From Mesorhizobium shangrilense (lineage in GTDB: Bacteria > Pseudomonadota > Alphaproteobacteria > Rhizobiales > Rhizobiaceae): a DNA stretch of 64,000 bases. Position numbers and translations under genes: made by a program. Below the pieces are notes generated by a model, which was given only the letters and a program-made list of their open reading frames with translations, searched no databases and was not told where the DNA came from. The stretch covers positions 4,216,001-4,280,000 of the forward strand of contig NZ_JBEWSZ010000001.1 of assembly GCF_040537815.1 (NCBI RefSeq), written 5' to 3'. Positions 1-64,000 of this stretch are shown piece by piece. Position 1 is the first letter of the stretch, and each line of letters starts with the position of its first letter.

Positions 1-548
1 GCCTGTTCATCGGCCTGGAGGGCGACGTGGACGGCATGGTGCACCTTTCCGACCTCGACTGGACCCGTCCGGGCGAGCAGGTCATCGAAGAGTACAATCG
101 CGGCGACATGGTCAAGGCGCAGGTGCTCGACGTCGACATCGAGAAGGAGCGCATCTCGCTCGGCATCAAGCAGCTGGCCAAGGATACGGTTGGCGAGGCA
201 GCGACCTCGGGCGAACTGCGCAAGAACGCGGTCGTCACCTGTGAAGTCATCGGCGTCAAGGATGGCGGTCTGGAAGTGCGGCTGGTCGACAGCGGCATCG
301 AGACCTTCATCAAGCGCTCCGACTTGAGCCGCGACCGCGACGAGCAGCGCCCCGAGCGCTTCACCGTCGGCCAGAAGGTCGATGCCCGCGTCATCGCCTT
401 CGACAAGAAGACCCGCAAGCTGCAGGTCTCGATCAAGGCGCTGGAAATCGCCGAAGAGAAGGAAGCGGTCGCACAGTACGGCTCGACCGACTCCGGCGCT
501 TCGCTGGGCGATATCCTGGGTGCCGCGCTGAAGAAGCAGGGCAGCTAA
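1..548 (+). CDS. rpsA: 30S ribosomal protein S1, C-terminal part (cut by left edge)
   Basis: This is the last part of ribosomal protein S1, which binds mRNA on the 30S subunit and helps start translation. The reading frame is open from the window edge (first full codon at base 3), so the N-terminus lies outside. Two S1-type OB-fold repeats are visible. The first contains DGMVHLSDLDW and ends in ISLGIKQL; the second contains the GIETFIKRSDLS loop and ends in LQVSIKALE. That is the spacing of the last two repeats of a six-repeat S1, followed by a short acidic/Ala-Gly tail. A strong intrinsic terminator follows 36 bases after the stop, so rpsA is the last gene of its transcript. Identification is secure; only the length is unknown. 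Confidence 0.95.
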   Translation, partial: LFIGLEGDVDGMVHLSDLDWTRPGEQVIEEYNRGDMVKAQVLDVDIEKERISLGIKQLAKDTVGEAATSGELRKNAVVTCEVIGVKDGGLEVRLVDSGIETFIKRSDLSRDRDEQRPERFTVGQKVDARVIAFDKKTRKLQVSIKALEIAEEKEAVAQYGSTDSGASLGDILGAALKKQGS

Positions 549-584
549 GCATCCGCCGCCTGCCGCTTCGCAGCGGCTCGCAAC

Positions 585-620
585 AAAAACCCCGCCGGAG
601 CGATCCGGCGGGGTTTTTCT
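585..620 (+). terminator. Rho-independent terminator of rpsA
   Basis: A perfect 10-bp GC stem (bases 590-599 with 604-613) closes a GCGA tetraloop and is followed by five T. An A-run precedes the stem, so it could also act on transcripts from the opposite strand (the SDR gene ends at 659). Confidence 0.92.
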
Positions 621-658
621 TTGGCTTATGCCTGAAACCGAAGGCCTGTTCCGATGGC

Positions 659-1366
659 TCAGGCCCGGCCGTAGAGTGGCACCAGCGTGCCGCTCATCAT
701 CAGGTTGGCCGGCGAAGCGAGATAGGCGATGGCCTCGGCAGCGGCTTCGAGGCTGACCCATCTGGTGAAATCGGCATCGGGCATGTCGGCGCGATTGGCC
801 GGCGTATCGAGCGTCGAGGGTGCCACGGCATTGACCAGGATGCCCTTGCCCTTCAATTCCTCCGCCATGGCCACTGTCATTGCCGCGACCGCCGCCTTGC
901 TGGCCGCGTAGGCGACCATGCCGGCGCCCCGGCGCGGCTCCAGCGCCGCCCGCGCGGCGACATTAACGATACGGCCCGGCGTCTCCGACGCCAGCATCGA
1001 ACGCACAGCGGCGCGGCAACACAGGAAGGCGGTGCGCGCATTGGTGTCCATCATCTCGGCAAAGGACGCCGATTCGATCTTCTCTATAGGCGCCATGGCA
1101 AAGCCACCGGCCAGATGGATCGAGCCCCACAGGCCTGGAACCTGACTGTAGAATGCCTCGACCTTGGCCGAGTCCGAGAGATCGACATTGTGCGCCAGCT
1201 TGACGCGGTCATGCGCGGTGAAAGGAAAATGCGCGGGCGCGGCGGCATGGGCATTGGGCACATGGCAGATCGCGCCCTCGCCCAACAGCTTCCCCACCAC
1301 CGCACCGCCGAGTGCGCCCGTTCCACCGGTCACGACGATATGCCTGCCTTCAAGTGTTTCCGTCAT
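659..1366 (-). CDS. SDR family protein lacking the usual catalytic serine
   Basis: This is a 235-residue single-domain Rossmann protein of the classical short-chain dehydrogenase/reductase type. The N-terminal TGGTGALG nucleotide-binding motif and the YAASK (YxxxK) active-site motif are present, and the C-terminus has the AYLASP...SGT segment of SDRs. The start follows a CAGGAG ribosome site. The serine expected about 13 residues before the active tyrosine is absent: the stretch after VNV reads AARAALEPR and has no serine before the tyrosine. Either the enzyme uses another residue or it is not a typical oxidoreductase. It stands alone, facing the rpsA terminator, with about 236 non-coding bases upstream. 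The substrate cannot be told from sequence. Confidence 0.85.
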   Translation of the reverse strand: MTETLEGRHIVVTGGTGALGGAVVGKLLGEGAICHVPNAHAAAPAHFPFTAHDRVKLAHNVDLSDSAKVEAFYSQVPGLWGSIHLAGGFAMAPIEKIESASFAEMMDTNARTAFLCCRAAVRSMLASETPGRIVNVAARAALEPRRGAGMVAYAASKAAVAAMTVAMAEELKGKGILVNAVAPSTLDTPANRADMPDADFTRWVSLEAAAEAIAYLASPANLMMSGTLVPLYGRA

Positions 1367-1602
1367 CCTGGACCGCTCCTGTCATTTTTTTGATTATGTC
1401 GCTTGTTATGCCGCGCCGACGCAGAGCGTCGCGCCTTTCGCACGATCACTCAACTGATATCTCGACATGGCAGTTGTTGCGTCTTTGCATGCGTCAAGCG
1501 GCCGGCAATAGCGAAGCCGCCAGCCGTGATGCTTGTGCCATGCAAGAGCCAAGCCGGCGAACCTTCCGATGCGGGTTGGAAAATCCACGCCGTCCTGGAT
1601 GC

Positions 1603-3183
1603 TCAATCCACCGTGATTTCGATGACGCGCGGCACCCCGGCTGCCCGCGCACGGTTGAGCGCATCCGCCAGACCGCCTGTGTCGGCCAGCCGCTCGGCGT
1701 CAATGCCATAGGCTTCGGCCAGCTTGCAGAAATCCGGCGGCGCCGGCGACACGCCAACCGGCTCGACGCCGACATCGAGCATCGAGGTCTCGATCTCGCG
1801 GTAGCCGCGATTGTTCCAGACGACAAAGATGACCGGTGCCCGCGCATCGAGTGCCGCGCCCAGCTCCGGCAGCGTGAACTGGAAACCGCCGTCGCCGGTC
1901 AGGCAGACGACCGGCGCATCGGGGACCGCAAGGGCAGCGCCCACCGCGGCCGGCGGGCCATAGCCCAACGCGCCAAAACCGGTGGCGGCATTGAACCAGC
2001 CGCCCGGCCGGTCATGATCATAGTACAGATTGGCGGCATAGATGGGCTGCGTCGAATCGCCGACGATGATCGATCCCGGCAGCACGTCGCGGATCGTCTC
2101 GACCACGCGCACCTGTGCCTGCATGGCCGGACTGATCTCGGCGAAGGCCGCTTGCCGTGCCGCCGCCGCGCGTGACGGACCATCGGCCTCGGTCATGGCG
2201 GCGCTGCCGACTTCCGCGAGCAATGCCTCCAGCGCGTCACGGCAATCGGCCTGGATCGAAACCGTTGCCGGGCGGCGCGCGAGCTGGTCGGCGCCGATGT
2301 CTATGCGGATCAAATTAGCCGGCAAAACAAAGCCGCCATCGCCGTATCCGTCATAATCGGTCGGACCGAATTCGGTGCCGGCCGCAATGACCAGATCGGC
2401 ATCGGCCATCAGCGCCCGCACCGCCTTCAGGCTTGGGCTGGCCGGCACACAAAGCGGATGGCCGTGCATGAGACCGCGCGCATTGGCCGTCTGGACAACC
2501 GGCGCTCCGAGCCGCTCGGCCAGGCGTTTCAGCGGCCCTTCGGCTTGCTTGGCGCCACCGCCGGCAAGGATGAGTGGACGGCGGGCTGCTGCGATGAGTT
2601 TGGCTGCCTGCGCGATTGCCTGGCCATCCGGGTCCGGAGGCGCCGCATTGCTCAACAGGGCGGCGATGCCGTCGGCCGGCTTGACCATGACGTCGGTCGG
2701 GATCTCGATGTGCACGGGGCCGGGGCGCGAGGAGGAGAACAGCGCGAAGGCCCGCGCCAGGGCACCGGGCAATTCGCCAGCCTCGGTCACGCGGTACGAC
2801 GACAGCGCCACCTTCTCCATCATGCCGCGCTGGTCGGGCAGTTCGTGCAGATGACCAAGGCCCCTGCCCAGCGTCGGCATGGCGTTGACGCCGGAGATCA
2901 CCAGCATCGGCACCGAATCGGCGCGCGCCTGACCCATGGCCGTGATGGTGTTGGTCAGCCCGGGTCCGGTGATGACGAAGGCGACGCCCGGCCGGCCGCT
3001 GGCGCGGGCATAGCCGTCGGCCATGAAGCCGGCGCCCTGTTCGTGGCGTGGCGTGACGTGGCGGATCCTCGAGCGCGCCAGCCCGCGATAGAGTTCGACC
3101 GTATGGACGCCTGGAATACCGAAGACGGTATCGACGCCATGGGCTTCCAGGAGGGAGATAAGCGCTTCGCCGATTGTCGTCAT
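1603..3183 (-). CDS. ThDP-dependent 2-oxoacid decarboxylase, AruI-like (putative 5-guanidino-2-oxopentanoate decarboxylase)
   Basis: This 526-residue enzyme belongs to the acetolactate synthase/benzoylformate decarboxylase family. The pyrimidine-binding domain holds the cofactor-activating glutamate (RHEQGA, near residue 50) and a FVITGPGLTNT motif. The C-terminal PP domain carries the GDGGFQF...NNRGY ThDP/Mg signature. The chosen ATG at 3183 overlaps the stop of the upstream guanidino hydrolase gene by four bases (ATGA), so the two are translationally coupled. An 18-residue in-frame extension upstream lacks any ribosome site. The pairing with a DDAH-type hydrolase and a polar amino acid importer suggests decarboxylation of a 2-oxo acid from arginine or a related guanidino compound, as AruI does in the Pseudomonas transaminase pathway. 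The exact substrate is inference. Confidence 0.8.
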   Translation of the reverse strand: MTTIGEALISLLEAHGVDTVFGIPGVHTVELYRGLARSRIRHVTPRHEQGAGFMADGYARASGRPGVAFVITGPGLTNTITAMGQARADSVPMLVISGVNAMPTLGRGLGHLHELPDQRGMMEKVALSSYRVTEAGELPGALARAFALFSSSRPGPVHIEIPTDVMVKPADGIAALLSNAAPPDPDGQAIAQAAKLIAAARRPLILAGGGAKQAEGPLKRLAERLGAPVVQTANARGLMHGHPLCVPASPSLKAVRALMADADLVIAAGTEFGPTDYDGYGDGGFVLPANLIRIDIGADQLARRPATVSIQADCRDALEALLAEVGSAAMTEADGPSRAAAARQAAFAEISPAMQAQVRVVETIRDVLPGSIIVGDSTQPIYAANLYYDHDRPGGWFNAATGFGALGYGPPAAVGAALAVPDAPVVCLTGDGGFQFTLPELGAALDARAPVIFVVWNNRGYREIETSMLDVGVEPVGVSPAPPDFCKLAEAYGIDAERLADTGGLADALNRARAAGVPRVIEITVD

Positions 3184-4055
3184 TGTCTGAGCACCGGGCG
3201 TGTGAGGCAGGTGGGGCCGCCTTCGCAGGCGATGCAAAGGGCGTCGGCCTCGAAGGTGGAAACGGTGCAGCCGGCAGCCCGCATGGCTGCCGCCGTCTTC
3301 GGGAAACCGGCAACGGCGATCACGTCGAGCGGCGCGGTCGGCAAAACGTTGAGACTAAGGCCGCTGGAGGCATGGAACTCGTCGGCGTCGCCTTCGACCA
3401 GCTTGATGCCACGCGCCTTCAGCATCTGGTAGAAGGCCGCCGGCAGCAGGGGCGCATAGACCAGCGCCAGATCGTCGGCGAGCGGGCTGATCACGGACAT
3501 CAGGTGCAGGCAGGCCTCCTCGCCATGCCAGAGCGGCAGGTCGAAACCAAGGACCTGGATTCCCTTGGGCGAGAGCAGGTTCGAGAGTTGCTGAATGCCG
3601 TCCTGGTTGGTGCGCACGCCACGGCCGACGGCCAGCGTGTTCGCGTCCACCCAGACGCAATCGCCGCCCTCGACCTGGCCGGGCGCTTCGACGCGGCCAA
3701 GGATGGGCACGCCCATGCTGATATAGGCGGCCTCGTGCAGGCCTGGCTCGTCCCGGCGCAGCGCCTTGCCCATGGAAAGAATGATGGCGCCGTGATCGGT
3801 CATCAGCGACGGGTCGTGGGTGAAGACGGAATCGGCAAGCCCGTCATCGGCGTCCGTCAGCCATTCGATCTCGGCGCCGGACCTCGCCACCAATTTCGTC
3901 AGTTGCTCATGCTGGGCGGCGGCCTTTTGCGGGTCGAATCCCCTGCCATAGTGCCACTCGGCTGCATTGGCGCGACGCATGGCGCTGGCGGCGGAACGCA
4001 TCAGCACGCGCTTCAGCGGCCCAGCCATGGACTGCGACCCGTATGTTTTGTCCAC
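3180..4055 (-). CDS. DDAH/arginine deiminase-superfamily guanidino hydrolase
   Basis: The protein of about 291 residues has the guanidino-group-modifying fold. An FTHDPSLMTDHGAI segment and EGGDCVW match the conserved acidic substrate-binding regions. A conserved His lies in CLHLMS, and the catalytic Cys is in GGPTCLTRP close to the C-terminus, as in dimethylargininase and arginine deiminase. Such enzymes turn a guanidino group into a ureido group with release of an amine or ammonia, or transfer the amidino group. I chose the GTG at 4055 because it follows a GGGAG site by a few bases; the frame stays open further upstream without family-like sequence. Its stop overlaps the start of the ThDP decarboxylase gene. 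The substrate (arginine, methylarginine, guanidino acid) is not determined. Confidence 0.82.
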   Translation of the reverse strand: MDKTYGSQSMAGPLKRVLMRSAASAMRRANAAEWHYGRGFDPQKAAAQHEQLTKLVARSGAEIEWLTDADDGLADSVFTHDPSLMTDHGAIILSMGKALRRDEPGLHEAAYISMGVPILGRVEAPGQVEGGDCVWVDANTLAVGRGVRTNQDGIQQLSNLLSPKGIQVLGFDLPLWHGEEACLHLMSVISPLADDLALVYAPLLPAAFYQMLKARGIKLVEGDADEFHASSGLSLNVLPTAPLDVIAVAGFPKTAAAMRAAGCTVSTFEADALCIACEGGPTCLTRPVLRQ

Positions 4056-4245
4056 TAAGTTCTCCCTGATCCATCCCGCCCGCCAATAACCACTACAGCA
4101 AGCCGTGATCAATGGTCCAAAAACCATGGTTGACGGAGGCAAGCAGAACGGTCCATCCTGAGAATGGGAACTCTGTACAGTGACGGGTAATGGGTAAAAC
4201 ATTCCAGCAACGACGAATCCGGTCGCTTCGCGGAGCGCCGAGAAG

Positions 4246-5061
4246 ATGATGGCGCAAGGCGCGGCACCCGTCCTGAAGCACATGGCGCAAGATGGCGCCG
4301 CTGAAGCCATCCATGTCGAGAACCTACACAAGAAATTCGGCGAACTGCATGTGCTGAAGGGCGTTTCGCTGTCGGCGCGCGACGGCGAGGTCATCGCCAT
4401 CATCGGCGGCAGCGGTTCCGGCAAGTCGACGCTGCTGCGCTGCATCAACTGCCTGGAGAATCCGACCAGCGGCATCATCCGCGTCAATGGCGAAGAGATC
4501 AAACTGAAGGCCGACAGCCACGGCCATACGATTCCCGCCGACCGCAAGCAGATCGAACGCATCCGCTCCAAGCTCGGCATGGTGTTCCAGAACTTCAACC
4601 TATGGAGCCACATGACGCTGATCGAGAACGTCATCGAGGTTCCCGTGCATGTGCTCGGCGTCAAGCGCGACGTGGCCATCACCGAGGCCGAGAAGCTGCT
4701 GGCGCGCGTTGGACTTGCCGAAAAGCGCGACGTCTATCCGGCCTATCTGTCGGGCGGCCAGCAGCAGCGCGCCGCGATCGCGCGGGCGCTCGCCATCAAT
4801 CCGCGCGTCATGTTGTTCGACGAACCGACCTCGGCGCTTGACCCTGAACTGGTCGGCGAGGTGCTGAAGGTGATCGGCGACCTGGCGCGCGAAGGCCGCA
4901 CCATGGTGCTGGTCACCCACGAGATGAAATTCGCCCGCGAGGTCGCGACCCATGTCATCTACCTCTACAACGGGCTGGTCGAGGAAGAAGGACCGCCGGA
5001 ACAGATATTCGGCGCACCGAAATCCGAAAGGCTCAAGCAATTCATCCGCAACATCGGCTAG
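4246..5061 (+). CDS. Polar amino acid/opine ABC transporter, ATP-binding protein (HisP/OccP-like)
   Basis: This is the cytoplasmic ATPase of a His/Lys/Arg/opine-type importer. The Walker A motif is GGSGSGKST, the Q-loop MVFQNFNLW, the ABC signature LSGGQQQR, Walker B VMLFDEPTSALD and the H-loop LVTHEM. Length (271 residues) fits the family, with about 20 extra N-terminal residues if the ATG at 4246 is used; ATG 4282 is an alternative start. The gene is divergent from the guanidino hydrolase (190-base gap) and leads an operon with the binding protein and two permeases. The long KLKADSHGHTIPAD insertion between the Walker A and Q regions resembles histidine, octopine and nopaline ATPases, consistent with import of arginine or an arginine derivative. 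Confidence 0.92.
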   Translation: MMAQGAAPVLKHMAQDGAAEAIHVENLHKKFGELHVLKGVSLSARDGEVIAIIGGSGSGKSTLLRCINCLENPTSGIIRVNGEEIKLKADSHGHTIPADRKQIERIRSKLGMVFQNFNLWSHMTLIENVIEVPVHVLGVKRDVAITEAEKLLARVGLAEKRDVYPAYLSGGQQQRAAIARALAINPRVMLFDEPTSALDPELVGEVLKVIGDLAREGRTMVLVTHEMKFAREVATHVIYLYNGLVEEEGPPEQIFGAPKSERLKQFIRNIG

Positions 5062-5123
5062 GGGACAGCCGAGGGCGGACGAAAACCGGGAACACCAACC
5101 ATAACAAACTGGGAGTTGTGAAT

Positions 5124-5918
5124 ATGAAGACTGTTCTGAAGATTTTTGCCGCGGGCCTGTTGCTGGGCGTCGCCACGATGGGTGTGGCCAAGGCAGACCC
5201 GGTCAAGATCGGCGTCGCCGCGGAGCCCTATCCGCCCTTCACCTCGCCGGACGCCTCCGGCAAATGGGTCGGCTGGGAGATCGACTTCATCAATGCCGTC
5301 TGCGCGGAGGAGAAGCTTGACTGCGTCATCACGCCGGTCGCCTGGGACGGCATCATCCCGGCACTGACGACCAAGAAGATCGACGTTATCGCTAGCTCCA
5401 TGTCGATCACCGACGAGCGCAAGAAGACGATCGACTTCTCAGACAAATATTATAACACCCCAACCGCCATCATCGGGCCCAAGGACAAGAAGTTCGGCGC
5501 CACGCCCGACGACCTCAAGGGCAAGGTGGTCGGTGTGCAGGTGTCGACGGTGCATGCTGTCTATGCCAAGAAACATTTCACCGATGCGGCCGAGATCAAG
5601 GAATACCAGACCCAGGATGAAGCCAACAACGATCTTGCCGCCGGCCGCCTCGACGCGGTGCAGGCCGATTCGATCGCGCTCGGCGAATTCCTCAAGTCGG
5701 ACCAGGGCAAGGCCTGTTGCGATCTGAAGGGCATGGTGGCTCCGGACGATGAGGTGCTCGGACCGGGCGTCGGCGCCGGCGTGCGCAAGGAAGACACCGA
5801 TCTGAAGGGAAAGATCAACGCCGGCATCAAGGCCATCCGCGCCAACGGCAAGTACGATGAGATCTCGAAGAAGTACTTCGATTTCGACATCTATGGCGGC
5901 TCGACACAGTCGAACTGA
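5124..5918 (+). CDS. Periplasmic polar amino acid-binding protein of ABC transporter
   Basis: This is a family 3 extracellular solute-binding protein (ArgT/HisJ/OccT type). A typical signal peptide (MKTVLKIFAAGLLLG...AKA) is followed by the mature start DPVKIGVAAEPYPPF. The WEIDFINAVC and AWDGIIPALTTKKIDVI segments are the family signature. The ATG at 5124 is preferred because a GGGAG site lies 8 bases before it; the GTG at 5118 is too close. Two cysteines (DLKGM preceded by ACC) near residue 200 are unusual but the rest is canonical. It sits between the ATPase and permease genes. It should deliver a basic or guanidino amino acid to the membrane complex; the exact ligand is not visible. Confidence 0.93.
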   Translation: MKTVLKIFAAGLLLGVATMGVAKADPVKIGVAAEPYPPFTSPDASGKWVGWEIDFINAVCAEEKLDCVITPVAWDGIIPALTTKKIDVIASSMSITDERKKTIDFSDKYYNTPTAIIGPKDKKFGATPDDLKGKVVGVQVSTVHAVYAKKHFTDAAEIKEYQTQDEANNDLAAGRLDAVQADSIALGEFLKSDQGKACCDLKGMVAPDDEVLGPGVGAGVRKEDTDLKGKINAGIKAIRANGKYDEISKKYFDFDIYGGSTQSN

Positions 5919-6045
5919 TCAGCAAGCACGAGCTTGTGACCGCGCGGTGCGTTGCGCACCGTGCGGTTTCGCCTGAACCTGTTCCACGCACGTTTTCCGC
6001 TGACCAGAATGGCCAGCGGCCGACGCCAGCATTTCGGGGGCGACG

Positions 6046-6795
6046 CTGATCGACGCATTCCTCTCGGCCTCCGCGGCCGGCATCATCGAACTTCTCTCGC
6101 CCACGCCGCCAGGCTGGGGCGGAACGCTTTTGCTTGGGTTGCTCCACTCGATCGAAATCGCGGTCGGCGCCACTTGCGTGGGGCTTTTGATCGGCACTGG
6201 CGGCGCCTACGGCAAGCTCTATGGCGGGCCGGTGGTGCGCGATCTGCTGGCTGTCTACACCACGATCGTGCGGGCGGTGCCCGAACTGGTGCTGATCCTG
6301 CTGCTCTATTATGCCGGAACCGACCTGATCAATCAGGTGCTGACGGCGATGGGCTACCAGCGCATCGATATCAGCGGGCTGGCGGCCGGTATCGCCGTGC
6401 TCGGCTTCGTCCAGGGCGCCTACTCGACCGAGGTCATACGCGGCGCCATCCTTGCCATTCCGCAAGGACAGATCGAGGCCGCGCGCGCCTTTGGCATGCC
6501 GCCCAGCCTTCTGCTGCGACGAATCACCTTGCCGGCGATGCTGCCCTTCGCCATTCCCGGCCTTGCCAATCTGTGGCTGATCGCCACCAAGGACACCGCC
6601 CTGCTCGCGGTTGTCGGCTTCTACGAACTGGCATTGGCAACGCGGCAGGCGGCGGGCGTAACCAAGGCCTATTTCACCTTCTACATGGCGGCGGGGGCGC
6701 TCTATCTCGCACTGTCACTGATCTCCAACTTCCTTATCGGCCGTGTCGAGGCCCGGTCCCGGCGCGGCATGCCTTCGGTCAAGGAGGCGCGCTGA
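6046..6795 (+). CDS. Polar amino acid ABC transporter permease (HisQ-like); start codon unusual
   Basis: This is an inner-membrane permease of the HisQ/OccQ type. It carries the cytoplasmic EAA loop (GQIEAARAFGMPP...LLRRITLPAML) and about five hydrophobic segments, including AVPELVLILLLYYAG. No ATG, GTG or TTG precedes the region that aligns with the family N-terminus (PGWGGTLLLGLLHSIEIA). The first conventional start is TTG at 6130, which would delete the conserved GWG..L segment before helix 1. A CTG at 6046, five bases after a GGGGG run, gives a full-length protein, and I use it here; a sequencing error upstream is another possibility. The stop overlaps the next start by one base (TGATG). 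Confidence 0.82.
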   Translation: MIDAFLSASAAGIIELLSPTPPGWGGTLLLGLLHSIEIAVGATCVGLLIGTGGAYGKLYGGPVVRDLLAVYTTIVRAVPELVLILLLYYAGTDLINQVLTAMGYQRIDISGLAAGIAVLGFVQGAYSTEVIRGAILAIPQGQIEAARAFGMPPSLLLRRITLPAMLPFAIPGLANLWLIATKDTALLAVVGFYELALATRQAAGVTKAYFTFYMAAGALYLALSLISNFLIGRVEARSRRGMPSVKEAR

Positions 6796-7604
6796 TGGCC
6801 GGCGAAGCGACCATCATCAACGTCGCCGCGCGCACGTCGCTGTGGCTGCAGCCGCATCGCATCGTGCTGATCCTGATCGCGACGGGGCTTGTCCTCTCAG
6901 CGGTTTTCTTCATGCGCTGGGACTGGCTGCCGCAATATTACGAGATGGGCCTGATGGGCCTGTGGCGCTCGCTGTGGATCCTGGCCGTCACCTGCATCCT
7001 GGGCTTCCTGTTCGCGGTGCCGCTCGGCCTGGCGCAGGCTGCCGGCTCCATCTGGGTCGCCGCACCCGCCAAGGCCTTCTGCACGGTCATCCGGGGAACC
7101 CCGCTGCTGATCCAGCTTTGGCTGCTCTACTACGGCCTCGGCTCACTGTTTCCGCAGTACCCGTGGATCCGCGAGTCCTGGATGTGGCCGTATCTGCGGC
7201 AGGCATGGCCCTACGGCGTCCTGGCGCTGACCTTGTCCTTCGCCGGCTATGAAGGCGAAGTGATGCGCGGCGCCTTTGCCGGCGTGCCCAGGGGACAGCT
7301 GGAAGCCGCCCGCGCCTTCGGCATGAGCCGCTGGAAGATATTCCGCCGCATCTGGCTGCCGCAGGCCATTTACCGGGCCTTGCCGACATTGACCGGCGAA
7401 ACCGTGCTGCAGTTGAAATCGACGCCGCTGGTGGCGACGATCAGCGTCATCGACATCTTCGCGGTCTCGTCGAAAGTAAGGCAGGACACCTACCTCACCT
7501 ACGAACCCCTGCTGCTGCTGGCTCTCATCTACATGACGGTCACCGGCATCCTGGTCTTCGCCTTCAGCAGGATCGAGGCACGGATACCCAACAAGGTCGG
7601 CTAG
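6795..7604 (+). CDS. Polar amino acid ABC transporter permease (HisM-like)
   Basis: This is the second permease (269 residues) of the importer. It has the EAA loop (GQLEAARAFGMSRWKIFRRIWLPQA) and the STPLVATISVIDIF segment typical of HisM/OccM proteins, with about five transmembrane helices. It begins on the last base of the preceding stop, showing translational coupling, and ends 57 bases before an intrinsic terminator. With the ATPase, binding protein and HisQ-like subunit it completes a standard polar amino acid importer. Confidence 0.92.
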   Translation: MAGEATIINVAARTSLWLQPHRIVLILIATGLVLSAVFFMRWDWLPQYYEMGLMGLWRSLWILAVTCILGFLFAVPLGLAQAAGSIWVAAPAKAFCTVIRGTPLLIQLWLLYYGLGSLFPQYPWIRESWMWPYLRQAWPYGVLALTLSFAGYEGEVMRGAFAGVPRGQLEAARAFGMSRWKIFRRIWLPQAIYRALPTLTGETVLQLKSTPLVATISVIDIFAVSSKVRQDTYLTYEPLLLLALIYMTVTGILVFAFSRIEARIPNKVG

Positions 7605-7660
7605 GCAGCCATACGGACCTATGCGGCGGCCTGCGGATATGCAGGTCTGCCGTGGACGGA

Positions 7661-7684
7661 CGGCGACTGCTCGCCGCTTTTTTT
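7661..7684 (+). terminator. Terminator after the ABC importer operon
   Basis: A short CGGCGA/TCGCCG hairpin (loop CTGC) is followed by C and a run of seven T at 7678-7684. It ends the ABC operon and separates it from the following dehydrogenase. Confidence 0.75.
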
Positions 7685-7771
7685 CTAGTGGCGGACGATT
7701 TTCGACAGCAATGCAGGCTCATGTCCTGATACCAAGGATCCGAAGCTCAAACTCGCGATTTCAGGACGGCC

Positions 7772-8776
7772 ATGATGCAACTCAGTCTCGACCAGGCAAC
7801 TGGATTGTGCCGGATGGCGGCGCTTGGCGCCGGCGCCAATGAAGAGGCCGCGCAATCGCTGGCGGCGTCCATCGTCGCGGCCGAGGCGGAAGGCCTTGCC
7901 ACGGTCGGCCTGTCGCATTTCATCGATTACCTCGAAGCACTGGAGGCCGGCCGCATCGACGGCAATGCCGATCCGATGATCACAAGGCCGGCACTCGCCG
8001 TCTATCTTTCCGACGCGCGCGGCGGCCTGGCGCATACAGGCTTCGACCGCACCATCGACGATCTTGCCAAGGCGGCAAAGCTGTTCGGCGTCGCCATCTT
8101 TTCCCAGAAGAACGCCTATACATGCGGCGCACTCGGCTATTTCACCGGGCGCCTGGCCGCGCAGGGGCTGGTGTCGTTTGCAGCCACCAACGGGCCGGCC
8201 GTGCTTGCCGGCTCCGGTTCGGTCAAGCCGGTCTATTGCACCAACCCGATGTCCTTTGCCGCCCCCGCCGCCGATGGCGCACCGCTGGTCATCGACCAGT
8301 CGTCGAGCGCCACCGCCTTCGTCAACATCCGCAAGGCGGCAGAGGACGGCAAGACGATCCCCGAAGGCTGGGCGCTCGACGCCAGCGGCAATCCGACCAC
8401 CGATCCGGCCGCGGCCATGAAGGGCGCGATGCTTGCCTTTGGCGGCCAGCGTGGCGCCAACATCGCCTTGATGGTCGAGGTGCTGGCGGCCGGACTGTCG
8501 GGCGCCAACTGGTCGCTCGACGCGCCGTGGTTCACCGGCGGTCCGGACAGCCCGGGAACCGGCCTGTTCGTGCTTGCCATCGAGCCCAAGCTGCTCGATC
8601 CGGATTTCGAGCAGCGGATGAAGGACCAACTCAACCGGCTGAAGCGACGTTACGGCGTGCATGTCCCAGGCCGCTCGCGCGCAGAGGCAGCGGAGAAGGC
8701 GGCGGCACGGGGAATCACGGCTTCCAAGGCGGTGGTGCAGCGCATTTCCGAATTCGCCGCCCGCTATTCTTCTTGA
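7772..8776 (+). CDS. Ldh family NAD(P)-dependent oxidoreductase (malate/L-lactate/DpkA type)
   Basis: This 334-residue protein is of the Ldh_2 family, whose members reduce 2-oxo acids or the cyclic imines Δ1-piperideine-2-carboxylate and Δ1-pyrroline-2-carboxylate (DpkA), or oxidise ureidoglycolate. The conserved catalytic-region His is in GLSHF (near residue 48). The fold's NPMSFAAPA and the GxxGANIALMVEVLAAGLSG segments are present. An AGGACGG site lies just before ATG 7772. It follows the ABC importer operon and may be part of the same catabolic locus, where an imine or oxo acid from a basic amino acid would be a logical substrate; that link is inference from position only. Confidence 0.85.
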   Translation: MMQLSLDQATGLCRMAALGAGANEEAAQSLAASIVAAEAEGLATVGLSHFIDYLEALEAGRIDGNADPMITRPALAVYLSDARGGLAHTGFDRTIDDLAKAAKLFGVAIFSQKNAYTCGALGYFTGRLAAQGLVSFAATNGPAVLAGSGSVKPVYCTNPMSFAAPAADGAPLVIDQSSSATAFVNIRKAAEDGKTIPEGWALDASGNPTTDPAAAMKGAMLAFGGQRGANIALMVEVLAAGLSGANWSLDAPWFTGGPDSPGTGLFVLAIEPKLLDPDFEQRMKDQLNRLKRRYGVHVPGRSRAEAAEKAAARGITASKAVVQRISEFAARYSS

Positions 8777-9126
8777 CGAAATCCTCGCCTGCGAGACGTT
8801 ATTTTGTGACCTCGTTGAACCTTTTCACCCCTCGCCGCGACCAATTGCTGTCCGGGTCGGGGTTTGCCCGGTCGGTGTCTCCTGCCGGATGCGTCCAGGG
8901 CCGGGGCGGGCGTCTTACGCCACGCTGATACCGTCTCAGGTCAAGCCGTCTCGTTGGACCCTGATTTCGACATGAGCGTCACCCGGAAAACCCCGCTACG
9001 GCGGGGTTTTCTGCTTCTGCCCCCTTCACTCAATGAAACATGATTATAATAGTGGACTTTTGTTAACTTGACTTGACGGGAACCATCGGGCGTCTGCAAG
9101 GGATGATCCCAAAAACAGGAGCTACG
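8777..9126. other. 350-base gap: candidate untranslated transcript, terminator and promoter
   Basis: No convincing reading frame is seen. A TTGACG (8773-8778) with a weak CGTTAT 18 bases later could start transcription near 8810, and a strong terminator sits at 8987-9010, leaving room for an RNA of about 200 nt rich in short hairpins (for example GGCGT-CTT-ACGCC around 8909). I could not match it to a known RNA family. A perfect TATAAT hexamer at 9045-9050 may be the -10 of the DoxX gene. Confidence 0.35.
8987..9010. terminator. Bidirectional intrinsic terminator
   Basis: A perfect inverted repeat, AAAACCCCGC, TACG loop, then GCGGGGTTTT, ends in T on both strands. It would stop transcripts from the Ldh gene or from a small RNA in the preceding gap. 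Confidence 0.9.
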
Positions 9127-9579
9127 ATGTCCGCAACCACCGACGCTTCCCGCGGCAGCCTCATCATTCCAGCACTTGGTCGCCTCTATTCGTCGCTGCA
9201 TGACGCCAGCGAAACTGTTCTGCGCGTTGTCGCCGGTGCGTTCCTCACCATCCATGGTTCGCAGAAGATCACCAATCCGTTCGGCGCCGCCGACATGGTC
9301 GAGGGCCTGGGCTTCTATCCCGGCGCCTTCTGGTCGCTGCTTCTGGCGTCCACCGAATTCTTCGGCGGCATCTTCATCGCCATCGGCCTCTTGACGCGCC
9401 CGGCGGCCTTTGCGGGCTTGTTCGTGCTCCTGGTCACGGTCTGGTTCCACTGGGTCACCATGGGCCAGGGCTTTTCGGGTGCCGAAAAATCGCTTGTGTG
9501 GGCGGCGATCCTGTTCTTCTTCGTGATCCGTGGCGGCAACCGCCAGTCGGTCGACGCGCGCATCGGCAAGGCATTCTGA
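9127..9579 (+). CDS. DoxX family membrane protein
   Basis: This is a 150-residue integral membrane protein with four predicted helices and the DoxX signature: an early TVLRVVAGAFLTIHGSQKI segment, GAADMVEGLGFYPG, and GLLTRPAAFAG. The ATG at 9127 is chosen because an AGGAG site lies five bases upstream; a longer frame from 9073 has no site. DoxX proteins are associated with quinol or thiol redox steps at the membrane, but the role of most bacterial copies is unknown. It is a single gene flanked by a terminator and a repeat. Confidence 0.85.
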   Translation: MSATTDASRGSLIIPALGRLYSSLHDASETVLRVVAGAFLTIHGSQKITNPFGAADMVEGLGFYPGAFWSLLLASTEFFGGIFIAIGLLTRPAAFAGLFVLLVTVWFHWVTMGQGFSGAEKSLVWAAILFFFVIRGGNRQSVDARIGKAF

Positions 9580-9584
9580 AGCAC

Positions 9585-9696
9585 TTTTATCCTGGCGCAA
9601 TTCCGGACGGAAAACCGCTTAACACTTTTCCTGGAATTGCTTTTATCCTGACGCAACTCCGGACGGAAAACCGCTTAACACTTTTCCTGGAATTGC
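9585..9696. repeat. Tandem duplication of a 56-bp palindromic intergenic element
   Basis: Two copies of a 56-bp unit (9585-9640, 9641-9696) differ at two positions. Each unit begins TTTTATCCTG and ends GGAATTGC, carries GCAA(T/C)TCC as an inverted match to the GGAATTGC end, and has the CCGGACGGAAAACCGC core. Motifs like this are found in intergenic repeats of Mesorhizobium chromosomes. Confidence 0.85.
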
Positions 9697-9829
9697 TCCG
9701 GAAACAAGGGCATCGGCGACAACGCGTCCCCTTTGCCTTTGGCACGAAACGGATTATGAAACGGCTTCAGCCAAGGCTTCGCAAGGTCTTGGCCCCAGTT
9801 AACATCTGGAAAGTGCGCCGGAGCCAGCC

Positions 9830-10807
9830 ATGACCGAAATCCTGCAGACCCCCAAGCTCATCGTCGTGTTCGGAGGGTCCGGGTTTGTCGGCCGGCACGT
9901 GGTGCGGGCGTTGGCCAAGCGCGGCTACCGCATCCGGGTCGCCTGCCGCCGTCCCGATCTCGCCGGCCATCTGCAGCCGCTCGGCAATGTCGGCCAGATC
10001 CAGCCTGTGCAGGCCAATGTGCGCATGCGCTGGTCGGTCGACCGCGCGGTGCAGGGCGCCGACCATGTCGTCAACCTGGTGGCCATCCTGCATGAGAGCG
10101 GCCGGCAGAAATTCACCTCCGTCCACGAGTTCGGCGCCCGCGCCATCGCCGAAGCGGCGCGTTCCGTGGGCGCTGGCCTCACCCATGTCTCGGCGCTGGG
10201 CGCGGATGCGAAGTCGGGATCGGATTATGCGCGCACCAAGGCGCTCGGTGAAAAGGCGGTCCTGGACACGATCAAGGACGCAGTCATTTTCCGGCCCTCG
10301 GTCATTTTCGGGCCGGAGGATGAATTCTTCAACCGGTTCGCCAACATGGCGCGCTATTCGCCGGTCCTGCCGCTGATCGGCGGTGGGCAGACCAAGTTCC
10401 AGCCGGTCTATGTCGGCGACGTCGCCGAAGCCGTGGCACGCTCGGTCGACGGCAAAGTCGAGGGCGGCCATGTCTACGAGCTTGGCGGACCCAGTGTGCT
10501 TAGCTTCAAGGAGTGCATGCAGGAGCTGCTCACCGTGATCGATCGCAAGCGCCCGCTGGTGCCCGTCCCCTGGTGGGTGGCGAACATCCAGGCCTCCATC
10601 CTCGGCCTGCTTCCCAACCCGCTGCTGACCAAGGATCAGGTGATGCAGCTGCGCGAGCACAACATTGTCTCGGAGACCGCCGTCAAGGCCAACCGGACAT
10701 TGCCCAGCCTCGGCATCCAGCCGCAGTCGATCGGAACGATCCTGCCCAGCTATCTCTGGCGCTACCGCCCGGCCGGGCAGTTCCAGCAGCGCAAGCCCGC
10801 GGCATAG
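9830..10807 (+). CDS. NDUFA9-type NAD(P)-binding protein (atypical SDR)
   Basis: This 325-residue protein has an N-terminal Rossmann motif (VFGGSGFVGRHVV), a central RPSVIFGPEDEFFNR segment and VYELGGPSVLSFKE. These mark the atypical extended SDR group that includes the NDUFA9 subunit of mitochondrial complex I. It lacks a clear YxxxK pair in the classical context, although YARTKALGEKAV is in about the right place. Alphaproteobacteria carry this gene away from the nuo operon, and a role in complex I assembly or in lipid/quinone metabolism is possible. It is a single gene that converges on the cytochrome P450 gene. Confidence 0.85.
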   Translation: MTEILQTPKLIVVFGGSGFVGRHVVRALAKRGYRIRVACRRPDLAGHLQPLGNVGQIQPVQANVRMRWSVDRAVQGADHVVNLVAILHESGRQKFTSVHEFGARAIAEAARSVGAGLTHVSALGADAKSGSDYARTKALGEKAVLDTIKDAVIFRPSVIFGPEDEFFNRFANMARYSPVLPLIGGGQTKFQPVYVGDVAEAVARSVDGKVEGGHVYELGGPSVLSFKECMQELLTVIDRKRPLVPVPWWVANIQASILGLLPNPLLTKDQVMQLREHNIVSETAVKANRTLPSLGIQPQSIGTILPSYLWRYRPAGQFQQRKPAA

Positions 10808-10839
10808 GCGCCGGCAAGAGGCCAGTCCAGACAGACAGG

Positions 10840-12213
10840 CTACAAAGCGCGTGGTGTGACCCGCATCGGCAAGCCGCCCTGCGGCTGGGTGGTCAGCTTC
10901 TGCACCGGCCATGGCTTGGTCTCGGATGTGGTGTCGAAGCGGAAGCGCGAAAGCATGATCGCCAGCGCGATGATCGCCTCCTGCATGGCGAAGCTCGCGC
11001 CAATGCAAACGCGTGGACCGGCACCGAACGGCAGATACTGGAAACGGTCGATCTTCTCGCGATTTCCCGGATGGAAGCGTTCGGGCAGGAAAGCGTCCGG
11101 CCTGTCCCACAGCTTCCGGTGGCGATGGACGACCCACGGCATCACCAGCACGGCGGCGTGCTTGGGGATGTAAAGATCCCCCCACATTTCCGGCACGATC
11201 GGCTCGCGGTTGATCGACGGCGCCGGCGGGTAGAGCCTCAGCGCCTCGTCGAAGGCGGCGCGCGTGAACGGCATGGCATCGAGCCACTTCGTCGGATCAG
11301 GCTCGCGCGCCAGCACCGCGTCGATCTCCTGCTCGACCCTGTCGCGCTCCCACGGGGATTCCGCTAGGCAATACAGCGTCCAGCCGAGCGCGCGCGCCGT
11401 CGTCTCGTGGCCGGCGCCGATGAAGGTGATGATGTTGTCCTCGACTTCCGAGCGCGTCAGCCCATCCGGTCCTTCCGCCTTGAGCAGCAGCGTCAGGAAA
11501 TCCTGCGGCACGCCGTCGGGATCGCGCCTGAACTTCTCTTCGCGCATCTTGACGGTGTCGGTCACGATCTTGCGGAAATAGGCCATGGTCTTGCGGCCGC
11601 GAATGCGGGTGAGCCGCGGCAGCCAGTCGGGCGCACGCAACAGGTCGAGCGGATCGACCCGGCCCATGGTCTCGAACAGGCGATCGATCTGGCTGGCGAA
11701 ACTGCCGGGCTCGCCGGCGATCTCGCCCGAAAACAGCGTCTCGGCCAGGATGTCATAGGTCAGCAGCGTCATGTCGTGGGCGATGTCGGACGTGCCGCCG
11801 TCCTCGTAGCGGGTGACGAATTCCCGCGTGCGCTTGAGCATCGGCTGGGCAAAGCCAAAGATGTGGCGCGGCGTGAACACCGGCGCCATTGCCTTGCGCG
11901 AGCGCTTCCACACCTCGCCCTCGGCGGTCAGCAGGCCGTCGCGCAGGATCGGCCGCAGTATCTTCTGGCGCACCGTCGCCATCTTGTAGTTCTTGGCGTT
12001 GTCGACCAGCACATGGCGGATCAGGCCGGGATCATTGGCGATGACCAGAGGCCCACCCGCGCCCTTGGCGGAAATCCAGGGCTCGTTGTAGGTCTGCTCG
12101 CCCCACAGTTCGAGCGGATTGCGGTAGACGATGCGGATCATCTCCAGCGTCGAAGGCGGCGTGGTGCGCGGCTTCGGCGCGGGGGGAATGAAAGGGGCGG
12201 GCTGCGTGTCCAT
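10840..12213 (-). CDS. Cytochrome P450
   Basis: This is a soluble 457-residue P450 monooxygenase. The I-helix has the oxygen-activation motif GAGHETT, the K-helix ExxR is in EALRLYPP, and the heme loop FGAGPRVCIG contains the cysteine ligand. The start at 12213 follows a GGAG site; the frame stays open for 70 more codons upstream without family-like sequence. There is no ferredoxin or reductase gene next to it, so its electron donor must be elsewhere. The divergent FMN reductase at 12442 shares the 228-base upstream region, which contains a CCGGT-T-ACCGG inverted repeat at 12349-12359. The substrate is unknown; a hydroxylase of fatty acid-like or aromatic compounds is possible. Confidence 0.9.
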   Translation of the reverse strand: MDTQPAPFIPPAPKPRTTPPSTLEMIRIVYRNPLELWGEQTYNEPWISAKGAGGPLVIANDPGLIRHVLVDNAKNYKMATVRQKILRPILRDGLLTAEGEVWKRSRKAMAPVFTPRHIFGFAQPMLKRTREFVTRYEDGGTSDIAHDMTLLTYDILAETLFSGEIAGEPGSFASQIDRLFETMGRVDPLDLLRAPDWLPRLTRIRGRKTMAYFRKIVTDTVKMREEKFRRDPDGVPQDFLTLLLKAEGPDGLTRSEVEDNIITFIGAGHETTARALGWTLYCLAESPWERDRVEQEIDAVLAREPDPTKWLDAMPFTRAAFDEALRLYPPAPSINREPIVPEMWGDLYIPKHAAVLVMPWVVHRHRKLWDRPDAFLPERFHPGNREKIDRFQYLPFGAGPRVCIGASFAMQEAIIALAIMLSRFRFDTTSETKPWPVQKLTTQPQGGLPMRVTPRAL

Positions 12214-12441
12214 GAAATGCTCCGCTGTCGCCTTCAATGTAGTGACTGGCAAGGCAGGCGTCCATGTGACCGAAGGGCAAGGCTCCCGCATCGGGAGGGG
12301 CATAACCAGGCGCAATCGCCTCGAAGAAAACGGCTCCCTTGAATGTGACCGGTTACCGGAAGGTGCCTTCTTGTTGGCCGTGGGTGAATGTTTTAGGTGG
12401 CGGTCACCAACAGATACCGACAATCAGCAGGAGTTCGCGCC

Positions 12442-13011
12442 TTGAAGCACCAGTTGAACATCATCATCGGCAGCACGCGCCCTGGCCGCGCCGGGCCGGT
12501 ATTCGCGCAGTGGCTCGAAACGTTCGCGCGCGAGCACGGAAAATTCGAACCGGTGCTGACCGACATTCACACGTTCAACCTGCCGGTGCTGGACGAGCCG
12601 CATCATCCGAGGCTTGGCAACTACCAGCAGGCACACACGAGGGCCTGGTCCAAGGCGATCGACGCCGCCGACGCCTTCGTTTTCGTGGCGCCGGAGTACA
12701 ATTATTTCGTGGCGCCGGCGATCGTCAACGCCGTCGACTATTTGTCGCGGGAATGGCAGTACAAGCCGGCCGCGATCCTCAGCTATGGCGGGGTTTCCGG
12801 TGGTCTGCGCGCGGCGCAATCGATCAAGCCGCTGCTGACCTCGGTGAAGGTGATGCCTATACCCGAAGGCGTGGCGCTGCCAATGTACCAGAAACTGCTC
12901 GACGAGGACGGCGCATTCCAGGCGAGCGAACAGGTGCGTGGCGGCGCCACCACCATGCTGGACGAGCTGCTGCGCTGGAGCGAGGCGCTGAAGCCGATGC
13001 GTTCGGCCTGA
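12442..13011 (+). CDS. NADPH-dependent FMN reductase family protein
   Basis: This is a flavodoxin-like protein of 189 residues that reduces FMN, quinones or similar acceptors. The IIIGSTRPGRAG phosphate-binding loop and the APEYNYFVAPAIVNAVDYLSREW segment are hallmarks of the family. Translation most likely starts at TTG 12442, eight bases after AGGAG; an ATG-initiated extension from 12397 has no ribosome site. It is divergent from the P450 gene, so it could supply reduced flavin in the same response, but that is conjecture. The GCGAACC/GGTTCGC hairpin at 13012-13030 just after the stop may slow transcription before gyrB. Confidence 0.87.
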   Translation: MKHQLNIIIGSTRPGRAGPVFAQWLETFAREHGKFEPVLTDIHTFNLPVLDEPHHPRLGNYQQAHTRAWSKAIDAADAFVFVAPEYNYFVAPAIVNAVDYLSREWQYKPAAILSYGGVSGGLRAAQSIKPLLTSVKVMPIPEGVALPMYQKLLDEDGAFQASEQVRGGATTMLDELLRWSEALKPMRSA

Positions 13012-13125
13012 GCGAACCCAGCCGGTTCGCTTCACGCTCGCCTGCTGGGTGCCGAAACAACGGTGTCCACGCTTGCGCCTAATCCACGCGATGGGCTGGC
13101 CACAAACGAGGCCAGCCACGGATAG

Positions 13126-15741
<2,616 letters not shown>

Positions 15742-15759
15742 GACAGCATCATTCTTTGA

Positions 15760-15788
15760 GACATTGGCGCGCCCGGCGCGCCAATGTC
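15760..15788 (+). terminator. Hairpin terminator of gyrB
   Basis: A perfect 14-bp inverted repeat (15760-15773 with 15775-15788) around a single C is followed by GTTTCTG. The stem is very stable although the T-run is short. Confidence 0.75.
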
Positions 15789-15886
15789 GTTTCTGCCGCA
15801 GAAAAATCATTTGAGGACCGGCCGGAACAGAAGGTCATCCAAGACATTGTGACAACATCGATCACAATTTCTCAAAGGAGGCCTTC

Positions 15887-15964
15887 ATGGGACGTGGCAT
15901 TTTGCTCTGGTTGCTCGGGATTCCGATCCCAATCATCATTCTCATCATGCTGTTCGTACGATAG
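15887..15964 (+). CDS. 25-residue membrane peptide
   Basis: A very short gene reads MGRGILLWLLGIP followed by IPIIILIMLFVR and a TAG stop. It is a single hydrophobic helix with a basic residue at each end. A near-perfect AAAGGAGG ribosome site lies four bases before the ATG, which makes translation likely. It ends nine bases before the next membrane protein gene and is probably co-transcribed with it. The function is unknown; one-helix peptides of this size often modulate larger membrane proteins. Confidence 0.7.
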   Translation: MGRGILLWLLGIPIPIIILIMLFVR

Positions 15965-15973
15965 GGGGATTCT

Positions 15974-16891
15974 ATGCAATCCACCCTATCGGCTGTCGAC
16001 ATTTCTCCCACCACCGAATCCTCTTCAACCGCCGTCAGTTGGGGACCAATCATTGCTGGCGCCTTCGCGGCCTCGACGCTGACTTTCATCCTGATGCTGC
16101 TTGGCTCGGGTCTTGGCTTGACCATGGTTTCGCCATGGTCAGGTTCAGGCGCCTCGATCACGACCTTCGCGGTCTCCACCGCGATCTGGCTGGTCATCGT
16201 GCAATGGCTGTCGTCCGGCGTCGGTGGCTATCTTGCAGGACGCTTGCGCACCAAATGGGTCGGCGTCCATACCGATGAAGTCTACTTCCGTGACACCGCG
16301 CATGGCTTCCTGGCCTGGGCACTGGCAACCCTGCTTGTTGTCGGCGTCCTCGGCTCGGCGCTCTCAGCAGCCCTCGGCTCCGGCGTGCAAGCCGTCTCGA
16401 CTGTTGCGTCGGGCGCCGCCATGGGTGCGTCGGCGGGAGCGTCTTCGAATGCCAGCGGTGCTTCGGCCGACAATGCGACATCCTATCTGGTGGATTCGCT
16501 GTTCCGCCCGGCCGATGCCAGCAGGCTCGCTGCCGCCAATCCGCAGAATGATGCGGCCGCCGCGTCGCAGGCGTCACGCATCCTGATCGCAGGTGCGGCG
16601 GCCGGCGAGGTTTCGGCTGATGACAAGACCTATCTGTCACAGCTGGTCGCCGCACGTACCGGCCTCTCGGAAACCGATGCCAAGACCCGGGTCGACGCGA
16701 TCCTGGCCAAGGTTCAGGACGCCAAGGTCAAGGCCAAGCAGGCCGCGGACACCGCCAGGAAAGGCAGCGCGACCTTTGCCCTGCTCGGCGCGCTGTCTCT
16801 GGTCATAGGCGCCTTCATCGCCAGTGCGGCCGCGGCGCTGGGCGGCAGGCAGCGCGACGACGAGGAAGCACTGTTCATCACCAGCCACTGA
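15974..16891 (+). CDS. Membrane protein of unknown function
   Basis: This 305-residue protein has a hydrophobic N-terminal half (WGPIIAGAFAASTLTFILMLLGSGLGL and WLSSGVGGYLAGRL), a third helix (LAWALATLLVVGVLGSALS) and a C-terminal helix (FALLGALSLVIGAFIASAAAAL). A long Ala/Ser/Lys-rich domain between the last two helices has probable coiled-coil character. A GGGGGATTCT stretch precedes the ATG. Relatives in rhizobia are sometimes labelled PhnA-like, but no PhnA zinc ribbon is seen here. It lies just behind the 25-residue membrane peptide gene and before a bidirectional terminator. The function is not known. Confidence 0.7.
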   Translation: MQSTLSAVDISPTTESSSTAVSWGPIIAGAFAASTLTFILMLLGSGLGLTMVSPWSGSGASITTFAVSTAIWLVIVQWLSSGVGGYLAGRLRTKWVGVHTDEVYFRDTAHGFLAWALATLLVVGVLGSALSAALGSGVQAVSTVASGAAMGASAGASSNASGASADNATSYLVDSLFRPADASRLAAANPQNDAAAASQASRILIAGAAAGEVSADDKTYLSQLVAARTGLSETDAKTRVDAILAKVQDAKVKAKQAADTARKGSATFALLGALSLVIGAFIASAAAALGGRQRDDEEALFITSH

Positions 16892-16914
16892 ACTGATTTG
16901 TACCCTTGAAATCA

Positions 16915-16942
16915 AAAAGCCCGGCTGCAAGGCCGGGCTTTT
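16915..16942. terminator. Bidirectional terminator between membrane protein and pntB
   Basis: The inverted repeat AAAAGCCCGGC (16915-16925), six-base loop, GCCGGGCTTTT (16932-16942) has A and T runs on both flanks, and so serves both converging transcripts. Confidence 0.92.
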
Positions 16943-16974
16943 CTCGTTCGTAGACTTGTGCGGCTGGATCGGGA

Positions 16975-18372
16975 TCAGTGATCCATGGCCTTGACGATTT
17001 CTTCCGTCATCTTCTTGGCGTCGCCGAGCAGCATCATGGTGCCGTCCTTGTAGAACAGCGTGTTGTCGATGCCGGCGTAGCCGGAGCCGAGCGAACGCTT
17101 GACGAACAGGCAGGTGCGCGCTTTGTCGACATCAAGGATCGGCATGCCGTAGATGGGCGAGGACTTGTCGTCGCGGGCCGAGGGGTTGGTGACATCGTTG
17201 GCACCGATGACATAGGCGACATCGGCCTGCGCGAACTCGGAGTTTATGTCCTCGAGCTCAAACACCTCGTCATAGGGCACATTGGCTTCGGCGAGCAGCA
17301 CATTCATATGGCCTGGCATGCGGCCAGCGACCGGATGGATCGCATATTTCACTTCGACGCCATTGGCCTTGAGCTTGTCGGCCAGTTCGCGCAGCGCGTG
17401 CTGTGCCTGGGCCACCGCCATGCCGTAGCCCGGCACGATGATGACCTTCTGCGCGTTCATCATCAGGTAGGCGGCGTCATCAGCGGAACCCTGCTTGACC
17501 GTGCGCTCGATGTCGTCGTCGACAGCCGCGGCCGTCTCGCCGCCGAAGCCGCCAAGGATGACCGAGATGAAGGAGCGGTTCATGCCCTTGCACATGATGT
17601 AGGACAGGATCGCGCCGGACGAACCGACCAGCGCGCCGGTGATGATCAGCGCCAGGTTGCCGAGCGTGAAGCCGAGTGCCGCCGCCGCCCAGCCGGAATA
17701 GGAGTTGAGCATCGACACGACGACCGGCATGTCGGCGCCGCCGATCGGGATGATCAGCAGCACGCCGAGCGCCAGCGAGGCGATGACGATCAGCCAGAAC
17801 ACCGCATAGCTCTGCGTGGTGACGAGCAGCACGATCAGCACGATCAGCGCGATACCCAGTGCGGCGTTGATGAAATGGCGGCCGCCGATCATGATCGGCT
17901 TGCCGGACATGCGCCCGTCAAGCTTGAGGAAGGCGATGACCGAGCCGGTGAAGGTGATAGCGCCGATGGCGACGCCGAGGCTCATCTCGACCAGCGCCTG
18001 GGCATGAATGGCGCCCACTTCGCCAATGCCGAAGCTGGTCGGCGCATAGATGGCGGCAGCCGCCACCATGACGGCGGCAAGGCCGACGAGTGAATGGAAG
18101 GCAGCGACCAGTTGCGGCATCGAGGTCATGGCGATGCGCCGCGCGGTGACCGCGCCGACCGAGCCGCCGATGGCCAGGCCAACCACGATCAGGCCGAGAC
18201 CTCCCAGCGAAGGGGTCGCCAGCGCCAGCGTCGTGGCAATGGCGATGGCCATGCCGATCATGCCGTACATGTTGCCCTGGCGGCTGGTGGTTGGATGCGA
18301 CAGGCCGCGCAGCGCCATGATGAACAGGACGCCGGAAACCAGATAGAGGAAGGAGGCTAAGTTGGCGTTCAC
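16975..18372 (-). CDS. pntB: NAD(P) transhydrogenase subunit beta
   Basis: PntB forms the proton channel and NADP-binding domain of the inner-membrane transhydrogenase, which uses the proton gradient to make NADPH from NADH. The N-terminal two thirds hold about nine helices. The C-terminal domain III shows VPGYGMAVAQAQHAL, HPVAGRMPGHMNVLLAEANVPYD and GANDVTNPSARDD, the NADP site. At 465 residues it is full length. Translation starts at GTG 18372, directly behind the pntAB stop, so it is the last gene of the pntAA-pntAB-pntB operon. Separate genes for the two alpha parts are the arrangement seen in Rhodospirillum and relatives. Confidence 0.96.
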   Translation of the reverse strand: MNANLASFLYLVSGVLFIMALRGLSHPTTSRQGNMYGMIGMAIAIATTLALATPSLGGLGLIVVGLAIGGSVGAVTARRIAMTSMPQLVAAFHSLVGLAAVMVAAAAIYAPTSFGIGEVGAIHAQALVEMSLGVAIGAITFTGSVIAFLKLDGRMSGKPIMIGGRHFINAALGIALIVLIVLLVTTQSYAVFWLIVIASLALGVLLIIPIGGADMPVVVSMLNSYSGWAAAALGFTLGNLALIITGALVGSSGAILSYIMCKGMNRSFISVILGGFGGETAAAVDDDIERTVKQGSADDAAYLMMNAQKVIIVPGYGMAVAQAQHALRELADKLKANGVEVKYAIHPVAGRMPGHMNVLLAEANVPYDEVFELEDINSEFAQADVAYVIGANDVTNPSARDDKSSPIYGMPILDVDKARTCLFVKRSLGSGYAGIDNTLFYKDGTMMLLGDAKKMTEEIVKAMDH

Positions 18373-18373
18373 G

Positions 18374-18796
18374 TCACTTGTCCTTCTTCTTGTACATCGC
18401 CAGCATGCGCTGGGTGACGAGGAAGCCGCCGAAGATGTTGACGGACACCAGCATCAGCGCAACGAAGCCGAAGCCGGTGGCAATGCCGGACGCCGAGATG
18501 CCGACTGCGAGCAGCGCGCCGACGACGATCACGGAGGAAATGGCGTTGGTGACGGCCATCAGCGGCGTGTGCAGGGCCGGCGTGACCGACCAGACGACAT
18601 AGTAGCCGACGAAGATCGCCAGGATAAAAATGGCGAAGCGGAAGACGAAGGGATCGATGGCACCGCCCGACAGCGCATGCGCGGCATCACCGGCCGCCTC
18701 GGCACCGGGCGCGTTCGCCATATTGTGGACCGCGAGCCTGACGGCGGCACTTGCCTGGTCGAGCTGGTCGAGGGCTTTCTGCAGGGTCTGATCCAT
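18374..18796 (-). CDS. pntAB: NAD(P) transhydrogenase subunit alpha, part 2 (membrane)
   Basis: This small membrane subunit (140 residues) corresponds to the C-terminal transmembrane part of the E. coli alpha subunit. It has three to four helices, with [20 protein letters not shown], the conserved [17 protein letters not shown] segment and [10 protein letters not shown]. The ATG overlaps the pntAA stop by one base (TGATG); a GTG codon just before is an alternative start. It lies between pntAA and pntB in one tightly coupled operon. Confidence 0.95.
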
Positions 18797-20091
18797 CACG
18801 CAATCCCCTTGGGCTTGGACGAGGTCGACTTGGGCGCGGCCGATTTGGGCGCGGCAGGTTTCTTTGCCGAGGCCGATTTCTTCGCAGGCTTGGGCGAAGC
18901 GTCGGCAACCATCGTCTTGGCCGGGATCGCGGCCGGCTCGACATGCGGCTGCTCCGCCGCCTTGGCAAAGGCGGGGTGCACGACCTTGCCGCCGTCGGTC
19001 AGCATCGTTGCCTTGACCAGGTCGTCATCGCGATTGATGGCAAGCGTCTTCGTAGTCTTGTCGACCAGCGTCTCAAGGAAGGCGAACAGGTTCTTGGCGT
19101 AAAGCAGCGAGGCGGATGCGGCGACGCGGCCGGGCACATTGAGATGGCCGACGATCTTGACGTTGTTGGCCGTGGTGACCACCTTGCCGGCTTCGGCGCC
19201 CTCGACATTGCCGCCGCGCTCGACCGCGAGGTCGACGATCACCGAGCCCGGCTTCATCGAGGCGACCATCACCGCCGAGACCAGCTTCGGCGCGGGACGG
19301 CCGGGGATCAGCGCCGTGGTGATGACGATATCCTGCTTGGCGATGTGCTCGGCGGTGAGTGCCGCCTGCTTGGCCTGGTACTCCTTGGACATTTCCTTGG
19401 CGTAGCCACCGGCCGTCTCGGCCGCCTTGAACTCATCGTCCTCGACGGCCAGGAATTTGGCGCCGAGCGAGGCGACCTGTTCCTTGGCGGCGGGACGAAC
19501 GTCGGTGGCGGTGACGACCGCGCCGAGGCGGCGCGCGGTAGCGATCGCCTGCAGGCCGGCAACGCCGACGCCCATGATGAAGACCTTCGCGGCCGGGACC
19601 GTGCCCGCCGCCGTCATCATCATCGGCAGCGCCCGGTCATATTCCGAGGCGCCGTCGATCACCGCCTGATAGCCGGCAAGGTTGGCCTGGCTGGACAGCA
19701 CGTCCATCGATTGCGCCCGGGTGATGCGCGGCATGAACTCCATCGAGAAGGCGGTGACACCGGCCTTGGCGAGAGCCGCGACGGCGGCGTCATTGCCATA
19801 GGGATCCATGATGGCGATGACCGCCGCGCCGGATTTGTAGCCCTTGAGCTCGGCATCCGTTGGCCGGCGCACTTTCAGCACCACGTCGGCCTTGGCGACA
19901 TCGGCGGCCTTGCCGATTGTGGCTCCCGCCTTGGCGAAATCCTCATCGGGAATGCGCGACCTCGTCCCGGCGCCGGTTTCGACAATCACGTCGAAGCCCA
20001 GGCCGGTAAATCGCTTCACCGTATCCGGCGAGGCCGCAACGCGCGGTTCGTTCGCATCGAGTTCACGAGGAATGAAAACCGTCTGTCCCAC
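18796..20091 (-). CDS. pntAA: NAD(P) transhydrogenase subunit alpha, part 1 (NAD-binding)
   Basis: This peripheral subunit (431 residues) binds NAD(H) in the cytoplasm. The AlaDH/PNT N-terminal domain has [11 protein letters not shown] and [24 protein letters not shown], and the Rossmann motif [18 protein letters not shown] follows. The GTG at 20091 is used because an AAGGA site lies eight bases before it. After the catalytic domain there is a tail of about 40 residues made almost only of Lys, Ala, Pro and Ser ([20 protein letters not shown]), a low-complexity extension not needed for the core fold. It is the first gene of the pnt operon. Confidence 0.95.
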
Positions 20092-20176
20092 CGCATGATC
20101 CTTTCGGTTGGAACCTTGTTGCCGCAAAGCGCCAGCCGGCATTGCGGCAGCGCCCTGGATAGAAAGGCTGGAAAAC

Positions 20177-20401
20177 CTATCGGAGAATAAAGCCGCCGAC
20201 GGCCAGGATCAGGACGAACAGGATGGTCGCCGAAAAGAAGCCGCCCGCGAAGAAGCCGAAAGCCATTGCTATGAGAAGAGCCGCGCAAAAAAGCGACCCG
20301 TATTTGGCCAGCGTGAGGAAGCCCGCATAGGTGCGGTCATGCTCTGCATAGTCCATCTTCGCGCCCAGTTCGACAGGACCGGTCGGCGAGTGATCAGCCA
20401 T
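20177..20401 (-). CDS. aa3-type cytochrome c oxidase subunit IV
   Basis: The 74-residue protein has a soluble N-terminus with MDYAEHDRTYAGFL and one or two hydrophobic stretches (LFCAALLIAMAFGFFAGGF). This is the small subunit IV found with aa3 oxidases of alphaproteobacteria. The ATG at 20401 is preceded by GAAGGGG. It lies just upstream of pntAA on the same strand with an 85-base gap, so it may lead the pnt operon, an arrangement that fits their shared link to membrane energetics. The oxidase core genes are not in this window. Confidence 0.85.
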   Translation of the reverse strand: MADHSPTGPVELGAKMDYAEHDRTYAGFLTLAKYGSLFCAALLIAMAFGFFAGGFFSATILFVLILAVGGFILR

Positions 20402-20637
20402 AGGAATACCCCTTCGAAGACATCTTTCAGGCACATAGCGAAAACCCGCGCCAAGGGCAATGGCGCTATTGCCGCATTGCTGCGGAGAAGTGCCTCAAAG
20501 GAAAGTTGAAGCCGGCTGCCGGCGCACCGGTCCGGCGATCTTCATTGGCTTTGAACATACAGTGATAATTTCGCGTTTTTCGACGAGGTGGGGCGAGACT
20601 ATTCTTGTCCGATCGACCGGCCGGGCAGGAAAATGCA

Positions 20638-21453
20638 ATGATTTCGCCGACACAGGAGTTTGACTGGAACGGCACCAGCATCGCCTGGGGCATGGCCGGC
20701 TCGGGCCCACCGATCGTACTCGTGCACGGAACGCCGTTTTCCTCGCATGTCTGGCATCGCGTCGCTCCGGAACTGGCGCGCGACCACACGCTCTATTTCT
20801 ATGATCTTCCAGGATATGGGCGATCAGGGAAGCGGGAAGGCCAGGATGTTTCGCTGGGCGTGCAGGACAAGGCACTGGCGGCGATGCTCGCCTTCTGGAA
20901 ACTCAAGCGGCCAAACATCGTCGCCCATGATTTTGGCGGCGCCACCGCCTTGCGTGCGCATCTGATCGACGGTTGCGACTATGAAAGGCTGCTGCTTATC
21001 GACCCGGTGGCGGTGCGACCCTGGGGCTCACCCTTTGTCCAGCATGTCCGGCAGCATGAAGACGCCTTCGCCGGCGTGCCGGAATACATTCAGGCGGCGA
21101 TCCTGAAGGCGTATGTCTCCGGGGCGGCGGCCAGGCCCCTGTCGGACAGCGACATGGAACCCTACATCGCGCCATGGATGGGACCGGTTGGCCAACCGGC
21201 TTTCTATCGGCAGATCGCCCAGATGGATCAGCGTTTCACGGACGAAGTCGAGCCGCTCTACAGCGAATTCCGCTGCCCGGTGGCCTTGCTGTGGGGAGAA
21301 GAAGACCGATGGATATCGCCGCGGAGCGCCCACAAGCTTGCAGCCATGCTGCCGGATTGCACATTGAGCCTGGTTCCCGGTTCCGGCCACCTCATGCAGG
21401 AAGATGCCCCGGAAGCGATTGTGGCTGCAGCCCTGCGGTTCTTTGCCGGCTGA
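20638..21453 (+). CDS. Alpha/beta hydrolase with aspartate nucleophile (epoxide hydrolase/dehalogenase group)
   Basis: This is a 271-residue alpha/beta-fold hydrolase. The oxyanion HGTPFSSHVW motif is followed by a nucleophile elbow AHDFGGATAL in which aspartate takes the place of serine, as in epoxide hydrolases and haloalkane or fluoroacetate dehalogenases. The acid is in WGEEDRWIS and the catalytic His in GSGHLMQEDAPE. The ATG at 20638 follows an AGGA site; a TTG 33 bases earlier is an alternative. It stands alone and converges on the DUF3096 gene with a 10-base gap. The real substrate (an epoxide, a halogenated acid or other) is not set by sequence. Confidence 0.82.
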   Translation: MISPTQEFDWNGTSIAWGMAGSGPPIVLVHGTPFSSHVWHRVAPELARDHTLYFYDLPGYGRSGKREGQDVSLGVQDKALAAMLAFWKLKRPNIVAHDFGGATALRAHLIDGCDYERLLLIDPVAVRPWGSPFVQHVRQHEDAFAGVPEYIQAAILKAYVSGAAARPLSDSDMEPYIAPWMGPVGQPAFYRQIAQMDQRFTDEVEPLYSEFRCPVALLWGEEDRWISPRSAHKLAAMLPDCTLSLVPGSGHLMQEDAPEAIVAAALRFFAG

Positions 21454-21463
21454 CAGGACGCTA

Positions 21464-21613
21464 TCATCCAGCGAGATGCGGAAACAAACCAATCAAACCG
21501 ACGACGATCAGGTAGAGGGCGACGATGTAGTTCAGCAAGCGAGGCATCACCAGGATCAGCACGCCGGCGATCAGCGAGATGAGCGGGGTGAGCGCGAGCG
21601 TGGAGATGTGCAT
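21464..21613 (-). CDS. DUF3096 family small membrane protein
   Basis: The 49-residue peptide has two hydrophobic helices (ISLIAGVLILVMP and YIVALYLIVVGLIGLF), the pattern of DUF3096 proteins. A GGAAGGAT site lies before ATG 21613. The function of the family is unknown. It is downstream of the FeeM-like gene on the same strand with a 140-base gap. Confidence 0.8.
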   Translation of the reverse strand: MHISTLALTPLISLIAGVLILVMPRLLNYIVALYLIVVGLIGLFPHLAG

Positions 21614-21752
21614 GCGAGAATCCTTCCAATTGCGCGGCCAGACACCTGGCCGAAGCTGTTCCATGGCAGGCCCATGCGTCTTTGACGCTGCTGCCGCCAC
21701 AAGAACGCCGGACCAGCCGGAAAGCTCCATGCGCGCCCAAAAATCTCGGATG

Positions 21753-22523
21753 TCAGGCGGCTTCGCTGAAGTACTTGGCAGTGGGCAGAATGGTCAGCGG
21801 CGCGAGTTCGCCATTGATCGGACGATGGAACAGCATTCGCTGTTCGAAGGCCGTGGATTGGAAGAACGGGAAGCGATCCAGCGTGGCCTGCATGTTTTCG
21901 GAACATTTCGACTGGAACAGATGCACCGGCACGGTGAGCCCCGGGTAGGTACGGGGTGGAACGGCCTGTTCGGAACGGAATATGCGCTGGTAGAAACTGG
22001 AATGTTCTTCCTTGATCGCGGTCAGGCAATAAGTAGCCTTGAATTTATTGCAGGCGACCACGGCAAGCCGCAGAGTTACATAGGGCAGCACACGCAGGCT
22101 GGTCGACCATTCAAGATCCGCCGCGAAGCGGCTGGGATCGACGAAGGTTTCTCCAGCCGACAACCGGCGTGCCAGCACGTCGCCAAAGACATCGGTGCTG
22201 GGTGAAACAGAGTATTTCGCGCTGGCGTAGTGGATCCTGATGGTGCTCACCAGGGTGCCGTCGTAGAATACGCCGAAGCGGTAGGAATTGGGCAGGTCGT
22301 CGAACTTGTCCATGACCATGCGAGAGGCGTCCGGCTTCACCATGCCTGCATGGACATAGGAATTGTACCGAAGCCGATAGATCGCTTCCAAGTCCTCTCC
22401 GCCATCGCAGAGCCGGTACTCGATATGCTCCAGAACGTCCATGACGTGGCGCGAGAAACCGGATGAGGATGGAGGTGTCGTCTTCGAAGCCGCGCTGGCC
22501 AAGCCTAGCTGTTGCGTGTCCAT
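21753..22523 (-). CDS. FeeM-like N-acyl amino acid synthase / acyl-homoserine-lactone-synthase-fold protein
   Basis: This 256-residue protein resembles the FeeM group of N-acyl amino acid synthases, which share the GNAT fold with LuxI-type autoinducer synthases and use acyl-ACP as donor. Visible family features are AIYRLRYNSYVHAGM near the start, the central FGVFYDGTLVSTIRIHYA strand pair and LPYVTLRLAVVACNKFKATYCLTAIKEEH. The ATG at 22523 follows AAGGG by six bases. The C-terminal quarter (FHRPINGELAPLTILP) is less conserved. It is transcribed in the same direction as the GGDEF-EAL gene behind it but separated by 146 bases with a TTAACGTTAA palindrome at 22611-22620. Product and amino acid substrate are unknown. 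Confidence 0.75.
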   Translation of the reverse strand: MDTQQLGLASAASKTTPPSSSGFSRHVMDVLEHIEYRLCDGGEDLEAIYRLRYNSYVHAGMVKPDASRMVMDKFDDLPNSYRFGVFYDGTLVSTIRIHYASAKYSVSPSTDVFGDVLARRLSAGETFVDPSRFAADLEWSTSLRVLPYVTLRLAVVACNKFKATYCLTAIKEEHSSFYQRIFRSEQAVPPRTYPGLTVPVHLFQSKCSENMQATLDRFPFFQSTAFEQRMLFHRPINGELAPLTILPTAKYFSEAA

Positions 22524-22669
22524 GTGTCCCTTCACCCCGTCGCAGGACAACAATAGCGAACGCACGGAAGAACCAGAAGTAAAATTCCCATCTTTTCCGT
22601 TTACTGAAAATTAACGTTAACAAGATGGCGCCGACCGGGACGCAATGACTGGTCCACCTCACGCAAGGG

Positions 22670-24985
22670 CTAGTTTTTGGCGAGCTTCACGACCGGCTTC
22701 AGCTCGGCGGCGAACGGCCACGTAACGTTGGACATCGTGCGGATGCCCGATGCGCTGAGCGCCGCACCGAACAGGAAGCCCTGGACCAGGTCCGGCTTAA
22801 CCTGCTGGGCCAGGATCTTCAGCTGTTCGAAGGTTTCGACACCTTCGACGGTGACTGAAAGGCCCAGCGGCCGTGACAGGCTGACGATACCCTTCAGCAG
22901 TTCCAGCGACCGGCTGTTCTGCGTGACGTCCATCAGGAACGACCGGTCGATCTTGATCTTGTCGAGCGGCAGCTTGTGCAGGTAGCTCAGGCTTGAATAG
23001 CCTGTGCCGAAATCATCGAGGGCGATGCGCACGCCAAGCTGTTTCAGTTCCTCGATATACTGACGCGTCAGCGACTTGTCGTCGAGGAGCGCCGTTTCGG
23101 TGACCTCGATCTCCAGGCGACCCGCGGCAAGGCCGGAACCAGCGAGCGCTTCACGAACCTTCTGCACAACATCGCGATTGCGGAAGTCCTTGGCGGATAG
23201 GTTGACCGAGACGCTGGTCTGATCGGGCCATTTGGCGCATTCGGTGCACGCCGCCTGGAGGACGAAGGTGCTGATCTCGGAGATGATGCCCATTTCCTCG
23301 GCCAGGGGAATGAAGATGCTCGGCGAGATCGGCCCGAGATCGGGATGATCCCATCGGCACAGCGCCTCGCAACTGGCGATCCGCATCGTGCTCATCGCGA
23401 CGATCGGTTGATAGACCACCCGCAGCCCCTTGCTTTCCACGGCGCTGCGCAGGTCCGCCTTCATCAATTGGCGATTGCGGAAAGCGGCGTCCATCGAAGC
23501 CTCGAACAGCCGCCAGTTGTTCTTGCCCAGTTCCTTGGCCTTGTAGAGCGCCAGGTCAGCCTTGACGATCATCTCATCGACATCGGTGACCGCTACCCGC
23601 GAAAGTACGGCGCCCACGCTTGCCTGTATCCGCAGAACATGGCCGGCGACATCGACATCGCCCTGCAAGCCGGCAAAGATGTCATCGAGCAGCCCGGCGA
23701 GGTGGGTTTCGTCTTCGATCCTGTCGAAGAAGATCATGAACTCGTCGCCGCCAAAGCGGCTGACATTGATGTCCTGGCCCGCCATGGCGGCAAGCCGCTC
23801 GGCGACGGCGTAGATCAATCCGTCACCGACCGGGTGGCCGAGCGTATCGTTGACACTCTTGAAGTCGTCAAGATCGACCACGGCGAGCGCACAAAGGCGG
23901 TCCCGGTCGCCCGAGGCCATGCTCTCGCCGACCAGCTCGTGGAAATAGGCACGGTTTGGCAGGCCGGTGAGGCTGTCGTAACGCGCCATGAAGCGAATCT
24001 TTTCTTCCGCTTCGACGCGAGCCGTCACGTCCTCGAAGGTAATGACCCCCAGTTCCTGGCTGCCTTCGCGCGCCGAGAACTCGTAGTGCTGGCCATTGGA
24101 AAACGAAACAAGGACCTTGCGGTCCCGCCCCTCGCGAAGCGCGCGCGTGAGCTGTGCCTCGATATAGCGGCATTCCTTGGGGGCCAGCATGCCGCCGGCG
24201 ACGCCACGCATGAGCAACGAATGGATCGAACGCCCGAGCAGTGCGTCAGGAGATTTCAGCGACATCAAATGCGCGGCTTCGGCATTACCGACAACCACCT
24301 TGCCGTCCGGGCCAAGCATGACGAGGCCATGAGGCATCGTGTTCAAAGCCCGGTCAAAGCGTTGCGCGATCTGTCTTGCCTGCTTGTGTCCGACAACGGC
24401 CGAGAACAGGACATCGCGCACATGGTCGGCGCTGCCCTTGATGATGAACATGAAGGGGACGATGAGCAGGCCGAGCACAACATGAGGTATGTCGAGCCGC
24501 AGGATAAGTGCTGCCGCTATCGGCCCCACAAAGGTCACGGCAAAAATCATGACCATGCGGGGCGAACCGTAATTGCGCCCTACGACCGTGACGAGCGATC
24601 CGAGCGTAATCGCAAGCGCTCCGATCTCGGCATAGGAATCCGAGTACAAGTAGATGGAAATGAAGCAGAAAAACCCCAGGATCAGGCCCTGAATGCTGCC
24701 CTTCAGGACGTATTCGCGCTCCCACCGCTCCGCGTCGAGCGCATCGCGTATGACACCACCCGACGTGTGGAACCGCCGCAGGCCGAAATAGCGCCAGACA
24801 CCGATACCGAGCAGCGCACCGGCAAGGAACAGAAAGACGGGCTGGCCATTGCGCCAGTACACCATGAGGCTGACCGTGGCGTGGCAAACGGCGCCAATCA
24901 CCAGCATGTGCGCGTTGTCGAACAACGACCGCACAAACTGGATATAAACATCCGCAGGGATGTTATCGGTCTTTGTTCTGCCCAT
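22670..24985 (-). CDS. Membrane GGDEF-EAL protein (cyclic di-GMP turnover)
   Basis: This is a 771-residue signalling protein. About five N-terminal helices (for example GLILGFFCFISIYLY and MVMIFAVTFVGPIAAALIL) form a membrane sensor. A PAS-like domain follows (NTMPHGLVMLGPDGKVVVGN). The GGDEF domain has an intact SRFGGDEFMIFF motif near residue 405. The EAL domain has ASCEALCRWDH, NLSAKDF, EVTETALL, LDDFGTGYSSLSYL and VEGVETFEQ, all catalytic positions present. No RxxD inhibitory site is visible directly before GGDEF. It may be bifunctional. ATG 24985 is used; GTG 25018 would add 11 residues. It neighbours the FeeM-like gene, which hints at signalling, but no direct link is proven. Confidence 0.9.
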   Translation of the reverse strand: MGRTKTDNIPADVYIQFVRSLFDNAHMLVIGAVCHATVSLMVYWRNGQPVFLFLAGALLGIGVWRYFGLRRFHTSGGVIRDALDAERWEREYVLKGSIQGLILGFFCFISIYLYSDSYAEIGALAITLGSLVTVVGRNYGSPRMVMIFAVTFVGPIAAALILRLDIPHVVLGLLIVPFMFIIKGSADHVRDVLFSAVVGHKQARQIAQRFDRALNTMPHGLVMLGPDGKVVVGNAEAAHLMSLKSPDALLGRSIHSLLMRGVAGGMLAPKECRYIEAQLTRALREGRDRKVLVSFSNGQHYEFSAREGSQELGVITFEDVTARVEAEEKIRFMARYDSLTGLPNRAYFHELVGESMASGDRDRLCALAVVDLDDFKSVNDTLGHPVGDGLIYAVAERLAAMAGQDINVSRFGGDEFMIFFDRIEDETHLAGLLDDIFAGLQGDVDVAGHVLRIQASVGAVLSRVAVTDVDEMIVKADLALYKAKELGKNNWRLFEASMDAAFRNRQLMKADLRSAVESKGLRVVYQPIVAMSTMRIASCEALCRWDHPDLGPISPSIFIPLAEEMGIISEISTFVLQAACTECAKWPDQTSVSVNLSAKDFRNRDVVQKVREALAGSGLAAGRLEIEVTETALLDDKSLTRQYIEELKQLGVRIALDDFGTGYSSLSYLHKLPLDKIKIDRSFLMDVTQNSRSLELLKGIVSLSRPLGLSVTVEGVETFEQLKILAQQVKPDLVQGFLFGAALSASGIRTMSNVTWPFAAELKPVVKLAKN

Positions 24986-25076
24986 TACTGGCGCCCAACT
25001 GAGCCCCAGCCTTGGCACAGGCCCATTAAAAAACCTTTAGTATCAGCTGAAAAGCCTGATTCTCTTTGATTTCCAG

Positions 25077-28000
25077 CTATTCGGCCGCCTGCAGCTCGGT
25101 TGGTTTTACCGATGCCCTGAAACGTTCGAGAAGGCGCTGGCGCTCACCTTCGACGCTTGCCACCGAAGCCTGCCTGACATGGCCGTAGCCGCGAATGAGC
25201 GCGGGCACGGAGACCAGAGCCGTCGCTGCCTCGATCTTGCCCGGCGCGAGCGAGCCGCCGACCAGATCGAGATCCGCCTCGTATTGCGCAAGCAGCCCGC
25301 GCTCCATGCGGCGCTCGGCGCTGTAGCCGAACAGGTCGAAGGCCGTCCCGCGCAGGCTCTTCATCGCCGCCAGCACGCGAAAACCCTTCATCATCCAAGG
25401 GCCGAAGCTGGATTTCCTGGGCTTGCCGTCGTTGCCGCGCCTGCCCATGATCGGCGGCGCGAGGTGGAATTCGAGTTTGTCGTAGCTCTGGAACTGCTTT
25501 CCCAACTCGGCGGCGAAGGAGCCGTCGGTATAGAGCCGCGCCACCTCGTATTCGTCCTTGATCGCCATCAGCTTGAACAGGTTCCTCGCGGCAGCCTCTG
25601 TAACCACCGTCGAGCCCGGCACGGCCCTGGTTTCGGCGGCGCGCAGCGCGGCCAGCCGGCCAGCATAGCGCTTGGCATAGGCGGCGTTCTGATAGGCGGT
25701 CAGGAAGGCGACCCGGCGGGCGATGATGTCGTCCAGCGTCTCGGCAATCGAAGCCTGTCCGGCCTTGCCCGGCTGGGTGACGAGGCCGCGCACGAAATCC
25801 GGCTGATGGGCGGCGCGACGGCCCCAGCGGAACGCTGAGATGTTCATTGCAACCGCTTCGCCGTTGAGTTCGATTGCCTTCTCGACAGCCTCGGCCGACA
25901 GCGGCAGCCCGCCATGCTGGAAGGCAAAGCCAAGCATGAACATGTTGGCGCCGAGCGAATTGCCGAACAGCGTGGCTGCGGTGCGCGTGGCGTCGAAGAA
26001 ATGCGCCTTGTCTTCGCCGGCCGCGGTGCGGATCGCCTTCTTTAGGCGTTCGACAGGCAACGAGAAATCGGCGGAACGGGCAAATTCGCCTGGCATGATT
26101 TCGGCGGTGTTGGCGACGAATATGGTGTGGCCCTCGCGGACGGCGCCAAGCACCTTCTTGGCGCCGGAGACAACCAGGTCGCAGCCAAGCACAAGATCGG
26201 CCTTGCCGGCGGAAACGCGGATGGCGTTGATATCGTCGGGCGTGCGGGCGATGCGGACATGGGTGAACACCGAGCCGCCCTTCTGGGCGAGGCCGGCCAT
26301 GTCGATCATGCCGCAACCCTTGTCCTCGAGATGGGCTGCCATGCCCAGCACAGCGCCGACGGTGACGACACCGGTGCCGCCAACGCCGTCGATGATCGCC
26401 GCCCAACCCTGTTCGCCGAGCGGGAATTCAGCGGGCGTGGGCACGCCGTCCAGGGGATCGGCCTTGCCGGCAATGCCTTCGGCCTTCCTGATCTTGGCGC
26501 CATGCACCGTGACAAAGGACGGGCAGAAGCCGTTGACGCAGGAGAAGTCCTTGTTGCAGCTCGACTGGTCGATCTTGCGCTTGCGGCCGAACTCGGTCTC
26601 GACCGGCTGGATCGACACGCAGTTCGACTGCACGCCGCAATCGCCGCAGCCTTCGCAGACCAGTTCGTTGATGAAGACGCGCTTGTCGGGATCGGGAAAA
26701 GTGCCGCGCTTGCGGCGGCGGCGTTTTTCGGCGGCGCAGGTCTGGTCGTAGAGCAGCACCGAAACGCCCTTCACGTCGCGCAATTCGCGCTGGACGAGGT
26801 CGAGGTCATCACGGTGATGGATGGTGGCGCCGGCGGGGAACTCCGCCTTGCTTGAATATTTATCCGGCTCATCAGTGACGATGGCGATGCGGTCGACGCC
26901 CTCGGCGCGCACCTGCCTGGCGATCATGTCGACGGTCAGGCCGCCTTCGTGCGGCTGGCCGCCGGTCATGGCGACGGCGTCGTTGTAGAGGATCTTGTAG
27001 GTGATGTTGGCATCGGTCGACAGCGCGAAACGGATCGCCAGCGTGCCGGAGTGGTTATAGGTGCCGTCGCCGAGGTTCTGGAAGATGTGACCGCGCTTCG
27101 AGAACGGCGCCTGTCCCACCCATTGCGCGCCCTCGCCGCCCATGGCGGTGAAGCCGACGGTGTTGCGGTCCATCCACAGCGCCATGAAATGGCAGCCGAT
27201 GCCGGCGGCGGCGATCGAGCCGTCCGGCACCTTGGTCGAGGAATTGTGCGGACAGCCGGAACAGAAGAACGGCGTGCGCGAGCCGATGTCGGTGGTGTCA
27301 GCGAGCATCGCCTGGAACTGGCGCAGCTTTGCCACCCGCGCCGAAATCTCTTCCGACGGACCGATGGTCCGCACGATCCTGTCGCCAAGCGCGATGGCGA
27401 TCTCGTTGGGGTCAAGCGCGCCCTTGGCCGGAAACAGCCAGTCGCCGCGTTCGTCCTTCTTGCCGACGATGACCGGCTGAATGGCCGTGCCGTAGAGGCT
27501 TTCGCGCAGCTGCACCTCGATCAGCGAGCGCTTCTCCTCGACGACGACGATGGTGTCGAGGCCGCGCGCGAAGTCGGCGATATGCTGCAGGTCGAGCGGC
27601 CATGGGCAGCCGACCTTGAACAGCCGGATGCCGATGCGGTTGGCCGCCGCTTCATCGACGCCGATATCGTCCAGCGCCTGGCGGACGTCGAGATAGCTTT
27701 TGCCGATGGTGATGATGCCAAGCTTCGGGTTGCGGCCGCCCGAATAGACGGTTCTGTTCAGGCCGTTGGCATGGATGAAGGCGGAAGCGGCGGCGCGCTT
27801 GTATTCATGCAGCCGCTCTTCCTGGCCGAGCATGTCGATCTCGTTGCGGATGTTGAGCCCGCCGCGCGGCATGTCGAACTCGGGAACGACGATGTTCAGC
27901 CGTGCCATCGAGGCGTCGACCGAGGCTGTCGATTCGATATTGTCCTTGACGCATTTGATCGCCGCCCAGGTGCCGGCGAAGCGCGACATGGCAAAGCCGT

Positions 28001-28553
28001 AGAGTCCGTAGTCGATGATTTCCTGGACGCCGGCCGGATTGAGGATCGGCACCATCGTGTCGACGAACAGGAATTCCGTGGCATGCGCATTGGTCGAGGA
28101 TTCGGCCATGTGATCGTCGCCCATCAGGGCGAGCACACCGCCATGTTTCGACGAGCCGGCAAGATTGGCGTGACGGAACACGTCGCCGGAGCGGTCGACG
28201 CCCGGTCCCTTGCCGTACCAGACCGAGAAGACACCGTCACGCGTGCCTTCCCCCATCAATTCGGCCTGCTGCGAGCCCCAGCATGCCGTGGCCGCGAGCT
28301 CCTCGTTGAGGCCAGGCTGGAAGACGATATCCGCTTGGGCAAGCTGCTTCTTGGCTTTCCAGAGCTGCAGGTCGAGACCACCCAGCGGCGAGCCGCGATA
28401 GCCGGAGACGAAGCCCGCCGTGTTCAGCCCAGCGCGGCGGTCGCGCTCGCGCTGCATCAGGAGCATGCGGATGACCGCCTGCGCGCCCGAAAGGAAGATG
28501 CGCTCCTTGCCCAGGTCGAACTTGTCGTCGAGCGCGACGTCATGCAGCGTCAT
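25077..28553 (-). CDS. Indolepyruvate ferredoxin oxidoreductase family protein (fused alpha/beta)
   Basis: This is a large fused 2-oxoacid:ferredoxin oxidoreductase of 1158 residues, a usual length for the single-chain aerobic form. The N-terminal pyrimidine-binding part has FVSGYRGSPLGGLD, the ThDP region CSGCPHNSSTKVPDG and GIGCHFMALWMDR, and the iron-sulfur segment CEGCGDCGVQSNC. The C-terminal gamma domain begins near GVGGTGVVTVGAVLGMAA. Such enzymes oxidatively decarboxylate aryl or branched 2-oxo acids with ThDP, CoA and Fe-S clusters, linking amino acid breakdown to ferredoxin. The start at 28553 fits the family N-terminus (LDDKFDLGKERIFLSG). It is a single gene. The preferred oxo acid is not known. 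Confidence 0.92.
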   Translation of the reverse strand: MTLHDVALDDKFDLGKERIFLSGAQAVIRMLLMQRERDRRAGLNTAGFVSGYRGSPLGGLDLQLWKAKKQLAQADIVFQPGLNEELAATACWGSQQAELMGEGTRDGVFSVWYGKGPGVDRSGDVFRHANLAGSSKHGGVLALMGDDHMAESSTNAHATEFLFVDTMVPILNPAGVQEIIDYGLYGFAMSRFAGTWAAIKCVKDNIESTASVDASMARLNIVVPEFDMPRGGLNIRNEIDMLGQEERLHEYKRAAASAFIHANGLNRTVYSGGRNPKLGIITIGKSYLDVRQALDDIGVDEAAANRIGIRLFKVGCPWPLDLQHIADFARGLDTIVVVEEKRSLIEVQLRESLYGTAIQPVIVGKKDERGDWLFPAKGALDPNEIAIALGDRIVRTIGPSEEISARVAKLRQFQAMLADTTDIGSRTPFFCSGCPHNSSTKVPDGSIAAAGIGCHFMALWMDRNTVGFTAMGGEGAQWVGQAPFSKRGHIFQNLGDGTYNHSGTLAIRFALSTDANITYKILYNDAVAMTGGQPHEGGLTVDMIARQVRAEGVDRIAIVTDEPDKYSSKAEFPAGATIHHRDDLDLVQRELRDVKGVSVLLYDQTCAAEKRRRRKRGTFPDPDKRVFINELVCEGCGDCGVQSNCVSIQPVETEFGRKRKIDQSSCNKDFSCVNGFCPSFVTVHGAKIRKAEGIAGKADPLDGVPTPAEFPLGEQGWAAIIDGVGGTGVVTVGAVLGMAAHLEDKGCGMIDMAGLAQKGGSVFTHVRIARTPDDINAIRVSAGKADLVLGCDLVVSGAKKVLGAVREGHTIFVANTAEIMPGEFARSADFSLPVERLKKAIRTAAGEDKAHFFDATRTAATLFGNSLGANMFMLGFAFQHGGLPLSAEAVEKAIELNGEAVAMNISAFRWGRRAAHQPDFVRGLVTQPGKAGQASIAETLDDIIARRVAFLTAYQNAAYAKRYAGRLAALRAAETRAVPGSTVVTEAAARNLFKLMAIKDEYEVARLYTDGSFAAELGKQFQSYDKLEFHLAPPIMGRRGNDGKPRKSSFGPWMMKGFRVLAAMKSLRGTAFDLFGYSAERRMERGLLAQYEADLDLVGGSLAPGKIEAATALVSVPALIRGYGHVRQASVASVEGERQRLLERFRASVKPTELQAAE

Positions 28554-28832
28554 CAGGTATTTCCTCTGCGGAGGCCGCGCGGGGACCAGCAGCCAACGTC
28601 GGGGTCGAATGGCGCAGTGTTTATCCCCTTGCCGGGCAGGTCAAACAAAATCGCAGGTGCCAGACAAAGCGCAACGAACGGGCCGACCGGCTCATTGCCT
28701 ACGTATGAAATCGTTCAACCGATGTCACCGTGACGCACGAAAATTTCTGCGCGGTGTCAAAGGGAAGTCGCTGCGCCTTTTGTTTATGGATGTCGTTGTC
28801 CCAAACCGCTGCGCACTTTTGGGCGGCATGCC

Positions 28833-29369
28833 TCACATGCCCTTCGAGCAATCGGGCTTGGGTTCGCCGGGCAGCTTGCCATCGGGATGGCCGGCAAGGT
28901 CAGGATTGGCCGTATAGAGCTGGTCGATGACCAGGGGCCGGTCGGGAAGGACGGACTGGTCCTCCGTCGACATAAGCGTGGTGTCGATCGTCTGGAGTAC
29001 CGCGCCATCGGGACCCTTGATGCTGATGGCGATCGCATAGGGTTTGTCCTTGACGACGCAGGTCAACGCAGGGCTTTCCAACGACACCTTGTTGAGCTTC
29101 GGCCAGACCTTCTGCTCGACCACGAGCGGCGCGCCGCCGGCCGGGTTCTGGAAGCTGGCAACGACCACTTGCCCCTCGCCCATCGGCTGCAGGGGCCTGA
29201 GCGTCACCACATAGGTCGCCCGCGCAAGACGGTAGTTGAAGACGAATATCTTGCCGGAAATCTCGAAAAGCTTGCCTTCACCCTTGCCCGTGTCGCGACA
29301 GGCGCCGAGCGCCATTGCCGCGGCCAGGGCGGCACCTAAGAGGATCGAGCGCGAAAGACGTCTAGGCAT
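28833..29369 (-). CDS. Predicted lipoprotein of unknown function
   Basis: The 178-residue protein starts with an arginine-rich signal peptide (MPRRLSRSILLGAALAAAMALGAC) whose MALGAC end is a lipobox with the acylated cysteine near residue 24. The mature part is predicted beta-rich (VVVASFQNPAGGAPLVVEQKV) and contains one further cysteine pair candidate. An AAGGAGG site precedes ATG 29369, and this start lies eight bases inside the end of the CGNR gene, so the two are co-transcribed. No known domain was recognised. It is presumably anchored in the outer or inner membrane facing the periplasm. Confidence 0.75.
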   Translation of the reverse strand: MPRRLSRSILLGAALAAAMALGACRDTGKGEGKLFEISGKIFVFNYRLARATYVVTLRPLQPMGEGQVVVASFQNPAGGAPLVVEQKVWPKLNKVSLESPALTCVVKDKPYAIAISIKGPDGAVLQTIDTTLMSTEDQSVLPDRPLVIDQLYTANPDLAGHPDGKLPGEPKPDCSKGM

Positions 29370-29970
29370 TGCTGACCTCCTTGGCGGCGGTGCGGCGGCG
29401 GTAATGGCGGCTAGCCTTCTGACGGTTGCCGCACACCGCCATGTCGCACCACAGGCGGCTGGAGTTGCGGCTCCTGTCGACAAACAGCCAAGTGCAGTTG
29501 GGGCAAATCCTCAGCCTTGCGATGGTGTCGTCACGCAGCAGCGACAGGGCGGAAACCGCAAGCGCAGCCTCGAAGGCGATCGGCTTCGCCGGATCTCCGA
29601 ACGGTCTCCCGGGCGCGCCAACTTCGGTCCGGCTGCCAGCCAGACCCTCGGCGCAGGCTCGCAGAAATCCGGGCAGGTCGCCGGTGGCGACCGCGCCCTT
29701 CGAGACCGCGCCGCGAAACAGCCGGTCGGTCGCTTCACGGATCGAGACCACGACCGGTGCGATGGCTTGCGGCGACGGCGCTTCAAGCCGCCTGCCACCA
29801 AGCTCGGTGGTGCGAAAGCCGCTTGCCGCATCGGCGAAACGGGCGATCTCCTGCGGATTGTCGAAACGATCGAAGGTCTTTTGCGGATCGCCTCGCAGCA
29901 CGACCGTGTTGGCCGTGTCGAGCGCCAGAAGGCCACCGGTGAAGCGATGTGGTGTCCAGGATACCGTCAT
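29362..29970 (-). CDS. CGNR zinc finger (ABATE-type) regulatory protein
   Basis: The 202-residue protein has an N-terminal ABATE-like domain (LLALDTANTVVLRGDPQKTFDRF) and a C-terminal CGNR zinc finger with CPNCTWLFVD...WCDMAVCGNRQK, all four cysteines in place, followed by a basic tail. Proteins of this architecture are thought to be DNA-binding regulators of stress or metabolic genes. It is the first gene of a two-gene unit with the lipoprotein and is divergent from the LivH-like permease (147-base gap). The regulated genes are unknown. Confidence 0.88.
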   Translation of the reverse strand: MTVSWTPHRFTGGLLALDTANTVVLRGDPQKTFDRFDNPQEIARFADAASGFRTTELGGRRLEAPSPQAIAPVVVSIREATDRLFRGAVSKGAVATGDLPGFLRACAEGLAGSRTEVGAPGRPFGDPAKPIAFEAALAVSALSLLRDDTIARLRICPNCTWLFVDRSRNSSRLWCDMAVCGNRQKASRHYRRRTAAKEVSNA

Positions 29971-30116
29971 GGCTGAAATCTAACCGATAAATCGAGTTTG
30001 ACAAGTTAGATTCTACAATGCAACCTTCACATGGACGCGGCCTCCGCAGCCTTTGTCTTGGGCATGTCCTTGCCCAAGCTGATCTGCTGCCGGGCGACAT
30101 GCTCCGAGGATTTTGC

Positions 30117-31022
30117 ATGCTGTATTTTTTCCAGCAGGTTCTGAACGGGCTGCATTCCGGCGCGCTCTATGCGCTGCTCGCTTTTGGCTATGTGCTGACC
30201 AACGGCCTCCTGCATCGCACCAACCTCGCCTATGGCGCGCTGTTCGCCTTCTGCGGCCAGACCATGATCCTTACCGTGGCCTTCGGCTACCAAGTGCTGT
30301 GGCTGACGCTGCTGGCGTCGCTGATGCTCGGAATTGTCACTGCGTTCCTCTATGCCGCCCTGATCAGTCACGTGCTGTCGCGCAGCGTGTTCGAACCGCT
30401 GGCCGATCGAACGCCCAACGCCATCGTGGTCACCACACTGGGCATATTGCTGGTTCTGTCGGAGGCAAGCCGCATCGCCGCCGACACCCATGATCTTTGG
30501 CTTCCGCCGATGCTGGCCGAGCCCGTCGTCTTCGCTGAAGGCGCCGGTTTCAAAGCGACGCTGACGCTCATCCAGTTGCTCGACTGCGCCGTAGTGCTGG
30601 CGGCCATCGTCCTCGCCTCCTGGGCATTCGCCCGATCAAGCTTCGGCCGACGCTGGCGCGCCGTGTCCGACGATCCCAGCGCCGCGGCCATGTGCGGCGT
30701 CGACGTGCGCGCGACCTTCCGCGGCGCGGTGCTCTACAGCGGCTTTTGCGCCGCGCTGGCCGGCATAATGGCCGGCCTCTACTACGGCAATGTCAGCTTC
30801 GGCTCCGGCCTGGTCTACGGGCTGAAGATCCTGTTCGTGACGGCGGTCGGCGGATACATGTCGCCATCGCGGGCGGCGCTGGGCGCGGCCGCCTTCGGCA
30901 TGGCCGAATCACTGTGGGCCGGCTATTTCCCGCTCGAATGGCGCGAGGCGTGGATGTATCTGTTCCTCGTCGCCATGCTGGTGCTGATGGGCGCCGGCCG
31001 TGACCAGGGCAAGGTCGCCTGA
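30117..31022 (+). CDS. Branched-chain amino acid-type ABC permease (LivH-like), orphan
   Basis: This 301-residue polytopic membrane protein has the LivH pattern: QQVLNGLHSGALYALLAFGYVLTNG at the N-terminus, VVTTLGILLVLSEASRI, the RAVSDDPSAAAMCGVD cytoplasmic loop and AGIMAGLYYGN...ILFVTAVGG. The ATG at 30117 follows GAGGA by six bases. None of the other parts of a branched-chain-type importer (LivM, LivG, LivF, binding protein) is adjacent, so it either works with distant partners or is a remnant. It is divergent from the CGNR gene. Confidence 0.85.
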   Translation: MLYFFQQVLNGLHSGALYALLAFGYVLTNGLLHRTNLAYGALFAFCGQTMILTVAFGYQVLWLTLLASLMLGIVTAFLYAALISHVLSRSVFEPLADRTPNAIVVTTLGILLVLSEASRIAADTHDLWLPPMLAEPVVFAEGAGFKATLTLIQLLDCAVVLAAIVLASWAFARSSFGRRWRAVSDDPSAAAMCGVDVRATFRGAVLYSGFCAALAGIMAGLYYGNVSFGSGLVYGLKILFVTAVGGYMSPSRAALGAAAFGMAESLWAGYFPLEWREAWMYLFLVAMLVLMGAGRDQGKVA

Positions 31023-31279
31023 GCATCAGACTTTCGTTGCATGCTGCCCTGGTCCGGTTCGCTGGCTCGGACGCGCGAGGGACGGTGCAGCCCCCTGATT
31101 TGCTGGACGATCCCCGACAGGAAAGTCGATTTTGGCGTTTGGCTTTCCTCTTCGTCTCACCACGGCCGAGCCCGTCCCGTGTTGACCCGCCGGACCACGC
31201 GCGGCATACCGTTGGGCCACCAAGGCGCTTCGAAAAAACCGGGGGGATCGGCGCGCCTTTGCCATCGGGGGAGGAATGC

Positions 31280-31864
31280 ATGGCAGGGCTTCTCGCTCTA
31301 TCCAGAGCCATTGACCGTTTGAATGAATTCATCGGCAAATGGGTTTCCTGGCTGATCCTGCTGGCGATCCTGGTCAGCGCCGGCAATGCCGTCATCCGCA
31401 AGGTGTTCGACATGTCGTCGAATGCGTGGCTCGAACTGCAATGGTATCTCTTCGGCGCCGCCTTCATGCTCGCCGCAGCCTACACGTTGAAGCAGAACGA
31501 GCATATCCGCATCGACATCGTCTACGGCATGTTTCCCAGGCGCGTGCAGCACTGGATCGACCTTCTCGGCCACGTCTTCTTCCTGATGCCGTTCGTGACG
31601 CTGATGGTGTTCTATTTCGTCCCCTATGTGTCCCTGTCGTTGCGCAGCGGCGAGATGTCGACAAACGCCGGCGGATTGATCGTCTGGCCGGCCAAGGCGA
31701 TCCTGCTGGTCGGGTTTTCCCTGCTGGCGCTCCAGGGCATCTCCGAGATCATCAAGAAGATCGCCATCATGCGTGGCGTCATGGACGACCCCAATCCATT
31801 CATTTCCGCGCATGAGCAGGCCGAACTCGAAGCCAAGGCGCTCGTCGAAGAGGTGCGCCCGTGA
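31280..31864 (+). CDS. TRAP transporter small permease (DctQ-type)
   Basis: This is the small membrane subunit of a tripartite ATP-independent periplasmic transporter, 194 residues with four helices. It has WLILLAILVSAGNAVIRKVF, a WLELQWYLFGAAFMLAAAYTL segment typical of the DctQ family, and HIRIDIVYGMFPRRVQHWIDL. A GGGGGAGGAA site lies before ATG 31280. The stop overlaps the start of the large permease by one base. Together with that protein and the binding protein encoded at 34794-35903 it imports an organic acid or polyol by a Na+ or H+ gradient. Confidence 0.92.
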   Translation: MAGLLALSRAIDRLNEFIGKWVSWLILLAILVSAGNAVIRKVFDMSSNAWLELQWYLFGAAFMLAAAYTLKQNEHIRIDIVYGMFPRRVQHWIDLLGHVFFLMPFVTLMVFYFVPYVSLSLRSGEMSTNAGGLIVWPAKAILLVGFSLLALQGISEIIKKIAIMRGVMDDPNPFISAHEQAELEAKALVEEVRP

Positions 31865-33642
31865 TGGAGTTCATCGCCCAGAACATGGCGCCGATCATGT
31901 TCATCTCGCTGATCCTGTTCATGCTGATCGGCTACCCGGTCGCCTTCTCGCTTGCCGCAAACGGGCTGATGTTCTTCTTCATCGGCGTCCTGCTGACACC
32001 GTATTCAGGCGGCGCGATCAATCTCGACTGGCCGCTCCTTTACGCGCTTCCGGACAATTTCTACGGCAGCCGGGTGATGTCCAACGACACGCTTCTGGCC
32101 ATCCCCTTCTTCACCTTCATGGGCATCGTGCTCGAACGGTCCGGCATGGCGGAAGACCTGCTCGACACGATCGGCCAGTTGTTCGGTCCCATTCGCGGCG
32201 GCCTTGCCTATGCGGTGATCTTCGTCGGCGCGCTGCTTGCGGCGACCACCGGCGTGGTGGCCGCCTCGGTCATCGCCATGGGGCTGATCTCGCTGCCGAT
32301 CATGCTGCGCTATGGCTATGACCGCAGGCTGGCGTCCGGCGTCATCGCCGCCTCGGGCACGCTGGCCCAGATCATCCCGCCGTCGCTGGTGCTGATCGTG
32401 CTGGCCGACCAGCTCGGCCGCTCCGTCGGCGACATGTATGCGGGCGCCCTGATACCGGGCCTGGTGCTGACCAGCCTCTACGCGCTCTACATCCTGATCA
32501 TGTCGATCGTCCGGCCGAAGTCGATGCCGGCGCTGCCGCTGGAGGCACGCACGCTTGGCCATGGCGTCCTGTCGCTGCTGGCGGCACTGGCGGCGGCCAT
32601 CATCGTTTCCTACGCCGCCTACCGCTATATGGCGCCGGCGCATGGCGACAACGCCGACATCCTCGGCGGCAGCGTCGGCGTGATTTTCATCTATCTCGTC
32701 GCGATCGCCGACAGGCGCCTGAATTTCAACCTGATGTCGCGGCTGGCGCAGCAGGTCATCATCGTGCTGATCCCGCCGCTGGCGCTGATCTTCCTGGTTC
32801 TCGGCACGATCTTCCTCGGCATCGCCACGCCGACAGAGGGCGGCGCCATGGGCGCTGTCGGAGCCTTGGCCATGGCCGCCATGAAGGGCCGGCTGTCGCT
32901 GGATGTGGTCAAGCAGGCGCTGGCCTCGACGACAAGGCTGTCGTCCTTCGTGCTGTTCATCCTGATCGGCGCTCGCGTCTTCTCGCTGACATTCTACGGC
33001 GTCAACGGGCAGATCTGGGTCGAGCACCTGCTGACCTCTCTGCCCGGCGGCGAAATCGGCTTCCTGATCGGCGTCAACATCCTCATCTTCTTCCTGGCCT
33101 TCTTCCTCGATTTCTTCGAGCTGGCCTTCATCATCGTGCCGCTGCTGGCGCCCGCCGCCGAAAAACTCGGTATCGACCTGATCTGGTTCGGTGTGCTTCT
33201 GGGCGTCAACATGCAGACCAGCTTCATGCATCCGCCATTCGGCTTCGCGCTGTTCTACCTGCGTTCGGTCGCCGCCCGCGTGCCCTATCTGGACCGCCTC
33301 ACCGGCAGGACGATCCAGCCGATCACCACCGGCCAGATCTATTGGGGGGCGGTGCCCTTCGTCGGGATACAGGTGGTCATGATCGGGCTGACCATCGCCT
33401 TCCCGCAGATGGTGATGCACTACAAGGGCGCGACAGTTGATCCAGGCGGAATCGACTACAAGGTCCCGGAGGTGCCCGGCCTCGGCCTGTCGCCGGAGAC
33501 GCCGCCCGCCAATGGCAACCCGGCGCCAGCCAATGATGGTGCGGCACCGGACCTGTCGCAGCCGCCAAGTTTCGGCGAGACACCACCGGCCAAACCGGAG
33601 GCGCCGTCGACCGATCTGTCCCAGCCGCCGAGTTTCAATTGA
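31864..33642 (+). CDS. TRAP transporter large permease (DctM-type) with proline-rich tail
   Basis: This is the large TRAP subunit, 592 residues with about 14 helices. It shows FTFMGIVLERSGMAEDLLDTIG, ASGTLAQIIPPSLVLIVLADQ and LGIATPTEGGAMGAVGAL, diagnostic for DctM of the mannitol/chloroaromatic group. It starts on the last base of the small-subunit stop. About 60 residues after the last helix are rich in Pro and Gly and end in two copies of DLSQPPSF separated by about 16 residues; this tail is longer than in the core family. The nearby zinc dehydrogenase and Tat-exported binding protein suggest a sugar alcohol or similar substrate. Confidence 0.92.
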   Translation: MEFIAQNMAPIMFISLILFMLIGYPVAFSLAANGLMFFFIGVLLTPYSGGAINLDWPLLYALPDNFYGSRVMSNDTLLAIPFFTFMGIVLERSGMAEDLLDTIGQLFGPIRGGLAYAVIFVGALLAATTGVVAASVIAMGLISLPIMLRYGYDRRLASGVIAASGTLAQIIPPSLVLIVLADQLGRSVGDMYAGALIPGLVLTSLYALYILIMSIVRPKSMPALPLEARTLGHGVLSLLAALAAAIIVSYAAYRYMAPAHGDNADILGGSVGVIFIYLVAIADRRLNFNLMSRLAQQVIIVLIPPLALIFLVLGTIFLGIATPTEGGAMGAVGALAMAAMKGRLSLDVVKQALASTTRLSSFVLFILIGARVFSLTFYGVNGQIWVEHLLTSLPGGEIGFLIGVNILIFFLAFFLDFFELAFIIVPLLAPAAEKLGIDLIWFGVLLGVNMQTSFMHPPFGFALFYLRSVAARVPYLDRLTGRTIQPITTGQIYWGAVPFVGIQVVMIGLTIAFPQMVMHYKGATVDPGGIDYKVPEVPGLGLSPETPPANGNPAPANDGAAPDLSQPPSFGETPPAKPEAPSTDLSQPPSFN

Positions 33643-33713
33643 CACGGGTGACGCCTTCCAGAGGCGCAACGCACACTGTAGCATTTTGATTTCGGCCAAC
33701 AGGGGTAACAGTC

Positions 33714-34736
33714 ATGAAAGCGGTACGCCTGGAGGCGGTGGGCAGCATCGCCATGCGCGACGTCGACAAACCGCTTGCCGGCCCGGAAGACCTCCTCGTG
33801 CGGATCGAAGCCAGTGGCGTCTGCGGCACCGACCGCCATCTCTTCCACGGCGAATTTCCCTGCAGGCCACCGGTCACGCTCGGCCATGAATTCTCCGGCA
33901 TCGTCGAGGCCATCGGACCCACGGTCTCCGGCTTTGCCGTCGGCGACCGCGTCACCGGCGATCCCAACATCGCTTGCGGCCGTTGCGCGCACTGTCATGC
34001 AGGGAGGGTAAATCTGTGCAGCAATCTGCAAGCCATCGGCATCCATCGCGACGGCGGCTTTGCCGAATATCTTGTCCTGCCGCAGAAACAGGCCTTCCTC
34101 CTGCCGCCTGACCTCAAGCCAACGCATGGCGCCTTCTGCGAGCCGCTTGGCTGCTGCCTGCATGGCGTCGACCTCGCCGGCATCAGGCCCGGCTCTTCGG
34201 TCGCCGTGCTCGGCGGCGGCGTGATCGGGCTGCTCACTGTGCAACTGGCTAAACTCGCTGGTGCAAAAACCATCATCCTGTCGACACGCCAGGCCTCCCG
34301 GCGCGCGCTTGCCGAAGAACTCGGCGCGACAGCGACGGTCGATCCCAACGCAGCCGACTTTTTCAATGTGGTGACCGGGCCGTCAGGGCTGGCGCCGGGC
34401 GGCGTCGACGTGGTGCTGGAATGCGCCGGCGTGAGGGAAACCGTCGAGCAGTCGATGCATCTGGCGAGAGCCGGCGGCACAGTGGCGATCGTCGGCGTCA
34501 TGCCCCAGGGCATGAAAGTGGAATTCGAGCCCTTCGACCTTTTGTTCCGCGAGCTGAAGATCCTGGGGTCTTTCCTCAATCCCTTCACGCACCGGCGCGC
34601 CGCCGATCTCATCGCGTCCGGCGCCATCGAGATCGACCGGCTGATCTCCAGGCAGGTGACGCTCGAGGAGGCACCGGCGGTGATCGCCAATCCGCCGGCG
34701 CCCGGTGAAGTCAAGGTGCTGGTCGTGCCGCGTTAA
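33714..34736 (+). CDS. Zinc-dependent alcohol dehydrogenase (sorbitol/threonine dehydrogenase type)
   Basis: This is a 340-residue medium-chain dehydrogenase. The catalytic zinc ligands are Cys in GVCGTDRHLFHG and His in GHEFSG. The structural zinc is held by four cysteines in CGRCAHCHAGRVNLC. The NAD-binding motif is VLGGGVIGLLTVQLA. It oxidises a secondary alcohol or polyol. It is 71 bases behind the TRAP large permease on the same strand, so it probably acts on the compound the transporter brings in. It converges on the binding-protein gene through a hairpin at 34750-34778. Confidence 0.92.
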   Translation: MKAVRLEAVGSIAMRDVDKPLAGPEDLLVRIEASGVCGTDRHLFHGEFPCRPPVTLGHEFSGIVEAIGPTVSGFAVGDRVTGDPNIACGRCAHCHAGRVNLCSNLQAIGIHRDGGFAEYLVLPQKQAFLLPPDLKPTHGAFCEPLGCCLHGVDLAGIRPGSSVAVLGGGVIGLLTVQLAKLAGAKTIILSTRQASRRALAEELGATATVDPNAADFFNVVTGPSGLAPGGVDVVLECAGVRETVEQSMHLARAGGTVAIVGVMPQGMKVEFEPFDLLFRELKILGSFLNPFTHRRAADLIASGAIEIDRLISRQVTLEEAPAVIANPPAPGEVKVLVVPR

Positions 34737-34749
34737 CGACGCTTGGAAT

Positions 34750-34778
34750 GCGCCACGCCTCTTTCTGAGACGTGGCGC
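34750..34778. terminator. Hairpin between converging dehydrogenase and TRAP binding protein
   Basis: GCGCCACG (34750-34757) pairs with CGTGGCGC (34771-34778) around a 13-base loop. There is no T-run, so it is a likely but not typical terminator. Confidence 0.5.
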
Positions 34779-34793
34779 TGCCAGGCACGATCC

Positions 34794-36232
<1,439 letters not shown>

Positions 36233-37024
36233 ATGGAAACCGTATCCAAAATGCACCAGCCGCTCGTCGCCATATCGACCGACGTCCGTCAGTTCGACAA
36301 CTACACCTGGCATGCCGCCCCGCAGCAATATCTGGAGGCGGCGATCGCGGGCGCGGGCGTGTTCCCGCTGCTGGTGCCGTCATTTGGCGACAGGCTGGAT
36401 TTCGATGAGCTGCTGTCATCCGTCGACGGCGTCATGGTCACCGGTTCGAAATCCAATGTGCACCCCTCGCTTTATGGCGGCGATGCCAGCGAAGCCAACG
36501 GTCCCTACGATCCCGCACGCGACGCGACAACATTGCCGCTGATCCGCAAGGCCGTGGAGCGTGGCGTGCCGCTGCTGGCCATCTGCCGCGGCATCCAGGA
36601 GATGAATGTGGCGCTCGGCGGCACGCTGGCCACCGAGATCCAGGAGCGCGAGGGTTCACTTGATCATCGCGCGCCGGCAAGCGACAGTCAGGACGAGCGC
36701 TTCGGCATTCGCCAGAAAGTGACGATCAAGCCCGGAAGCTGCCTCGCTGGCGTCTTCGGCGAGGGCGACATCATGGTCAATTCGGTGCACCGCCAGGCCG
36801 TCGACCGGCTTGGCCCGAAGCTGCAGCTGGAAGCTGTCGCCACCGACGGAACCGTCGAAGCGGTGTCCGTCAAGGATGCGCGCGCCTTCGCCGTCGGCGT
36901 CCAGTGGCATCCCGAATACTGGGTCAAGTCGGATAGCGTCTCGGCAAAGATATTCCGCGCCTTCGGCGACGCGGTGCGCCTGCATGCGGCAGCGAAATCC
37001 GGAGCGCGCGCCGCGGCGGAGTAA
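36233..37024 (+). CDS. Gamma-glutamyl-gamma-aminobutyrate hydrolase family (class I amidotransferase-like)
   Basis: This 263-residue hydrolase is of the peptidase C26 (PuuD-like) family. The nucleophile elbow is AICRGIQEMNV, and the catalytic His-Glu pair is in QWHPEYW. The region GVMVTGSKSNVHPSLY matches the family's substrate loop. PuuD proteins release GABA from gamma-glutamyl-GABA in putrescine breakdown. A glutamine synthetase-like gene that could make gamma-glutamyl amines is 12 kb away (49686-51107) together with a transaminase, so the two may serve one pathway. The start is not decided by a clear ribosome site; ATG 36251 is an alternative. Confidence 0.88.
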   Translation: METVSKMHQPLVAISTDVRQFDNYTWHAAPQQYLEAAIAGAGVFPLLVPSFGDRLDFDELLSSVDGVMVTGSKSNVHPSLYGGDASEANGPYDPARDATTLPLIRKAVERGVPLLAICRGIQEMNVALGGTLATEIQEREGSLDHRAPASDSQDERFGIRQKVTIKPGSCLAGVFGEGDIMVNSVHRQAVDRLGPKLQLEAVATDGTVEAVSVKDARAFAVGVQWHPEYWVKSDSVSAKIFRAFGDAVRLHAAAKSGARAAAE

Positions 37025-37092
37025 GACTTCTCACGCTGCCGCACGCCAAGAGTGATAATGCAGGGAGTGTTGGGGCGCCAATCAAAAAGCCG

Positions 37093-37488
37093 CTAGTTTT
37101 CGGCTGCCAGCGACAGCAGCGGTGCTGCCGGCGCATAGGATTCATAGCCTTCACCATCAGCCACGCCGAAGGTGACGATCGGATCGACACCGTCCGTGCT
37201 GAAGGCGACCGTGCCGTCATCCCTTTCACGCCAGAATTTCGCGCGCTCTATGCCGGGGAAAACCAGCCGGCAGTCCGAAGCGACCATGAGCTTGGACAAG
37301 CCTTTCGAAATCTCGGCGCCGCGCCTGACCGCGCATGCCGCTTCGTCGCCATTGGCGGCTAGGCGGTAATTGCCGGATGACAATGCTTTGTCGACAGAAC
37401 CCACAGAGCTTTGATCGCTGACACCGCGAAACAGCTGGAAGCCGGCGAACAGGGCGGCGACCGCAATCAGTGCAGGAAGTATCCTCAT
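37093..37488 (-). CDS. Exported protein, possibly with an AprI/Inh-like domain
   Basis: This 131-residue protein has an N-terminal hydrophobic segment (MRILPALIAVAALFAGFQLF) that is a signal peptide or anchor. Two cysteines (ACAV and SDCRLVF), then FWRERDDGTVAFS and PIVTF, recall the cysteine pair and tryptophan-rich strands of the small beta-barrel AprI/Inh protease inhibitors. The match is weak and rests on pattern only. GGAG lies eight bases before ATG 37488. It is a single gene between a convergent hydrolase and the 2-hydroxyacid dehydrogenase. Confidence 0.6.
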   Translation of the reverse strand: MRILPALIAVAALFAGFQLFRGVSDQSSVGSVDKALSSGNYRLAANGDEAACAVRRGAEISKGLSKLMVASDCRLVFPGIERAKFWRERDDGTVAFSTDGVDPIVTFGVADGEGYESYAPAAPLLSLAAEN

Positions 37489-37576
37489 CCTGTCTTCTCC
37501 GCGCACGCGACACGCACGAGGATACAGAATGATTCCAAAGCATTAAGCCGGCGTTAATAAGTGTGGCAACCGCCCT

Positions 37577-38560
37577 TCAAGCCCTCGCCTTGACCTGCAC
37601 CGTCTCGGGCACCGGGGTCAGCGGCTTGCGCGCCGTGAACCAGGAAACGAGATTGTCGACGCAGAGATCGGCCATGGCGCGGCGGGTATGCTCCGAGGCC
37701 GAGCCGACATGCGGCAGCAGCGTGGCGTTCGATGCGGCAAGCAATGCCGGCGGCACGTTCGGTTCATTGGCGAAGACATCGAGCCCGGCGGCGGCGATGG
37801 TGCCGTTGGCCAGCGCGGCCGCAAGGGCCTCCTCATCGACGGTGCTGCCGCGACCGATGTTGATGAAGACGCCGTTCGGACCGAGGGCAGACAGGATTTC
37901 GGCATTGACCGCCTTTGCCGTGGACGCGCCGCCAGGCGCCACCGAGATCAATGTGTCGACCGCCTCGGCGAGCCCTTTCAATGTCTCGTGGTGTTCGTAG
38001 GACAAGCCTTCGACCCGGCGCCGGTTGTGATAGGCGACAGGCAACCCGAAGGCTTCCAGCCGTCGGGCAATGGCCAGGCCGATGCGGCCCATGCCGAAAA
38101 TACCGGCCTTGCGGCCGCGCAGGGTCAGCCGGCTCAAGGGATAGTCACCGTTGCGCTCCCAGCTGCCGTCGCGCAGCCAGGTTTCGGCGCGTGGCAGGTC
38201 GCGGATGGTGTTGATCAGCAGCCCGAGCGCGGTGTCAGCGACCTCCTCGGTCAGCACATCCGGCGTGTTGGTGACCATGATGCCATGCTCCGCGGCATGG
38301 CGGGCGTCGATCGAATCATAGCCGACGCCGAAGCTGGCGATGATCTCGAGATTGGGCAGCGCATCCATGAAGGCCGCGCTGATGCCGGCGAAGGAGGCAA
38401 TGCCGCGCACCTTGCTTCGCACCTCGTCGGTCACCAGCGCCGGGTCGGCCCGCTCGATCCTGACCGGGCTGAATGTCCGCTCAATGCGGTCGACCGCATG
38501 GTCGTGGAAGTTGCTAGGCACCAGAATGGTGACGGGTAGCTTCTGCTCAGTCTCGCTCAT
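37577..38560 (-). CDS. D-isomer-specific 2-hydroxyacid dehydrogenase (glyoxylate/hydroxypyruvate reductase type)
   Basis: The 327-residue enzyme reduces a 2-oxo acid with NAD(P)H. The nucleotide-binding motif is GIFGMGRIGLAIARR. The catalytic Arg is in NIGRGSTVDE, the Glu in LDVFANEP and the His in LLPHVGSASEHTR. The NRR just after the second strand suggests a preference for NADPH. Its start overlaps the stop of the LacI-type regulator gene by four bases (ATGA), so the regulator and enzyme are co-transcribed. Glyoxylate or hydroxypyruvate is the likely substrate, but sugar-acid-derived oxo acids are possible given the regulator type. Confidence 0.9.
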   Translation of the reverse strand: MSETEQKLPVTILVPSNFHDHAVDRIERTFSPVRIERADPALVTDEVRSKVRGIASFAGISAAFMDALPNLEIIASFGVGYDSIDARHAAEHGIMVTNTPDVLTEEVADTALGLLINTIRDLPRAETWLRDGSWERNGDYPLSRLTLRGRKAGIFGMGRIGLAIARRLEAFGLPVAYHNRRRVEGLSYEHHETLKGLAEAVDTLISVAPGGASTAKAVNAEILSALGPNGVFINIGRGSTVDEEALAAALANGTIAAAGLDVFANEPNVPPALLAASNATLLPHVGSASEHTRRAMADLCVDNLVSWFTARKPLTPVPETVQVKARA

Positions 38561-39579
38561 GCCCGCTCCACCGGCTTGCCGGTCGACTGGCGCACATGCA
38601 GTTCCGGCTTGATGAGTTCCTGCGACGGCCGCACCGTCTGCCCATTGAGCTTGTCCAGCAAGGCGCTGGCGGCACGGCGACCGACCTCACGCTGGCCGTT
38701 CCAGACAGTGGTCAAGGCCGGGGTGGCGATCGCCGCTTCCTCGAGATCGTCATAGCCGGTGACGGAGATGTCGATGCCCGGGACCAGTCCGGCGCGGGCA
38801 ATGCCGTTCATCAGGCCGATGGCGACGAGATCATTCCAGCAGCAGGCGGCGGTCGGCCGGTCCTTCAGCGCCAGGAACTGCCCGGCGGCCTCGAAGCCCG
38901 CCTGCTTGGTGCGGGGGCCAGCGATGCGCCAGGACGGCCTGACCTCCAGCCCTGCCGCCTCCATGGCGTTCACATAGCCCTGATAGCGGTCGCGGCCGGT
39001 CGAGGTCTGGTCTGTGCCGCCGATCATGGCGATGCGCTTGTGGCCAAGCGAGATCAGGTGGTTGGTGGCAAGGCCGGTGCCGTAGGCATCGTCGCCGCGA
39101 AACACCGGCACATCGGCGCCCTCGACGGTGCGCGCGATCAGCACCGCCGGCAGGCCGTTCTCCTCGGCCATCACGATGTCGGAAGCCGGCGTGCCGATGG
39201 CCGGTGACATGATGACGCCGTCGGCGCCAAGCTGCAGCAGCGTGTCGATGAAGGTGCGCTGCTTTTCCAGCTGGTCGTAGTGGTTGGACAGGATGAAGGT
39301 CTGGCGGCTGCGGTCGAGCTCGCTTTCGATCGAGCGCAGGATCTCGGCGAAGAACGGGTTCATGATGTCGTGCACGACGACGCCGACAATGCCCGAACGC
39401 GACGTGCGCAGGCTGGCGGCGCGGCGGTTATAGATATAGCCGATGGCGCGGGCATGTTCCTTGATGCGGTCGCGCGTGGTGCCGGCGACCAGCGGACTGT
39501 CGCGCAGCGCCAGCGAAACCGTGGCCGTGGACACGCCAAGCGCATCCGCGATCGTCGAAAGCTTGATCTTCTGTGCCAG
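38557..39579 (-). CDS. LacI-family transcriptional regulator, probable CTG start
   Basis: This is a repressor of the LacI/GalR family with an N-terminal helix-turn-helix (KIKLSTIADALGVSTATVSLALRD) and a periplasmic-binding-protein-like sensor (GIVGVVVHDIMNPFFAEILRSIE...). No ATG, GTG or TTG precedes the helix-turn-helix: the first such codon (GTG, 39534) falls in the middle of it. A CTG at 39579, nine bases after GGGGAG, gives the normal N-terminus LAQKIKL, so I use it. A 15-bp palindrome lies 22 bases upstream and is a candidate operator. The following 2-hydroxyacid dehydrogenase overlaps it. The inducer is unknown. Confidence 0.88.
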   Translation of the reverse strand: MAQKIKLSTIADALGVSTATVSLALRDSPLVAGTTRDRIKEHARAIGYIYNRRAASLRTSRSGIVGVVVHDIMNPFFAEILRSIESELDRSRQTFILSNHYDQLEKQRTFIDTLLQLGADGVIMSPAIGTPASDIVMAEENGLPAVLIARTVEGADVPVFRGDDAYGTGLATNHLISLGHKRIAMIGGTDQTSTGRDRYQGYVNAMEAAGLEVRPSWRIAGPRTKQAGFEAAGQFLALKDRPTAACCWNDLVAIGLMNGIARAGLVPGIDISVTGYDDLEEAAIATPALTTVWNGQREVGRRAASALLDKLNGQTVRPSQELIKPELHVRQSTGKPVERA

Positions 39580-39600
39580 CGGCCTGCGCTCCCCAACCGA

Positions 39601-39615
39601 TTTAAACAGTTTAAA
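39601..39615. promoter_or_regulatory. Palindromic candidate operator upstream of the LacI-type gene
   Basis: TTTAAAC-A-GTTTAAA is a perfect inverted repeat around one base, located between the EamA gene and the regulator start. Its position fits autoregulation by the LacI-type protein. Confidence 0.55.
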
Positions 39616-39645
39616 GGCGGCCTTATGCCATCGTTCCCGGGCAAA

Positions 39646-40587
39646 TCAAAGTTTTTTTGCCAGAGCCTCCGCCTCCACATCCGAGGCCGCGAGATTGCGC
39701 AGGCGAAGCCGGTGCTCGCGGTGGACGATGTAAAGACCGCTGGCAACGATGACAGCGGCGCCGATCAGCGTCCAGCGGTCGGGGAACTGGTTGAAGATGA
39801 GCCAGCCGGAGATGATCATCCACACCATCTGCGAATAGGGATAGGGGGCGAGCGCGGTCGTGGTCGCACGCCGATAGGCCTGCACGAGCAGCCAGTGGCC
39901 GATGCCGCCGAACACGCCGAGCATCAGCAGGATGAACCAGTGCCAGCCATCATGCGGCAGCGAGAACGAGAACGGCAGCATCGGCAGCAGCAGCACAGCG
40001 GGCGCCAGCGCCGAGAACAGGATCAGGCTCTCCGACGTCTCCGTCGCCGACATGCGGCGCGTCATGATGACGTAGAAGCAGTTCGACATCATCGAGCCCA
40101 GGGCAAAGAGATGACCGATGCCGAAAACGCCGACGCCCGGCCGGGTGATGATGAGAACGCCGGCAAAGCCCGCCAGGATCGCCAGCCAGCGCCGCCACCC
40201 CGCCCACTCGCCGAGCAGCGGACCGGCGAGTGCCGTGATCACCATCGGGCCGAAGAAATAGATCGACGTGGTTTCTGCCAGCTGCAGGGTGCGCAGCGCC
40301 AGGATGTTGAACATGGTCGAGCCGAACAGGAACAGACCGCGCAGGACATGCGCCGGCAGGTTGACTGGGCGAAAGCGCCGGGGATTGCGCCATCCGCGCA
40401 GCAGCGTGCCGACCAGCACGACATGTACGGCAAAGCGAACCCAGGCGACGATCAGGGCCGAGACGCCGGCAAGGACGAGGTATTTGCTTGAGGTGTCGAG
40501 GAAGGTGAAGAAGACATAGGTGGCAAGCATGCAGAGGATCGCCACCGGGGGCGTCGCGCTTTCAACTTGTCTTTGGGGAGCACTCAA
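39646..40587 (-). CDS. EamA family (DMT) transporter
   Basis: This is a ten-helix drug/metabolite-type permease with two EamA repeats. The first repeat has FFTFLDTSSKYLVLAGVSALIVAWVRF and LAETTSIYFFGPMVITAL. The second contains GGIGHWLLVQAYRRATTTALAPYPY...SGWLIFNQFPDRWTLIGAAVIVASGLYI. Such proteins export or import amino acids, purines and other small molecules. The start is uncertain: TTG 40587 leaves a short cytoplasmic lead before helix 1, and ATG 40530 would cut into the helix. It lies upstream of the LacI regulator on the same strand, with 66 bases between them. Confidence 0.85.
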   Translation of the reverse strand: MSAPQRQVESATPPVAILCMLATYVFFTFLDTSSKYLVLAGVSALIVAWVRFAVHVVLVGTLLRGWRNPRRFRPVNLPAHVLRGLFLFGSTMFNILALRTLQLAETTSIYFFGPMVITALAGPLLGEWAGWRRWLAILAGFAGVLIITRPGVGVFGIGHLFALGSMMSNCFYVIMTRRMSATETSESLILFSALAPAVLLLPMLPFSFSLPHDGWHWFILLMLGVFGGIGHWLLVQAYRRATTTALAPYPYSQMVWMIISGWLIFNQFPDRWTLIGAAVIVASGLYIVHREHRLRLRNLAASDVEAEALAKKL

Positions 40588-40716
40588 CTGCGGGCCGGAT
40601 CGGGAGCAAGGCGGGGACGCCCACCTTTGCGGGAATTGTCGGTTTCCGGCAAGCCAAAAGCGGCTGGCACACAAGAAGCGGCGCCGACTGACCCAGTCCC
40701 TGCTCCCACAATACCG

Positions 40717-41124
40717 TCAGGGATGCATGCGGGCGCCCTTGGTGATCTTGTCAACGAGCTTCTTCTCGGCGCGGAGCGCGATGCCGACGACCTTGGCATC
40801 ATCGGGCGCGAATTGTGCGAAGACAGCGCGGTTCGCCAGATCGTGTCCGGTCGAGAACATCTCCTCGACATAGAGCGAGCTTGTCACGCCGCGCTCCAGC
40901 ACACGTCGGTGGATCGTACTCAGCGCCGGGCGATCGGCCGACAGCACGATGACCGGCTGGATCGACAGCGGATTGTAGAGATTGCCGGAGCGATCGCGAT
41001 AGGGCTCGCCAATGATGCCGGGGAACTGCGCGACGATGCCGCTGGTCAGGAAAGCGGTGACGTTGAGCTTCTGCCAGACTGGAAGATCGTCGACGAGCAC
41101 GATTGCAAATTTCGTATCGAACAT
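40717..41124 (-). CDS. DUF2000 family protein
   Basis: This 135-residue cytoplasmic protein belongs to DUF2000. It begins KFAIVLVDDLPVWQKLNVTAFLTSG, and YRDRSGNLYNPLSIQPVIVLSAD is the central family segment. No catalytic function is known. It is divergent from the AraC-type regulator, 51 bases apart, an arrangement that suggests the regulator controls it. The ribosome site before ATG 41124 is weak. Confidence 0.82.
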   Translation of the reverse strand: MFDTKFAIVLVDDLPVWQKLNVTAFLTSGIVAQFPGIIGEPYRDRSGNLYNPLSIQPVIVLSADRPALSTIHRRVLERGVTSSLYVEEMFSTGHDLANRAVFAQFAPDDAKVVGIALRAEKKLVDKITKGARMHP

Positions 41125-41175
41125 GAGACATTTACCGTTTCGAGGTTGCGCCCCAATCCGAGGCGGAAGGAAGCG

Positions 41176-42048
41176 ATGTCGCCCGAAATAGACAGCCAGG
41201 CATTCCAGGGTCTTGGACGTTTGTGCGAGGGGCCGACGGAAAACCGCATCATCACCGCCCCCAGCACTACTGGCATGGAGCGGATCGAGGCACGGTTCCA
41301 TGGCAATGCCTTCGACCTGCACCGCCACGACACCTATGCGATCGGCGTGACGCTGCATGGGGTGCAGAGTTTCCGCTATCGCGGGACGACACATCACAGC
41401 CTGCCCGGCCAGATCATCGTGCTTCATCCCGATGAGCTTCATGACGGCGGCGCCGGCACCGAAGATGGCCTGCGCTACAGGATCCTTTATCTGGAGCCGT
41501 CGCTGATGCTGGACTGCCTCGAGGGTGCATCGCTGCCATTCGTGCGCGACGCAGTACTGACGGACCCCGTTTTCTGTACAACGCTGCTGTCCGCACTGGG
41601 GCCGATCGACAGGGAATTGGATGACCTGTTCGTCACCGACTTCGTCGCGCAGCTGATGCAAAGCCTGGCCCGGCATGCCGGCCAGCCGGCCAGGCCGATG
41701 CTGAAACCGGCGTGGCGGGCCGCCCGGCTGGCGCGCGACTATCTGGAAGACAATATTGCGCGAAGCGTTCGCTCGGAAGAGTTGGAGGCGATTACCGGGC
41801 TTGACCGCTATGCGTTGTCGCGGCATTTCCGCGCCGCCTTCTCGACCAGCCCGCACCGGTTCCTGGTGATGCGCCGGCTTCAGCAAGCGCGTCGGATGAT
41901 CGAGATCGGCGAACCCCTGGCGCAGATCGCCATAGCAGCGGGGTTCAGCGACCAGAGCCATTTCAACCGGCAATTCAAGAAGGCGTTCGGCATCACGCCG
42001 GGGCGCTGGTCGTCACTCGTTCACGGCAACGACGCAATGGTCGCCTAG
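41176..42048 (+). CDS. AraC-family transcriptional regulator
   Basis: The 290-residue regulator has an N-terminal cupin sensor (FDLHRHDTYAIGVTLHGVQSFRYRG...PGQIIVLHPDELHDG) and a C-terminal double helix-turn-helix (RSEELEAITGLDRYALSRHFRAAF and LAQIAIAAGFSDQSHFNRQFKKAFG). The HRHDTYAIG segment is typical of AraC proteins next to DUF2000 genes or amino acid exporters. The ATG at 41176 follows GGAAGGAAG. It probably acts on the shared 51-base upstream region and so on the DUF2000 gene. The ligand is unknown. Confidence 0.9.
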   Translation: MSPEIDSQAFQGLGRLCEGPTENRIITAPSTTGMERIEARFHGNAFDLHRHDTYAIGVTLHGVQSFRYRGTTHHSLPGQIIVLHPDELHDGGAGTEDGLRYRILYLEPSLMLDCLEGASLPFVRDAVLTDPVFCTTLLSALGPIDRELDDLFVTDFVAQLMQSLARHAGQPARPMLKPAWRAARLARDYLEDNIARSVRSEELEAITGLDRYALSRHFRAAFSTSPHRFLVMRRLQQARRMIEIGEPLAQIAIAAGFSDQSHFNRQFKKAFGITPGRWSSLVHGNDAMVA

Positions 42049-42055
42049 AGCAGGG

Positions 42056-42526
42056 CTATTCGTCGGACTCGGCGTCGTCGTCGACGAGCACCATTTCCTC
42101 GTTCAGCAGGTTCGCCTCGATCCGCGCGAGCAGCTTCAACAGCGCCTTCTGCTCTTTCTTGTCGAGACCCTTCAGGGCCTGCTTTTCGGTCTTCTTCACC
42201 GACTTCTCGATGGCACGGATGGTTTCGCGGCCGGAGTCGGTGAGGAAGATATGCGCCTGGCGGGCATCGGCCTCGGACGCGCGCTTGTCCAGGAAACCCT
42301 GGGCCTGCAGCCGGTTGATGGTCTTGGTGATGGTGGGCGGGCGCACGCCAAGCCGTCCGGCGAGATTGCCGGGCGTCTGGCCGTCCTCGCGGTCGAGCGC
42401 CAGCATGATCTGGTCCTGGCCGGCATAGAAACCGTGCGCCAGCAGCCGCGCCGCCAATGCCGTACGCGCCAGCCGCGCCGCAGAATGCAGCCGGCTCATT
42501 GTCGCAGTCTTATCCGCCTTGGCCAT
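42056..42526 (-). CDS. MarR-family transcriptional regulator
   Basis: This is a winged-helix regulator of 156 residues. The recognition region reads PGNLAGRLGVRPPTITKTINRLQAQGFLDKRASEADARQ, and the wing is followed by a long basic helix (KSVKKTEKQALKGLDKKEQKALL) and an acidic C-terminal tail (EEMVLVDDDAESDE). ATG 42526 is preferred because AGAGGG lies six bases before it; ATG 42532 is adjacent to the site. It converges on the AraC gene. The targets are not known. Confidence 0.88.
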   Translation of the reverse strand: MAKADKTATMSRLHSAARLARTALAARLLAHGFYAGQDQIMLALDREDGQTPGNLAGRLGVRPPTITKTINRLQAQGFLDKRASEADARQAHIFLTDSGRETIRAIEKSVKKTEKQALKGLDKKEQKALLKLLARIEANLLNEEMVLVDDDAESDE

Positions 42527-42745
42527 GGTCATCCCTCTTCGGCCACACCGGTGAGAGCAGCATAGCCGCAGCCAGCCGGTTGGCAATCGACGATCAAAAA
42601 GATTCCGGCGCCGCAAAACAGCTTTGCCGGCAAGCATTGGAGTGCCCGCCGTGGCTAATGCCAGATGTTTATTTCAGTTAGATGACAAACGACTTTTTTG
42701 CACGGGGGGCTTTTGAGCGAGCGGGCGCGCGCAGGTGAAGGCCGA

Positions 42746-43477
42746 TCAGGCAGCCTTCACCGCGACGACCATCATGGCCTCATAGGCTTCCGCCTTCTCG
42801 CGCAGCGCCGCCTGCGACAGCGGCCCAGCCTGCCTCGCGATGCCGTCCCTTGCATTCGACGTATCCCGCCTGCCGGGGCGGTCATTGTAGGGCGCAACAG
42901 TGGTGAATATCTGCTCACTGAGGCTGTCGGGAAAGAACATCTGGCCGGTCATCACCGAGTTGTCGGTTAGAAAGATCTTGAAGTGGATGTGTGTGGTGCG
43001 GCCTCGATACCAGCCGGGATAGATGGTGGCGAAGGAGACGATGCCGTTGGCGTCGGTCTTTTGCCAGCCACGCAGGAACGTCAGGCCGGAGGTGTCGACA
43101 TCCTGGCCGTCGCCCTGCCCGGGATATCCGGAATAGGCGCCTTGGGCGTCGCAATGCCAGATGTCGACACGCGCGCCGTCAAGCGGGCGACAGGCGGCAT
43201 CGACGATCTGCAGCCGCACATTGAGGGCAACGCCCTTCTTGCCTTCGGTGATATCGGCACGTTCGAGTTTCGGGTCGAAATAGAACGGACCCTCTGTGAC
43301 CTCCGGCGTGATGGCGCAGACGCCGGCGCCATTGTCGAACAAGGCAAGCCCCGCATAAGGCGAAGCCTGCTGCGCCCCGGCAGTGGCCGGTAGAAAGACG
43401 CCACCGCCCGCAGTCACTGCGATCAGGCCGAGCGCCTGCCGCCGATTCAACAGGAAAGAGGATGGCTTGTCGGACAT
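42746..43477 (-). CDS. Exported intradiol ring-cleavage dioxygenase
   Basis: This is a 243-residue non-heme Fe(III) dioxygenase of the protocatechuate/catechol 1,2-dioxygenase family. The iron ligands are a Tyr in TEGPFYFD, a Tyr in GWYRGRTTHIHF and the two His in the same motif. The beta-sandwich hallmark VDIWHCDAQGAYSGY is present. Unlike the cytoplasmic enzymes, it has an N-terminal segment LNRRQALGLIAVTAGGGVF that looks like a Tat signal peptide, so it should act outside the cytoplasm on aromatic compounds from plants or soil. An AGGAGG site precedes ATG 43477. It has no adjacent aromatic pathway genes. Confidence 0.88.
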   Translation of the reverse strand: MSDKPSSFLLNRRQALGLIAVTAGGGVFLPATAGAQQASPYAGLALFDNGAGVCAITPEVTEGPFYFDPKLERADITEGKKGVALNVRLQIVDAACRPLDGARVDIWHCDAQGAYSGYPGQGDGQDVDTSGLTFLRGWQKTDANGIVSFATIYPGWYRGRTTHIHFKIFLTDNSVMTGQMFFPDSLSEQIFTTVAPYNDRPGRRDTSNARDGIARQAGPLSQAALREKAEAYEAMMVVAVKAA

Positions 43478-43646
43478 CTGACGCCTCCTAATTCGTTCGA
43501 ACGGCCTCCCTGCCGCATATCTAAGCAAGGAACCCGCCCATCACCAATGAAAGTTCGGTAATGTCGGCAGGCCCTTTTGGCCTATCGGTTTGCCTCGTGC
43601 AAAACGGCCGGGAGCATCCTATATGGATGCCAACAATCCAGTTTCG

Positions 43647-43690
43647 AGGCCCGGACTTTTTTCAAGGCCCAGATTTTTTCGAGGCAAGCC
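43647..43690 (+). repeat. Short tandem AGGCC...T6 repeats before the CobW gene
   Basis: AGGCCCGGACTTTTTTCA (from 43647), AGGCCCAGATTTTTTCG (from 43665) and a partial AGGCAAG (from 43682) lie in series with periods of 18 and 17 bases, ending at the CobW start codon. They could be regulatory or slippage-prone. Confidence 0.5.
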
Positions 43691-44755
43691 ATGAGCGACG
43701 CACAGACGCAGATTCCCGTAACCGTTCTCACCGGCTATCTCGGCGCCGGCAAGACGACGCTGCTCAACCGCATCCTGTCGGAGAACCACGGCAAGCGTTA
43801 TGCGGTCATCGTCAACGAATTCGGCGAGATCGGCATCGACAACGACCTGATCGTGGAATCCGACGAGGAAATCTACGAGATGAACAATGGCTGCGTCTGC
43901 TGCACGGTGCGTGGCGACCTGATCCGTGTTGTCGAGGGCCTGATGCGTCGTCCCGGCCGCTTTGACGCCATCGTGGTCGAGACGACCGGCCTTGCCGATC
44001 CGGTGCCGGTGGCGCAGACCTTCTTCATGGACGACGACGTGCGCTCCAAGACCAGGCTCGACGCCGTGGTGGCGCTGGTCGACGCCAAGCACCTGCCGCT
44101 GCGGCTCAAGGATTCCAAGGAGGCCGAGGACCAGATCGCCTTCGCCGATGTCGTCGTGCTCAACAAGACCGATCTGGTTACGCCGGAAGAGCTGGCCAAG
44201 GTCGAGGCGACGATCCGCGCGATCAATCCAGCGGCCAGGATTCATCGCACCACGCGCGCTGGGGTGGCGCTGTCCGAAGTGCTCGACCGCGGCGCCTTCG
44301 ACCTTTCCCGGGCGCTGGAAAATGACCCGCATTTCCTCGAGGCGCATGACGATCATGACCATGATCACGAATGCGGCCCGGATTGCGATCACGACCATCA
44401 TCACCATGATCATGACGGCCACGATCATCATGACCACGCGCACCCCTCGGCCATCCATGACGTAACGGTGCAGTCGGTGTCGCTGCGCGGCGGCGAGATG
44501 GATTCGAAGAAGTTCTTCCCGTGGATCGAGAAGATCACCCAGATGGAAGGCCCGAACATCCTGCGGCTGAAGGGCATCATCGCGCTCAAGGGCGATGACG
44601 AGCGCTATGTCATCCAGGGCGTGCACATGATCATCGAGGGCGACCACCAGCGCGCCTGGAAGGATGGCGAGAAGCATGAGAGCCGACTGGTGTTCATCGG
44701 CCGCGACCTCGACGCCGAGCGGCTGAAGAAGAGTTTTGAGGCTTGCCAAGCCTAG
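43691..44755 (+). CDS. CobW/COG0523-type GTPase, probable zinc chaperone
   Basis: This 354-residue metallochaperone GTPase has Walker A ([15 protein letters not shown]), the metal-binding CxCC motif ([11 protein letters not shown]) and a NKTD base-specificity motif. A dense His/Asp stretch (residues about 215-255) contains over a dozen histidines with HECGPDC in its middle, which suits zinc or cobalt binding. The C-terminal CobW domain ends with [15 protein letters not shown]. It probably loads metal into a client under scarcity. The following WD40 gene would normally lie next to it, but a toxin-antitoxin module lies between. Start ATG 43691 follows short AGGCC repeats. Confidence 0.9.
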
Positions 44756-44797
44756 GCGAGGTCTGGCAGCGCAACTCAAGGAGGCTTGAATATTTCG

Positions 44798-44824
44798 CGA
44801 TGTACACATATCATGTGTACATCG
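44798..44824. promoter_or_regulatory. Palindromic operator of the toxin-antitoxin genes
   Basis: A perfect 12-bp inverted repeat (44798-44809 with 44813-44824, arms CGATGTACACAT and ATGTGTACATCG) with a 3-base spacer ends ten bases before the antitoxin start. TATCAT in its centre could be the -10 box, so a bound antitoxin-toxin complex would block transcription. Confidence 0.75.
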
Positions 44825-44834
44825 TGAGGGATCC

Positions 44835-45113
44835 ATGCCTAGATCAGCAGACAACAAGACCGACCGCTACCAAATCCGCATTCCCCCCGCGCAAAAGGCG
44901 ATGATCGCTCGTGCCGCGGCACTGTCGCATAAGGACATGGCCGACTTCATCCTCGACAAGATCGTGCCCGAAGCGCAGGCCGTGATCGAAGCGGCCGAAG
45001 TGACGAAGGTATCCAGCCGCGACTTCACGCGCATCCTCGACCTCTTGGAGCACCCGCCAAAACCCAATGCCAAGCTCAGGGCAGCCATCGCCGCCCTTCC
45101 GGATACTCTGTGA
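44835..45113 (+). CDS. DUF1778 (TacA-type) antitoxin
   Basis: This is a 92-residue antitoxin with a ribbon-helix-helix DNA-binding N-terminus (RYQIRIPPAQKAMIARAAALSHKDMADFIL) and a flexible C-terminal part that wraps the toxin (RDFTRILDLLEHPPKPNAKL). DUF1778 proteins neutralise GNAT toxins and repress their own promoter. A GAGGGA site is present, and the stop overlaps the toxin start by four bases (GTGA). The palindrome directly upstream is its expected operator. Confidence 0.92.
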   Translation: MPRSADNKTDRYQIRIPPAQKAMIARAAALSHKDMADFILDKIVPEAQAVIEAAEVTKVSSRDFTRILDLLEHPPKPNAKLRAAIAALPDTL

Positions 45114-45637
45114 CGCTTCCGTCCTGGCACGAGGAACCCATTGCCAAACGGCACGATAGGGCTTCCTTCGATTGCGGCGATGCGCAGATGAACAATTTTC
45201 TGCGGCGGTTCGCGCGACAGAGCCACGATCAGAACGCCGCCAAGACCTTCTGCGCGATCGATGACACTGCTCCGGAGCGGATACTCGGGTTCTATACGAT
45301 CGCACCGTCGGCCGTCGCTCATGAGACCGTTCCTGAAGCGATGACGAGAGGCTTGGCGCGACACGAGGTTTCCGGCTTCAAGCTTGCCCGACTTGCGACC
45401 AACCACTCCGTCGCCGGGCAAGGGCTCGGAGGGCAACTGCTTGCCGCCGCGGCGTTGCGCTGCCTGCGGCTTGCCGCCGAGGGTGGCGGCATCCTGCTCA
45501 TCATCGATGCCAAGAGCGAGCGGGCCGCAAGGTGGTATGCCAGCTATGGAGCCGAGCGCCTCCAGGGACCGGATTTAACCCTGGTGATGCCACTGGCAAC
45601 GTTCGCAACCGATCTGCGGGCCAAGGGACTGCTTTGA
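45110..45637 (+). CDS. GNAT-family toxin (TacT/AtaT type)
   Basis: This is a 175-residue acetyltransferase of the toxin group that acetylates aminoacyl-tRNA and stops translation. Typical features are FDCGDAQMNNFLRRFARQSH, the acetyl-CoA loop with GQGLGGQLL, and the C-terminal ARWYASYGAERL where the tyrosine takes part in catalysis. Translation begins at GTG 45110, overlapping the antitoxin stop. Loss of the antitoxin would leave the toxin free. Which aminoacyl-tRNA is hit cannot be told. Confidence 0.9.
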   Translation: MTLPSWHEEPIAKRHDRASFDCGDAQMNNFLRRFARQSHDQNAAKTFCAIDDTAPERILGFYTIAPSAVAHETVPEAMTRGLARHEVSGFKLARLATNHSVAGQGLGGQLLAAAALRCLRLAAEGGGILLIIDAKSERAARWYASYGAERLQGPDLTLVMPLATFATDLRAKGLL

Positions 45638-45744
45638 CAATGGTCTCTCGCCACTTCGCCGATCCTCCTGGTTGCCGGAACCGCAAACGTCGAGTAAGCC
45701 GCCCGAGCGCCTATGCAATCTCGACCGGATGAACAAAGATCACC

Positions 45745-46719
45745 ATGCCCACAGTCGCCCCGCTTGACCTTGAAGGCCACTGCATCGCCGCCGTCTTCCT
45801 CGGCGACGTGCCGCATTTCGCGCTGGCCGATGGCGCGGTGCATCGGCTCGACCATGGCCACAAGACGGTGCAGGCCAATGACGGATTGCTTGCCGCCTTC
45901 CACGATGCGGCCAACGATCGGCTGATCACTGGCGGTGAGGACGGCAAGGTTTTTGCGATCACCGCCGGCGGCAATGCCGCCGAACTGGCCAGCGCCGGCA
46001 AGAAATGGATCACCAGCGTCGCCGCCGGGCCGCAGGGCGCCATCGCCTATGCCACGGGCAAGACCGCTTTCGTGCGTTTCGCCGATGGCAAGACCCGGGA
46101 ATTTACGCATCCGCGTTCGGTCGAGGGGCTGGCGTTCTCGCCCAAGGGCATGCGCTTCGGCGTCGCCCGCTACAATGGCGCGACGCTGCATTTCCCGGCC
46201 GCCGAGGGCAAGCCTGTCGAGCTTGAATGGGCGGGCGCCCATACCGGCGTCACCTTCTCGCCGGACGGTGCTTTCCTCGTCACCACCATGCAGGAAAACG
46301 CGCTGCATGGCTGGAAGCTCGCTGACGGCAAGCACATGCGCATGACCGGTTATCCCGGCAAGGTCAAAAGCCTGTCGTGGAGCGTGAAGGGAAAGTGGCT
46401 GGCGAGTTCCGGCGCGCCGGCGGCCATCGTCTGGCCGTTTTCGGGCAAGGACGGACCGATGGGCAAGGCGCCGCTGGAACTCGGTACACGCGGCAACGCG
46501 ATGGTCACCGCCGTCGCCTGCCATCCAAGCCAGGACGTCGCGGCGATCGGCTATGACGACGGCATGGTGATGGCGGTGCGCTTTGCCGACACCAAGGAAG
46601 TGCTGCTGCGCCGGCCGGGCAAGGGCGCGATCACCTCGATGATGTGGGACAAGGAAGAGCGCCGCATCGCCTTCGGCAGCGCGGCCGGCGACTGCGGCGT
46701 CATCGACATCGCGGCCTGA
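45745..46719 (+). CDS. WD40 repeat protein
   Basis: The 324-residue protein forms a WD40-type beta-propeller. Several diverged repeats are visible, with GGEDGKVFAI, LAFSPKGMRFGVARYNGATL, VTFSPDGAFLVTTMQENALHGWKL, LSWSVKGKWLASSG and VACHPSQDVAAIGYDDGMV. No enzymatic domain is present, so it is most likely a scaffold. It follows the CobW-type GTPase and toxin-antitoxin module on the same strand; WD40 and CobW genes are often neighbours in rhizobia, suggesting a common role in metal handling. It starts at ATG 45745 after a weak ribosome site. Confidence 0.87.
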   Translation: MPTVAPLDLEGHCIAAVFLGDVPHFALADGAVHRLDHGHKTVQANDGLLAAFHDAANDRLITGGEDGKVFAITAGGNAAELASAGKKWITSVAAGPQGAIAYATGKTAFVRFADGKTREFTHPRSVEGLAFSPKGMRFGVARYNGATLHFPAAEGKPVELEWAGAHTGVTFSPDGAFLVTTMQENALHGWKLADGKHMRMTGYPGKVKSLSWSVKGKWLASSGAPAAIVWPFSGKDGPMGKAPLELGTRGNAMVTAVACHPSQDVAAIGYDDGMVMAVRFADTKEVLLRRPGKGAITSMMWDKEERRIAFGSAAGDCGVIDIAA

Positions 46720-46738
46720 GACGGCACGGCCGGGGCCA

Positions 46739-47191
46739 TTATCTGCTGCGTGCGCCGAGGACAACCTTCCGGCGCAGCGACAACCCATCGCGCATGTTGA
46801 GCGATAACAGAGTGATGTTGAGCGCGCCGGCGACGAGTTCGACCGCCTGAAGGCCAAGGAACGCCGCATCGAAGCGCCCCGCCTGCGCCCAGCTTGCGAG
46901 CACGATGGCCGAAGGCAGGAGCACCAGCAGGCCGTTGGCGGCGACGATGCGCATGCGCCGCTTCTTGGTATTGATCACCTGGTTCTTCCACCCCTTGCCG
47001 AGTGAGAAGCCCGATGCCACGGCAATGATCATCGCCGGAATGAGCACGGCCATGCCGGCCAGCACGCTTGTCTTCACCATTGTGATCGCCGCCGCGTCGC
47101 CAAGCAGTTCGACCGTCACCGTCGACAGCCAGAAGGCCGATACGGTGAGAAGCGCCACGGCGCCAGCGGCTGCGTGGATTTTCGTTTTCAT
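46739..47191 (-). CDS. Membrane protein controlled by divergent MarR regulator
   Basis: This 150-residue protein has four predicted helices (AAGAVALLTVSAFWLSTVTVELL, TSVLAGMAVLIPAMIIAVASGF, GLLVLLPSAIVLASW and FLGLQAVELVAGALNITLLSLNMRDG). No motif of known function was recognised. GGAGGAAGGC lies before ATG 47191. It is divergent from the MarR gene with two perfect 12-bp palindromes between, so it is almost surely a target of that repressor. Confidence 0.75.
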   Translation of the reverse strand: MKTKIHAAAGAVALLTVSAFWLSTVTVELLGDAAAITMVKTSVLAGMAVLIPAMIIAVASGFSLGKGWKNQVINTKKRRMRIVAANGLLVLLPSAIVLASWAQAGRFDAAFLGLQAVELVAGALNITLLSLNMRDGLSLRRKVVLGARSR

Positions 47192-47201
47192 GCCTTCCTC
47201 C

Positions 47202-47235
47202 ATAGCATGCTATATATCATTGCATAGCATGCTAT
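47202..47235. promoter_or_regulatory. Two identical MarR operator palindromes
   Basis: The perfect palindrome ATAGCATGCTAT occurs at 47202-47213 and again at 47224-47235, 22 bases apart (about two DNA turns, same face), between divergent membrane protein and MarR genes. The AT-rich TATATATCAT between them may be a -10 region. Confidence 0.85.
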
Positions 47236-47255
47236 TCAACTGATATCTGGCTGAC

Positions 47256-47687
47256 ATGGCATTTCAGAAGGAACGATCCGCCGGTTTCCTGGCGAACCAT
47301 ATGGCGCGGCTGTTCGCAAATGGCCTGCAGCAGCGCATCCGGCCCCTGGGGCTGGCGCCCGCCCAGTTCATGACGCTGCTGGCGCTGTGGGAACAGGATG
47401 GCCTGACACAGCGGGAGCTGGTGCGGCGGCTCAGCGTCGAGCAGGCGACGATGGCCAACACGCTGATCCGCATGGAGCGCGACGGGCTGATCGAAAGACG
47501 ATCGCATCCTGAAGACGGGCGCTCGCAGTCGATCCATCTCACCGCGAAAGCCATTGCGCTCCGCGAACCGGCGACGCAAGCGGCACGTTCACAGAACGAG
47601 GCGGCGATGGCCGGATTCAGCGCGGATGAAAGGCAGCTGTTTCTCGACCTGATGCGCCGCGCCATCGCGTCGATGCAGACGGACTGA
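47256..47687 (+). CDS. MarR-family transcriptional regulator
   Basis: This winged-helix repressor has 143 residues. The DNA-binding part is LTQRELVRRLSVEQATMANTLIRMERDGLIERRSHPEDGRS, with the wing arginine and the DGR motif typical of MarR. The N-terminal helices (LANHMARLFANGLQQRIRPLGL) and C-terminal helix form the dimer. It is divergent from the membrane protein gene, and two identical palindromes precede its start. It likely represses both genes until a small ligand binds. Confidence 0.92.
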   Translation: MAFQKERSAGFLANHMARLFANGLQQRIRPLGLAPAQFMTLLALWEQDGLTQRELVRRLSVEQATMANTLIRMERDGLIERRSHPEDGRSQSIHLTAKAIALREPATQAARSQNEAAMAGFSADERQLFLDLMRRAIASMQTD

Positions 47688-47707
47688 CGCAGCGGATCGG
47701 CGAAAAC

Positions 47708-48154
47708 TCACTCGGCGCCGCAGGAGACCTTGCCGCTGAAATCGACGGACTTGCGGTCCGTGTCGGCCGTACTGTCATAGACAGTAAGCGTATACTGCCC
47801 GTCATAGACGCCTTCCTCCGTGGCCTTTGTCAGGATCGTCAGTTCGACGGAGCTGAACATCTTTGATGCTTCGTGCTCGTGATAGACGAGCAGTCGCAAT
47901 TCCCTGTCGTCGAGCCAGTACTGCGTCAGGTTGGAATTCTCGAACACCGTCTTGCGCAAATCGTCGCCTATGGGTCTGCCCAGAATTTCAAGGCTGCCGC
48001 GAAAATTGAAGGTGGGATTGCCCAAGCCGTTGGTGACACCGGCGTCGAGCTGGAATTTTACCGCCGCATCATCAGCGGAGCACCAGATGCCGCCGGAAGC
48101 GAAAGCAGCATTGGCTGACAGCAACAGCATGGTCGCGCAGATGATCGTCCGCAT
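47708..48154 (-). CDS. Secreted protein of unknown function
   Basis: This 148-residue protein has an N-terminal signal peptide (MRTIICATMLLLSANAAFA). The mature domain has a cysteine at each end (IWCSADD and KVSCGAE), consistent with a disulfide joining the chain ends, and beta-type segments (LTILTKATEEG, YTLTVYDST). No family was recognised. ATG 48154 follows GGAAGAC. It converges on the MarR gene. Confidence 0.65.
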   Translation of the reverse strand: MRTIICATMLLLSANAAFASGGIWCSADDAAVKFQLDAGVTNGLGNPTFNFRGSLEILGRPIGDDLRKTVFENSNLTQYWLDDRELRLLVYHEHEASKMFSSVELTILTKATEEGVYDGQYTLTVYDSTADTDRKSVDFSGKVSCGAE

Positions 48155-48306
48155 GTCTTCCACTTCACGCCTGTGCGATTGCATTGAGGCTGACCTCTGC
48201 GCCTGGGTCAAGCACCCAGTACCGCTGAGCCAACACAGAGCCATCGCGCGGCCAATTGCGGTTCGGGATGCCTATTGGCTAGAAGGAGCCAACGAGAGGG
48301 GTATCC

Positions 48307-49689
48307 ATGCACAGCATCGACAATTCGAAGACTTCCATCGGCGGCATCAGTGCTGACCGCGTCGCCGAACTGCGCGACACCGAGGGTGAGGTCTTCCGAA
48401 AGGCGCGGCCGAAATCGGCGGCCAAGGTCGGCAATGGCCTGCCCGGCTTTTTCGGCGGCGTGCCCATGCACTGGATGAAGGACTGGCCGACGCCGTTTCC
48501 GATCCTGGTCGAAAGCGCCAAGGGCGCGGGCATCACCGATATCGATGGCAACAAACTCGACGATTTCTGCCTTGGCGACACCGGTTCGATGTTCGGCCAT
48601 TCGCCGCCGCCGGTGGCGCGCGCCATCCGCCGCCAGGCCGGGCGTGGCCTGACCTACATGCTGCCCTCGGAGGACGCGCTCGCCATCGGCCCACTGCTGC
48701 AGGAGCGTTTCGGCCTGCCCTTCTGGCAGATCGCGACGACGGCGACCGATGCCAACCGCTTTGCGCTGCGCGTCGCCCGCGCCGTCACCGGCCGCGAGAA
48801 GATCCTCGTCTTCAACGGCTGCTACCACGGCTCGGTCGACGAGACGATGGTGCGGCTCGTCGATGGCAAGCCGGTCAACCGGCCGGGACTGGCAGGCGAG
48901 TTCCGCGACCTGACCCGCACGGCGAAGGTCATCGAGTTCAATGATGTCACCGCCCTGGAGGCCGCGCTCAAGGACAGGGATGTCGCGTGCGTCATCGCCG
49001 AGCCGGTGCTGACCAACTCCTGCATGGTGCTAGCCGACGCCGGTTACCACGATGCATTGCGGCGTCTGACGCGTGCGGCAGGCACATTGCTGCTGATCGA
49101 CGAGACGCACACGATCTCGACCGGCCCCGGCGGCTACACACGCAAATATGGCCTGGACCCCGACCTGTTCGTGCTGGGCAAGCCGATCGCCGGCGGCGTG
49201 CCCGCCAGTGTCTGGGGCATGAGCGACGACGTCGCCACGCGCTATGCCGACTACAACCGGACCAAGGAACCCGGCTATTCCGGCATGGGCACGACGCTGT
49301 CGGCCAACCCGCTGCAATTCGCGACGATGCGCGCCACGCTCGAAGAGGTGATGACCGAAGAGAATTATGCACGGATGGACAAACTGGCGCAGCGGCTCGA
49401 CGTCGGGCTCAGCGCCGCCATCGAGCGCCACCGCCTGCCCTGGCATGTTGCCCGCGTCGGCGCCCGCGTCGAGTTCATCTGCGCGCCCGGCCCGCTGCGG
49501 AATGGTGCCGAGGCGGAATCGGCGCACGCGCCCGAGCTTGAGGCCGCCATCCATGTCGCGCTGGTCAATCGCGGCGTGCTGATCGCGCCTTTCCACAACA
49601 TGATGCTGATCTCGCCGGCGACATCAGCCGCGCAGGTGGACCGGCTGATCGCCGCCTTCGGCGCGGTTGCGGCAAAGCTTGCGGCATGA
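48307..49689 (+). CDS. Class III PLP-dependent aminotransferase
   Basis: This is a 460-residue aminotransferase of subgroup III, resembling glutamate-1-semialdehyde 2,1-aminomutase. The cofactor lysine is in VLGKPIAGGVPASVWG, the aspartate that binds the pyridine nitrogen in LLLIDETHT, and the DFCLGDTGSMFGH segment is near the N-terminus. It overlaps the glutamine synthetase-like gene by four bases (ATGA), so the two act together. The most likely job is transamination of an amine, beta-amino acid or omega-amino acid, with the partner making a gamma-glutamyl amide; chromosomal hemL should be elsewhere. Confidence 0.88.
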   Translation: MHSIDNSKTSIGGISADRVAELRDTEGEVFRKARPKSAAKVGNGLPGFFGGVPMHWMKDWPTPFPILVESAKGAGITDIDGNKLDDFCLGDTGSMFGHSPPPVARAIRRQAGRGLTYMLPSEDALAIGPLLQERFGLPFWQIATTATDANRFALRVARAVTGREKILVFNGCYHGSVDETMVRLVDGKPVNRPGLAGEFRDLTRTAKVIEFNDVTALEAALKDRDVACVIAEPVLTNSCMVLADAGYHDALRRLTRAAGTLLLIDETHTISTGPGGYTRKYGLDPDLFVLGKPIAGGVPASVWGMSDDVATRYADYNRTKEPGYSGMGTTLSANPLQFATMRATLEEVMTEENYARMDKLAQRLDVGLSAAIERHRLPWHVARVGARVEFICAPGPLRNGAEAESAHAPELEAAIHVALVNRGVLIAPFHNMMLISPATSAAQVDRLIAAFGAVAAKLAA

Positions 49690-51107
49690 GACAAGCGCGC
49701 GAGCAAAACCAGAGTGCCATCATGACCTCACCTTCGGGCTCGACGCCCACCGAGGCGCAAGCCTTTCTTGACGCTCATCCCGAGATCGAGGCCTTCGATA
49801 TCGTGCTGACCGACGCCAATGGCGTCGGGCGCGGCAAGATCGTTCGGCGGCACGAATTGATGAGCATATTCCAGGGCGGACGGCACATGCCGATCTCGAT
49901 CCTCGGCCTCGACATCACCGGCGAGGATGTGCACGAAACCGGGCTGATCTGGACGACGGGTGACGGCGATCTCAGGGCATGGCCGATCCCTGGCACGCTT
50001 GTGCCGCTCTACGGCACGAACCCGGCGCGCGGCCAGGTGCTGATGGCGATGTACCAGCTTGACGGCCAGCCCATGTCTTCCGACCCTCGCCTGGCGCTGG
50101 CGCGACAGGTCGAAATCCTTGCGGCCAAGGGCCTCTATCCGGCAGGCGCCTTCGAGCTCGAATTTTTTCTCCTCGCCAACGAACGCGATGCCGATGGCAA
50201 GGTGCAGCCGGCGCGCGCCGTGCTCGATGGCCGTGTCTCCGGCAAGACCGAAGTCTATTCCGTCGACCATCTGCACGGCATGGAGCCGCTGTTCTCCGAC
50301 ATCTATGCCGCCGCCAAGGCGCAGGGCATTCCGGCCGAGACGGTCATTTCCGAATACGCTCCCGGCCAGTACGAATTGACGCTGAACTACCGCAAGGATG
50401 TGATGCGGGCGGCCGACGACCTGGTCATGCTGAAGCGGCTTGTGCGGGCGCAGGCGCGCCGCCACGGCGTCACCGCCTGCTTCATGGCCAAGCCGATCGA
50501 GAAATATGCCGGCTCCGGCATGCATTTCCATGTCTCGCTGCAGGACAAGGCCGGCCGAAATGTCTTCGCCGAAGCCGGCGGCGAGAGCTGGTCGCTGCCG
50601 CTGCTCCAGGGGCTCGGCGGTCTCATCCAGACAATGGCGGAGTCCATGCTGGTGTTTGCGCCGCACGCCAATTCCTGGCGCCGCTTCGTTTCGCAATCCT
50701 ATGCGCCGGTGGCGCCGACCTGGGGCGTCAACAACCGTTCGGTGGCGCTGCGCGTGCCGGCCGGCGACGCCAGGAACCGGCGCATCGAGCATCGGCCGTC
50801 CGGCGTTGATGCCAACCCCTATCTGATCGCGGCGACCGTACTGGCCGGCATCATCAAGGGCCTCGATGAAGGCCTCGATCCCGGACCAGAGACGACCGGC
50901 AACGGCTATGAGTCTGCGATCACGCGCACGACGATGCCGGTGGATTGGCGCGCGGCGATCGAGGCGGCCAGGGCTTCCACCTTCCTCAAGGAAGCTCTTG
51001 GCGAAGACCTGCACCGCACCTTCGTGGCAATCAAGCAGTCCGAGTACCTGCGTGTGGCACGCACGGTCAGCGAACTGGACTACCACCTCTATCTGCACGA
51101 GGTCTGA
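49686..51107 (+). CDS. Glutamine synthetase-like ligase (gamma-glutamyl-amine synthetase type)
   Basis: The 473-residue protein has the GS catalytic domain: the FELEFFLL metal site, SEYAPGQYELTL, GSGMHFHVSLQ, and the C-terminal RRIEHRPSGVDANPYLIAATVLAG signature shared with PuuA and GlnT. Such enzymes join glutamate to an amine with ATP. It starts inside the stop of the transaminase gene; a second ATG at 49722 is possible. Together with that enzyme, and perhaps with the PuuD-like hydrolase at 36233, it could form a gamma-glutamylation route for amines. Confidence 0.88.
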   Translation: MRQAREQNQSAIMTSPSGSTPTEAQAFLDAHPEIEAFDIVLTDANGVGRGKIVRRHELMSIFQGGRHMPISILGLDITGEDVHETGLIWTTGDGDLRAWPIPGTLVPLYGTNPARGQVLMAMYQLDGQPMSSDPRLALARQVEILAAKGLYPAGAFELEFFLLANERDADGKVQPARAVLDGRVSGKTEVYSVDHLHGMEPLFSDIYAAAKAQGIPAETVISEYAPGQYELTLNYRKDVMRAADDLVMLKRLVRAQARRHGVTACFMAKPIEKYAGSGMHFHVSLQDKAGRNVFAEAGGESWSLPLLQGLGGLIQTMAESMLVFAPHANSWRRFVSQSYAPVAPTWGVNNRSVALRVPAGDARNRRIEHRPSGVDANPYLIAATVLAGIIKGLDEGLDPGPETTGNGYESAITRTTMPVDWRAAIEAARASTFLKEALGEDLHRTFVAIKQSEYLRVARTVSELDYHLYLHEV

Positions 51108-51179
51108 GCTCAGAAAGATCTGAGGCGGTGATCACTTTTCGCCGCCTTACATCAAATGTGGTGGTGCGCCGGTCATTTA

Positions 51180-51194
51180 GAACATATCATGAAC
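51180..51194. promoter_or_regulatory. LexA (SOS) box
   Basis: GAAC-ATATCAT-GAAC matches the alphaproteobacterial LexA site GAAC-N7-GAAC (GTTC-N7-GTTC on the other strand) exactly. It ends two bases before the radical SAM start codon, so LexA bound there would block transcription. Confidence 0.8.
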
Positions 51195-51196
51195 GA

Positions 51197-52432
51197 ATGA
51201 CCGCACTCACCGTTCTCGAAAAGCTGGCGATCCTGTCCGATGCCGCCAAATACGATGCATCCTGCGCTTCATCGGGATCGACCAAGCGCGATTCGCTGAA
51301 CTCCGGGGGCATCGGCTCCACGGAGGGCATGGGCATCTGCCATTCCTACGCGCCGGACGGCCGTTGCATTTCGCTGCTGAAGATCCTGCTCACCAATTTC
51401 TGCATCTATGATTGCAGCTATTGCATCAACCGCTCTTCCTCGAATGTGCAGCGCGCCCGCTTCACCGTCGGTGAGGTGGTCAAGCTGACCATGGATTTCT
51501 ACCGGCGCAATTACATCGAGGGCCTGTTCCTGTCCTCGGGCGTCGTCCGCTCTCCGGATGAGACCATGGGCGAGATGGTCGAAGTGGCGCGGCGGCTGCG
51601 GCTGGACGAGAAGTTCTCCGGCTACATCCATCTGAAAACCATTCCGGAAAGCTCGGCGGAACTGGTCGAGAAGGCGGGGCTCTATGCCGACCGGCTGTCG
51701 ATCAATGTCGAGCTGCCGACCGACGAAGGCGTGAAGAGATTGGCGCCGGAAAAGAAGCCGGAAACCATCCGCCTTTCGATGGCCAAGCTGCGCCAGAAGA
51801 TGGAGGAAAAAGCCGAGCCGACGCTGAGGACCAAAAAGCGCGAACGCTTCGCGCCGGGCGGACAATCGACGCAGATGATCGTGGGTGCCGACAAGACCTC
51901 CGACGACGGCATCCTGCACACCAGCGCGCGGCTTTATGGCAGCTACCATTTGCGGCGTGTCTATTATTCCGCTTTCAGCCCGATCCCCGATTCATCGTCG
52001 TCGCTGCCCTTGCAAAAGCCGCCTTTGATGCGCGAACACCGCCTTTATCAGGCCGACTGGCTGATGCGGTTCTACGGATTCTCGCAGCCAGAAATCCTCG
52101 CCGGCAGCAGCGATGGCATGCTCGACCTCGCCATCGACCCGAAGCTGGCCTGGGCGCTGCGCAACCGGGGGCAATTCCCCGTCGATATCAACCGCGCCGA
52201 CCGCGAAGCGCTGCTGCGCGTGCCGGGTCTGGGCACCAAGGTGGTGATGAAAATCCTGGAGACCCGCCGCCACCGGCGGCTGCGGCTGGAAGATGTCGGG
52301 CGCCTCTGCCAGTCGATCACCAAGCTGCGGCCCTTCATTATCGCCGAAGGCTGGTCGCCGGGCGCGCTCACCGACAAGGCCGGCTTGCGCGGCAAGATCG
52401 TACGTTCCTGCGAACAACTGTCGCTGTTTTGA
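51197..52432 (+). CDS. Radical SAM protein linked to UdgX, putative DNA modification/repair enzyme
   Basis: This 411-residue radical SAM enzyme has the cluster motif CIYDCSYC (Cys69, 73 and 76, CxxxCxxC). Three further cysteines (near 23, 48 and 57) may hold another metal. The core has GLFLSSGVVRSPDETM and YIHLKTIPESS, and the C-terminal end carries a helix-hairpin-helix (INRADREALLRVPGLGTKVVMKIL), a DNA-binding element. This is the family described as radical SAM linked to uracil-DNA glycosylase; its reaction is unknown. ATG 51197 is the family start, although no ribosome site precedes it, so the message could be leaderless. A LexA box overlaps the promoter, and the next gene starts two bases after the stop. 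Confidence 0.9.
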   Translation: MTALTVLEKLAILSDAAKYDASCASSGSTKRDSLNSGGIGSTEGMGICHSYAPDGRCISLLKILLTNFCIYDCSYCINRSSSNVQRARFTVGEVVKLTMDFYRRNYIEGLFLSSGVVRSPDETMGEMVEVARRLRLDEKFSGYIHLKTIPESSAELVEKAGLYADRLSINVELPTDEGVKRLAPEKKPETIRLSMAKLRQKMEEKAEPTLRTKKRERFAPGGQSTQMIVGADKTSDDGILHTSARLYGSYHLRRVYYSAFSPIPDSSSSLPLQKPPLMREHRLYQADWLMRFYGFSQPEILAGSSDGMLDLAIDPKLAWALRNRGQFPVDINRADREALLRVPGLGTKVVMKILETRRHRRLRLEDVGRLCQSITKLRPFIIAEGWSPGALTDKAGLRGKIVRSCEQLSLF

Positions 52433-52434
52433 CC

Positions 52435-53898
52435 ATGCAGCCGGCCGAGCTCAATCTTGCCCGATACAGCGTTCGGCTCGACAGCGAGACCGATTTTGCC
52501 GGCTGGCGCGATGCGGCGCGGCGGCTGGCGCTGAACGAGGTCAAACCCGAGGACATCGGCTGGCATGTCGCATCGGACTCCACTCAAACCGATTTGCCGG
52601 CCGTACCCGCGGGCGCGCAGCTCGCGGTGCCGCGAGACTTCATCGGGCACGCCGAAACGGCCTTCTGCCATTCCGACCCCGGCCGTTTCGCTTTTCTCTA
52701 CCGGCTGCTGTGGCGATTGCGAAGCGAACCCAAATTGCTGTCGATTGCGTCGGATCCCGACACCAGGCGCCTCGAAACCATGGAGAAGGCGGTACGCCGC
52801 GATAGCCACAAGATGCATGCCTTCGTGCGTTTCCGAAAGATCGGCGATGGCGACGATGAGCGCTATGTCGCCTGGTTCGAGCCCGATCATTTCATCGTCG
52901 AGCGCAACGCGGATTTCTTCGTCAGGCGATTCACCGGCATGCGCTGGACCATCCTGACGCCCTATGCCTCCGCTGATTGGGATGGCAAAAGGCTGGCCAT
53001 CGGGCCGGGCGCAGCCAAGGGCGATGCGCCGACGCAGGACGACACGGAGGCGCTGTGGCGCACCTATTTCGAGAACATCTTCAACCCGGCGCGGCTGAAG
53101 GTGAAAGCCATGCAGAAGGAGATGCCGAAGAAATATTGGCGGAACCTTCCCGAGGCCTCGCTCATTCCTGAATTGATCGCGGGAGCGGACAAGGCCGCCA
53201 AGGATATGATTGCCAGGATGCCGACGACGCCAGCGCCGCACCACGCCAAGGTGCAGGCAAAGCATTGGCCGAAGCGTGAGCCGGCCGAGGCGACGGAGGA
53301 CGATGGTGCCACCACGATTTCCGCATTGCGTGAAGCAGCCAAGGGTTGCCGCCGCTGCCCGCTGTGGCGCGACGCGACGCAGACCGTGTTCGGCGAAGGA
53401 CCTGACAATGCCCGAGTGATCTTCGTCGGCGAACAGCCGGGCGATCAGGAAGACATCGCCGGCAAACCTTTCGTCGGCCCGGCAGGCAAGGTGTTCGATG
53501 CCATACTGGACGATGCTGGGGTCGACCGGCGGAAAGTCTACGTCACCAACGCGGTCAAGCATTTCAAATTCGAGCCGCGCGGCAAGCGCCGCATCCATTC
53601 CAAACCGAATGCCGGCGAAGTCCAGGCCTGCCGCTGGTGGATCGACCGGGAATTCGCGCAGATCAAGCCGGATCTTGCCGTGGCGCTGGGCGCAACGGCG
53701 GCGTTGTCGCTGCTGGGCAAGGCGATCCCTGTCACAAAAATGCGCGGCCAAGTGATCGAGCGCGAGGACGGGTTGCGGGTATTGATCACCATCCACCCCT
53801 CCTTCATCCTGCGCATCCATGAGCCCGCGGACAAGGACGCTGAACGCGAGCGGTTTCTAAGGGATATGAGAGAGGTGAAGCGGCTGATGGCGGCGTGA
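52435..53898 (+). CDS. DUF4130-UdgX fusion: uracil-DNA crosslinking glycosylase
   Basis: This 487-residue two-domain protein starts with a DUF4130/TIGR03915 domain (about residues 5-250, including DPGRFAFLYRLLWRLRSEP and YFENIFNPARLKVKAMQKEMPKKYWRNLPEAS). The C-terminal half is a UdgX-type family 4-like uracil-DNA glycosylase with CRRCPLW, GEQPGDQEDIAGKPFVGPAG (from about residue 332) and the diagnostic KRRIH motif, His388. In UdgX of Mycobacterium this histidine becomes covalently linked to the abasic sugar after uracil removal. It follows the radical SAM gene by two bases. The domain pairing with a radical SAM partner and LexA control point to a DNA damage role. Confidence 0.92.
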   Translation: MQPAELNLARYSVRLDSETDFAGWRDAARRLALNEVKPEDIGWHVASDSTQTDLPAVPAGAQLAVPRDFIGHAETAFCHSDPGRFAFLYRLLWRLRSEPKLLSIASDPDTRRLETMEKAVRRDSHKMHAFVRFRKIGDGDDERYVAWFEPDHFIVERNADFFVRRFTGMRWTILTPYASADWDGKRLAIGPGAAKGDAPTQDDTEALWRTYFENIFNPARLKVKAMQKEMPKKYWRNLPEASLIPELIAGADKAAKDMIARMPTTPAPHHAKVQAKHWPKREPAEATEDDGATTISALREAAKGCRRCPLWRDATQTVFGEGPDNARVIFVGEQPGDQEDIAGKPFVGPAGKVFDAILDDAGVDRRKVYVTNAVKHFKFEPRGKRRIHSKPNAGEVQACRWWIDREFAQIKPDLAVALGATAALSLLGKAIPVTKMRGQVIEREDGLRVLITIHPSFILRIHEPADKDAERERFLRDMREVKRLMAA

Positions 53899-53911
53899 GG
53901 TCACGGAATGG

Positions 53912-53959
53912 ATCCCAGGGTCTCCACGACGGAGCTTCGCTCCTGCTTCGCCCAGGGAT
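53912..53959. repeat. Palindromic intergenic element
   Basis: ATCCCAGGG (53912-53920) pairs with CCCAGGGAT (53951-53959) apart from one A-A mismatch, with an inner GGAGC-TTC-GCTCC hairpin at 53931-53943. The element resembles repeats dispersed in Mesorhizobium genomes and may also end the udgX transcript. Confidence 0.6.
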
Positions 53960-54062
53960 GACGAAGTTGGGAGAGCTCCGGCCAATCTCCAACGATGCGA
54001 GAAATTCGACTGTGGAAGCTTGGCCCGATGAGCGTCCAATCTGTCAAAACTGCAGCGGTTCT

Positions 54063-55328
54063 CTATCGAACCAGAATCGCCCTCAAATCATTGACATTCG
54101 TGCCGGTCGGGCCGGGCGCAAACAGATCGCCAACGGCATTGAATGCCGTCCAGGCATTGTTGCCGGCCAGCATCGCCTTGGCATCGACGCCGGCCGCCCG
54201 CATGCGCGACACGGTCGAACCATCGGCGAAGGCGCCGGCATTGTTCTCCGAACCGTCGATGCCGTCGGTGTCGGCGGCCAGGGCGTGGATGCCTTCCGCA
54301 CCGTTGATGCCGATGGCGAAGGCAAGCAGGAATTCCGAGTTGCGGCCCCCCTTGCCCTTGGCGCGCAAGGTCACCGTGGTTTCACCGCCCGACAGGATCA
54401 GCACAGGCTTCGGGAACGGCCGGTTGCGCGTTGCCACTTCGCGCGCGATCGCGGCATGGACACCACCAACCTCGCGCGCTTCGCCCTCGATCGAGTCCGA
54501 AAGGATGACGGCGTCGATGCCTTGCCGCTTGGCTTCCGCTGCGGCCGCTTCCAGTGAGACTCCAGCCGAGGCGATCAGATGCACTTCGTTGCGCGAAAAT
54601 CGCTGATCATCGGGACTTGGGGCATCGGCGACCGGCGAATTGATATGCGCCATCACCGAGGCCGGCAGCTTCATGTCATAAGCGGCGATCGACGCCAGCG
54701 CATCTTCGCGGCTACCGGTGTCGGGAACGGTTGGACCGGAGGCGACCAGCGCGGGATTGTCGCCGGGAATGTCGGAGACGACCAGCGACACGACCCTGGC
54801 TGGCCAGGCGGTCGCCGCCAGCCGACCACCCTTGATGGTGGAAACATGCTTGCGGATAGTGTTCATCGCCGCTATCGGCGCGCCGGAAGCAAGCAGCGCC
54901 TCGTTGACGGCGATCTCGTCGGCCAGCGTCAAGCTGCCGGCTGGAGACGGCAACAGCGCCGAGCCGCCACCGGAAATGAGCGCCACGACCAGATCGTCCG
55001 CTGTCAGGCCCTGCACCTTTGCCAGCAGGCGGCGCGAGGCCTCGAGCCCGGCGGCATCAGGCACTGGATGCGCCGCCTCGATGATTTCGATGCGCTCGCA
55101 TTTGGCGCCATAGCCATAGCGGGTGACGATCAGCCCTTCGATAGGTCCGTCCCAGACCTTTTCGAAGGCCGCGGCCATCTGTGCCGAGCCTTTTCCCGCG
55201 CCAATGACGATGGTGCGACCCTTGGGCTTCGCCGGCAAATGATCGCGGATCGTGCGTTCCGGATCGGCGGCCGCAACGGCAGCGTTGAAGATCGATGTGA
55301 GGAAGAGCTTGGAGTCCATGCCGGTCAT
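54063..55328 (-). CDS. Glycerate 2-kinase (GckA/TtuD, MOFRL family)
   Basis: This is a 421-residue kinase that makes 2-phosphoglycerate from glycerate with ATP. It has an N-terminal DUF4147 domain (GAGKGSAQMAAAFEKVW, LISGGGSALLPSP) and a C-terminal MOFRL domain (LSGGETTVTLRAKGKGGRNSEFLLAFA and ADTDGIDGSENNAGAF). Its start overlaps the stop of the UPF0303 gene by four bases. In this locus it fits the last step of purine breakdown, where glyoxylate is converted through tartronate semialdehyde to glycerate and then to glycolysis. Confidence 0.9.
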   Translation of the reverse strand: MTGMDSKLFLTSIFNAAVAAADPERTIRDHLPAKPKGRTIVIGAGKGSAQMAAAFEKVWDGPIEGLIVTRYGYGAKCERIEIIEAAHPVPDAAGLEASRRLLAKVQGLTADDLVVALISGGGSALLPSPAGSLTLADEIAVNEALLASGAPIAAMNTIRKHVSTIKGGRLAATAWPARVVSLVVSDIPGDNPALVASGPTVPDTGSREDALASIAAYDMKLPASVMAHINSPVADAPSPDDQRFSRNEVHLIASAGVSLEAAAAEAKRQGIDAVILSDSIEGEAREVGGVHAAIAREVATRNRPFPKPVLILSGGETTVTLRAKGKGGRNSEFLLAFAIGINGAEGIHALAADTDGIDGSENNAGAFADGSTVSRMRAAGVDAKAMLAGNNAWTAFNAVGDLFAPGPTGTNVNDLRAILVR

Positions 55329-55828
55329 TTTTCTTCCGGAGCCAGTGCCAGCCCGCGCTTGTCGATGCCCAGGTGATCGCAGAGCGCATCGACCACGACA
55401 GAGTGATCCTCGCGCTCCGGCAGGCCGGACACCGCGATCACGCCGATGACGCCGGCGCCCTTCACGGTCACCGGAAAGCCGCCGCCGGCCAGCACGTAGT
55501 CGGCTATGTCCAGCCCCTCACCCACCTTGAAGGTGCGGTCGGGACGCTGCTGCTCCAGCACCAGGCGATAAGTGCTCCGGAGAAACCGCCGGACCACATT
55601 GATCTTGCGCCGCGCCCAGTCGGGATTGGAGGCGTTCGAACCGGGCATCGCTGCATAGAACAGCGGCCGGTCGAAGGTGCGGATATCAACAATGACGGGC
55701 AGGTTTTCGGCCACAGCGCGGTCGCGGATGGCCGAACCGATCTTGAAGGCCACGGCTTCATCGAAAGCCGGGAAGACAAGAGTCTCCTCCTGTTTCTTGA
55801 TCAGAGCAATGTCGTCAGCAACGGCCAT
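55325..55828 (-). CDS. UPF0303/heme-degrading-domain (GlcG/HbpS-like) protein
   Basis: This small protein has 167 residues of the UPF0303 family, related to GlcG and HbpS. The segments FDRPLFYAAMPGSNASNPDWARRK and GGGFPVTVKGAGVIGVIAVSGLPEREDH are family signatures. Members of the HbpS group bind heme or iron, but a function here is not known. The gene overlaps the glycerate kinase start (ATGA), so it is co-transcribed with a glyoxylate pathway gene, as GlcG is with glycolate oxidase. Confidence 0.85.
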   Translation of the reverse strand: MAVADDIALIKKQEETLVFPAFDEAVAFKIGSAIRDRAVAENLPVIVDIRTFDRPLFYAAMPGSNASNPDWARRKINVVRRFLRSTYRLVLEQQRPDRTFKVGEGLDIADYVLAGGGFPVTVKGAGVIGVIAVSGLPEREDHSVVVDALCDHLGIDKRGLALAPEEK

Positions 55829-55966
55829 GTCGTTCCCCTGTCAACTTCGCCGCACGCTTTGACCGATGGCTGCCGCCGGGTCAAGCGTCTGTGCGACACC
55901 GTAGGGTCGGGCGCGCAGGTATGTCGAGATTCAGGTCAGGCCGGCATCACCTGAATATCGACATGC

Positions 55967-57280
55967 CTAAAGCGCCATGTCGGTCTTGGCCGGCCGCCCC
56001 GCGACATAGACTTCGCGCACGGCGCGGTCATCTCCCAGCGTCTGTAGCAGAAACAGCTCTTCCGCCAGCGTGCCCACCGTCTCCATGCGCAAGCGCATCG
56101 CCGGCGTGGCGCGGGCATCCAGCACGACGATGTCGGCGTCGGTCCCCTCATCCAGCGTGCCGACCTTTTCAGCCACCGACAGCGCCTCGGCATTGCCACG
56201 CGTCATCTGCCAGAAGGACTGGAACGGGTTCAGCTTCTCGCCGTTCAACGCGATCACCTTGTAGCCCTCGTCCATGGTGCGCAGCATCGAATAGTTGGTG
56301 CCGCCGCCGACATCGGTGGCCGCCGCGATCCGGAGGGCTTTGTCACGCGTGCGGTAGCGCTGATAATCGAACAGGCCGGAGCCGAGGAACAGGTTCGAGG
56401 TCGGGCAGAATACCGCCACCGAGCCGCTCTCCGAGAGCGCATCCGCCTCGCGTTCCGAGAGATGGATGCAGTGGCCAAACAGGCTCTTCTTCCCCAGCAG
56501 CCCGTAATGCTCGTAAACGTCGGTGTAATCGCGCGACCAGGGATAGAGTTGCTGGGTGAAGGCGATCTCGGCGTGGTTTTCGGACAGATGCGTCTGCATA
56601 TGCAGGTCGGGATGTTCGCGGCATAGTGCGCCGGCCATCTCCATCTGTTCCGGCGATGAGGTGATGGCGAAGCGCGGCGTGATGGCATAGTGCTGCCGGC
56701 CCTTGCCATGCCATTGCGCGACCAGTGCCTTGGTGTCGTCATAGCCGGACTGAGGCGTGTCGAGCACACCTTCGGGCGCATTGCGGTCCATCATCACCTT
56801 GCCGGCGATGTTGAGCATGTTGCGGTCGTGCGATTCCGCGAAGAAGGCTTCGGCGGAGGCCTTGTGCACCGAGCAATAGGCGACCACCGTAGTGGTGCCG
56901 TGGCGCACCATCTCGTCGAGGAACAGCCTGGAGATGCGGCGGCCATGCTGGGCATTGGCGAACTTCGTCTCTTCCGGAAACGTGTAGGTGTTCAGCCAGT
57001 CGAGCAGTTCGGCGCCGTATGAGGCAATGATCTGCATCTGCGGAAAATGCACATGGGCATCGATGAAGCCCGGCAGCAGAAGATGCGGCCGGTGATCGAT
57101 CTTTTTTGCTCCTTCGCCCGCCTGTTTCTCGACGTCGGCATAGGCGCCGGCGGCAACAATCCGGCCGTCCCGGATCAGCAGGCCACCATCCTCCTCGTAG
57201 CGCCAGGCGGAATGGTCGTCGATGGTTTCGGGCCAGCGCAGGAAGGACAGGGTTCGGCCGCGCAGAAGTGTGGTGGTCAT
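55967..57280 (-). CDS. guaD: Guanine deaminase
   Basis: This is an amidohydrolase of about 437 residues that turns guanine into xanthine and ammonia. The first metal motif is PGFIDAHVHFPQ. Other metal and active-site parts are THLSENHAEIAF, LFGHCIHLSE and AAATDVGGGTNYSML. The guanine deaminase hallmark NTYTFPEETKF is present. I use ATG 57280, giving MTTTLLRGRTL; ATG 57292 adds four residues. The gene follows the urate hydroxylase on the same strand, so the two form part of a purine degradation set with xdhC at the right edge. Confidence 0.92.
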   Translation of the reverse strand: MTTTLLRGRTLSFLRWPETIDDHSAWRYEEDGGLLIRDGRIVAAGAYADVEKQAGEGAKKIDHRPHLLLPGFIDAHVHFPQMQIIASYGAELLDWLNTYTFPEETKFANAQHGRRISRLFLDEMVRHGTTTVVAYCSVHKASAEAFFAESHDRNMLNIAGKVMMDRNAPEGVLDTPQSGYDDTKALVAQWHGKGRQHYAITPRFAITSSPEQMEMAGALCREHPDLHMQTHLSENHAEIAFTQQLYPWSRDYTDVYEHYGLLGKKSLFGHCIHLSEREADALSESGSVAVFCPTSNLFLGSGLFDYQRYRTRDKALRIAAATDVGGGTNYSMLRTMDEGYKVIALNGEKLNPFQSFWQMTRGNAEALSVAEKVGTLDEGTDADIVVLDARATPAMRLRMETVGTLAEELFLLQTLGDDRAVREVYVAGRPAKTDMAL

Positions 57281-57343
57281 GAAATCCGCCATGTCATTGT
57301 CTTGAGATGCCCTCGCCCGCGACGAAGAGCCTGCCCCGCCAGG

Positions 57344-58561
57344 CTATTTGCCCGCGCCCTCGAACCACGCCACCAGCAGCGCCCGTTCCTTGTCGGTGAC
57401 CTGGGTGACGTTGGCGGGCGGCATCGCATGGCTGCGGCCGGCCTGCAGGTAGATCTCGCGGGCGTGGTTGGCAATGTTGGCGTCGGTGTCGAGCATCACG
57501 CCCTTCGGCGCGTGATAGATGCCTTCATAGGACGGCTCCTGTGCATGGCACATCGAGCAGCGCCCGAGCACGGTGTCGCGAACGGCCGGGAAATGCGCCG
57601 AGGCAATATAGACTTGGGCCTCGGCAGACGCTTTCGGCTCGCCGGTCAGCACCTTCGGCACGGTCGACAGCCAGATGATGATGATGAACAAGACAAGGGC
57701 GCCCAGCCAAGTCCAGTGCGGGTTTCCGGCGCGCTTGTGCACTGTATTGAAATAGTGCCGGATCAGCACGCCGATGATGAACACCAGCGAGGCGATGACC
57801 CAGTTGAACTGGGTGCCGAAGGCCAGCGGATAGTGGTTCGACAGCATCAGGAACAGCACCGGCAGCGTCAGGTAGTTGTTGTGTAGCGAGCGCTGCTTGG
57901 CGATCTTGCCGTATTTCGGATCTGGCTTGCGGCCGGCGATGAGGTCGGCGACGACGATCTTCTGGTTGGGAATGATGACCATGAAGACATTGGCCGACAT
58001 GATCGTGGCGGTGATGGCGCCGAGATGCAGGAAGGCGGCGCGGCCGGTGAACAGATGCGTCAGCCCCCAGGCAATGAACACCAGCACGCAATACAGCAAC
58101 AGCATCAGGCCGGTGTCGCTTTTTCCCAGCGGCGAGCGGCACAGAAGGTCATAGACGACCCAGCCGACGCCGATGGTTGCCATGGACAGCAGGATACCGA
58201 CCGGCACCGACATTGGCAGCACGTTGGGATCGATCAGGAAGAGGTCCGCACCAGCATAGTAGACGACGCAGAGCATGGCGAAGCCGGACAGCCAGGTGGC
58301 GTAGGATTCCCATTTGAACCAGGTCAGGTGCTCTGGCATTTCGGCTGGCGCCACCAGATATTTCTGGATGTGGTAGAAGCCGCCGCCATGCACCTGCCAT
58401 TCCTCGCCGAAGGCGCCGACGGGCATGCCCGGACGCTGGCGCAGGCCGAGATCGAGCGCGACGAAATAGAAGGAAGAGCCGATCCAGGCGATGCCGGTGA
58501 CGACATGCAGCCAGCGCACGGCAAAGCTCAGCCAGTCCCAGAAAATCGCGAAATCCATCAT
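57344..58561 (-). CDS. puuD: Urate hydroxylase PuuD (membrane protein with cytochrome c domain)
   Basis: This is a 405-residue inner-membrane urate oxidase. About eight helices belong to the DUF989 domain (WLHVVTGIAWIGSSFYFVALD, GLTHLFTGRAAFLHLGAITATIMSANVFMVI). The C-terminal domain is a c-type cytochrome with CSMCH and a downstream Met (SHAMPP) as likely heme ligands. It converts urate to 5-hydroxyisourate and passes electrons to the respiratory chain. This form is common in alphaproteobacteria lacking soluble uricase. The LysR gene upstream is divergent and could regulate it. Confidence 0.92.
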   Translation of the reverse strand: MMDFAIFWDWLSFAVRWLHVVTGIAWIGSSFYFVALDLGLRQRPGMPVGAFGEEWQVHGGGFYHIQKYLVAPAEMPEHLTWFKWESYATWLSGFAMLCVVYYAGADLFLIDPNVLPMSVPVGILLSMATIGVGWVVYDLLCRSPLGKSDTGLMLLLYCVLVFIAWGLTHLFTGRAAFLHLGAITATIMSANVFMVIIPNQKIVVADLIAGRKPDPKYGKIAKQRSLHNNYLTLPVLFLMLSNHYPLAFGTQFNWVIASLVFIIGVLIRHYFNTVHKRAGNPHWTWLGALVLFIIIIWLSTVPKVLTGEPKASAEAQVYIASAHFPAVRDTVLGRCSMCHAQEPSYEGIYHAPKGVMLDTDANIANHAREIYLQAGRSHAMPPANVTQVTDKERALLVAWFEGAGK

Positions 58562-58656
58562 TGAAGTCGTCCCTGCCAGTCCGGTGACTTTACGGGCTTG
58601 AACGCAAACGAAAAGAGGCGAAGTGTACGATGACTTTCAAAAAAAAATGGAAAATA

Positions 58657-58763
58657 CTACAGCGCCGCGCGTCCCCTTGGACGCGCAAAGGACGCTGTAG
58701 AATATTTTAGCTGGTTCATGATCCTTTCCGAAAATCGATTCCGAATTTCGGGGGCATGAACTA
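58657..58763. repeat. Two adjacent palindromic intergenic elements
   Basis: Element 1 (58657-58700) has arms CTACAGCG/CGCTGTAG and GCGCGTCC/GGACGCGC. Element 2 (58711-58763) has GGTTCATG/CATGAACT and an imperfect CCGAAAATCG/CGAATTTCGG pair. Mosaic palindromes like these are dispersed in Mesorhizobium chromosomes. They lie in the puuD-lysR promoter region, on the lysR side. Confidence 0.7.
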
Positions 58764-58802
58764 GAGTCGCAACAAGCCGCAGCATGAAAGCCACGGAACC
58801 GC

Positions 58803-59723
58803 ATGGCCTATCTCGACAACATTGCCGTTTTCGTCCGCGTCGTCGAACTCGGCAATCTGTCGGCGGCCGGCCGCGACATGCGCATTTCGCCGGCGGTCGC
58901 CTCCAACCGCATCAAGGAGTTGGAAAAGCATCTTGGCGTGCGGCTGTTCAACCGCACGACACGTCAATTGATGCCGACCGAGCACGGCAACGTGTTCTAT
59001 TCCGGCGCCAAGCAGGTTCTGGAGGCGATCACCGAGGCGGAAGCCGCGGTATCCGCACTGTCCGGCCAACCGCGCGGCACCATCCGGGTCACAGCCCCCT
59101 TGGGCCTGGGACGGCGGCTGGTAGCATCGGGCATTCCCGATTTCCACGACAAATACCCCGACATCGAGGTGCGGCTGAGGCTCTCGGACCACAATGTCGA
59201 CATCATGAAGGAAGGCATCGACGTCGCCTTCCGGCTCGGCATCATCGAGGATTCCAGCCTCAGGATGCGCGGCATCATGGAATGCGAGCGGGTGCTGGTG
59301 GCGGCGCCGAAATATCTGGAAGCGCGCGGTGAGCCGACGGAACCGCAGGAACTGATCGGCAAGAAGCACGATTGCCTGATGCTGCGCTATTCCGGCGCGC
59401 GCGAATATGTCTGGACCTTGCAGACGCCCACCGGTCCGCAGAAATTCGAAGTGCACGGTCCCTACGACACCGACGACGGCGATGTGCTGACCGGCTGGGC
59501 GCTGTCCGGGCGTGGCATCATCAACAAGCCACGCTTCGAGGTCGAGCCGTTCATCCGGGACCGGCGACTGAAGGTGATCCTGACCAACACGCCGCCGACG
59601 CCGGTTCAGTTCGCCGCCGTCTATCCGCACAAGAAGCTGCAGGATCCGAAAGTGCGGCTGCTGCTCGACTTCATGGCCGAGCGTTGCCAGCGGCTGATCA
59701 ACGATCTCTTGGCGGGCCGGTGA
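58803..59723 (+). CDS. LysR-family transcriptional regulator
   Basis: The 306-residue regulator has the N-terminal winged helix (FVRVVELGNLSAAGRDMRISPAVASNRIKELEKHLGVRLFNRTTR) and a C-terminal LysR substrate-binding domain (GTIRVTAPLGLGRRLV, DVAFRLGIIEDSSLRMR). It belongs to the CrgA-like subgroup. It is divergent from puuD, 241 bases apart, with palindromic repeats between. Control of the purine genes is the simplest guess from position. Confidence 0.88.
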   Translation: MAYLDNIAVFVRVVELGNLSAAGRDMRISPAVASNRIKELEKHLGVRLFNRTTRQLMPTEHGNVFYSGAKQVLEAITEAEAAVSALSGQPRGTIRVTAPLGLGRRLVASGIPDFHDKYPDIEVRLRLSDHNVDIMKEGIDVAFRLGIIEDSSLRMRGIMECERVLVAAPKYLEARGEPTEPQELIGKKHDCLMLRYSGAREYVWTLQTPTGPQKFEVHGPYDTDDGDVLTGWALSGRGIINKPRFEVEPFIRDRRLKVILTNTPPTPVQFAAVYPHKKLQDPKVRLLLDFMAERCQRLINDLLAGR

Positions 59724-59828
59724 TGGGCTGGCCGGCAAGTGACCGGCAGTTGGCCCAGCGCCAGCGGTTGCCATCCCCGCAACCGGCGAACATAGTCCGG
59801 GTTCCATTTCGTCTTGCAGGGATCATCG

Positions 59829-60848
59829 ATGGACAACGGCGCCACAATGCATCTTGCCGTTTCGCTGTTCCCCGGAGCCGCCGATGGATCGCCCGGGTCC
59901 GAACCTGAATTCGATCGTCTGGCGCAGCTTGTGCAAAAGGCTGAAGCAGCCGAGCTGGACATGGTTGTTATCGCCGATTCCGCGCCGGCTCCCGCTGGTG
60001 ATGCCGTAAGCAGGCAGGCGCCCTTCGAAGCGACGACCTTGCTGGCGGCGCTCGCAACGGTGACGAGCAGGATAGGCCTCGTCGCCGGGGCGTCGACCAT
60101 CGGCCACCAGCCCTACAATCTGGCGCGCCGTTTCGCCTCGCTCGATATCATCAGCCATGGCCGCGCCGGCTGGAATGCGACCATGGCGCAGGCCCCGCGC
60201 GAAGCGGCCAATTTCAGCCGATCGGAAGGGTTTTCGCCTGACGATTTTCGCCGCCGCACGGACGAATATATCGGCATCGTCCAGGGGTTGTGGCAGGGCT
60301 GGGATGCGGATGCACTGCTGTTCGACAAGAGCGGTGGTCGCTTCCACGATCCCGAGAAGATGCATCTGCTCGACCACAAGGGCGAGTTCTTTTCCGTGCA
60401 AGGACCGCTGAACGTCGCGAGATCGCCACAGGACACGCCGTTGCTGGTGCTGTCCGGCCTGTCGGAGCCCGACATGGATATTGCCGCCCGGACCGCCGAT
60501 GTCATTCTTCTGGATGACGGACCGATCGATGGCGCGAAAGCACGCCATGACAATCTAAAGCGTCGCGTTGCCGTCAACGGGCGCGCCCCGGATGCCGTGA
60601 AGGTTCTGACGACCATCGCGCCCATCACCGATGGCAGGCCGACCATCTCCGCCGACAGGCTGGCGGGACAATTCCAGTCAAAAGGCTGCGACGGGTTCAA
60701 CATCCGGATGCCAATGCAGCCTGCAGCGCTCGACGACTTCATCGATCTGGTTTTGCCGGAGTTGCAGCGGCGTGGCCTGTTTCGAGAGAGCTATCGCGGG
60801 ACGACCCTGCGCTCGCATCTTGGACTTGCCGGCGGAGGTGACCAATGA
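59829..60848 (+). CDS. LLM class flavin-dependent monooxygenase (NtaA/SnaA/DszA group), 1
   Basis: This is a luciferase-like FMNH2-dependent monooxygenase of 339 residues. The N-terminal part has ELDMVVIADS, and ATVTSRIGLVAGASTIGHQPYNLARRFASLDIISHGRAGWNATM is the family core. The C-terminus has CDGFNIRMPMQPAALDDFIDLVLPELQRRGLF. It is shorter than usual (about 430 residues) for this group. Its stop overlaps the start of a second LLM gene by four bases. It lacks its own flavin reductase nearby, so reduced FMN would come from elsewhere. Likely substrates are organic sulfur or amine compounds, unproven. Confidence 0.87.
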   Translation: MDNGATMHLAVSLFPGAADGSPGSEPEFDRLAQLVQKAEAAELDMVVIADSAPAPAGDAVSRQAPFEATTLLAALATVTSRIGLVAGASTIGHQPYNLARRFASLDIISHGRAGWNATMAQAPREAANFSRSEGFSPDDFRRRTDEYIGIVQGLWQGWDADALLFDKSGGRFHDPEKMHLLDHKGEFFSVQGPLNVARSPQDTPLLVLSGLSEPDMDIAARTADVILLDDGPIDGAKARHDNLKRRVAVNGRAPDAVKVLTTIAPITDGRPTISADRLAGQFQSKGCDGFNIRMPMQPAALDDFIDLVLPELQRRGLFRESYRGTTLRSHLGLAGGGDQ

Positions 60849-62101
60849 CCGCTGCGTCCCGCCAGATGAAGCTCGGCGCCTTCCTTTGGGCGACAGGCCA
60901 CCACATTGCCGCCTGGCGCCATCCCAAGGCGCATGTCATGGCCGGCGTCGACATCGATCATTACATCCAGCTGGCGCGCACGGCGGAAGCGGCGAAGTTC
61001 GACATGGTCTTCTGCGAGGACGCCGCCGGCCTGCGCGAGGCCAATGTCGGCATCGCCAGCCAGACGTCGCGCTCGATCGGCTTCGAGCCCATCAGCTTGC
61101 TGTCGGCGCTGGCCGTCCAGACCAGCCGCATCGGTCTCGTTTCGACAGCGTCGACAAGCTACAACGAGCCTTACGGGCTGGCGCGGACCTTTCTGTCGCT
61201 CGACCATCTCAGCGGCGGCCGGGCCGGCTGGAACCTGGTCACCTCAGCCAGTCCCATCGAGGCCGCCAATTTCGGCTCGACCGGCCTCAAGCCCCATGCT
61301 GACCGCTATGAGCGGGCGCGTGAGTTCGCCGAAGTGGTGACCGGACTTTGGCACGGCGGCGCTTCCGGGCATGACGGCCAGAGCTTTTCGGTTCGCGACC
61401 CGCTCGACCTGCCGCGTTCGCCCCAGGGCGCACCGGTGATGGTCCAGGCCGGTGCCTCGGATGTCGGCCGCGACCTTGCCGCCCGCACCGCCGACGTGGT
61501 GTTCACGGCGGCCCAGACATTCGAGGAAGCCAAGGCCTTTTACGACGATCTGAAAGGGCGCATGGCAGCGTATGGACGCGAACCCGACGACATCAAGATC
61601 ATGCCCGGGGTTGCGCCCGTGGTGGCGGAAACGGAAGCTGAAGCCCGCGAGAAACACGAGGAATTGCAGGAGCTGATCCCCGATGATGTCGGTGTCGCCC
61701 TGCTGTCCAGCTATCTCAGCATCTCCGACCTCTGGCGCTATCCGATCGACGGGCCACTGCCCGAACTGCCGGAGAGCGAAGGGATGAAAAGCCGGCAGGC
61801 GCTGGTCGTCGAGCAATCGCGCCGCGACGGCCTTTCCATCCGCCAGCTTGCCCGCCATTTCGCTGGGGCGCGGGGCCATTGGCGCATCGTCGGCACGGCG
61901 GCGCAGGTCGCCGACGAGTTGCAGGCGCGGTTCGAGGGCGGTGCGGCCGACGGGTTCAACGTCATGCCCTCCTGGTTCCCCGGCGAACTCGATGCCTTTG
62001 CCACGCTGGTCGTGCCGGAACTGCAACGGCGCGGCCTGTTCCGTAGGGACTACGAAGGCCGCACGCTGCGCGACCATCTCGGCTTGAAACGGCCTGCCTG
62101 A
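60845..62101 (+). CDS. LLM class flavin-dependent monooxygenase (NtaA/SnaA/DszA group), 2
   Basis: This is a full-length (418 residues) NtaA/SnaA/DszA-type monooxygenase. It has LGAFLWATGHHIAAWRHP at the start, the core LSALAVQTSRIGLVSTASTSYNEPYGLARTFLSLDHLSGGRAGWNLVTS, and the C-terminal ADGFNVMPSWFPGELDAFATLVVPELQRRGLFR. Start ATG 60845 overlaps the first LLM stop. The two enzymes are related but not copies; they may act in sequence or as a heteromer. Oxidation of C-S or C-N bonds of a xenobiotic or plant compound is typical of the family. Confidence 0.9.
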   Translation: MTAASRQMKLGAFLWATGHHIAAWRHPKAHVMAGVDIDHYIQLARTAEAAKFDMVFCEDAAGLREANVGIASQTSRSIGFEPISLLSALAVQTSRIGLVSTASTSYNEPYGLARTFLSLDHLSGGRAGWNLVTSASPIEAANFGSTGLKPHADRYERAREFAEVVTGLWHGGASGHDGQSFSVRDPLDLPRSPQGAPVMVQAGASDVGRDLAARTADVVFTAAQTFEEAKAFYDDLKGRMAAYGREPDDIKIMPGVAPVVAETEAEAREKHEELQELIPDDVGVALLSSYLSISDLWRYPIDGPLPELPESEGMKSRQALVVEQSRRDGLSIRQLARHFAGARGHWRIVGTAAQVADELQARFEGGAADGFNVMPSWFPGELDAFATLVVPELQRRGLFRRDYEGRTLRDHLGLKRPA

Positions 62102-62114
62102 GACTGAACGACGC

Positions 62115-62951
62115 CTACGCCTCGTCCATCATCCGGGCAGTGCCGGAGACCCTGATCGAGTTGCCGATTTCCGGCGGAATATCGGCATGCAGGCGCGAAC
62201 GCATGCCCATGTCCTCGCCCTGCACGATGTCGATCGCGCCGCCATGCGGCCAGCCTATGTCGCGCAGATAGCCAGCGAATGCGGCCGTCGAGGCACCCGT
62301 CGCCGGATCCTCGTAGACGCCGCCGGACGCAAACGGATTGCGCGTGTGGAACAATCGCGGCGTCTCGGCATAGGCAAGCAGGACCGTCACCAGCCCTTCC
62401 CGCCGCATGAAGGCCTGGCCGGCTTTCAGGTCATAGCGCATGGCGGCCAGCGCCTCGCGCGACTTGAGGGCCAGCACAAGATGATCCGCGCCGCCATGGA
62501 TCAAGGCCGGTGGAATGGCCGCATCTAGATCGCCCGCTGTATAGCCGAACAGCGCCAGCGCCTCGGCAATCAACTCCGGCGAGGCAGCCTTGCTGCGTGT
62601 TGGCGGCGACTGCAACGCGGCAGCGACATTCGCGCCATCGCGGAATCCTTCGACGGTGATGCTCGCCTGGTTGAGGGTCAGCGGGAAAATGCCGTCGCCA
62701 AATTGCCGGACCAACGCCGCGCCAAGAGCTATGGTGGCGTGACCGCAAAAGGGCACCTCGGATTCCGGTGAGAAATAACGCACCCGCCAGTTGTTCCCAT
62801 CGCGTGCGGCAAAGGCGGTCTCCGAGAACCCTACCCGCGCCGCGATGCCTTGCATTTCGGCGGCATCGGGCAAGACGTCGCCGATCAGGACTCCAGCAGG
62901 ATTACCGCCGGCTTCTCCATCCGAAAAGGCCGCAATTTTCAGAACGTTCAT
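62115..62951 (-). CDS. PhzF family isomerase/epimerase-like protein
   Basis: This 278-residue protein is of the diaminopimelate-epimerase fold. It has the catalytic Glu in GFSETAF, PFCGHATIALG, and the second-half DPATGASTAAFAGYL motif. PhzF enzymes isomerise phenazine precursors, but most family members have unknown substrates. The ATG at 62951 gives the family start MNVLKIAAFSDG. It converges on the LLM gene (13-base gap), and lies 100 bases past the xdhC stop on the same strand. Confidence 0.9.
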   Translation of the reverse strand: MNVLKIAAFSDGEAGGNPAGVLIGDVLPDAAEMQGIAARVGFSETAFAARDGNNWRVRYFSPESEVPFCGHATIALGAALVRQFGDGIFPLTLNQASITVEGFRDGANVAAALQSPPTRSKAASPELIAEALALFGYTAGDLDAAIPPALIHGGADHLVLALKSREALAAMRYDLKAGQAFMRREGLVTVLLAYAETPRLFHTRNPFASGGVYEDPATGASTAAFAGYLRDIGWPHGGAIDIVQGEDMGMRSRLHADIPPEIGNSIRVSGTARMMDEA

Positions 62952-63051
62952 ATGTCTTCGCCTCGTGCTGCAATGCCGACACAGCAAACGCGATTTTCGA
63001 GCGATTGGGAAATGACGAAATCAATGAGCAGCTGTGACGTATCCGACGAGG

Positions 63052-64000
63052 CTAGCCGGCCATCGCCTTGTCATGCGGGGCATGATGGCCGGCATTTGAT
63101 ACAGCAGCATGAGTGACCAGCGCGGTCATGATCTCGGCGGCCGCAAGCGCTGCGATGACGGGCGGTCGCTTGTCCTTGACCGCATCGCCGCCGATCGGCG
63201 AGACGAGGCGGGCGAATTCGGCTTCGCTGCCATCCGCCGATTTCAGGAACCAGTTCCTGAACGTCGCTTTCTTCGTCTTCGAGCCGATCATGCCGACATA
63301 GGCGGTGTCATCGCGCTTCAGCGCTTCGGCGACGATCAGGAAATCCAGCGCGTGGTCGTGGGTGAGGATGGCGAAGGCCGCGCCTGCCGGAGCATCGCGC
63401 ACCATGGCTTCCGGCATCGCCGTCAGTCGCGTCTCGACGGTTTCCGGCATGCCTTCCAGCGCCTCGGCGCGCGTCTCGACGACGACGCCGTGCACGGGAA
63501 GAAGCGCAATCGTCGACGCCAGCGCCTGGCCGACATGGCCACCGCCGAAGATATAGACATGCGGCAAGTGCGCCTCCTCGGCTTCGGCAGCCGCAACCAG
63601 TTCAGCAGCGAGGGGAGCATCGACAAGCCGGATCAGCACCTCGACGCGCCCGCCGCAGCATTGACCGATCTCCGGCCCGAGCGGCACATCGAGCGTGGCG
63701 CAGACTTCGTCGACTTCGATGCGGGCATCCCTCCCCCTGGTGGCGCGGGATCTCTCCCCCCTTGAGGGGGAGATGTCGGCGAAGCCGACAGAGGGGGTCG
63801 TTGCGGCAGTGCTCGACGCCCTCGCGGTGCCTCCTGAGAGGACCCCCTCTGACCGCTTCGCGGCCATCTCCCCCTCAAGGGGGGAGAAAAGCATCTGCCG
63901 TGCCTTGTCGATGGCCATGTATTCGAGCTGGCCGCCGCCGATCGTGCCAAGGATCGCCGCTTGCGAGACGAGCATGAAGGCGCCCTTTTCGCGTGGCGTC
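63052..64000 (-). CDS. xdhC: Xanthine dehydrogenase accessory protein XdhC, with in-frame repeat insertion (cut by right edge)
   Basis: XdhC binds molybdenum cofactor and inserts the sulfurated form into xanthine dehydrogenase. Visible parts are the N-terminal domain with TREKGAFMLVSQAAILGTIGGGQLEYMAIDKARQML, CCGG (GQCCGGRVEVL) and a C-terminal Rossmann domain (VYIFGGGHVGQALAS, YVGMIGSKTKKATFRNWF). The frame is open to the edge, so the first residues lie beyond 64000. Between ARQML and RDARIEVDEV about 50 residues (FSPLEGEMAAKRSEG...DISPSRGERSRATRG) come from a palindromic repeat inserted in frame at 63754-63886. The rest is intact, so the gene may still work. Confidence 0.9.
   Translation of the reverse strand, partial: TPREKGAFMLVSQAAILGTIGGGQLEYMAIDKARQMLFSPLEGEMAAKRSEGVLSGGTARASSTAATTPSVGFADISPSRGERSRATRGRDARIEVDEVCATLDVPLGPEIGQCCGGRVEVLIRLVDAPLAAELVAAAEAEEAHLPHVYIFGGGHVGQALASTIALLPVHGVVVETRAEALEGMPETVETRLTAMPEAMVRDAPAGAAFAILTHDHALDFLIVAEALKRDDTAYVGMIGSKTKKATFRNWFLKSADGSEAEFARLVSPIGGDAVKDKRPPVIAALAAAEIMTALVTHAAVSNAGHHAPHDKAMAG
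63754..63886. repeat. Palindromic repeat element inside xdhC
   Basis: Arms 63754-63799 and 63841-63886 (46 bases each, starting CTCCCCCCTTGAGGGGGAGA on the left) match as inverted repeats with a few mismatches; the middle 41 bases are unpaired. This type of element usually lies between genes in Mesorhizobium, but here sits within an open frame. Confidence 0.85.

Follow-up and report, generated by a model that had tools for sequence, protein, structure and literature searches.

An operon in the window (the whole 64,000-nucleotide stretch of DNA analysed) encodes a radical SAM (rSAM) protein and a DUF4130-UdgX fusion protein. From sequence comparison, the operon is read as coding for an SOS-induced, clamp-tethered rSAM enzyme that would act on DNA lesions, with DUF4130 as its partner and UdgX as an added trap for abasic sites; we give this reading a probability of about 0.5. 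The operon belongs to a known, uncharacterised family, and its novelty is a set of testable features, namely a predicted clamp motif in the rSAM protein, a leaderless promoter geometry fixed at position -12, a core of rSAM plus DUF4130, and three extra cysteines, all of which are new here.

Organisation of the operon

The LexA box ends 2 nt upstream of the rSAM start codon, an ATG at 51197, and the start codon of the second gene follows 2 nt past the rSAM stop (Table 1). A scan for a terminator in 53800-54100 returned none. The preliminary description of this DNA had placed a GAAC-N7-GAAC box two bases before the ATG, a CxxxCxxC motif in the rSAM protein and the KRRIH motif with His388 in a UdgX domain, and all three were recovered at these places. 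The C-terminal helix-hairpin-helix described there was recovered in part: a match is present, but its score of 23.3 bits lies under the Pfam cut-off of 27. Residues 324-381 of the rSAM protein match a ComEA-related chain (E 0.0052). The clamp-binding motif at the rSAM C-terminus and the extra cysteines had been overlooked.

Table 1. Features of the operon and its promoter, with their positions in the window.
Feature	Position	Strand	Basis
-35-like hexamer TGGTGC, weak; TTG-type in many relatives	51162..51167	+	35 nt before start-codon A
LexA box GAAC-N7-GAAC, GAACATATCATGAAC	51180..51194	+	perfect match, by pattern search
Candidate -10 hexamer TATCAT inside LexA-box spacer, -12 to -7 from start codon	51185..51190	+	TA position in relatives
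Radical SAM gene, TIGR03916 rSAM_link_UDG, 411 aa	51197..52432	+	562.6 bits vs cut-off 343.5
Extra Cys23, Cys48-His49, Cys57 codons	51263..51367	+	kept in 132/133 distinct sequences
CxxxCxxC (Cys69, Cys73, Cys76), residues 69-76	51401..51424	+	133/133 distinct sequences
Helix-hairpin-helix, rSAM C-terminal part	52178..52270	+	Pfam HHH_3 E 6.9e-5
QLSLF, predicted sliding-clamp-binding motif, residues 407-411, extreme C-terminus	52415..52429	+	motif count and published consensus
DUF4130-UdgX fusion gene, 487 aa	52435..53898	+	NCBIfam and Pfam matches
DUF4130 / TIGR03915 domain, residues 16-241	52480..53157	+	211.6 bits vs cut-off 112.25
UdgX domain TIGR03914, residues 243-481	53161..53877	+	328 bits vs cut-off 189.95
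R-loop KRRIH, residues 384-388, cross-linking His388	53584..53598	+	His in 89/89 distinct complete fusions

The DUF4130 domain also scored 137.2 against a Pfam cut-off of 27. The best Foldseek match of the UdgX domain was a UdgX structure (E 1.8e-20), the UdgX motifs GEQPG (332-336), KRRIH and HPS (454-456) were all present, and the residues for UdgX chemistry are intact. The 89 fusions counted for His388 were complete and longer than 380 aa, with cut loci and L096 (UdgX part out of frame) dropped.

Predicted clamp-binding motif of the rSAM protein

The published clamp-binding consensus is QL[S/D]LF or, more generally, QxxLF (PMC12309361), and clamp-binding motifs are often C-terminal (PMC4549789). 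After de-duplication of 187 collected rSAM tails to 135, the strict motif, hexapeptide forms included, was found within the last 20 residues of 125 tails. The same motif occurred in 2.0% of shuffled tails and in 2 of 912 neighbouring ORFs, which were mechanical frames of at least 200 aa, many of them not genes. By set, it was found in 30/31 tails of the family sample and in 77/79 distinct tails of the genome_contigs set; tails from outside the window's class carried it in 13/17 cases, or in 17/17 when QA and QG forms were counted, relaxed forms for which there is no shuffle figure.

Ten of the 135 tails were without the strict motif in their last 20 residues. Non-strict ends were QQSLF (L002), QIELF (L035), QPRLL (L095), QGSLF (L214) and QASLF (L216, L217 and L218), and in the distant records L201, L202 and L206 the motif lay further from the end. 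A clamp motif was present within the last 40 residues in all eight further records (Acinetobacter, Bacteroides, Clostridia, Gemmatimonadota, Caballeronia, Azospirillum and two faecal contigs), and four more unbroken records (two Bacteroidota, one Clostridia, one faecal contig) had a similar C-terminal end.

In the structure model, residues 408-411 fell below pLDDT 50. Such a low-confidence tail would leave QLSLF at 407-411 in an accessible place, as in a sliding-clamp client. The conserved motif suggests that QLSLF tethers the rSAM enzyme to the sliding clamp, which would bring radical chemistry to the replication fork. A search by title and abstract found no paper on the TIGR03916 family that joins rSAM enzymes with sliding clamps. 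QLxLF is a mere pentapeptide, a short linear motif, and might instead be a structural end of the protein or another docking signal. We consider this improbable, given that the tail is of low confidence in the model, that extra residues follow the motif in several groups, and that its variation stays mostly within clamp-motif variants, including hexapeptides like QLSLAL and QLILPF; a QLSLPL peptide is itself a tight clamp binder (PMC12309361).

LexA boxes upstream of the operon

Within 120 bases upstream of rSAM, GAAC-N7-GAAC was found at 106/111 loci, and the reversed pattern at 1/111. These loci comprised the 30 top-scoring genomes among 68 with an rSAM match in a 151-genome family sample, the own genome, and the best 80 of the 589 confirmed places in genome_contigs; they are best-scoring sets and not a random draw, with some genomes occurring twice. 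After removal of repeats, the box remained in 103/108 distinct upstream regions of these best-scoring, alpha-type loci, and the perfect form was missing in five (L057, L068, L085, L087 and L103). One locus (L105) is labelled Salinicola, yet clusters with the alpha type.

The significance of the box derives from its conserved position across loci and not from its count. Six sites occur in the 64-kb window against 1.43 expected; genome-wide, the 201 sites are at chance level, the reversed control giving 236, and the box count was rejected as proof of significance on these grounds.

The phylum sample of 299 genomes contributed 17 loci, one for every genome outside the window's class with rSAM over cut-off, which are presumably beta- and gammaproteobacterial (their records give no class name). 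In the 150 bases upstream of these loci, CTGT-N8-ACAG was perfect in 10 and present at no more than one mismatch in 13/17, and allowing the box to enter the start codon raised the latter to 15/17, with two more perfect sites. The reversed control gave no perfect site and 1/17 at no more than one mismatch; L212 and L214 had no CTGT-N8-ACAG within two mismatches. One Clostridia record carried GAAC-N4-GTTC upstream of rSAM, presumably the LexA box consensus there. Box type tracks lineage, as LexA control predicts.

A single lexA is present in the own genome and is itself preceded by a box; in the 200 bases upstream of recA only one-mismatch forms were found and no perfect box. A conserved LexA box in the promoter together with lexA in the genome is what would be expected of a member of the alphaproteobacterial SOS regulon, and the operon is probably under LexA control in this strain. 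SOS induction, as proposed in the preliminary description, is thus favoured by conserved boxes of two types, and the search for the box in relatives that it had called for bore this out.

We take TIGR03916 to be the same family as COG4277. SOS regulation of the two-gene uracil-DNA glycosylase system COG1573-COG4277 has been reported in Verrucomicrobia and Alphaproteobacteria and predicted in Bacteroidetes (PMC8565304). On the excerpts of that report, SOS control of the rSAM-UdgX pair is already published and not new here.

Promoter geometry

Where the box lay 0-3 nt from the start codon, TA was found at -12 in 51/57 loci, and where it lay 13-16 nt away, in 15/17. At 56 loci with a box ending 1-3 nt before the start (the own genome included, some loci repeated), T stood at the -35 position in 46; in the same hexamer, G followed two positions on in 47 and C four on in 39. 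The -10 element thus appears to be fixed relative to the start codon, and the LexA box takes one of two places: over the -10, or roughly a turn further upstream, in the spacer from -35 to -10.

A -10 element at -12 to -7 would be expected to set the first transcribed base at, or close to, the start-codon A, and the rSAM mRNA would therefore probably be leaderless, in line with an earlier suggestion. A Shine-Dalgarno-like tetramer was found in 9/76 close-box loci.

Three observations on the promoter count against the best reading: the -35 hexamer in the window is weak, a scan of 51050-51300 for a sigma-70 consensus promoter returned none, and the fixed -12 geometry was not kept in 34/108 loci, where TA was at -12 in seven and at -14 in seven. 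Start codons were picked mechanically and are doubtful in some loci (L028, L043 and L049).

Distribution of rSAM, DUF4130 and UdgX

Among the 299 Pseudomonadota genomes, 53 had rSAM, 56 DUF4130 and 52 UdgX over cut-off. DUF4130 was present in all 53 rSAM genomes and UdgX in 40; the other 13 held rSAM and DUF4130 without UdgX (G173, G195, G222, G229, G246, G329, G336, G342, G371, G383, G407, G431 and G443). Conversely, rSAM over cut-off was missing in 12 of the 52 UdgX genomes, and five of these 12 belong to the same genus as the window. Nine genomes of this genus were in the sample, three with the operon, five with UdgX and no rSAM, and one with none of the families over cut-off. Four of the five rSAM-less loci were read; one still has a LexA box, immediately upstream of what remains of DUF4130, and no LexA box was found in the other three.

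Seven further genomes with odd loci all had DUF4130 over cut-off. No DUF4130 lay within the flank of L028, L048 and L050, and a DUF4130-UdgX fusion was found elsewhere in the genome; the genomes behind L051, L052, L101 and L103 had DUF4130 and no UdgX over cut-off. L106 and L199 had too little downstream sequence to be judged. Outside Pseudomonadota, the gene after rSAM was a TIGR03915 gene standing alone in Bacteroides, Parabacteroides and two Clostridia records; an Acinetobacter record showed rSAM followed by a 265-aa protein matching DUF4130, and DUF4130-like frames followed rSAM in L201, L202 and L230 as well as L232. No DUF4130 was found in the locus near the diverged rSAM of L206; a diverged relative from a fourth phylum kept the clamp motif, with no DUF4130 found.

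On these counts, rSAM plus DUF4130 is the core, to which UdgX was added in some lineages. The UdgX part and the rSAM-DUF4130 part can each stand alone, since there are genomes that hold either without the other.

Viral contigs yielded two loci with relatives of the rSAM protein and none for DUF4130-UdgX, and queries with the Bacteroides or the Clostridia rSAM protein found nothing there. PADLOC, which covers anti-phage defence systems, returned no family at E 0.01 for the rSAM protein or for DUF4130-UdgX. For the fold of DUF4130, a PDB profile search gave one match only (E=1), and the structural matches to the second protein span residues 281-487 only, so that DUF4130 is barely covered.

A link of DUF4130 with uracil-DNA glycosylases and with SplB-like rSAM enzymes has been published (PMC3765255). 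The statement that DUF4130 and its rSAM partner are known only as linked families stands as to the linkage; "only" does not, as SOS regulation of COG1573-COG4277 is reported in the excerpts of PMC8565304.

Cysteines and fold of the rSAM protein

Structure comparison matched the protein to the rSAM fold. Beyond CxxxCxxC, three near-invariant cysteines were found (Cys23, Cys48 and Cys57), which may ligate a second iron-sulfur cluster; residues 19-51 of the model are below pLDDT 50, so that the extra cysteines cannot be placed in it. A spore photoproduct lyase (SPL) model or structure was absent among the seven NCBIfam matches at E 0.1 and the 50 structure matches listed. The NCBIfam library includes an SPL model.

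Proposed mechanism and alternatives

SOS control, the neighbouring genes and the helix-hairpin-helix (below the Pfam cut-off) make DNA the probable substrate of the rSAM protein. In the mechanism we propose, RecA-driven cleavage of LexA would free the promoter, and at forks that are stalled or gapped the rSAM protein would dock on DnaN via QLSLF. With DUF4130 helping to hold a damaged or modified base, the 5'-deoxyadenosyl radical of the rSAM protein would then act on that base, most likely repairing the lesion directly. UdgX would subsequently remove a nearby uracil and cap the abasic site covalently, and this cap would keep the site from being cut or miscopied. We see about an even chance that the rSAM protein is a sliding-clamp client performing radical chemistry on DNA at the fork, with DUF4130 as constant partner in records of three phyla and a UdgX cap in some lineages.

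Alternatively, the rSAM protein might modify a non-lesion DNA base for removal by a glycosylase, in a base-excision or mutagenesis route and not in direct repair. UdgX over cut-off in 40/53 rSAM genomes, and its fusion to the DUF4130 partner here, would fit such a route. We regard it as unlikely, though worth weighing, because 13/53 rSAM-DUF4130 genomes are without UdgX over cut-off; other glycosylases could take its place in them.

That the enzyme's target during SOS is not DNA but RNA, a protein or a nucleotide has little to recommend it in view of the helix-hairpin-helix, the clamp motif and the UdgX and SOS partners.

Release or repair of the UdgX-DNA cross-link, an option raised in the preliminary description and favoured by rSAM/UdgX adjacency, the joint LexA box and the intact His388, is very improbable and was rejected as a general role of rSAM: it cannot be the conserved role because 13/53 rSAM-DUF4130 genomes are without UdgX over cut-off. 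Against it also stand the 12/52 UdgX genomes without rSAM over cut-off (five in the window's own genus) and the 9 of 11 UdgX-less other-class loci that have CTGT-N8-ACAG at no more than one mismatch before the gene, a tenth fitting if the box enters the start codon.

If the clamp-tethered reading is right, this would be a radical SAM enzyme working at replication forks, which would bear on the role of UdgX in cells. TIGR03916 is named "putative DNA modification/repair" and has no assigned function, in agreement with the earlier view of the rSAM partner as uncharacterised; the clamp motif gives it a putative place, the fork, and a simple DnaN-binding test. The UdgX-less core makes rSAM and DUF4130 the pair to co-purify, and the set of cysteines suggests looking for a second iron-sulfur cluster.

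Comparison with known systems

All three models (TIGR03916, TIGR03915 and TIGR03914) were over their cut-offs in the window, SOS control is shared with the published pair (PMC8565304), and the operon shows no departure from the rSAM_link_UDG gene pair. The clamp motif, the extra cysteines, the leaderless geometry and the UdgX-less core appear in none of the papers found on the family, as far as their excerpts go.

With UdgX of Mycobacterium smegmatis, the second protein shares the GEQPG, KRRIH and HPS motifs and the fold, and its best structural matches are about 46% identical to it, but here UdgX follows DUF4130 in one fused protein, and an rSAM enzyme is encoded alongside. Spore photoproduct lyase (SplB) is likewise an rSAM enzyme acting on DNA, and its genes are under SOS control in several species (PMC8565304), whereas the window's rSAM protein has a helix-hairpin-helix-like segment, a predicted clamp motif and DUF4130, with no SPL among the matches listed.

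Pol IV and ImuB are clamp-tethered SOS proteins, under LexA control and with a sliding-clamp motif. The rSAM protein would share both traits with them, but they are polymerases or polymerase-like, whereas it is a radical SAM enzyme.

Missing and separated operon genes in relatives

In four loci from the same genus as the window (L179, L182, L186 and L195), UdgX was retained together with the KRRIH loop carrying the cross-linking histidine, the radical SAM gene was gone, and DUF4130 was mostly or wholly gone. The first residue of the DUF4130 remnants varied between these loci, which suggests that loss occurred separately in different genomes. In the genomes of L028, L048 and L050, the radical SAM gene and its LexA box were located apart from the DUF4130-UdgX fusion gene, with both genes being retained despite this separation.

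Inserted reading frames and domain variants

In L049 (a Fulvimarina MAG), the radical SAM and DUF4130-UdgX genes were separated by 1263 bases containing an inserted ORF that, from its HPE and CPMC motifs, we take to resemble a zinc deaminase of the cytidine/guanine type. Uracil is a possible product of such deaminases, and the ORF adjoins the uracil-binding fusion. A different, conserved small ORF of ~160 aa was found between the radical SAM gene and DUF4130 in the operons of L078 (a Novosphingobium MAG), L088 (Novosphingobium) and L099 (Stakelama). It presumably resembles a hemerythrin-type HHE protein, and its product could be a protector of an oxygen-sensitive enzyme.

In two Paracoccus loci (L082 and L110), motif A of the UdgX domain reads GEAPG, not GEQPG, and the R-loop histidine is retained; judged by these motifs, the domain is a blend of family-4 and UdgX features.

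A radical SAM gene paired with a stand-alone DUF4130 was present in L203, a record titled Acinetobacter phage MD-2021a. Besides glyQS, this record contains further housekeeping genes, and it appears to be chromosomal; the pair is probably bacterial.

Density of LexA-box-like sites

Six GAAC-N7-GAAC sites (positions 213-51194) were found in the 64 kb of the window versus 1.43 expected, a count reached in 1 of 100 shuffles. Unlike in the window, a whole-genome count revealed no enrichment of the motif genome-wide.
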